A stretch of 26,214 nt of DNA from positions 1 to 26,214 of the IMG/VR virus record IMGVR_UViG_3300034198_005735; one strand, given 5' to 3'. Below the pieces are notes generated by a model, which had not been told where the DNA came from, made no database searches, and worked only from the letters and a program-made list of their open reading frames with translations. Position numbers and translations under genes: made by a program. Shown here one piece after another: positions 1 through 26,214 of the stretch (position 1 is its first letter; each line of letters begins with the position of its first letter). This stretch comes from a virus.

Positions 1-44
1 GCGTTTGGCGTAACAATTAACGACGCCTTACTAAATAAACCCAT
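1..44 (-). CDS. 5' end of a phage virion protein, truncated by window edge
   Basis: Only the first 14 codons are in the window, starting at the ATG whose complement lies at 42-44. They read MGLFSKASLIVTPNA, with the last residue incomplete at the edge. From memory this resembles the N-terminus of tail or fibre-like proteins of flavobacterial phages, but so short a piece cannot prove it. The start lies 1 nt beyond the stop of the 50-residue gene upstream, so it belongs to the same leftward late operon that encodes portal and connector. The function is inferred from position and N-terminus only. Confidence 0.5.
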   Translation of the reverse strand, partial: MGLFSKASLIVTPN

Positions 45-45
45 T

Positions 46-198
46 TTAAATCTTTTTTAATTGTTGTTTTAAACAGTTTTCGGCTTCAAATATACCACCG
101 TCAGTAGCAACCCTAGTTTTAAAGGCAGCTATTGCTAATTTAATGACATTATCACCCTTAAATTTATAAATCGTTAGTTTGTTACCTAGACCTAACAT
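46..198 (-). CDS. small hypothetical late protein (50 aa)
   Basis: A 50-codon frame starts at the ATG at 196-198 and ends in TAA at 46-48. It begins MLGLGNKLTIYKFKGDN and ends in a lysine- and glutamine-rich stretch, with one cysteine near the C-terminus. No signal peptide or membrane segment is visible. It sits 3 nt after the 96-residue structural-type gene and 1 nt before the next start, so it is tightly packed in the capsid operon. The spacing supports it as a real gene. No family is recognised; it may be a minor virion component. Confidence 0.6.
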   Translation of the reverse strand: MLGLGNKLTIYKFKGDNVIKLAIAAFKTRVATDGGIFEAENCLKQQLKKI

Positions 199-201
199 AA
201 T

Positions 202-492
202 TTATCCTTTATAAGCGATTACTTTTCCGCTTGCTACTTCTAAGTCAAAAAATCTACCGTAAATAATAGTCCCAGCTTCTAAAGCCAAACTAGTAATTAC
301 CGTATCCCCTACAACTTCTCTAAGGTTAGTTGTGTAAGGTTTTAATTTGCTACTAATAACGCAATCTGTAATAACTTGAATTGCAACAAAACACTCCCCA
401 ACTACTGCGTTACTGGTTAAAACTCTCAATCCGTATTGTCCGAATTGACCTACTCCCTGATTACCGTTTAAGGCATAATCTAAATTTTCCAT
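202..492 (-). CDS. hypothetical phage structural-type protein (96 aa)
   Basis: The protein is rich in glycine, valine and beta-branched residues, with no membrane segment. It ends in the pattern YGRFFDLEVASGKVIAYKG, which is consistent with a small beta-rich virion protein. It lies directly downstream of the DUF6712-like connector gene, within the portal-connector cluster, so a head-decoration, head-completion or tail-adaptor role is plausible. The start is ATG at 490-492 with an AT-rich leader, as is usual in Bacteroidota, where Shine-Dalgarno sites are weak. No characterised homologue is recognised and the role is inferred from position. Confidence 0.65.
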   Translation of the reverse strand: MENLDYALNGNQGVGQFGQYGLRVLTSNAVVGECFVAIQVITDCVISSKLKPYTTNLREVVGDTVITSLALEAGTIIYGRFFDLEVASGKVIAYKG

Positions 493-510
493 TTTTTATA
501 TTTTTAATAA

Positions 511-1020
511 TTATCCTAATCTTGAAATTCTAAAATTTTTATTATCTGATTTTGTACCACATTTGAAATACTTTGCAACGTTAGTTCTCATTAAAAAGCT
601 CTCTACATTTAACCAAAGATTAAAAGCATAGTTACAATTATGCTCATACAACGTTTTTTTCATTGGGTAATCAATTTTTTCTGAAACCTCGCTATTTAAT
701 TTTGCTTTTAAACCAAACGCAGTATCAATTACATCACCATAAAGGGAATACCTAGCGTAAGTATAATGTGCCAAAACCGCTTTTAAGCCTACATTAGTGT
801 AAGTAATTCCATTATAGGTATAAACGTTCCCGTTTAATAAATTAGCGTACGTAGAAGGGTTATTTATCACATCGTAAAACAACTGTTCACCTAACAAAGG
901 ATATAAATCTACCATTTGTGCCTGTATTATCAATTCGTTTAACTTTGCATTATTAATCGAATTACTAAGCTGTTTGTATTGCTGTATTTCAGCACGTGTT
1001 ATCAAAGGCGTTGTTATCAT
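511..1020 (-). CDS. DUF6712-like head-tail connector candidate
   Basis: This 169-residue protein begins MITTPLITRAEIQQYKQLSN, followed by a helix with NNAKLNELIIQAQMVDLYPL near residues 23-42, then a helical body ending around NCNYAFNLWLNVESFL. That layout matches the DUF6712 family of Bacteroidota phages, which lies beside portal and capsid genes and resembles the all-helical head-tail connectors. Its start overlaps the portal stop by 4 nt (ATGA), indicating coupled translation. It probably joins the portal ring to the tail. The family call rests on pattern memory and the connector role on neighbourhood. Confidence 0.6.
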   Translation of the reverse strand: MITTPLITRAEIQQYKQLSNSINNAKLNELIIQAQMVDLYPLLGEQLFYDVINNPSTYANLLNGNVYTYNGITYTNVGLKAVLAHYTYARYSLYGDVIDTAFGLKAKLNSEVSEKIDYPMKKTLYEHNCNYAFNLWLNVESFLMRTNVAKYFKCGTKSDNKNFRISRLG

Positions 1021-2405
1021 ACTACAGGTGTTATTGGTTCAATTCCTAATTTTGGTGTGCCTAACATTTTACGAGCTAAATCGCTGCTTATTCCGTAAAT
1101 CTCCTCAATAATAACTACCGCACTTTCTAAATCTGTAAGACCAGATGAAACCGCTTGTTGTATTTGTAATAAAGCCTGAACCCCACCCACAGAACCTTTT
1201 AAGGTCGCTTGGCTTTCAATACGTTTTACATCACCAATACTTTGCTCAGCACTTTGCTCAAATAAAGAAATTATCGGAACGTAAGTACCGTTCCAAGTTG
1301 GTAAATTTTGAACTATATCGTTGATAATAGTTTCTAATTTATTACGCTCTTTTAAAGTGTTTTCCCAGTACATTTTTTTAGCTTCCAATAAACTTGACCC
1401 GCTGTTGCCAAACATTGCACTATCAGGTGATTTGACCAAAACAACGGGTAAGTTATTGAACGCCATTAATATATTTTTACTGACTGAACTTTCAGTATAC
1501 TCAAACATTTTATCATCTAGAGTAGAATCAATTTTTTCGATTTTAAAAATAGTGTCAATTCCATTTATAAAATCAGGACTTTCAATCATCATTGCACCAC
1601 CAGCGTTTTCACTACCAATAAATTTTTCAATAGTTTGCTTAACTACATCTGCCTCAGCTTGTCTTTGTGTGAATTGTCTATTTCTTACTAATTGCCCCGC
1701 ATCATTTACAATCATTTCCGGTTCGTCATTACTTACCAAAGGAGGTGTCATAATAACAGTCTTACCAAAGAAACCTTTACGCAAAATCATGTTTTTGTAA
1801 ATGGCAGCTTGACTTTCCGAATCGCAATCATTTAAAACTGCATCAATTCTAGATAGTGGGTAATAATAACGATTATCTAAATTGATATACATTATTTGCC
1901 CCTTGTATTTTTCAATACTTCCCGCCTTTTCAATTTGTGATTTTACAACGTCCGCATTTTTATTGAATACATCAAAAACTATTGGCTTTTCCTGATTATC
2001 GGACCAGTCATTTTTGAATAAAATTTTACCGTTATATTGTTTGCTATCTTTAATGCCTAAACGAATTTTTGTAAAGTCAATTACTTTAGGGTTTACCTCT
2101 TCAAAATTTAGGTTATAATCAAAGTGAATAGCAATACCACGTTGGCGAACTAAACTATCGGCAACATCAATAGCAAAATCGATTAATTTTTGATTGTTAT
2201 TTATTTGGAAATTATCCGCCTCTCCGAATCCTTTACCCAATAGGTATTGGATCATTATTTCAGATGCCATTTTAGCAGTAACGGAGTTGTTTATAATTCT
2301 ATCAATTCTCTCAGGGTACAAGTTATCCTCACCGTTTTGATAGATTTCTAATTTTTTATCCCACTTTACCGCCCTTTTAATTATATCTAGGACTGTAACT
2401 TTCAT
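1017..2405 (-). CDS. portal protein
   Basis: The 462-residue length is right for a siphovirus portal, the dodecameric ring at the capsid vertex through which DNA is packaged. The N-terminus has the typical pattern of a short helix, then the start of the clip/wing (NLYPERIDRIINNSVTAKM). It is followed by a mixed alpha/beta core and a long helical stretch near residues 190-320, and the C-terminus ends in a helix-rich region (SVGGVQALLQIQQAVSSGLT). It follows the 148-residue gene with a 1-nt TAATG overlap and precedes the connector with a 4-nt overlap. It is unusual in lying downstream of protease and capsid rather than directly after the terminase. Confidence 0.8.
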   Translation of the reverse strand: MKVTVLDIIKRAVKWDKKLEIYQNGEDNLYPERIDRIINNSVTAKMASEIMIQYLLGKGFGEADNFQINNNQKLIDFAIDVADSLVRQRGIAIHFDYNLNFEEVNPKVIDFTKIRLGIKDSKQYNGKILFKNDWSDNQEKPIVFDVFNKNADVVKSQIEKAGSIEKYKGQIMYINLDNRYYYPLSRIDAVLNDCDSESQAAIYKNMILRKGFFGKTVIMTPPLVSNDEPEMIVNDAGQLVRNRQFTQRQAEADVVKQTIEKFIGSENAGGAMMIESPDFINGIDTIFKIEKIDSTLDDKMFEYTESSVSKNILMAFNNLPVVLVKSPDSAMFGNSGSSLLEAKKMYWENTLKERNKLETIINDIVQNLPTWNGTYVPIISLFEQSAEQSIGDVKRIESQATLKGSVGGVQALLQIQQAVSSGLTDLESAVVIIEEIYGISSDLARKMLGTPKLGIEPITPVV

Positions 2406-2848
2406 TATTTAGTGGATTTATTAGTTTTAGTTGCTGTGGGTTTTTTAGTTTCTTTTGCTTCTTTTACTTCTGTTGGGTAGATTTCAAATAGGTCTTCTAC
2501 TTTAAAATCTGGATTTAATTCTTTAAATCTTTTTATTAACTTTTCAGCGTAACGGTCTGTGATATTTTGATTTGTAATTAAAAGAGATCCGCCAAATTCT
2601 AATTGTAAACCCTCTCTTTTTTTGTGAAGTAAGTATTGTGATTGATTTTCCATTTTGGTATATTTTTTAATAAATTCTTTGTGATATATTACTATGCATT
2701 TAGGACACGCAGCGTTGACAGTTTCAACAGAAAATTCTTTTTTATAATCAATTAAAAATAATTTTAAAAGTGAAACATTATCGGAGGTCTTGCCCCCGAT
2801 AATTGATTCCACATCCATTTTATGCCAGTTATCCCAAGAATTTTGCAT
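2405..2848 (-). CDS. hypothetical capsid-operon protein (about 147 aa)
   Basis: The ATG at 2846-2848 gives a protein beginning MQNSWDNWHKMDVESIIGG. A second ATG at 2816-2818 (MDVESIIGG) avoids overlap with the upstream gene and is nearly as good. A CPKC-like pair (ACPKCIV) lies near residue 50. The middle has LQLEFGGSLLITNQNITDRYAEKLIKR followed by DLFEIYP, a pattern I associate with small proteins beside the major capsid gene in Bacteroidota phages. The C-terminal 20 residues are a lysine/threonine-rich, probably disordered tail. The role is unknown; position between a structural protein and the portal suggests a head or neck component. Confidence 0.65.
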   Translation of the reverse strand: MQNSWDNWHKMDVESIIGGKTSDNVSLLKLFLIDYKKEFSVETVNAACPKCIVIYHKEFIKKYTKMENQSQYLLHKKREGLQLEFGGSLLITNQNITDRYAEKLIKRFKELNPDFKVEDLFEIYPTEVKEAKETKKPTATKTNKSTK

Positions 2849-3413
2849 CAAATGCTATCTTAGTCGTAGCGTAATCTGTTTCTAATAAAGTGTAAGGAAC
2901 AATTGGCTCTTCAAAGCCCTCAGTACTTTCTAAAGTAAAAGAAATTGTACCGTCGTTCTCTTTTGAATTGTAAGTCAAAGTGGTTAATTCCAAACCTGAT
3001 TTGTACCCGTAAACTTGAAAGGCATCTGCATTAGAAGCACCTTTCCATTTTTGCTCAACAACAACTACATATTTACCACCCTCCGAAAGTTGAGTAGCTT
3101 GTAATTTGTTTGCAGCACTTGGGTTTAAAATAACACCTGTAAACATGTGTTTAAATTTATCTGGACCAAATTCTTTTTTAACCAACTCGTACGAAGTACC
3201 GTTGATTTGTTTAACTCCCTGTAATATAAAACCTACTTTTGTAGCTTTCATTTTCAAGTCAGTCATTAATGTTTTATTTGTCGAGCTGATTGTAGTAAGA
3301 GCAATGTTTATATCCTCTGCATTGATTAACAATACATCAGTTTCTAAACCTCCAATACTAGGGTTATCGCAATCAAATAAAATGTTCGCTGTAATTAATC
3401 CTTCACAAGGCAT
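2829..3413 (-). CDS. probable virion structural protein, tail-tube candidate (194 aa)
   Basis: This is the first gene after the major capsid gene, separated by a gap holding a terminator-like hairpin. The protein is beta-rich, with a C-terminal stretch of alternating polar and hydrophobic residues (SKENDGTISFTLESTEGFEE at about 150-170). It has a basic, aromatic segment VVVEQKWKGASNADAFQVYG near the middle and no membrane segment or catalytic motif. Such composition and position fit a tail-tube or head-decoration protein, and no other tail-tube candidate is obvious in the tail module. That assignment is inference; the structural nature is more secure than the exact role. Confidence 0.55.
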   Translation of the reverse strand: MPCEGLITANILFDCDNPSIGGLETDVLLINAEDINIALTTISSTNKTLMTDLKMKATKVGFILQGVKQINGTSYELVKKEFGPDKFKHMFTGVILNPSAANKLQATQLSEGGKYVVVVEQKWKGASNADAFQVYGYKSGLELTTLTYNSKENDGTISFTLESTEGFEEPIVPYTLLETDYATTKIAFDAKFLG

Positions 3414-3433
3414 ATCTTTTTATTTTAAAAGTT

Positions 3434-3464
3434 AAAAAAAGTAACGGCTTAATAAGCCGCTACT
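3434..3464 (-). terminator. hairpin terminator spanning the capsid gene stop codon
   Basis: Read on the minus strand, an 11-bp stem (3464-3454 with 3450-3440, one G-U pair) closes a 3-nt loop and is followed at once by a run of seven U. This is the form of an intrinsic terminator. The stem begins within the last sense codons of the major capsid gene and its TAA stop (3449-3451) overlaps the stem-loop junction. It probably trims most transcripts after the capsid gene while letting some reach the portal genes. Confidence 0.7.
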
Positions 3465-4519
3465 GTTAAATATTTCTCTAAAAGTTTAGCATCCATAGTG
3501 TAAACACCATCGATAACATTTACTTTATGATACTGATCGTAGAAAGCGTCTAAAGCTCCAAAATCGTCAGTCGCTAAAGTACCGATTTTCAAGTTCATTG
3601 GAGTTGATAAAACCGCTCTGTGAGGTAAGTTCCATTTAGTTCCATTGTCTTGGTAAGCAGCAATAACTCTATCCCAAATATCCATTTTTACAACAGGAAT
3701 ACCTCTGTAAGTTAAAGAAATTTGACCGTTTTCATTGATGATAGTATTACCACCACCAGTGTTTTGGATTGCTTCTAAGTCATTCAAATAACCGTCAAAA
3801 ATTGTACGTGTTACGTAGAATTTAGCGTTTCCTGAATCTAACAATCTTGAATCAGCTTTTAAATACATTGCTCTTAAAGTTGCGATTGCATCTCCAGAAG
3901 CTAAAGTTTGTAAAGCGTAAGAAGCAGCAGCATTTTTAGTGATAGCTACATATTTAGCATCAGTTGTTGGAACTTCTGTAAAGATTTGTTTGAAAAATCC
4001 GTTGTAAGAATTAAAGAAACCTAAGTCAGTACCTACTTTAAAAACACCACCACCACTTGTTAAAGCAGCCGCTGTATCATTAAACCATGCTTGACGCAAT
4101 AAGTTTTCGTTAAAACCCTCAACAACTTTAGCAACTAAAAAGTTACCTACAACGCTGCTTGACCCCTCAATTACATTGTAAAAATCTGGGTTCATTTTTG
4201 ACATTTGACGAATCAATTTGTCTTGTGCGTTTACGTCAGCAGAGCAGTGCTCTAATCTAAAGTCCATATCTACTGGAGTCCAAGTTTTCTCAGTAAGTGC
4301 AACTCCCGCTACTGCGTTCGGAGTACATCCTGTTACGGTTTTACCCATTAAACCCATTCTACCAGCGAATACGATTTGCTGATTGTATTTGATACCTTGT
4401 TCGATATCGTGCAACTCATTTAGAGTTGGATCGCCAAAAGTTAATTCATTGATTACTTTTGACCAGTCTTTAAGTTCCTCTCTGTTGAAAGCGAAACCTG
4501 ATGTAATTTCTGATGCCAT
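3449..4519 (-). CDS. major capsid protein
   Basis: The 356-residue protein has the size and composition of an HK97-fold major capsid protein: many alanine, asparagine and threonine residues and no membrane segment. An N-terminal helical region (ELKDWSKVINELTFGDPTLN) leads to beta-rich central segments and a conserved-looking GIPVVKMDIWDRVIAAYQD segment near residues 270-290. The C-terminus is short (AKLLEKYLTVAAY). Its codons look more uniform than those of its neighbours, consistent with high expression. It starts 2 nt after the protease gene and is followed by a terminator hairpin. The order protease then capsid is standard; the exact fold is inferred. Confidence 0.8.
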   Translation of the reverse strand: MASEITSGFAFNREELKDWSKVINELTFGDPTLNELHDIEQGIKYNQQIVFAGRMGLMGKTVTGCTPNAVAGVALTEKTWTPVDMDFRLEHCSADVNAQDKLIRQMSKMNPDFYNVIEGSSSVVGNFLVAKVVEGFNENLLRQAWFNDTAAALTSGGGVFKVGTDLGFFNSYNGFFKQIFTEVPTTDAKYVAITKNAAASYALQTLASGDAIATLRAMYLKADSRLLDSGNAKFYVTRTIFDGYLNDLEAIQNTGGGNTIINENGQISLTYRGIPVVKMDIWDRVIAAYQDNGTKWNLPHRAVLSTPMNLKIGTLATDDFGALDAFYDQYHKVNVIDGVYTMDAKLLEKYLTVAAY

Positions 4520-4521
4520 AG

Positions 4522-5586
4522 TTATTTATTTCTTTTGTTTTTTAAGTTTTCTAGTGCCAAAGCTGCGTGATTTACGATTGCATCGTTATCAGCGTCTTTT
4601 TTGTCTTTTTTCTTATCGTCATTGAAACGAGAAGTAATACCAGCTTTTAGCTCTTTTACCTCTTTTACAATGTTTGTAATAAGCTCTTCCTGCTCCGCTA
4701 TTTTTGTAGCATTAGCCTGTAGTTCAGCTTCTTTGTCCGCTAATTGTTGTCTTAATGCGTCTAACTCTTCGTTAGGGTCAGCCATTAAAACAATTTCTGT
4801 TAATTCTCCCGCTACGAAAACGTAAGTACTACCATCAGGCATTACATATTCTCCCTCTGCAGGTTGTCCGTCAATTGTAGCTACTGCACCGACAGCTGGA
4901 GTTTCTCCCTCTGCTACTTCGGTAAAGTCTATTGCTACACCATTAGCATCTTGCAAAACTATGTTTACAACTTGCTTTTTAAATGCATTTAGAATAGAAG
5001 AGAACTTCTCTTCAATCCAGCTTTTGTCTTCTTTTGTCATTGGTTTATCATTGTTTAATTTAAGATACGCTTTTGCTAGGATAGGTTCGTTTAATAAAGT
5101 AGCAAAACCTAAAGAGATTGCCTGATCTTGTGTAAGCCAAGTTTCGTTTCTCAATAAAGGTGCAATTGCATCGTTTCCTAATCCTGTTTGATTTGTGTAG
5201 AATTTAATAAGTTTGTTTTCACAATCCCTTACGCTTTGTGCATAGGCTTCAATTTCGTCAGCTGTACCGTCAACACCACCCATTGGGGAATGTATCATAA
5301 ATTGAGTACCATTTGTCAAAACTCTAGTATCACCAGCCATAAAAATAACCGTAGCAATTGAAGCAACAAGCCCACTTCCTACAGTTGTAATTGGTAATTG
5401 TAAAGATTTTATGTAATTGAAAATATCAAAGCCAGTGTCTACAACACCACCCTCTGAATTAATATGCACACGAAAAGAAGTCGCACCGCTTTGGGATTTA
5501 ACTTGTTGAATAATATCAATTAATTCAGTACCTTTTTGGTCTTCATAACTTCCTATTAATCCGTTTATATAAATAGTTCCCTCCAT
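4522..5586 (-). CDS. ClpP-type prohead protease with scaffold-like C-terminus
   Basis: Residues 1-175 form a ClpP/S14 serine-protease domain. The nucleophile is Ser76 in GLVASIATVIFMAGD and the base is His99 in FMIHSPMGG. The third-member position falls in the segment NETWLTQDQAISLGF, where Glu148 aligns roughly with the usual Asp. Residues 205-265 look like a small beta domain (ATIDGQPAEGEYVMPDGSTY). Residues 272-315 form a heptad-rich coiled coil and the end is lysine-rich. This layout fits a head-maturation protease fused to a scaffold that guides capsid assembly and is then cut away. It lies 2 nt before the capsid gene, with no separate scaffold gene nearby. Protease call strong; scaffold role inferred. 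Confidence 0.8.
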   Translation of the reverse strand: MEGTIYINGLIGSYEDQKGTELIDIIQQVKSQSGATSFRVHINSEGGVVDTGFDIFNYIKSLQLPITTVGSGLVASIATVIFMAGDTRVLTNGTQFMIHSPMGGVDGTADEIEAYAQSVRDCENKLIKFYTNQTGLGNDAIAPLLRNETWLTQDQAISLGFATLLNEPILAKAYLKLNNDKPMTKEDKSWIEEKFSSILNAFKKQVVNIVLQDANGVAIDFTEVAEGETPAVGAVATIDGQPAEGEYVMPDGSTYVFVAGELTEIVLMADPNEELDALRQQLADKEAELQANATKIAEQEELITNIVKEVKELKAGITSRFNDDKKKDKKDADNDAIVNHAALALENLKNKRNK

Positions 5587-5619
5587 ACGGACAAATTTAC
5601 AATTGTATTAAACGGTTTT

Positions 5620-5649
5620 TTTGCAACTAATTTTTCAAAAGTAAAGTTG
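5620..5649 (+). promoter_or_regulatory. candidate promoter for the rightward microprotein; overlaps a leftward -7-like box
   Basis: On the plus strand TTTG (5620-5623), 18 nt, then TAAAGTTG (5642-5649) is one mismatch from the Bacteroidota consensus TAnnTTTG. It would start a transcript about 15 nt before the ATG at 5671. On the minus strand TACTTTTG (5643-5636) matches the -7 consensus exactly, 50 nt before the protease gene, but I see no -33 element. Both calls are weak because the region is very AT-rich. Confidence 0.3.
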
Positions 5650-5670
5650 TTTTGTAAGTTAATTTTGAGT

Positions 5671-5856
5671 ATGATATTATTTGTAATTTCTTTTATAGCT
5701 TTGGTTTATTCTTTGACCGTACAAGGTTATCGGTTTATAAAAAAAGCCTTAACACCAGCATATAAAAAAACTACCGAATACAAGGAGTTTGAAAATGAAT
5801 TAAGCGATATTTTATCGAAGCATGAAATTAATAACGTTGTGAATAGTTCTCTCTGA
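5671..5856 (+). CDS. small single-pass membrane protein, opposite strand to late genes
   Basis: From ATG 5671 the 61 residues begin with a hydrophobic helix (MILFVISFIALVYSLTVQG), then a basic turn (YRFIKKALTPAYKK) and an amphipathic acidic helix, as in a type II or III single-pass protein. A longer reading from TTG at 5647 is possible, but the candidate promoter favours the ATG. It fills the only gap over 200 nt in the leftward arm and its 3' end overlaps the convergent HTH gene by 45 nt. Codon choice looks coding. The function is unknown; such proteins in phages can act in lysis, superinfection exclusion or host takeover, none of which is shown here. Confidence 0.45.
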   Translation: MILFVISFIALVYSLTVQGYRFIKKALTPAYKKTTEYKEFENELSDILSKHEINNVVNSSL

Positions 5857-6036
5857 GCAATTATATTTTTCAGCACAATAAGTTATTGCGATAGATTTTT
5901 TATTTGTTTTCAGCTCGTGTAAATATGTTTCGTAAACCGTTAAATAATCCATTATGTGTACGGAAATAATTCCCCTTTTTACATATTCTAAAAAAAGTTT
6001 GTAATCCGTAGCTTTTAAAAATTCGTAGTTTACCAT
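5812..6036 (-). CDS. small helix-turn-helix protein (74 aa)
   Basis: The ATG at 6034-6036 overlaps the stop of the zinc-finger gene and is preceded by AAAGGGATT, an unusually good Shine-Dalgarno-like site for this window. A TTG start 15 nt upstream is less likely. The C-terminal 30 residues (KSIAITYCAEKYNCSERTIH) have the pattern of a helix-turn-helix of the kind that senses or binds DNA. The N-terminal half is aromatic and charged. It may be a late regulator or a packaging-related DNA-binding protein. It sits between the tape measure/zinc-finger genes and the capsid module; function unassigned. Confidence 0.6.
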   Translation of the reverse strand: MVNYEFLKATDYKLFLEYVKRGIISVHIMDYLTVYETYLHELKTNKKSIAITYCAEKYNCSERTIHNVINFMLR

Positions 6037-6275
6037 AATCCCTTTGGACAAGTTTCTAATTCACTTCTAATTTTTGCAGATATTGGGCAATAGCATAACG
6101 CACAATAAAAGCCCTCAATTTCTTTTAAATCATCTTTTATAAGAGCTAACAATTTACCCTCTTTGCACTCAACACACTTAGCACAATGCATAGCTCGTTT
6201 TTCTGCAATTTCTTCAGTAACTTCACTTTTTTCGATGAAGTTTAGCCAACCGTTTAAAATGTTTTTTATATTCAC
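6030..6275 (-). CDS. small cysteine-rich zinc-binding protein
   Basis: The 81-residue protein has paired metal-binding motifs: HCAKCVEC at about residues 30-37, CALCYC at about 58-63 and a final Cys in ETCPKGLW at the C-terminus. These would form one or two zinc knuckles. Proteins with this CxxCxxC, CxxCxC and TCPxGxW layout recur in Bacteroidota phages near tail and capsid genes, from memory, with no known function. It lies 49 nt downstream of the zone before the tape-measure stop and overlaps the next gene. A structural or assembly role is possible. The metal-binding claim rests on the cysteines only. Confidence 0.65.
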   Translation of the reverse strand: MNIKNILNGWLNFIEKSEVTEEIAEKRAMHCAKCVECKEGKLLALIKDDLKEIEGFYCALCYCPISAKIRSELETCPKGLW

Positions 6276-6324
6276 TTTGCTAATATACTATAAATCTAAA
6301 CCACTTACAAACTGATTTTATTTA

Positions 6325-9084
6325 TTACCCTAAATCTGCACCATTTACAACTTGGGCGTATCTATTACCTACCGTTTGAATTTCCTGTACTGCAACTACT
6401 GGTGCTGGCATACTAGCAATAGCCTCTACTACGCTATCAATATTCATTGTTTCGGGTCTCACACCTTGCGTAATAATACCACCGCCTGCAAATTTACCGC
6501 CGCCACTAAATCCGTTACCGTTCGAATTATTAAAGTCCATAAACGAACTAAATGCACGTCGGTTTAATATTCCTATTCCCTCTCCCGCTTCCGCTTCAAA
6601 AGTCGTTCCGTCTTCTCCCCAAAATTTAGTACCACCCGCACTGTGTCTTTTACCTCCAATCTCTTGAATACCACCTTTCTCAAATTTAGCACCGTCAATT
6701 TGTGCGATACTTCTAGTAGTCGTTGCAATTACTCCACCAATTTGTATTGCTCTCGAAATAGAAGCTGCGGGTTCGGGTAATACAGACGGAGTTTTTAATA
6801 TTTCAGTAACTGCCAACCCTCCATTTATTAAAGCTGTTGCACTTGAAATAGCTTTATTTTTTCCAAACAATCCCTCTAATCCGGCACCTACTTTTTGAAA
6901 CTCTTGAAGTTGTGCAGTAGTTCTATTTAAACCAGCTATCCTTTCGTTTTCTGCACTTTTTTCGTCTGCACTTTTTTTCAATGCTCTAAACTGATCCTCT
7001 GTGATTTTTTTATCAGTAAGTAATTTTGTAAGCCTTGCTATTTCAATTTGATAATCTTGTTCGGCTTTTATTGCGTCTTCCTCTGCTTTTGTTTCAGCAT
7101 CAGCTAAAGCCAATTCCCTATCGATTGCTAATTGCTCTGCTTTTCTTTGTTTAACTTGCTCTTCAAGTGTTTTTTTATTTGCCTGAATAGTCGCGTCGGT
7201 TTCCCCTGATATTTTTATTCTCTCGGTTTCGAATTCTATTTCTGCAACGGTAAGAGCTTCGTTGTTTAATTTTTTAGCCTCTAATTTAGCAACATCAATC
7301 CCTTTGTCTTTTGCTAGATTATCAATTCTTTTTTGCTCAATTAATTTTAGCCTGCGTTCCTCTTCTGCAACTAATTCGGAAGTCAAAGTTTCTGCACCTA
7401 TTAATTTAGATTTGTTGGTTTCTAAAAATAAGTTTAATTCGGCATTTGCAAATTGTAAAAGCGTATCAGCTTGCTTTTTTGCGTAACCTTGCGAAATATT
7501 TAATTTTTCTAATTCATATTGCTCTTTAGTAATTTTGCCTTTATCAAATTGTAATTGCAAATTTTCGTTTTCTTTTACAAATAATTTTTGGTTAAAATCT
7601 GCCGTTTCCGCTGCGTTTTTTTGTTTAGCATTTTCAGTAGTTTTAAATATTTCAATTTGGGTATTTGACTTGGCAATTAAATCATCAATTTCTTTTTGGC
7701 GTCTTGCAGTTTCTTTATCTGCTAATTCCTGTCTTTTGGCTTGTGCTTTTTCAGCGTTTGCGATTGCGTTTTCTGCTAGTTTATCCTCTTGGTTTTGTGA
7801 TTTTTCTAATCTCTTAGTTGTCTCATCTTGAATTTTAATTTTATTTAATTCAGCGTTTTTTAAACCGTTCAATTCCTCTTCTGTAATTCTACCGGTATTT
7901 AATAAATAATTACCGTAAGCCATTGTGTTACGTTTTAAATTAGCTACTTCCTGATCGGAAAGGTTACCTTTAATTTTTGCTGCCTCAACTGCGTTTTTCA
8001 ATTCCGCTTCCGCTAAAGCCGACCTTTGTCTAAAATTTGCCTCCTCAATTTTTTGGGCTTGTTGAATATATGCAATTCTTTGTTGTTCGGTTAGTGTTCT
8101 ATTTTTGGATTTTACAATTAATTCATCAAATTGTTGTGAGGCTCTAGCGTTTGCTACTTCCTGAGAACGCATAGCATCGTTTAAATCCTGTTGTGCCTCT
8201 TTTAATTTTGCCGCGTCTTTTGCTGCAGTAGCCATTGAACTACCAAAACCGCTAAAGGCTTCTTTTAAAGATTTTGCACCAGTAATTAAAGCTAAAAAAG
8301 TTTGTCTAATTACATCAACAACTGCACTCATAGCAGCAAAACCTTGTGCCACTTTATCAACTACAGGGTCTAAACTTTTAAATAAACCTACTAAAGTACC
8401 TAAAACAACACCAACGACCGCTAAAATAGCACCAATAGGAGTTGCAATAAAGGCTAGTGATGCTTTTACTAAGCCCATCATTCCGGTAATCATTCCCGAT
8501 AAACCACTTTTAAGTAAGTTTCCTGCACCACCCGCTGCGTTTGCTCTCTCTGTAAAACCAGCCAAACCACCATTTAACGGGTTTATACTTCCCGCAGCTT
8601 CTTTAATACTTTCTGAATAATTACCAATATTAATTTTTTGTTTTAAATAGGCATCGGCATTCTCTTTTATAAAAGCGTTATTACTATCTAGTTTTGCATT
8701 TAAAGAAGTCAATTGTGCCTGCCCCTCTTTTGTAGTTACATTGGTTTCATTACGTAATTTATTAAGTAATTGATTTTGCTCTCTAGCTTCTGCAATACTA
8801 GTAGCCTCTTGACTTAATGCCAAAGTAAGTAATTCGGCTTGATCTGTTTGCGTTTTTGTAGCTTGACCGCTTTCCTGAATTACTTTTATATTTGAAGAGT
8901 AGGCAGTATTTAAAGATTTTAAAACTGCCTCGTTAGCCACAAAAGCCTCAGATGATTTGTCACCAGAAGCCGCTAATTCTTTTTGTGTGTTTTTAAGTGC
9001 GTCAATTTCTTTTTTTAAATCAGAAGTTGATTTTAAAAGAGCGTTGATATCTATATCCAATTCCGCTATTACTACCTTTGCCAT
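6325..9084 (-). CDS. tail tape-measure protein
   Basis: At 919 residues this is the longest protein in the window. Residues 15-160 are helical heptads. Residues about 196-270 are a hydrophobic, glycine-rich block (LAFIATPIGAILAVVGVVLG) that would cross the host membrane. Residues about 290-720 are a long, alanine/lysine/glutamate-rich coiled coil with repeated ITEEQ-like turns. The C-terminus is glycine-rich (KRHSAGGTKFWGEDGT). This is the standard architecture of siphovirus tape measures, which set tail length and eject with DNA. Using the usual ruler of about 0.15 nm per residue, the tail would be near 135-140 nm. The start overlaps the preceding tail gene by 1 nt. Confidence 0.9.
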   Translation of the reverse strand: MAKVVIAELDIDINALLKSTSDLKKEIDALKNTQKELAASGDKSSEAFVANEAVLKSLNTAYSSNIKVIQESGQATKTQTDQAELLTLALSQEATSIAEAREQNQLLNKLRNETNVTTKEGQAQLTSLNAKLDSNNAFIKENADAYLKQKINIGNYSESIKEAAGSINPLNGGLAGFTERANAAGGAGNLLKSGLSGMITGMMGLVKASLAFIATPIGAILAVVGVVLGTLVGLFKSLDPVVDKVAQGFAAMSAVVDVIRQTFLALITGAKSLKEAFSGFGSSMATAAKDAAKLKEAQQDLNDAMRSQEVANARASQQFDELIVKSKNRTLTEQQRIAYIQQAQKIEEANFRQRSALAEAELKNAVEAAKIKGNLSDQEVANLKRNTMAYGNYLLNTGRITEEELNGLKNAELNKIKIQDETTKRLEKSQNQEDKLAENAIANAEKAQAKRQELADKETARRQKEIDDLIAKSNTQIEIFKTTENAKQKNAAETADFNQKLFVKENENLQLQFDKGKITKEQYELEKLNISQGYAKKQADTLLQFANAELNLFLETNKSKLIGAETLTSELVAEEERRLKLIEQKRIDNLAKDKGIDVAKLEAKKLNNEALTVAEIEFETERIKISGETDATIQANKKTLEEQVKQRKAEQLAIDRELALADAETKAEEDAIKAEQDYQIEIARLTKLLTDKKITEDQFRALKKSADEKSAENERIAGLNRTTAQLQEFQKVGAGLEGLFGKNKAISSATALINGGLAVTEILKTPSVLPEPAASISRAIQIGGVIATTTRSIAQIDGAKFEKGGIQEIGGKRHSAGGTKFWGEDGTTFEAEAGEGIGILNRRAFSSFMDFNNSNGNGFSGGGKFAGGGIITQGVRPETMNIDSVVEAIASMPAPVVAVQEIQTVGNRYAQVVNGADLG

Positions 9085-11210
9085 TATATTATTGTTATGT
9101 TTAAAACGTTTGAATTTAAGGTTATTGACTTGCTATTATTTGTTATCACAGCACTTAATGTTTTTGCACCTGTAGTAGAATATGAAACTTTAATAATATT
9201 CATATCCTCTAGAGTTACAGTAGCACCTGCAGAAAAAACAATCGGTTTTGCATATTCACTTTCATTATAAATAGTATCCTGATAAATTATAATGGTTTGA
9301 CCTACGCTTGCAGTTATTTGGCGTTGATTAAATCCAAAATGTAATCTAGGTATTAAATTTCTGACGCTATCTAATAAAATAACTTGTATTCTAGACGGAG
9401 GGGCGTAATCAACTTTTATAAGCTCTACTTTTGTAATCCCTTTTTTTATAAAATTATTTACTTTGTTTAATAAAAAATAACTTGAAAGTTCTTTTATCCA
9501 ATACAATTTACTAAAATCAATATTGGCAATATCGGTTTCATTTAGGTAAATTGTAGCATCAATAATTTTCGAATAATTTAAAACCGCACCAATACTTCCG
9601 TAATAATTCCTTACAATATCCTGCATCCTTAAATTATAAAAACTTTCTACAGGAATAGTTGTAATAGTTTGATGAGTTCCTAAACTTTCACTACCTATTT
9701 GCGTCGTAGTTGTAAAAGTATGCTTAGCCTCACGCATTAAATAATATCTTTTTTGTAAGCCTTTGTACTCTATTGATCCGTTATCTTTTATTTCTTTATT
9801 CCACATTTTATAAACGTTACTTTGCAAGTCGTGAATTAATACACTTCTGTCTTTTTCTGGAGCAAAAAAGCGGGAATTAACCACCGTTTTTGCATCGGGT
9901 AGGTTTATATTGTTTATTAAAATATCGGAGTTATAATAGTCGCTTTCTGCGTCGTTGTATTTGTAAGTAAAATTGTTTTCCTGTGCGTAGCTTCCAAAAA
10001 TATAACGCTCTGATAATTTTTCTACAAATTTGTTTTGCTCTCTAGACCAATCAATAACGCTATTATCTTGTAAAAGTTCCTGTAGTGTTAAAAATTTATA
10101 GTGATTTGTGTATTTATCCTTAAATGGAGTAAGCCCAAAACGGTTAATTATTTCGGTAATAAAATCTTTAATTGAAAAATCTTTTAATTCATTTGTAAAC
10201 GATATTGGCACACCTTGATATTGTGATACTATCAATTGACTTTGGAACGGTGCATTGTCAATTACACTAAATGTATCGGCATTATTTAAGTTAGGTACAT
10301 CAAAATCTATTGTAATAACATCACCGATATTTAAATTTATAGAAATATCTGTATTGTCAGCTGGTCCGATTAAAATTCCATTTACATAAATACTAGCACC
10401 AACCGTAATTGTTTCAATTAATGTACCACCGTAGGTAAAAAGAGAGTAAGTAATACTTCCTGTAATATTATTACCTTTTATTACATAACTTCCCGTTTCG
10501 GGAACTATAAAAGTAGGGAATACCGGTGTTGAACTTGAAGCTGTAGTAACGTTAAAAATCTCAACAAATGTTTGTGTTATCACTGCAAATTTTGGATAGG
10601 TAAGCCACAAGTTTGTAAAATCTACTGTATTGAATGCTGTACCGGAATAGGTAAATCCATACTCAGTAAAAATTTTATTCCATAAATACGAAACTTTAGC
10701 ACTTGGAACTAGGTAATCAATATTAATTCGGTTTGTATTATAAATCATTTTACCATTAAAATCGGCAACTATATATTTGTAATTTAAATTTCCTGTAAAT
10801 GAAGCTACAACAGTTGAAAGCGTTTTCGAATGGTCAATTTCTGACAAGTCCAAATCTCCCAAACTTTTATTTTCAATTTCTTTATATAAGTCGATATTAC
10901 CGTCGTAAATATTTATTTTATAATCTATATCGGTCGATTGAACAACTGCACGCCCTTTGTAAACTATGCACTCCCCATCGTCGGTATAAAGGTAAACTTC
11001 ATTAAATCGGTAAGGCAAAAGAGTGATAACTCCTACAATACCTAAAAATTCAAAAGCCTGTTTATTTTTATCGGTTTTTCGAATTGAGAAAGTATTTGTA
11101 TAATTTGATTGACGATTATTAAGGCTTAAAATATCGTTAACCTGCAAAGTTCTGGCAATCTTCTCATCAGGCTCTAGCTCAATATCAAAACCGTTTATAA
11201 TTAGCCTCAT
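9084..11210 (-). CDS. large tail protein, probable tail-tip or baseplate hub (708 aa)
   Basis: The N-terminus (MRLIINGFDIELEPDEKIAR) and the segment QSNYTNTFSIRKTDKNKQAF at residues 34-53 are characteristic, from memory, of a Bacteroidota phage tail protein family. The middle (about 330-500) is mixed alpha/beta with ELKDFSIKDFITEIINRFGL. The last 110 residues alternate beta strands with SVGQTIIIYQDTIYNES and end in an Ig-like pattern, perhaps a receptor- or partner-binding domain. The gene lies directly before the tape measure and after the 392-residue tail protein, with a 4-nt ATGA-type overlap. A tail-tip role is inferred. No peptidase motif was seen. Confidence 0.65.
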   Translation of the reverse strand: MRLIINGFDIELEPDEKIARTLQVNDILSLNNRQSNYTNTFSIRKTDKNKQAFEFLGIVGVITLLPYRFNEVYLYTDDGECIVYKGRAVVQSTDIDYKINIYDGNIDLYKEIENKSLGDLDLSEIDHSKTLSTVVASFTGNLNYKYIVADFNGKMIYNTNRINIDYLVPSAKVSYLWNKIFTEYGFTYSGTAFNTVDFTNLWLTYPKFAVITQTFVEIFNVTTASSSTPVFPTFIVPETGSYVIKGNNITGSITYSLFTYGGTLIETITVGASIYVNGILIGPADNTDISINLNIGDVITIDFDVPNLNNADTFSVIDNAPFQSQLIVSQYQGVPISFTNELKDFSIKDFITEIINRFGLTPFKDKYTNHYKFLTLQELLQDNSVIDWSREQNKFVEKLSERYIFGSYAQENNFTYKYNDAESDYYNSDILINNINLPDAKTVVNSRFFAPEKDRSVLIHDLQSNVYKMWNKEIKDNGSIEYKGLQKRYYLMREAKHTFTTTTQIGSESLGTHQTITTIPVESFYNLRMQDIVRNYYGSIGAVLNYSKIIDATIYLNETDIANIDFSKLYWIKELSSYFLLNKVNNFIKKGITKVELIKVDYAPPSRIQVILLDSVRNLIPRLHFGFNQRQITASVGQTIIIYQDTIYNESEYAKPIVFSAGATVTLEDMNIIKVSYSTTGAKTLSAVITNNSKSITLNSNVLNITII

Positions 11211-12385
11211 AAAGTTTTGGTGTTATTAATTGGTAAATCAATATTCAAACTCAAATTTGTCATTTTTTCCCTTGCGTTTGTAATTCTAAAAGAACCCGTT
11301 TTTATTGAAACTTCTAACCAATCGTTTGGCTGCACTAATTGACCTTGCACACCAGTAAATAAATAAACTTTTGGCGTTTCTAATAAATCGTTTAAAACCA
11401 ATAATTCATCAGGTGTTATGTTTTCCTGTACAACGGTTAAATTATTTTCAGAGGTTTTACCAATTGAAATATTTGGCGAAATAGTATCTACAATATCATT
11501 ATAATCATTATTGATAGTTCCTAAGTCCTTAGTTGTAAGTGTATCGTTTCCTTTATTGAATAGCCAATAATTCCACCCACCGAATGAATTTAGCCACTTC
11601 AAATAATGCCCGTCGCAAGCGTTACCAATTTCCTCAATGTAAATTCCATTTACGGTATTGTAACCGTTTTGTAAATTAAAATAATCGCTCACTCCGTCTG
11701 AGAAAATAACTCTATTTATTCGGTTTGTATTTGGTAAAATAAAAGTGTTTCCGTTTACATTAAAAGTCAAGTCATTTAAAAGCCCGTTGTAATAAGTAAT
11801 ATCAAAAGGGTAACCTAGCCACTTTTTAAAATACGAAATCGGTTTTAAAATATACTGCCCTGTAATTTGGAAAGGGTATTGAGGGTATAATTGTTTATAG
11901 TTTTGTGGGTTTACGTAAGCACTTAAAAAACTATAATTTACCGTTTCAGTTTCTGAGGTATTATTTGTAAAAAATATCGTATAAACTACACTGTAATTTT
12001 TAAAAATATAATCAGTATAATTTATATTTGGTGCAATTCCTAAAGCTGTAATTTGAGAAACCAAACAATCAAACGCCTCAAAGTATCCAGCATCGTTTAT
12101 AACACGTGTTTTAAAATTATTCGAAGCTGTAATCGGGCTTACTAAAGCTAAATCCGTAGCGTCTGAAAAATTATTAGTTCCGTTTATTAAAGTTGAAACG
12201 CTGTATTTAAAATTAAAATGAAACTTACTAGCAGGATCAGGAAATAATGTAAATACTTTACCACCAAAAGCAACCGTCGCTTTGCTTAACGAACTAATCG
12301 AATTGCTTTTAAAAGTTACGGTGTTGTTATTGTACGAAAGTAATAAATCCGTAAGTGTTAATTGTTTGTCAAATAATATTGCCAT
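11207..12385 (-). CDS. tail protein, possible distal-tail component (392 aa)
   Basis: A beta-rich, asparagine- and tyrosine-rich protein with no membrane segments. A notable segment near residues 254-275 reads CDGHYLKWLNSFGGWNYWLF. This tryptophan-rich motif recurs in tail proteins encoded next to the tape measure of Bacteroidota phages, from memory. The C-terminal part (QPNDWLEVSIKTGSFRITNA) looks like a beta-sandwich edge. It is the first of two large tail genes before the tape measure, overlaps the 708-residue gene by 4 nt and abuts the gp10-like gene with a 1-nt overlap. I take it to be a tail-tip or distal-tail protein; the exact role is inference. Confidence 0.6.
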   Translation of the reverse strand: MAILFDKQLTLTDLLLSYNNNTVTFKSNSISSLSKATVAFGGKVFTLFPDPASKFHFNFKYSVSTLINGTNNFSDATDLALVSPITASNNFKTRVINDAGYFEAFDCLVSQITALGIAPNINYTDYIFKNYSVVYTIFFTNNTSETETVNYSFLSAYVNPQNYKQLYPQYPFQITGQYILKPISYFKKWLGYPFDITYYNGLLNDLTFNVNGNTFILPNTNRINRVIFSDGVSDYFNLQNGYNTVNGIYIEEIGNACDGHYLKWLNSFGGWNYWLFNKGNDTLTTKDLGTINNDYNDIVDTISPNISIGKTSENNLTVVQENITPDELLVLNDLLETPKVYLFTGVQGQLVQPNDWLEVSIKTGSFRITNAREKMTNLSLNIDLPINNTKTL

Positions 12386-12849
12386 TATACTGCTATTTCG
12401 TTTACTAGTTTAATTATTTCTGTTGAATAAATCAGGGCTTGTTCCGCACCCACCTCATCAATTATTTTTTGTATTCTCGCATCGGTTACCACTTCGCTTA
12501 TCAATTGAACGCCTCCATACTCTTCACGTTTCCAACCATTTCGGGCAATTTTTCTAGCTATTAAAAAAGCTAGGCTACTTATTGAAATTTCGCCCTGTAT
12601 TCTATTGGCTATGCCCTTATCTTTTATCCATTGTTCAATAGCATTAATCGGCGGAAATCTTCCAGCCTTACGCCCCGTTTCAAGTTGTTGTGAGTAATCC
12701 TCACCAAATAGCCTTGCAGTCAATCCCGTAACCTGCACTTCTAAAGTATCGGCAAACTTTCCACTGGCTCGCATTCCCTTAGCATCGTAGGCAATAATCA
12801 AATCTTTTTTTAAAAGTTCGAATTGCTGCGATAAAACTTTACTACTCAT
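12385..12849 (-). CDS. HK97 gp10-like tail-completion or neck protein
   Basis: The 154-residue protein has the pattern of minor tail/virion-morphogenesis proteins: an N-terminal helix (KVLSQQFELLKKDLI), then a beta hairpin, the turn YSQQLETGRKAGRFPPINAI near residues 52-71 that leads into EQWIKDKGI, and a helix SSLAFLIARKIARNGW. The ETGRxxGxxPP...I..WxxxKG signature is typical of this family, which works at the head-tail junction or in tail completion. Its start overlaps the upstream gene by 8 nt and its stop touches the next start. The family call is from motif recognition. Confidence 0.65.
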   Translation of the reverse strand: MSSKVLSQQFELLKKDLIIAYDAKGMRASGKFADTLEVQVTGLTARLFGEDYSQQLETGRKAGRFPPINAIEQWIKDKGIANRIQGEISISSLAFLIARKIARNGWKREEYGGVQLISEVVTDARIQKIIDEVGAEQALIYSTEIIKLVNEIAV

Positions 12850-13276
12850 AAACTTTAAATTGGAATGTTACGTATAAACCGCTCATATTGGCATCCAATA
12901 CATCTACAGCATCGACGCTTTCCCAACTTAAAATATCAATCTCTTCGCACCATTTTAATTTTTTTTCAATACTATCTAAAGAGGCAATAATAGGCTCGAT
13001 GCACGTATTGTATTTTGACTCTGCATTTGGTCCAGAAGTTTCATTAAAATACTCCTGTGCGAAATTATCAGGTTTTACAATAAAGAAATTACCGTTATAA
13101 ACCCTACCGTTTTCAATAAAATTACCACGCCTTAAAGGGAATAGCAATAAGTGGATTTTATTCGGTGCTAAATCTGAACCCGCATCAATTAAATTTAGGT
13201 GTGATTTATTACCGTAATGAAATTTTACGTTATTTGCTGTGCAAAAAGTATCTAATATTCTAACTAAGTCTGCCAT
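12842..13276 (-). CDS. probable tail-terminator-like protein (144 aa)
   Basis: Size, position before a gp10-like gene and alpha/beta character suggest a tail terminator/completion protein that caps the tail tube and docks it to the head. Visible features are an N-terminal helix, a strand pair IHLLLFPLRRGNFIENGRVY at residues 41-60, a central helix (IEPIIASLDSIEKKL) and a final strand (GLYVTFQFKVYE). No catalytic motif or membrane segment. The start ATG directly follows the stop of the 57-residue gene (TAAATG), so translation is probably coupled. A generic phage protein of unknown function is the alternative. Confidence 0.5.
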   Translation of the reverse strand: MADLVRILDTFCTANNVKFHYGNKSHLNLIDAGSDLAPNKIHLLLFPLRRGNFIENGRVYNGNFFIVKPDNFAQEYFNETSGPNAESKYNTCIEPIIASLDSIEKKLKWCEEIDILSWESVDAVDVLDANMSGLYVTFQFKVYE

Positions 13277-13450
13277 TTAACAAATGATTGTAATTCCTTT
13301 ATACTTTCCCTCTTTTAAAAATGGCTCTATATCGGTATAAATTTTTTCATTTACCCAAAGAGTAACATCGTTCATGGTTTTGCCTTGATCCTTTAAAGCC
13401 TTTTTGTCAATTTCTTTTATGAATTTGTCAACCGTTAATTTGCTATCCAT
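13277..13450 (-). CDS. small hypothetical tail-module protein (57 aa)
   Basis: This 57-codon frame starts at ATG 13448-13450 and ends in TAA at 13277-13279. The start shares one base with the stop of the 179-residue gene (TAATG) and its stop abuts the next start, so it fills the gap exactly. It begins MDSKLTVDKFIKEIDKKA and is lysine- and aspartate-rich with an amphipathic helix. A run of six A just before the junction could allow -1 slippage that would fuse it to the upstream protein, as in lambda G/GT tail chaperones; that is speculative. Without slippage it is simply a small coupled gene. Confidence 0.65.
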   Translation of the reverse strand: MDSKLTVDKFIKEIDKKALKDQGKTMNDVTLWVNEKIYTDIEPFLKEGKYKGITIIC

Positions 13451-13989
13451 TATTTTTTACTTTTTAATGTTTGGTATTCTTTTTCTACTTGACCCTGCAC
13501 GTTGTTCATACGTAGCAAATAAATTATTTCAATATACTTTTTCGTACCGTAATCAAACGGGTAACCTCCGTATATTTTTGCTAATTGTGAAAGTGGCAAT
13601 ATATCTGAAAATTCGTTTAACCTTTCACCTCCCGCCATTTCCCAAACTGCAGTATCTTCATTTACAGATTGCAATAATTGGCTTTCCTTTCTTTGCAAAT
13701 TTACAAAGTAATTTGATATATATTTTTTTATTTGGAAAAAATTTTGTAGAGGTAAGCAATAAAATTGAAACTCCTCTATTTTCAAGGCATCCACAAAGAT
13801 TGTTTTTATATCTTCTACTTCACTAGAACTTGAAAGCCTTTTAAAAATGGTTCTGACTTCATTATAAGAAAGCTCGTTTATTTTGATTGTAAGCAATTCT
13901 TTTCCCTTTAGCGAAGTGAATAACGTAATATAGGGTAATTGCTTCTCAGGTGAAAGCTCTGTGTATTCTTTGACTGTTATTTGCTTCAT
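13450..13989 (-). CDS. hypothetical protein after terminase, possible tail-assembly chaperone (179 aa)
   Basis: The protein starts MKQITVKEYTELSPEKQLPY, is mostly helical and has no membrane segment. A central segment VWEMAGGERLNEFSDILPLS at about residues 115-134 and the following YGGYPFDYGTKKYIEIIYLL resemble small phage proteins of the tail module in Bacteroidota. It overlaps the terminase large-subunit stop by 4 nt and is followed by the 57-residue frame that a -1 slip at its A-rich 3' end would join. The tail-chaperone idea comes from this layout and not from recognised homology. It could also be a packaging accessory protein. Confidence 0.5.
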   Translation of the reverse strand: MKQITVKEYTELSPEKQLPYITLFTSLKGKELLTIKINELSYNEVRTIFKRLSSSSEVEDIKTIFVDALKIEEFQFYCLPLQNFFQIKKYISNYFVNLQRKESQLLQSVNEDTAVWEMAGGERLNEFSDILPLSQLAKIYGGYPFDYGTKKYIEIIYLLRMNNVQGQVEKEYQTLKSKK

Positions 13990-15152
13990 ACTCTTATGCG
14001 GATTGAATTTGCTTTTTTAAGCGTTCCTAAAGTCATCATTTCGTGATATCTCCAACCGTCAATTGCGTGATTAAAATCATCGATTGGTTTGTTTAAAGTG
14101 CTTCCTGTTTTCTTATCCTTATCCCAAGCGTACTTTCTTAGTTCTGAAATTAAATTGACTGACTGACTAGTTACTAAATACTGGTTTTCCTGTATTATAC
14201 TTATCCCGTAATTGATACTATCTGCACCCTTTGAAACTGCAATTGCGTTTATACCATGCAGTTTTAATTCGGCTATTGATTTTGGTTCTGCACTATCACA
14301 ATATACCGGAACTCTAGAAGTAATCCGCTTCGCTATTTGCGAATTTGTCAATCCCTTTTCGTAGCAGACCTCGTTCAATATTCTTTTATCATTCCATTTG
14401 TAAACTTCAACTATTGCTGTAGGGTCGTTTGTATATCCAAAGTCGCATCCCATTCCGATTAACCTTGCATCGTTTGGTATTGTATCAATACTTTGCCAAT
14501 TATTAAAAATAACACCATCAAGTGAACCTATTTCGCCAAGCCCGTAAACTTTCCACCAGTTCTCCCAATAACTTGAAGTTTCGGCTTTTACTTTTGCCTT
14601 TTCAATTTCTTTTACAATAGCTGGATCAAGTGCCTCGTTATCTTTGTAGGTAAGTATTACAAAGTCTGAATTTTCGTCGTTCATTAATTCATTATGCACC
14701 CAAAATTCATTTGTAGGATTGTAGTCTAAATAAATAAATTTCTTTGTACGTATTGAAAGCTGCTGATAACTTTCAAATGTTACGTTATTACACTCGTTTA
14801 TAAAAAGAATATCACGTCTGGCACCTCGTAGCTTATCGGGTTGGTCTGCACTAAAAAATTCAATGTAGCTTCCGTTTGTAAATTTATAAGTAAGGTTTGA
14901 TTTGTTAAAATTGTTTTGATTGTAGTTTCCGGTCCAGTTCATTATTTTTAAAAAGTCTTTTATAGCACCTCTTCTTAAATGTGGAATTGACTCCGCTACG
15001 ACAGAAATTTCGGAGTTTGGGGCTTGTATTGCGTACTGTATTAAAAAAGGCAAAATCGTAAAGGTTTTAGAACTTGAAGTCCCGCCCTGTACGATTCTGA
15101 TTCTCTTTTTTAGTTTGGCAATTTTACTCTGTGCTGTCGTCTTGATTAACAT
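13986..15152 (-). CDS. terL: terminase large subunit
   Basis: The 388-residue protein has both domains of the DNA-packaging motor. The ATPase has a Walker A at residues 23-30 (GGTSSSKT) and a Walker B with the catalytic glutamate in ILFINE (115-120). A motif III-like YLDYNPTNEFWVHNE follows at 141-155. The RNase H-like nuclease has acidic residues in GCDFGY (Asp237), YCDSAEP (Asp286) and DDFNHAIDGWRY (358-369). This is the PBSX/phage terminase family, which translocates DNA into proheads and cuts concatemers. It overlaps the small-subunit gene by 29 nt and is followed by a tail-type gene rather than the portal. The shorter nuclease end is usual in this family. Confidence 0.9.
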   Translation of the reverse strand: MLIKTTAQSKIAKLKKRIRIVQGGTSSSKTFTILPFLIQYAIQAPNSEISVVAESIPHLRRGAIKDFLKIMNWTGNYNQNNFNKSNLTYKFTNGSYIEFFSADQPDKLRGARRDILFINECNNVTFESYQQLSIRTKKFIYLDYNPTNEFWVHNELMNDENSDFVILTYKDNEALDPAIVKEIEKAKVKAETSSYWENWWKVYGLGEIGSLDGVIFNNWQSIDTIPNDARLIGMGCDFGYTNDPTAIVEVYKWNDKRILNEVCYEKGLTNSQIAKRITSRVPVYCDSAEPKSIAELKLHGINAIAVSKGADSINYGISIIQENQYLVTSQSVNLISELRKYAWDKDKKTGSTLNKPIDDFNHAIDGWRYHEMMTLGTLKKANSIRIRV

Positions 15153-15495
15153 CTAAATCTATATTTTTAAAAATAGCTTTTTCAACTTCAATTTGGTGTT
15201 CAGTTCTCTCAATATAACCCCTCTTTTTTCCTTTAGTTTTTAAATAGAAAATAGTCGCAGTAGTATCGCCTTTACTTATTTGATTGTGCAGCTTACTTTC
15301 TGCAAAGTCAATCGCCATATCTTCAATGCCGATAACCGCAGCTTTATAGTCTTCATCTTCACGAATCCACCTGTAGTGTGTGTTCCTTTCAATCTTTACA
15401 ATTTTACACGCAGTAGTAACAATTCCGAGCGATTTTTCCAACGCTTCAATCATTGCTTTTTTAAGTGTAACATTTTGTTTCGATATTTGTTTCAT
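15124..15495 (-). CDS. terS: terminase small subunit
   Basis: The 123-residue protein opens with a helix-turn-helix (about residues 15-55, ALEKSLGIVTTACKIVKIER) that would bind the packaging site. It continues with an oligomerisation helix around AIDFAESKLHNQISKGDTTA. The signature FYLKTKGKKRGY at about 83-94 is shared by many terminase small subunits. It directly precedes the large subunit, overlapping it by 29 nt, as expected for a packaging pair. The C-terminal aspartate-rich tail (DLDVNQDDSTE) may contact the large subunit. No Zn or catalytic motif is expected or seen. Confidence 0.85.
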   Translation of the reverse strand: MKQISKQNVTLKKAMIEALEKSLGIVTTACKIVKIERNTHYRWIREDEDYKAAVIGIEDMAIDFAESKLHNQISKGDTTATIFYLKTKGKKRGYIERTEHQIEVEKAIFKNIDLDVNQDDSTE

Positions 15496-15497
15496 AA

Positions 15498-15704
15498 TTA
15501 TAGCTTATTAAAGTACCTCCTAATTAAATAACCCCTAATAAAAGAAGCTATAAAAAATACAAAGGTAATTATTAAATTTTGAGTAACAGTAACGGGAATA
15601 TTAAGCATTGGGTATAATACCAATTGAATTAAAAACGAGGTTATTAATCCAATAAATACATTTGATATGCTTTCAATTGCTGATAATTTTTTTGACTGTG
15701 GCAT
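15498..15704 (-). CDS. DUF7220-like small membrane protein (68 aa)
   Basis: The start chosen is ATG 15702-15704, giving MPQSKKLSAIESISNVFIGL, the usual N-terminus of the DUF7220 family (QSK...S..E...N...G). Two hydrophobic helices follow (about residues 13-32 and 38-57), and the end is the basic RSYxxRRxF-like RGYLIRRYFNKL. An in-frame ATG at 15770 would add 22 residues that I do not recognise as part of the family. It is probably a two-pass inner-membrane protein of unknown role, common in phages. It lies between the Mom-like gene and the terminase; it is not evidently a holin. Confidence 0.7.
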   Translation of the reverse strand: MPQSKKLSAIESISNVFIGLITSFLIQLVLYPMLNIPVTVTQNLIITFVFFIASFIRGYLIRRYFNKL

Positions 15705-15796
15705 TGTATTATTAATTAGAGCGTGATAGTGGAATTGCACCCTTTCTTTTGGCTGGTATGCCAAACGCATTACTGTATATGCTAATCACGCAGGTA

Positions 15797-16489
15797 TTAT
15801 TTTTGCCTTTCGGCTAGTGTTATTTTTTCGCCTTTATACATTCCTGCTCCCATTTCATCTATTTTACTAAATGGCAATATAGGTACATTTATTTTGCAGT
15901 TTTTATCTATTAAATAAATATATCTCAATTGAAACCCTTTAATTTTTTGCCATCCAATATGCTCAACATCTAAATATTTTTTCCAATTTCCATATTTATT
16001 CATTATTGTTTTGCTTGACTTAATGGTCATTGAATGAATTTTTTTACCATTAGGCAATAAAAATAAATCACTATTTTCTTTTATTAAAGTTAAATAAAAT
16101 CCACTTGCTCTATATGTTGTTCCATCACCACAATCGCACCCATCCGAATATGATAAAATCCATTTAATATGAGGAGCATTTTTTTTTAATAATTTAAATG
16201 TAATTGCAATACATCTGCTTTCTGAATATTTTGGTAAATACTCGTCAAATGCCATCCTATTTAATTCTAAATAATCATTCCAATTTGTATTTTTTACTAA
16301 TCCTATTGTTTTGCTTTTATCTAAAGAACTTCCATAACTTAAAACTCCATGTAATTTATCATCTAAAAAACAACCAAAATGCAAATTACTATTTGGCACT
16401 ACCTTACCACTGTAATGATGCCTTTTTACAAATTCATTAGCTATTTTGCTAGGTATTACTTTGACTAAGATTTCCTTTGCTCTGCCCAT
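15797..16489 (-). CDS. mom: Mom-like adenine-modification protein (GNAT fold)
   Basis: The 230-residue protein carries motifs of phage Mom-family proteins: HHYSGKVVPNSNLHFG at about 24-39, SYGSSLDK at 51-58, ELNRMAF at 75-81, SESR at 89-92 and SYSDGCDCGDGTTYRASGF at 113-131. In phage Mu, Mom converts adenines to the N6-carbamoylmethyl form and so protects phage DNA from restriction enzymes; the fold is an acetyltransferase-like one. Its 5' end overlaps the ParB-like gene by 25 nt and it lies just upstream of the terminase genes, consistent with modification of DNA before packaging. The exact chemistry here is inferred from family motifs. Confidence 0.75.
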   Translation of the reverse strand: MGRAKEILVKVIPSKIANEFVKRHHYSGKVVPNSNLHFGCFLDDKLHGVLSYGSSLDKSKTIGLVKNTNWNDYLELNRMAFDEYLPKYSESRCIAITFKLLKKNAPHIKWILSYSDGCDCGDGTTYRASGFYLTLIKENSDLFLLPNGKKIHSMTIKSSKTIMNKYGNWKKYLDVEHIGWQKIKGFQLRYIYLIDKNCKINVPILPFSKIDEMGAGMYKGEKITLAERQK

Positions 16490-17070
16490 TGCATAATAAT
16501 TAAATAAAGAGCGTTACCGTTACTATTTTCGTTTCCTAAAGTTTCGCAATATTTATATTCCTCAGTTGCTTTAATATCTGCAATTGCATTTTTAATTTGT
16601 TCCGCTTGTTCGTCTGCCAAAGTAAAAGTCATTTGTTGAAACGGTGCTTTATCTCCGTCTGGCAAACTAAAATCCTCTCCTAATTCATCAACATTTATAT
16701 CATCTTGCCAAACATCTAATCCCCATTCATTTAATAATTCTGCATCCCATTCATTGGCTAGCATATCCCAATCCCACTCACCACCGGAAACATTATCTTT
16801 AATTAAAAATTCCTTTTGCTGCTGCTCGGTTAGGTTATCGGCAACAATTACTGGTATTTCTTTTAGTCCTGCTTCTTTGCAGGCTTTAAACCTCATATTA
16901 CCACCGAGAATAACCATATCGCTATTGACAACTATCGGTCTAATATCTAGCATTTCGGGAAACTCTTTTATTGATTGTACGAGCTTAGTAAACTTGTCAT
17001 CCTTAATTAATCTAGGATTATTAGGGTTTAATTTTATTTCAGATATTTTTAATTTCTTTGAATTTAGCAT
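16465..17070 (-). CDS. ParB/Srx-like N-terminal domain protein
   Basis: Residues about 6-95 are a ParB/sulfiredoxin-type domain: KISEIKLNPNNPRLIKDDKF, then the motif PIVVNSDMVILGGNMRFKAC with GGNxR at 56-60, then EAGLKEIPVIV. Residues 98-125 are aspartate- and tryptophan-rich (GGEWDWDMLANEWDAELLNE) and the C-terminus is a helical segment ending in QWAEQRKS. Phage ParB-like proteins with this domain use or hydrolyse CTP or have nuclease activity and often sit beside DNA modification genes. Here it overlaps the Mom-like gene. It is probably a helper of modification or packaging, not a partition protein; no partition partner is visible. Confidence 0.75.
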   Translation of the reverse strand: MLNSKKLKISEIKLNPNNPRLIKDDKFTKLVQSIKEFPEMLDIRPIVVNSDMVILGGNMRFKACKEAGLKEIPVIVADNLTEQQQKEFLIKDNVSGGEWDWDMLANEWDAELLNEWGLDVWQDDINVDELGEDFSLPDGDKAPFQQMTFTLADEQAEQIKNAIADIKATEEYKYCETLGNENSNGNALYLIIMQWAEQRKS

Positions 17071-17081
17071 ACTTTATTTAT

Positions 17082-17113
17082 CAAAATTACTATACAAAAC
17101 TATAAAATTTTAT
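17082..17113 (-). promoter_or_regulatory. candidate internal late promoter before the ParB-like gene
   Basis: On the minus strand two exact -7-type boxes lie in the 54-nt gap: TAGTTTTG (17102-17095) and TAATTTTG (17089-17082). Only a weak TTTA-like -33 element is present. A 12-bp palindrome of the form ATAAAATTTTAT (17102-17113) sits beside them. These might start a transcript for the ParB/Mom/terminase genes. The very AT-rich context makes chance matches likely. Confidence 0.25.
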
Positions 17114-17124
17114 GTTAGTAAACG

Positions 17125-17283
17125 TTATTTATTTTTAAACTTTAGGCACTCGGCATCAATTAGGGACAAACATAGGTCAAAAATTGCCTCAGGAACTGTT
17201 TTATTAATCCTTTTTGTTTTATATGTTAGTTTGTGCCTACCTACATTTTCTTTTGATCCTGACCCTCTTTTTTTAATTGTCAT
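17125..17283 (-). CDS. small basic protein, possible ribbon-helix-helix (52 aa)
   Basis: Starting at ATG 17281-17283 the product begins MTIKKRGSGSKENVGRHKLT, with many lysine and arginine residues. It continues with YKTKRINKTVPEAIFDLCLS, a strand then two helices, which resembles the short ribbon-helix-helix DNA-binding pattern. An in-frame ATG at 17325 would overlap the upstream gene by 53 nt and is less likely. It overlaps the 94-residue gene by 11 nt. A DNA-binding or regulatory role is inferred from composition and predicted fold only. Confidence 0.5.
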   Translation of the reverse strand: MTIKKRGSGSKENVGRHKLTYKTKRINKTVPEAIFDLCLSLIDAECLKFKNK

Positions 17284-17557
17284 TAATTTTATATTTTTTG
17301 TTATAGTATTGTTCATAGCTTTCATATTTTACCCAAAAATCTGTAGCACCTGCTGATTCACAAGCCTCAATAATTTGCTTCTTCTCATCTTCTAAAAGTT
17401 TGAGGTCAATTCTTTCTATAATTTTATTTAAGGTAAGTTTTACCACTAGTTGACAAGCCTTTCTTATCGTTTCGTTTTCAACCTCAGATAAAGAGTTATC
17501 TGCTGATCCAATAGTCAAAATTAAATCTTCCCTTAGTTCCTGCATTGCTGTTTTCAT
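17273..17557 (-). CDS. hypothetical phage accessory protein (94 aa)
   Basis: An all-helical, acidic protein. Helix 1 is MKTAMQELREDLILTIGSAD, and helices from about 25 to 68 contain charged heptads. The end, ATDFWVKYESYEQYYNKKY, matches a YxxxxxYYxxxY pattern recurring in small accessory proteins of Bacteroidota phages. No catalytic motif, signal peptide or membrane segment. Its ATG overlaps the stop of the 29-residue membrane frame by 4 nt (ATGA). It lies in the first-transcribed, accessory part of the leftward arm. The function is unknown. Confidence 0.6.
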   Translation of the reverse strand: MKTAMQELREDLILTIGSADNSLSEVENETIRKACQLVVKLTLNKIIERIDLKLLEDEKKQIIEACESAGATDFWVKYESYEQYYNKKYKINDN

Positions 17558-17643
17558 ATTCTCGATATTTGAATTAAGAAATAAACAAAAATAATAGCTC
17601 CTAAAGTAATTTGAGGTCTTTTGTTTTGTAAAAAGTTTTTCAT
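17554..17643 (-). CDS. membrane microprotein (29 aa)
   Basis: A 29-codon frame from ATG 17641-17643 to TGA 17554-17556. The start of the next gene overlaps this stop as ATGA, the strongest reason to think it is translated. The peptide has a basic N-terminus (MKNFLQNKRP) followed by one hydrophobic helix (QITLGAIIFVYFLIQI). It would be a single-pass membrane peptide of unknown role. Being so short, it could be a chance frame. Confidence 0.5.
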   Translation of the reverse strand: MKNFLQNKRPQITLGAIIFVYFLIQISRI

Positions 17644-17669
17644 GATTGTTTTTTTTTAAAGTTATATTT

Positions 17670-17903
17670 TTAATTTTCGTCTTCTTTAATTAAATTAAGT
17701 AAATTATTTATGTTCATTTCAATATCAAAATATAAACAAATGGAACTTGCCTCGCTAAGAGTTAAACCGAAAACGCTTTGATTTTCGTTTAAGCTCAATT
17801 TAATTTTTTTTACTGAGGTTGGATATTCCTGTTCTAATAAATTTAATTTTTTTAAATACTTTGGCTTAAGCCTGTCTAATAATGTTAATGTGTTGTAACT
17901 CAT
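17670..17903 (-). CDS. first gene of the leftward arm, hypothetical (77 aa)
   Basis: The product begins MSYNTLTLLDRLKPKYLKKL and is helical with basic N-terminal and acidic C-terminal halves (LNLIKEDEN). A cysteine in SSICLYFDIEMN is the only one. It has no recognised motif and no membrane segment. It is the first gene downstream of the leftward promoter, about 45 nt from the expected start of transcription, so it is probably expressed early in the leftward programme. A regulator or host-directed protein is possible, but nothing in the sequence shows which. Confidence 0.55.
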   Translation of the reverse strand: MSYNTLTLLDRLKPKYLKKLNLLEQEYPTSVKKIKLSLNENQSVFGLTLSEASSICLYFDIEMNINNLLNLIKEDEN

Positions 17904-17951
17904 GATCTATTTTTTTTTAAATGATAAAACTTCGTTGTTGTTATCTGAGCG

Positions 17952-17982
17952 CAAATATATACCTATTTATTTAATGAACAAA
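17952..17982 (-). promoter_or_regulatory. leftward promoter
   Basis: Minus-strand TTTG (17982-17979), 19 nt, then TATATTTG (17959-17952) matches the Bacteroidota sigma-A consensus (TTTG, 19-21 nt, TAnnTTTG) exactly. The expected start is near 17945, about 40 nt before the ATG of the 77-residue gene. It would drive the late arm, or at least its first genes. Confidence 0.7.
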
Positions 17983-18044
17983 TAATAAATGCACTTTTTT
18001 TACAATTTATGCTTATTTATATTCATTATAAATTACTTAAATAG

Positions 18045-18075
18045 TTTGCACAATTAAAAACAATCTATATATTTG
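18045..18075 (+). promoter_or_regulatory. rightward early promoter
   Basis: TTTG (18045-18048), 19 nt, then TATATTTG (18068-18075) is an exact Bacteroidota consensus with the same spacing as the leftward promoter. The expected start is near 18082, inside the second operator-like repeat and about 42 nt before the ATG at 18124. It excludes a start codon at 18073 for the HTH gene. Confidence 0.75.
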
Positions 18076-18123
18076 TACCGAACAAATAATACAATACGAT
18101 TTGTATTTATAAAATCAAATAAC

Positions 18124-18324
18124 ATGTTTAAAGATGAAGTTTATCAATTAATTAGACAGGAATGGCAACTTCGAGAAGTTATAGCCAATGCCTTAGGAGT
18201 TTCGGAGGGAACTATTTACGCTTACGCAAAAAGAAAGTCACAAAGGCTAGAGCATTTCTTTTCGGTAAAGCTGATCATGTTACACACTGGTAAGACAGAA
18301 AAAGAATTATTTAAAACTAATTAA
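18124..18324 (+). CDS. small helix-turn-helix regulator (66 aa)
   Basis: The first gene of the rightward arm begins MFKDEVYQLIRQEWQLREVI and contains a helix-turn-helix at about residues 17-45 (IANALGVSEGTIYAYAKRKS). The C-terminus is a helix ending GKTEKELFKTN. Upstream in-frame codons from 18073 overlap the promoter, so ATG 18124 is the start. It could be a Cro-like or other autoregulator acting on the repeats beside it, or an antirepressor. No classical CI-type repressor gene is visible. The DNA-binding fold is well supported; the target is inferred. Confidence 0.7.
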   Translation: MFKDEVYQLIRQEWQLREVIANALGVSEGTIYAYAKRKSQRLEHFFSVKLIMLHTGKTEKELFKTN

Positions 18325-18356
18325 ACCCGATTGCAAGGTAAAGTGCTGAGAATATT

Positions 18357-18605
18357 ATGAAAAAATTTATTCAAAAAGTAAAATTGGTTTTTGCTGCAGA
18401 GAATGTGGACGAAAACAAAATCAAAGTAAACGGAATGCTTAAGATTTGTTTTGACGGTAGAGAAGCCCTAGATGCTATTATTACTTTTAAAAAGTTTGAG
18501 GAGGCGTTTGAAAACGAATTAAAAAAGCGAAACTTAGACGCTTTGGAAGTAAACGCAGATTGCGAGGCTTATTTTAGAAGAAAGTATAAAGAAGTAAAAT
18601 ACTAA
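18357..18605 (+). CDS. hypothetical early protein (82 aa)
   Basis: The product begins MKKFIQKVKLVFAAENVDEN. It is charged and mixed alpha/beta, with no membrane segment or motif I can name. A strand-rich middle (KVNGMLKICFDGREALDAII) precedes a helix (KKFEEAFENELKKRN) and a cysteine-containing end (NADCEAYFRRKYKEVKY). It lies 32 nt after the regulator and 4 nt before the DUF1351-like gene, so it belongs to the early operon. Function unknown. Confidence 0.6.
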   Translation: MKKFIQKVKLVFAAENVDENKIKVNGMLKICFDGREALDAIITFKKFEEAFENELKKRNLDALEVNADCEAYFRRKYKEVKY

Positions 18606-18609
18606 AAAG

Positions 18610-19605
18610 ATGCAGAACGAAATTAAATTAGTACAAGCACCTATTATTTCTCACAGGTTGCAGGAAGTAGGTAAAGAGGTTTTAAAAAGAATTGAAGACC
18701 TAGAACTGGATAAGCAAGTTGCTACAGTTGAAACGGTAAAATCTTTAAAGGATTTGAGAGCCGAATTGAATAAGGAGTTGACAGACTTTGAGACGCAAAG
18801 AAAGGCTATAAAGGAAAGCGTAAACACTCCTTACAACGAATTTGAATCGGTTTATAAAGTTGAAATTTCAGAAAGGTATAAATCGGCTATTGAAACACTA
18901 AAGGATAAAATTGATTTTGTTGAAAGTAAAATTAAAACAGAAAAAAAGCAATCCATTGAGGCGTATTTTAACGAATTATGTATTGCCGAGTCAATAGATT
19001 TTATTACTTTTGATAGGCTTGGAATTGATGTGAACCTTTCTACTACAGAGAAAAAATACAAAGAGCAAATCTTTGACTACATTGAAAAAGTAATTGATGA
19101 TTTAAAACTAATTAAGTCTACAGAGTTTGAAGCCGAAATCCTAACCCAATATAAAAGCAGCCTAAATGTTTCTAGTGCTATTACTTCGGTAAAAGACAGA
19201 AAGGAATCGGAAGCTATTGAAAAAGCTAGGATACAAGCCAACAGAACACAAAAAAGAAAAAACCAACTATATGAATTTGGATTGGCTTACGTTACAATAA
19301 CGGCTTGCTTTGAGTATAACGCAGATATTTATATAAGCGTTGCAGATATTGAGAACTTATCGGACAAAGACTACCACGATAAGCTCGTAGAAATTGAAGC
19401 CAAAATAAATAATTACAAACTAAATAAAAGCCAAGCTACAGGACCAGTACAAACACCAGTTGCCGAGCCAATTTCTGCACCCGTAGTAGCTGCGGAAGCT
19501 GAGGAAGTAAAAAAAGCTTCGTTTGAGGTTACAGCCACGATGACAAAATTAAGAGCCTTAGGGGAATACATGAAACAAAATAATATTAACTACAAAAACA
19601 TTTAA
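18610..19605 (+). CDS. DUF1351-like protein upstream of RecT
   Basis: The 331-residue protein is largely helical. Residues about 25-120 form a coiled coil with VETVKSLKDLRAELNKELTD and the following KAIKESVNTPYNEFESVY, the DUF1351 pattern. A central acidic helical region is followed by a basic stretch ARIQANRTQKRKNQLYEFGL near residues 208-227. The C-terminus has a proline/alanine-rich linker (TPVAEPISAPVVAAEAEE) and a final helix ending NNINYKNI. DUF1351 proteins commonly sit immediately upstream of RecT-type annealing genes and are thought to aid recombination, though the mechanism is not known. The next gene here is RecT, 4 nt away. Confidence 0.7.
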   Translation: MQNEIKLVQAPIISHRLQEVGKEVLKRIEDLELDKQVATVETVKSLKDLRAELNKELTDFETQRKAIKESVNTPYNEFESVYKVEISERYKSAIETLKDKIDFVESKIKTEKKQSIEAYFNELCIAESIDFITFDRLGIDVNLSTTEKKYKEQIFDYIEKVIDDLKLIKSTEFEAEILTQYKSSLNVSSAITSVKDRKESEAIEKARIQANRTQKRKNQLYEFGLAYVTITACFEYNADIYISVADIENLSDKDYHDKLVEIEAKINNYKLNKSQATGPVQTPVAEPISAPVVAAEAEEVKKASFEVTATMTKLRALGEYMKQNNINYKNI

Positions 19606-19609
19606 AAAA

Positions 19610-20380
19610 ATGGAAAATCAAGTATCAGTTTATGAACCGTCAAAAGTACGTTCAGAAGTAATTAAGCAAATGGAATCAATGTCAGCTTCTAAATTTGTTT
19701 CACTACCGGAAACATTTAAAGAAAGCGTTTTCTTTGCAATGGAAAAATTATCTACAATGAAAGATGTAGATCAGGTTCCGTCAATTAGCGTAACAAAAGC
19801 ATTTTTAAAAATGTTTTCAAACAAACTAGACTTTCAAAAAAACCATTGTTATTTTTTTGTACAAAATGACAAAGACTCGCCAACGGGTAAATCGCTTAGA
19901 TTTGGGTGGCAGTACCAAGGATTAATATTTACAGCCAAACAAATGTGTGATGTAAAAGATATTATTCCGGTATTGATTAATGCAGAAGATGAATTTTTAA
20001 TGCACTTTGAAAACGGGGTTTTAAAAATCGATAAGCACATACCAACTTTTAAAGGCGAGATAGTCGGAGGGTATTGCGTAGTAGAATTTAATAGCGGGCA
20101 TATTAGACCGAAGTATTACACTAAAGCAGACCTAGACCAACGTAGGGATAAATCAATGGCTAAGAACGGGAATTTCTGGGCTTGGGAACGTGAGATGTAT
20201 GAAAAAACTTTAATCAACGCTACGGTAAAAAGAATTATTGAAACGCACACCGATACAGAAAAAGAGGATTTATACAACGAACCGGATACAATCGATGTGA
20301 ATCACAGAGAAGTTGTAGAGCATATTGTTGTAGATCAAAAAGAAGTTTTACTTCCTGAAAACGAAAAAGTTTTATTGTAA
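19610..20380 (+). CDS. recT: RecT-family single-strand annealing protein
   Basis: The 256-residue protein has RecT features: an N-terminal helical region, PSISVTKAFLKMFSNKLDFQ at about 57-76, the conserved RFGWQYQGL at 97-105, and the C-terminal core RPKYYTKADLDQRR followed by WAWEREMYEKTLINATVKRI near 192-211. RecT-like proteins anneal complementary single strands in phage recombination and replication restart. The gene follows the DUF1351-like one and its stop (TAATG) overlaps the start of the MBL-fold gene. No RecE-type exonuclease is seen nearby; the next gene may supply an end-processing activity. The annealing function is from family knowledge. Confidence 0.85.
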   Translation: MENQVSVYEPSKVRSEVIKQMESMSASKFVSLPETFKESVFFAMEKLSTMKDVDQVPSISVTKAFLKMFSNKLDFQKNHCYFFVQNDKDSPTGKSLRFGWQYQGLIFTAKQMCDVKDIIPVLINAEDEFLMHFENGVLKIDKHIPTFKGEIVGGYCVVEFNSGHIRPKYYTKADLDQRRDKSMAKNGNFWAWEREMYEKTLINATVKRIIETHTDTEKEDLYNEPDTIDVNHREVVEHIVVDQKEVLLPENEKVLL

Positions 20381-21000
20381 TGTACAACGTACTTTCAACA
20401 GGTTCAAAAGGCAATTGTGTTATATACCATAACACGATTGCTATTGATATGGGAGTTCCATACTCTACTATTAAAAATTACCAAAGTAATTTACAAATAG
20501 TTTTATTGACTCATATTCATGGCGACCATTTTAACCTAGCAACTATTAAAAAATTAGCTTTTGAACGCCCCACTTTACGCTTTGCGTGTGGGGAGTTTTT
20601 AGCTGAGCATTTGCAAGGGATTAAAAACGTAGATATTTTAAAAGCGGGTGTTGTATATGATTATAAAAATTTTAAAGTTTCCCCAGTAACATTATACCAT
20701 GATGTTATGAATTTTGGATACAGGCTTTACAAAGGAGAGCATAAAACAATACACATTACCGATACAGCCCACTTGGAAAAAATAGAGGCTAAAAACTACG
20801 ATTTATATGCTATTGAATCTAACTACAATGAAGATACTATTTTTGAAAGTATTAAGAATAAAAATTTAAAAGGCGAGTTTGCTTACCAAGTCGGATCAGT
20901 AAAAACGCATTTGTCAGAACAACAGGCTAGGGATTTTATTTTTAGAAACAAAAAAGAAACTTCGCAGGTTTTAAGACTGCACGAATCATCACAAATTTAA
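20380..21000 (+). CDS. metallo-beta-lactamase-fold hydrolase beside RecT
   Basis: This 206-residue protein has the MBL metal site: LTHIHGDHF with His45, His47, Asp49 and His50, LYHD with His107, ITDTA with Asp128, IESNYN with Glu146 and KTHLSEQQ with His177. The N-terminus (LSTGSKGNCVIYHN) and the C-terminal HLS motif resemble the YycJ/WalJ subgroup, which includes nucleases. Overlapping the RecT stop by 1 nt, it is well placed as the partner nuclease of the annealing protein. Nuclease activity is inferred from position and subgroup; a different hydrolase is possible. Confidence 0.8.
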   Translation: MYNVLSTGSKGNCVIYHNTIAIDMGVPYSTIKNYQSNLQIVLLTHIHGDHFNLATIKKLAFERPTLRFACGEFLAEHLQGIKNVDILKAGVVYDYKNFKVSPVTLYHDVMNFGYRLYKGEHKTIHITDTAHLEKIEAKNYDLYAIESNYNEDTIFESIKNKNLKGEFAYQVGSVKTHLSEQQARDFIFRNKKETSQVLRLHESSQI

Positions 21001-21019
21001 TAATTAAAAAAAAGAAATC

Positions 21020-21277
21020 ATGTCAAAAGCAAAAGCAAAAATTAAAAATCTTATTGAGGTATTTGGAGAAGACTATTTCTGTCAATCTGCAAGGCAAATA
21101 ATAGATTGTAGTCATTCATTTGAGAATGGGGTAAAGTATGGCGAAAACTTGACAATTGAGCAGGTATTTGAATGGCTTACTACTCAAAATTATGTTACCG
21201 ATTTAAAGGAAACAATGATAGAAAATTTTAAAAACTTTAAAAATCAAAGTAATGAAATTACCAATAATAAAATTTGA
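21020..21277 (+). CDS. hypothetical early protein (85 aa)
   Basis: Starts MSKAKAKIKNLIEVFGEDYF. A cysteine lies in CQSARQIIDCSHSF at about 21-34, but no metal-binding set is complete. It is helical with amphipathic segments (IEQVFEWLTTQNYVTDLKET) and an asparagine/lysine-rich end. It lies 19 nt after the MBL-fold gene and overlaps the 42-residue membrane frame by 26 nt. No family recognised; function unknown. Confidence 0.55.
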   Translation: MSKAKAKIKNLIEVFGEDYFCQSARQIIDCSHSFENGVKYGENLTIEQVFEWLTTQNYVTDLKETMIENFKNFKNQSNEITNNKI

Positions 21278-21380
21278 AGAGGATTACACAGGAATTGTAT
21301 TTGGATTTGAACTGTCATTTTCTAGTAAAAGATTAGTTATTGCATTTTTATTTTGGGGCTTTACAATTATATTTAGATAA
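21252..21380 (+). CDS. small membrane protein (42 aa)
   Basis: A 42-codon frame from ATG 21252 to TAA 21378-21380. The N-terminal half is polar (MKLPIIKFEEDYTGIVFGFE) and residues 26-41 are a hydrophobic helix after KR (LVIAFLFWGFTIIF), so it would be a single-pass protein with its N-terminus in the cytoplasm or its reverse. It overlaps the previous gene by 26 nt and fills the space before the next. Codon choice is coding-like. The function is unknown. Confidence 0.5.
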   Translation: MKLPIIKFEEDYTGIVFGFELSFSSKRLVIAFLFWGFTIIFR

Positions 21381-21386
21381 AATATT

Positions 21387-21602
21387 ATGCACTTATATTC
21401 ATCGCACGAAATGGAAAAAATTCTAAAAATAGAATTGAGTACTTTCTATAAAAAATGTTGTATAGAAAATATCAAACCAATTAAGACTAAAAAAAATTTA
21501 AATTACTACATTATTACACAATTTGAAAAACAAATTGTAAAATATTACCCAATTAAAACACAAGAGGTGTTTTATATTTACGAATCAAAAATGAATAATT
21601 AA
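21387..21602 (+). CDS. small MerR- or excisionase-like protein (71 aa)
   Basis: The first 35 residues (MHLYSSHEMEKILKIELSTF and YKKCCIENIKPI) fit the start of a winged-helix domain of the MerR or excisionase kind: short strand, recognition helix and wing. The C-terminus (VKYYPIKTQEVFYIYESKMN) adds a strand. A role in transcription or as a DNA-bending protein is possible but no target is known. It lies 6 nt after the 42-residue gene and before a coiled-coil-like gene in the early operon. The HTH call is tentative. Confidence 0.45.
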   Translation: MHLYSSHEMEKILKIELSTFYKKCCIENIKPIKTKKNLNYYIITQFEKQIVKYYPIKTQEVFYIYESKMNN

Positions 21603-21622
21603 TAATTAAAACAAAAATCAAA

Positions 21623-21982
21623 ATGGAAAAAATTTTTACAAATCAGGATCAAGCAAAAAAAACTTTAATTTTGGAAAATGAATCAGAAAAACTTGATTTA
21701 AATTTATCAAAGGAATTAGATTGTAAACAGTCTTTATTAAGTAATTTAAACTACAGACACCAAATGTTTGCAGATAAGTTTTTAGATATTTATTATAGGC
21801 TAAATGAAGTTACTGCACAGCTTGGAGGTGTTTATGAATTTGGTGAATACGAAGATGATGTACCCACGAATAATACACAATCTCAAATTAGTATTTACGA
21901 ACATATATTGCAAAGAAATGAAATAAATTTAGCAAAAATTTACAAAATTACTGAAAGGCTAGAGCAGTGTGTTAAATTTTAA
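21623..21982 (+). CDS. coiled-coil-like early protein (119 aa)
   Basis: The 119 residues are helical, with charged heptads from the start (MEKIFTNQDQAKKTLILENE) to a middle segment (NLNYRHQMFADKFLDIYYRL). They contain an acidic, proline-containing loop (VYEFGEYEDDVPTNNTQSQI) and end in a helix with one cysteine. No membrane segment or named motif. It lies 20 nt after the MerR-like gene, and a terminator-like hairpin follows the stop. Function unknown. Confidence 0.5.
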   Translation: MEKIFTNQDQAKKTLILENESEKLDLNLSKELDCKQSLLSNLNYRHQMFADKFLDIYYRLNEVTAQLGGVYEFGEYEDDVPTNNTQSQISIYEHILQRNEINLAKIYKITERLEQCVKF

Positions 21983-21995
21983 TTTTAAATACCTC

Positions 21996-22021
21996 ACGAT
22001 GTAAAGGTTAATCGTTTTTTT
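21996..22021 (+). terminator. small terminator-like hairpin
   Basis: A stem of ACGAT and TAA with TTA and ATCGT (one bulged G, loop AGG) is followed by six T at 22015-22021. It lies in the 42-nt gap before the next gene, whose ATG (22025) begins four bases on. It may weaken read-through or only limit translation. AT-rich surroundings reduce certainty. Confidence 0.4.
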
Positions 22022-22024
22022 ATC

Positions 22025-22318
22025 ATGGAAACAAAAAAATTAAATAAAAAACTTTTTTTACACAAAGAAAACACAGTTGAAAACCAAGAGCAATTTGAGC
22101 AAAACAAAAAGAGGCTTTCTAAGCAATGCCAAATAGTTTATGATGCTTTGTTACGTGGTGAGAAACTTACGACCTCAGTGGCTTTAATTCAATACGGAAT
22201 TGGAGACCTACGTAGGAGGATTAAAGACCTTAAAGATATTTGGAATATTCCAGTACAGGACCAGTACTTAGAGGGTAGATTTAAAGAATACTTTTTAAGT
22301 AATTCAAATGATATTTGA
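22025..22318 (+). CDS. winged-helix-like protein (97 aa)
   Basis: The first 30 residues are basic and low-complexity (METKKLNKKLFLHKENTVEN). Residues about 34-90 form a winged-helix pattern: RLSKQCQIVYDALLRGEKLT, then TSVALIQYGIGDLRRRIKDL and the wing, IWNIPVQDQYLEGRF. This resembles helix-turn-helix proteins found before phage replication genes. It probably binds DNA or the replication complex, by inference. A 10-bp palindrome, CCTACGTAGG, falls inside the gene at 22207-22216. It overlaps the next small gene by 11 nt. Confidence 0.55.
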   Translation: METKKLNKKLFLHKENTVENQEQFEQNKKRLSKQCQIVYDALLRGEKLTTSVALIQYGIGDLRRRIKDLKDIWNIPVQDQYLEGRFKEYFLSNSNDI

Positions 22319-22463
22319 TGAGGTTACCGACGATGTTGAGCAATTAATATTGTACAACGAAAGGTTAGAAAAATTTATAAACTTCTACAGGACACATTTT
22401 ATTGAATTACTAGAGGAAAAAAAACGTGTTGAGTTGATTTTAAAAATGCATGACAAAGAATAA
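22308..22463 (+). CDS. small helical protein (51 aa)
   Basis: A 51-codon frame from ATG 22308 to TAA 22461-22463, starting MIFDEVTDDVEQLILYNERL. It is acidic at the front and forms a single amphipathic helix with RTHFIELLEEKKRVELILKM. It overlaps the previous gene by 11 nt and ends 15 nt before the DUF3127 gene. The close packing supports it as a gene. Function unknown; it could be a partner or inhibitor of a neighbouring DNA-binding protein. Confidence 0.55.
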   Translation: MIFDEVTDDVEQLILYNERLEKFINFYRTHFIELLEEKKRVELILKMHDKE

Positions 22464-22478
22464 TTTAAATAAATAAAT

Positions 22479-22739
22479 ATGAATCAAGTTAGCGGAAGTA
22501 TTATCCACATAGGAAATACAGAAACAGTAGGAAGTAAAGGAACTTTCAAAAAAAGATTATTGGTAATTAAAACCGATGAGCAGTACCCACAGGAAATCCC
22601 TGTAGATTTTGTGCAAGACAAATGCGATTTACTAGATGCATTTGCACTAGGAGAGGATGTAATTGTAAAATTTACCGTAAAAGGTAATCCATACAATGGT
22701 AAGTGGTATTGCTCTTTAAACGGGTTTGAAATATTTTAA
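22479..22739 (+). CDS. DUF3127-like OB-fold protein
   Basis: The 86 residues match the DUF3127 pattern: strand VSGSIIHIGNTETVGSKGTF, then KKRLLVIKTDEQYPQEIPVD with the conserved TDEQYP, a helix KCDLLDAFALGEDVIVKFTV, and the strand GNPYNGKWYCSLNGFEIF. DUF3127 proteins are small OB-fold-like proteins common in Bacteroidota phages and are thought to bind single-stranded DNA or act beside SSB. It is the last gene of the first early operon, followed by a terminator. Single-strand binding is inferred from fold and context. Confidence 0.8.
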   Translation: MNQVSGSIIHIGNTETVGSKGTFKKRLLVIKTDEQYPQEIPVDFVQDKCDLLDAFALGEDVIVKFTVKGNPYNGKWYCSLNGFEIF

Positions 22740-22753
22740 TTATTAATAAAAAA

Positions 22754-22797
22754 AAACCCGCTATTTATTTAGTGGGTTTAAATTTATTTTTTATATT
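22754..22797 (+). terminator. intrinsic terminator of the first early operon
   Basis: A 10-bp stem AAACCCGCTA with TAGTGGGTTT (one G-U pair; 22754-22763 with 22770-22779) closes a 6-nt loop, followed by the T-rich stretch 22782-22797. It lies 15 nt after the DUF3127 stop. Its 3' side runs into the next promoter, marking a clean module boundary. Confidence 0.75.
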
Positions 22798-22799
22798 TG
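22792..22799 (+). promoter_or_regulatory. promoter -7 box before the replication operon
   Basis: TATATTTG (22792-22799) equals the -7 box of the two promoters in the control region. The best -33 match is TTTA at 22768-22771, 20 nt away and inside the terminator, so this promoter is one base off at -33. The expected start is near 22804-22807, just at the first hairpin of the leader RNA. Confidence 0.55.
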
Positions 22800-22804
22800 C
22801 AGTT

Positions 22805-22888
22805 GTAGAGTGGAAGCTACTGAAAAAATATTATAAATGCCTTATTACTCGCAACTTCCACTGCTTGTAGTAGGGCATTAACTTTTTA
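22805..22888 (+). ncRNA. structured leader RNA A with a predicted kissing loop
   Basis: Hairpin 1: GTAG (22805-22808), 8-nt loop AGTGGAAG (22809-22816), CTAC (22817-22820). After an A-rich linker, hairpin 2 has a 13-bp stem (22836-22848 with 22867-22879, two G-U pairs) and an 18-nt loop containing CTTCCACT (22855-22862), the exact complement of the hairpin 1 loop. A U-run follows and the initiator gene starts at 22894. The likely element is a leader or small RNA controlling the replication gene. The structure is read by eye, with no homologue known to me. Confidence 0.55.
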
Positions 22889-22893
22889 ATAAA

Positions 22894-23679
22894 ATGGATA
22901 TATTTAAATTAAACAGATATTTTTGGGATTATGCTTTTGAAAACCCAGAAAAAATTAAACCAAATCATTGTGCTATTTATTATTTTGCATTAGAACATTG
23001 CAATAGATTGGGTTGGAAAAAAAAATTTGGGTTTCCAACTTCTATGGTTTTAGAAGCAACTGGTATAAAAAGTTATTCAGTTTTTAAAAAAACATTTGAT
23101 GAATTAGTTTTATTTGAATTTTTTGAAGTTATAGAATATAGTAAAAATCAGTACTCTAGTAACATTATTGCTTTGAAAGAAAATTACAAAGCACTTAACA
23201 AAGCACTTGATAAAGCAAGTATAAAGCACGTAACAAAGCAAAGTGAAAGCACAGTACAAAGCACAGTACAAAGCATTGATAGTATAGATAAACATAATAC
23301 CAATATACAATCTAACAATAATACAAATAACAACATACCCGAAATTAAAAATTTCGGTGACGGTGATTTAAGTATTAATTATATTCATGCTAATATTTTA
23401 AAATCTGAAAGCCAAAGTTGGTTAGAATCAGTTTCAATGCAGCAAAAAATTTCAATTGAAGATATTATAAATAAAATTGATGATTTTGTTTTATTTTTGG
23501 AAACTACTCAAACCGAGCATAAAATAAAAAAAGGATTTATAGAACACTTTATTAATTGGCTAACAAAAAAACAAACATCAGAAAAAAATGGAAAACAATT
23601 TACAAACTCAGGAACAAAAAAACAATTCCGCTTTAACACAGCTGACGCACTCGAAACCCTTGCTCGCCAAAATCCATGA
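22894..23679 (+). CDS. replication initiator-like protein with internal origin
   Basis: The 261-residue protein begins with a winged-helix-like region (MDIFKLNRYFWDYAFENPEK, then YYFALEHCNRLGW and TSMVLEATGIKSYSVFKKTF) typical of phage replisome organisers. Residues 99-128 are encoded by iteron repeats and followed by an asparagine-rich linker (NNNTNNN). The C-terminal part from about 165, with QSWLESVSMQQKISIEDIIN and GFIEHFINWLTKK, resembles DUF7833/DnaD-like domains. As in lambda O, the gene carries its own binding sites. It probably recruits the host helicase. Its 3' end overlaps the next gene by 92 nt. It is translated behind leader RNA A. Confidence 0.7.
   Translation: MDIFKLNRYFWDYAFENPEKIKPNHCAIYYFALEHCNRLGWKKKFGFPTSMVLEATGIKSYSVFKKTFDELVLFEFFEVIEYSKNQYSSNIIALKENYKALNKALDKASIKHVTKQSESTVQSTVQSIDSIDKHNTNIQSNNNTNNNIPEIKNFGDGDLSINYIHANILKSESQSWLESVSMQQKISIEDIINKIDDFVLFLETTQTEHKIKKGFIEHFINWLTKKQTSEKNGKQFTNSGTKKQFRFNTADALETLARQNP
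23188..23275 (+). repeat. eight iterons of a probable replication origin
   Basis: AAAGCA occurs at 23188, 23200, 23212, 23223, 23235, 23246, 23258 and 23270, that is every 11-12 nt, about one helical turn; most copies extend to ACAAAGCAC. Because of the 11-nt steps, copies 1-3, 4-5 and 6-8 fall in three different reading frames, so selection acts on the DNA and not on the protein repeat. An AT-rich stretch (23276-23337) follows, fit for unwinding. This resembles the iterons within lambda O. Confidence 0.75.
23339..23357. repeat. perfect inverted repeat next to the origin
   Basis: CCGAAATT (23339-23346), AAA, AATTTCGG (23350-23357): an exact 8-bp inverted repeat with a 3-nt spacer, directly after the iterons and AT-rich stretch. 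It could form a hairpin in single-stranded origin DNA and serve as a primase or helicase loading signal. It lies in the coding region of the initiator-like gene. Confidence 0.45.
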
Positions 23680-24415
23680 AGACTATCCGAAATTAAAAGA
23701 AATTCAAAACGTGCAAGATTTTGATAATTTAATAAATTATTTAGTTACTTTGCTAAATATAAAATGTTCAAATGAAAACGAGGCAAAAGATTTAAAAATT
23801 CAAATGCTAGTTGTAACAGATTTTTTAAAATCAAAGTTTGGTAATTTAACCATTGAGGAAATCAAAGAGGCTTTTAAAATGTATGCAGCTCGTGAATTTC
23901 CAAATATAAAAGTATTTAGACTTTTAGATTGTATTTGCATTGGGGAAGTACTACAGGCTTATGTAGATTTTAGAAACGATAGCTTATTATATTACAAAAA
24001 CCAAAAGCAAAATTTACTTAATGCAATGCCAGAAAAAACCGATGAAGAGAAAAATAAAATTAGACTAGAATTTATTAAAATGCTTTACGAGGAAATTAGA
24101 AACGATAAATTTTCAAATAACGCTTGGCTTCTTTATGATGATTTATGTACTTCCTACAAAATTGAAGTTACAGATGCAGAGAAAAAACAAATTTATAATT
24201 CTCAATTGGTAATTTATACCGCAGAACAAAAAAACCTATTTAGAAGTAAAGAGGGTGTGATTGCTAAAAATTTAATGCAGGATTTAAATAATAAAATTAA
24301 TTCGGGAACTACAATCGAAACCGTAAAAAATAAGTGCAAAAGCGTTTTAGTTTGCAACTACCTTTTAAATTATATTTCTGACTTTGAAACTTTTAAAAAT
24401 TCAATACTAAAATAA
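23588..24415 (+). CDS. phage replication-associated protein (275 aa)
   Basis: The 275 residues start MENNLQTQEQKNNSALTQLT with LLAKIHEDYPKLKEIQNVQD close behind. This ATG overlaps the initiator gene by 92 nt; a TTG near residue 25 would reduce the overlap. The body is helical with FGNLTIEEIKEAFKMYAARE near residues 85-104. Similar proteins follow DnaD-like initiators in Bacteroidota phages, from memory, and may be helicase loaders or replisome adaptors. No Walker motif is visible. It touches the RuvC-like gene by 1 nt (TAATG). The function is inferred from context only. Confidence 0.6.
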   Translation: MENNLQTQEQKNNSALTQLTHSKPLLAKIHEDYPKLKEIQNVQDFDNLINYLVTLLNIKCSNENEAKDLKIQMLVVTDFLKSKFGNLTIEEIKEAFKMYAAREFPNIKVFRLLDCICIGEVLQAYVDFRNDSLLYYKNQKQNLLNAMPEKTDEEKNKIRLEFIKMLYEEIRNDKFSNNAWLLYDDLCTSYKIEVTDAEKKQIYNSQLVIYTAEQKNLFRSKEGVIAKNLMQDLNNKINSGTTIETVKNKCKSVLVCNYLLNYISDFETFKNSILK

Positions 24416-24840
24416 TGAAAAAACTTTTAATTGGAATTGATCCTGATGTAGATAAAAACGGTGTTTGTTTTTATAACGGTACTGAATACGATTTAGAAAA
24501 CCTTACTTTTTTCGAATTGTTTGATTTTTTAAACTTTTATAAAGAACGAGAACAAAAGCCAACGGTTTATATTGAAAAAGGGTCTTTAAATAACTCAAAT
24601 TGGCACATAAAACAAGGCAATTCAGCAGCGTTTAATTCTAAAATAGGTGAAAATACCGGTAGGAACTTTGAAACCGCTAATAAGATTATTGAAATGTGCC
24701 AGTACTTAAAACTTCCATACGTAGAAATTAAACCTACTAGAAAAAAAATCGATTCGGAAACGTTTAAAAAGATAAGCGGGATTAATAAAAGAACTAATCA
24801 AGAGCAGCGTGATGCATTTATGTTAATTTACGGAAGATAA
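24415..24840 (+). CDS. RuvC-like Holliday-junction resolvase
   Basis: The 141-residue protein has a RNase H/RuvC-type acidic site: GIDPDVDKNGVCFY with Asp9 and Asp11, VYIEKGSLNNSNWH with Glu54, and QEQRDAFMLIYG with Asp133. A helix GRNFETANKIIEMCQYLKLP at about residues 80-99 fits the RuvC core. Such enzymes cut four-way junctions left by recombination and help packaging of branched DNA. It lies between the replication and methyltransferase genes in the same operon. Small phage RuvC-like enzymes of this length are common. The resolvase function is inferred from the motifs. Confidence 0.75.
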   Translation: MKKLLIGIDPDVDKNGVCFYNGTEYDLENLTFFELFDFLNFYKEREQKPTVYIEKGSLNNSNWHIKQGNSAAFNSKIGENTGRNFETANKIIEMCQYLKLPYVEIKPTRKKIDSETFKKISGINKRTNQEQRDAFMLIYGR

Positions 24841-24851
24841 AAAGTAAAATT

Positions 24852-25910
24852 ATGAACGTACTATCACTATTTAACGGAATGAATACAGGACGCCAAGCCT
24901 TAGAGAACGTTGGTATAAAAGTAAATAAATATTACAGCTCAGAGATTAAGCCTTATGCTATTGAATTAACTCAGCACCACTTCCCTGACACAATCCAAGT
25001 CGGAGACGTTACTAAGTGGAGAAACTGGGATATTGATTGGAAAACTATTGATTTGGTATTAAGTGGCTCGCCTTGTCAAGATTTAAGTGCTGCAGGAAAA
25101 CGAGCAGGAATTAATGGTAAAAAGTCAAGTTTATTTTTTGTCTTTGTTGAAATTTTAGAACATATAAAATCACTCAATCCAAACGTATTATTTTTACAAG
25201 AGAATGTCGGAAGTGCCTCAAAGTTGGACGTTGGAATTATGAGCCGAGCTTTGGGAGTTTATCCGGTTAGGATTAATAGTTCGTTAGTTATGGCTCAACT
25301 TCGTGATCGTTATTATTGGAGCAATATAAAAACAAAGGAGACGATGTTTGATATTGTTACCGACATTCCTCAGCCAAAAGATAAAGGAATTATGTTTAAG
25401 GATATTTTAGAAAGTGGAAATACAAAACATTTAAAAAGTAGTTGTATAATGGAGAGTATGTATAAAGATATTTATAAAAATATGGATAAATTTAAAAATT
25501 TTATTATTGAAAGAGAAAGTAAAGGATTTAATAATCAACTTTATGTAATTGAAAAGGATAATAATTTAATTTATCAAAATAAAAACGAATTAAGAATAAA
25601 AACAAATACAGCAAAAGGATTTGACGTTGTTACTGAAAACGATTGTATTGACTTGTCGTTTCCAACTTCAACAACTCGACGAGGAAGAGTAACGAAAGGA
25701 AAGTCTCCTTGTTTAATGGAGTCAGTTAATAACCTTTTTGTATTACAAAATTATAGAGTTAGAAATTTAACTAAAACAGAATTTTGTAGATTACAAGGTT
25801 TCCCAGACGATTATTGCGATATTTTATCTATTCAAAAAAGCATTAGTTTATTGGGAGACGGATGGACTTTGCCAATAATTGAACATATTTTTAAATTTAT
25901 TCAAAAATAA
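24852..25910 (+). CDS. C5-cytosine DNA methyltransferase
   Basis: The 352 residues carry the C5-methylase motifs: motif I region LSLFNGMNTGRQAL, motif IV PCQ with catalytic Cys75 in SGSPCQDLSAAGK, motif VI ENV (117-119), motif VIII QLRDRYYW (149-156), motif IX RLQGFPDDYC (313-322) and motif X LLGDGWTLPIIEHIF. The FNGMxTG and GDGW forms resemble the phage Dnmt3-like group. It transfers a methyl group from SAM to cytosine in a short recognition site set by the variable middle (about 180-290). No partner endonuclease is in the window, so it probably protects phage DNA. Terminates the second early operon. Confidence 0.9.
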   Translation: MNVLSLFNGMNTGRQALENVGIKVNKYYSSEIKPYAIELTQHHFPDTIQVGDVTKWRNWDIDWKTIDLVLSGSPCQDLSAAGKRAGINGKKSSLFFVFVEILEHIKSLNPNVLFLQENVGSASKLDVGIMSRALGVYPVRINSSLVMAQLRDRYYWSNIKTKETMFDIVTDIPQPKDKGIMFKDILESGNTKHLKSSCIMESMYKDIYKNMDKFKNFIIERESKGFNNQLYVIEKDNNLIYQNKNELRIKTNTAKGFDVVTENDCIDLSFPTSTTRRGRVTKGKSPCLMESVNNLFVLQNYRVRNLTKTEFCRLQGFPDDYCDILSIQKSISLLGDGWTLPIIEHIFKFIQK

Positions 25911-25922
25911 ATTCAAAACAAT

Positions 25923-25952
25923 TTTGTTTATATAAAAAAATATTTATATTTG
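25923..25952 (+). promoter_or_regulatory. promoter of leader RNA B
   Basis: TTTG (25923-25926), 18 nt, TATATTTG (25945-25952) is a full Bacteroidota consensus and has the same -7 box as the other three promoters called here. It lies just after the methyltransferase stop. The expected start is near 25957-25960. Confidence 0.65.
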
Positions 25953-25957
25953 CTAAA

Positions 25958-26046
25958 CAATACGGTCAGGTGTTGAAACGAAAAACATAATAAGTCCTGA
26001 CTTTGCCTACGCTGACCCGTAGGATTTAAGTCGGGGTTTTTAATTT
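25958..26046 (+). ncRNA. structured leader RNA B with competing stems and terminator
   Basis: A 5' segment GGTCAG (25964-25969) can pair either with CTGACT beside CC (25996-26002) or with the loop CTGACC (26012-26017). A hairpin CCTACG/CGTAGG (26006-26011 with 26018-26023) is extended outwards by AAGTCCTGACTT with AAGTCGGGGTTT (25992-26003 with 26028-26039, some G-U pairs) and followed by U-rich 26036-26046, which is a terminator. The 5' pairing would break the lower stem, giving a terminator/antiterminator choice. A small RNA or attenuated leader of the next gene is likely. Confidence 0.55.
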
Positions 26047-26062
26047 TATAAAAAAATAATAT

Positions 26063-26214
26063 ATGGAAAAAACAGCAGTAGAATTTATTAGCAAAGGATT
26101 ATTTGATATTCTGCAAGAAGCAGAAGATAATAATATTTTTGAAGTTGGAACACAAAATTTTAAAAGATATATTGAAATGTTTTTAGAACAAGCCAAAGAA
26201 ATGGAAAAGCAACA
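26063..26214 (+). CDS. start of a phage hypothetical protein, cut by window edge
   Basis: The frame starts at ATG 26063, about 20 nt after the leader terminator, and is open to the window edge (50 codons). It begins MEKTAVEFISKGLFDILQEA and ends EQAKEMEKQ at the edge. The opening MEKTAVE and the EQAKEMEKQ segment match a family of small phage proteins, from memory, that usually continue with a short C-terminal region. No function is known. It would be controlled by leader RNA B. Confidence 0.6.
   Translation, partial: MEKTAVEFISKGLFDILQEAEDNNIFEVGTQNFKRYIEMFLEQAKEMEKQ

Follow-up and report, generated by a model that had tools for sequence, protein, structure and literature searches.

Why should a phage replication initiator gene be preceded by two RNA hairpins whose loops are exact complements of each other? 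This arrangement occurs in a virus record of 26,214 bases (from here: the window), which carries structural and packaging genes on its minus strand and recombination and replication genes on its plus strand. The plus-strand genes encode a RecT-like protein, a DUF3127/SSB-like protein, an initiator-like protein (gene start at 22894), a second product of no assigned function and a Holliday-junction resolvase. The predicted place of this phage, based on promoter boxes, AT content and relatives, is among phages of Bacteroidota, chiefly Flavobacteriia. An earlier note had read the segment before the initiator gene as a leader RNA in which the loops of two hairpins are able to kiss, and had offered an attenuator, a copy-control leader and an independent small RNA as its possible functions. 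Comparison with related leaders supports this core reading, and transcription of the following gene probably depends on the leader.

Sample and tests

Leaders were collected through the initiator gene; scans with its N-terminus yielded 9 and then 80 viral loci (of 391 relatives) plus 21 genome loci. The finder, whose score is the sum of stem energies and kissing energies, demands the box TAnnTTTG, and leaders with other promoters are therefore missed. Filtering, which included an open ATG behind hairpin 2, left 42 leaders on 33 contigs, mostly of related phages; a few of them, e.g. L096 and L024, fit more poorly than the rest. L009-L011 are doubtful as members, being without promoter box and without U-tract. 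Three tests of the kissing helix were independent of having picked complementary sequences: one on a set defined by promoter position, one on a set defined by U-tailed hairpins and one on an alignment of nine leaders (A5) made with MAFFT without use of structure.

Two leaders in the window

The intrinsic terminator of the upstream gene marks the boundary between that gene and the promoter of leader A (22805-22893), and from there to the initiator ATG the DNA holds the TATATTTG box plus a 94-nt stretch (Table 1). The consensus -7 box of the earlier note is present, the leader does stand directly before the initiator gene, and the exact complementarity of the two loops was verified; neither AGTGGAAG nor its complement has a second occurrence anywhere in the window. 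The 13-bp stem ascribed to hairpin 2 was found as 13 pairs, topped by an internal loop and an upper stem that leaves ACUUCCAC as the free loop. The U-run at which the RNA had been said to end is there, but it is displaced and begins 4 nt beyond the stem.

Table 1 Features of the two leaders and their surroundings in the window
Feature	Position	Strand	Remarks
Intrinsic terminator of the upstream gene	22754..22779	+	AAACCCGC-TATTTA-TTTAGTGGGTTT and T-rich tail; called by terminator scan
-7 promoter box TATATTTG, Bacteroidetes type, leader A	22792..22799	+	from sequence
Hairpin 1, leader A	22805..22820	+	stem GTAG (22805-22808) / CTAC (22817-22820)
Kissing strand A5' AGTGGAAG	22809..22816	+	exact complement of 22855-22862; relatives covary
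Hairpin 2, leader A	22836..22879	+	13-pair lower stem 22836-22848/22867-22879, some G-U
Hairpin 2 upper part, leader A	22851-22853/22862-22864	+	internal loop; small upper stem GCA/UGC
Kissing strand A3' CTTCCACT	22855..22862	+	in hairpin 2 loop
U-run behind hairpin 2, putative intrinsic-terminator tail	22883..22887	+	T-run common across the family
Replication-initiator-like gene, first behind leader A	22894..23679	+	PF25200 domain
-7 promoter box TATATTTG, leader B	25945..25952	+	
Hairpin 1, leader B	25958..25975	+	CAATAC-GGTCAG-GTGTTG
Hairpin 2, leader B	25992..26039	+	lower stem 25992-26003/26028-26039; upper stem CCTACG/CGTAGG; U-run after
Gene behind leader B, small protein of no assigned function	26063..26214	+	runs off window end

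An 8-nt loop match had been judged improbable by chance, and none of 2000 dinucleotide shuffles equalled the finder score of leader A (-39.4, best shuffle -32.0, kissing helix included). With the kissing helix left out, the minimum free energy of leader A has a z of -3.5. Hairpin 1 is its least stable part, because nested folding offers an alternative weak stem there. Hairpin 2 was not called by the consensus terminator scan; its loop exceeds the length which that scan permits. Leader A also holds a 14-codon ORF (ATGCCT...TAA), and a conserved leader peptide was rejected, as most relatives are without a counterpart.

In the second copy, leader B (25953-26045), the loop CTGACC is complementary to GGTCAG. 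Hairpin 2 of leader B was also recovered by the covariance model R1, which ignores kissing pairs, and the finder score is -34.2, compared with -25.9 for the best remaining place in the window. Leaders A and B both have the elements that define the family, namely promoter, hairpin 1, complementary loops, hairpin 2, U-tract and ATG.

Four of the ten relatives of the initiator in alignment A2 matched phrog_18020 'replication initiation O-like'. Weak matches were to DnaD/replication-initiation proteins of lactobacillus phages, and a comparison of the N-terminus with solved structures returned zero matches. Direct repeats with the core ACAAAGCA lie within the initiator gene at 23174-23275 and encode a KALxKALDKA-type stretch that is recurrent in the relatives of alignment A2. 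The lambda O gene carries origin iterons inside the initiator gene, and the repeats look like such iterons by analogy; if they are, read-through from leader A would also bring transcription across the origin.

The kissing helix in related phages

Two interleaved inverted repeats of very different sequences stand directly upstream of many initiators or one gene further. The common order is a TAnnTTTG promoter, then hairpin 1 close to where transcription is predicted to start, hairpin 2, U-tract and ATG. The promoter box is a finder requirement in 42/42, yet it had first been noticed without that requirement upstream of homologous initiators. Hairpin 1 mostly has 4-7 bp and begins mostly 4-10 nt past TTTG, the kissing helix, bounded by the two loops, has 6-13 bp (mostly 7-9), and in hairpin 2 the lower stem mostly spans 9-13 bp and the upper one mostly 3-6 bp. 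The internal loop of hairpin 2 is purine-rich (e.g. TGAAA/GGAT, GAT/TGA, GGA/AAA), and two purines often precede the kissing stretch in the apical loop. A purine motif recurs in the internal loops of L090, L005, L015, L088 and L135 (TGAAA/GGAT, TGAT/TGAT, GA/GA); it could form tandem sheared G-A pairs and serve as a protein-binding or stacking element.

Among 20 non-redundant leaders of the initiator, selected solely for the position of their promoter, the longest complement was 8.35 nt within the same leader and 5.69 nt between different leaders, a difference not reached in any of 20,000 re-pairings. For 40 leaders defined by promoter, U-tailed hairpin and ORF, complementary stretches of at least 6 nt were found in 88% of own pairings versus 13% of pairings between different leaders (0/20,000 re-pairings). 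The earlier note had suggested a covariation check on homologous phages. In alignment A5, all 72 cells of the kissing helix are paired, double (compensatory) changes occur at 6 of the 8 pairs and G-U pairs are absent; sliding the partner by 1-3 columns lets pairing fall to 31-47%. Over the whole structure, double changes were seen at 20 of 23 pairs and the covariation score was 0.84, compared with at most 0.14 when slid. The structure tested on alignment A5 was taken from finder calls on the same sequences, a bias in its favour; the effect size speaks against this bias as the sole cause. Where the earlier note had envisaged that related phages might conserve neither stem nor loop complement, they keep both stems and the complementarity though the sequence changes. 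For the stem on either side of the 5' loop, too, the family as a whole gives a significant result (0/20,000 re-pairings), by which a pure H-type pseudoknot without hairpin 1 was rejected.

The base pairs also bear on whether the element works as RNA at all. The lower stem of hairpin 2 is strand-biased, with 119 C-G versus 48 G-C pairs, and 50 of its 450 pairs are G-U; the kissing helix has no strand bias and hardly any G-U (4/337). The latter resembles a DNA inverted repeat, and interleaved inverted repeats could act as operators or as a replication structure with no RNA role. Such a DNA-binding site would not allow a sequence almost free to vary, though, nor does it fit the G-U pairs of the lower stem or an element that begins near the promoter +1 in the sense direction, also ahead of non-replication genes. 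We regard a DNA-level role as highly improbable.

Phages carry one to three leader copies, at the heads of successive operons. Kissing sequences are nearly all distinct (39/42) with complementarity kept, and within one phage the copies pair with themselves over 6-13 nt versus 3-6 nt with each other, which is the chance level. The comparison of sequences documents the predicted structure with its kissing helix, a U-tract, a location ahead of a gene and the absence of cross-pairing.

At 26 places that were alike in other respects but had no ORF following, there was no mean kissing excess (7,994/20,000). This result weighs against the independent small RNA of the earlier note, which would have its own promoter, end at the U-tract, leave the gene to read-through and perhaps target other copies or host RNA in trans. 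Its own promoter, a compact fold and a U-tailed 3' end in 40/42 copies would suit such an RNA, whereas the ATG is at most 25 nt away for most copies, a fixed target is unlikely with loops so variable, and copies in the same phage do not cross-pair. An independent small RNA is therefore disfavoured, and we consider it distinctly unlikely.

Many relatives of the initiator, in Chryseobacterium and others, are without a leader, which makes the leader dispensable. It is absent from the phages FPSV-S2 and TCUEAP1, whose R1 matches were rejected as simple U-tailed hairpins, and none was seen in L186, a second relative of the L013 initiator. Applied to 397 Flavobacteriaceae genomes, R1 gave one strong new match (L171; genome G116, contig C164), a leader with a 10-nt kissing loop pair on a small contig of a Flavobacteriaceae assembly. 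It precedes a replication-like protein without Pfam match, for which no relatives were found among viral contigs, and the contig is probably a phage. A chromosomal role in Flavobacteriaceae was rejected, as the weaker R1 matches in these genomes contained no convincing kissing leader. The exact leader sequence was not found in viral contigs, as expected for a leader whose sequence is free-running. A fold that is kept while its loop-loop helix changes almost at will is a hard target for ordinary sequence or covariance searches.

U-tract and genes behind the leaders

A run of at least four T follows hairpin 2 in 40/42 leaders versus 6/42 ordinary gene starts, and positions +1 to +8 are T in 72% of cases versus 31% at the like place of ordinary genes of the phage Danklef. 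A stable U-tailed hairpin between promoter and first codon, as in attenuator leaders, is thus present. The distance from hairpin 2 to the ATG is 6-49 nt in 42/42, an open ATG being part of the filter, and mostly 13-25 nt; in a wider set of 52, the ATG lies within 49 nt in 45, again mostly at 13-25 nt.

Another role for such a leader is that hairpin 1, at the extreme 5' end, guards the mRNA from decay together with the kissing contact, or that both present the start codon region to the ribosome. In most copies hairpin 1 begins about 4-10 nt past TTTG, near the predicted +1, and an A-rich stretch and the ATG follow just behind the U-tract, as one would expect of a stabiliser or translational control. 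These roles leave the U-tract unexplained, however, and ordinary genes of a related phage have none; we think them unlikely.

The initiator directly follows about 17 of the 42 leaders, or about 31 with one gene allowed between, counts that are biased by the initiator-based sampling. Other genes behind leaders encode GIY-YIG and HNH/NUMOD4 endonucleases (homing endonucleases) and proteins of no assigned function. A copy-control leader specific to the initiator, as the earlier note had proposed, is too narrow, since the leader stands before other genes too. A leader bound to one initiator type was likewise rejected, given a DUF6291-like gene where the initiator would stand (L013), the N-terminus of the Freya type and the unrelated L171 protein. 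No gene family is common to the leader-bearing phages and restricted to them, some of their records being partial, and from these gene sets a phage-specific partner protein is not evident; a co-occurring phage protein as ligand was looked for and not found.

Relation to known RNA elements

Neither the window nor 20 loci of the family matched any Rfam 15 family at its gathering score, and a permissive search of 22700-23000 gave matches only far below gathering scores. A group I intron or other known RNA, an idea raised by the neighbouring homing endonucleases, was rejected for lack of an Rfam match. The leader is undescribed in the open-access literature, to which our search extended (subscription papers lay outside it).

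The nearest worked-out analogue is the expression platform of the corrinoid (cobalamin) riboswitch, where contact with the loop of an upstream hairpin, the L5-L13 kissing loop, stabilises an internally looped hairpin and leads to terminator formation or masking of the RBS (PMC10653944). The riboswitch has 3-5 bp of kissing, control by a ligand-binding aptamer and a conserved loop consensus (PMC10653944), whereas the phage leader has 7-9 bp, no known aptamer, unconserved loops and the U-tract on hairpin 2 itself. The corrinoid-binding core and Rfam match that mark membership were not found, no Rfam family being at gathering score.

The HK022 putRNA has about 70 nt and two stem-loops, belongs to early phage promoters and works without a phage protein (PMC9378689). 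Like the leader, putL and putR have two stem-loops, act in cis at early phage promoters and occur more than once per phage (PMC9378689). A kissing RNA of this kind would ride with the elongating RNA polymerase that made it, which would then resist pauses and terminators in later parts of the early operon. Size class and place match, no phage protein is common to the leader-bearing phages, and the copy number and location at the heads of operons agree as well. However, putL and putR are alike in sequence and leaders hardly so, and a U-tract right behind hairpin 2 runs counter to the needs of an antiterminator. The put copies are described as a V fold with RNA triplex, with kissing unmentioned and no terminator tail reported (PMC9378689); this description sets put apart from the leaders, almost all of which differ from one another in kissing and stem sequences. 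A put-like function appears improbable to us.

Terminator-type attenuator leaders (amino-acid operon leaders, riboswitches) have a U-tailed hairpin between promoter and start codon, as the phage leader does, but the latter has no family-wide leader peptide, known ligand site or mutually exclusive antiterminator that was found. Its hairpin 1, kissing helix and hairpin 2 are mutually compatible. Because these parts can form together and no obvious antiterminator helix competes, we do not class the leader with the classical attenuators but only compare it with them in its way of working. In the rep leaders of IncI/IncB plasmids, pseudoknots with intramolecular loop-loop pairing stand ahead of a replication initiator gene and control translation through a leader peptide and an antisense RNA; the phage leader differs in being carried by other genes also. 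We file the kissing-hairpin leader as a new family of cis-regulatory leader.

Proposed mechanism

Among the three functions offered earlier, an attenuator in cis appears to fit best, with the U-tract and the ATG just behind; the small RNA and initiator copy control do not hold up as well. The order of promoter, structured leader, U-tract and start codon points to such an attenuator. We give about an even chance to a cis-acting transcription attenuator in which a kissing loop holds the terminator hairpin. The attenuator would be the first 85-95 nt of the mRNA, with the transcript beginning at or next to hairpin 1, whose loop would be filled by a 7-9 nt sequence. Hairpin 2, with its 9-13 bp stem and U-tract mostly 13-25 nt before the start codon, would be an intrinsic terminator displaying the exact complement in its apical loop. 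As RNA polymerase advances, hairpin 1 would capture this loop, and the contact would stabilise hairpin 2 in its upper part, where the internal loop is, thereby setting how often the lower stem closes in time for termination. Transcription would either terminate and leave a short RNA or read through into the gene, in the window the initiator. With a loop pair of its own, each copy in a phage would avoid interference with the others. Counting against an attenuator are the displaced U-run of leader A, the missing terminator call for its hairpin 2, the mutual compatibility of all helices and the many initiator relatives without a leader. We infer termination itself, a kissing contact that promotes rather than prevents it, and modulation by a host factor, transcription speed or nucleotide supply. 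With no known aptamer and no gene family confined to leader-bearing phages, a host factor or the kinetics of transcription may provide the input.

If termination is conditional, flavobacterial phages would control the timing of their replication genes with no evident regulator encoded by the phage, and the leaders would be a supply of short, mutually orthogonal RNA control elements. In a further reading, which we take to be a long shot, the terminated leader would use loop exchange to bind nascent leaders made from its own copy on other genomes of the phage. Each operon would then measure its own transcript or genome number and shut itself off, with orthogonal loops allowing several circuits per phage.

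The proposed attenuator is directly testable because the isolated Polaribacter phages Danklef and Freya have the leader. Also in favour of the attenuator, the leader is identical in Danklef_1 and Freya_1 up to the end of the U-tract, and the sequences diverge from there. In Danklef_1, leader and initiator are separated precisely by a GIY-YIG endonuclease gene (L016 28524-29046), and Freya_1 has the same leader without this gene and with the initiator directly behind (L188 36602-36748). Similar GIY-YIG or HNH genes occupy the same place in L004, L021, L024, L043, L074 and L096. The initiators of Freya and Danklef (L187:2643-3530 vs L003:3001-3888) are nearly identical in their C-terminal part and differ in their N-terminal domains, a domain swap with one border at the leader end. 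A second Freya leader (L188:32542) has a 9-pair hairpin 1 and the kissing pair CCGCCAAG/CTTGGCGG, and the gene behind it is annotated as beta-lactamase superfamily.
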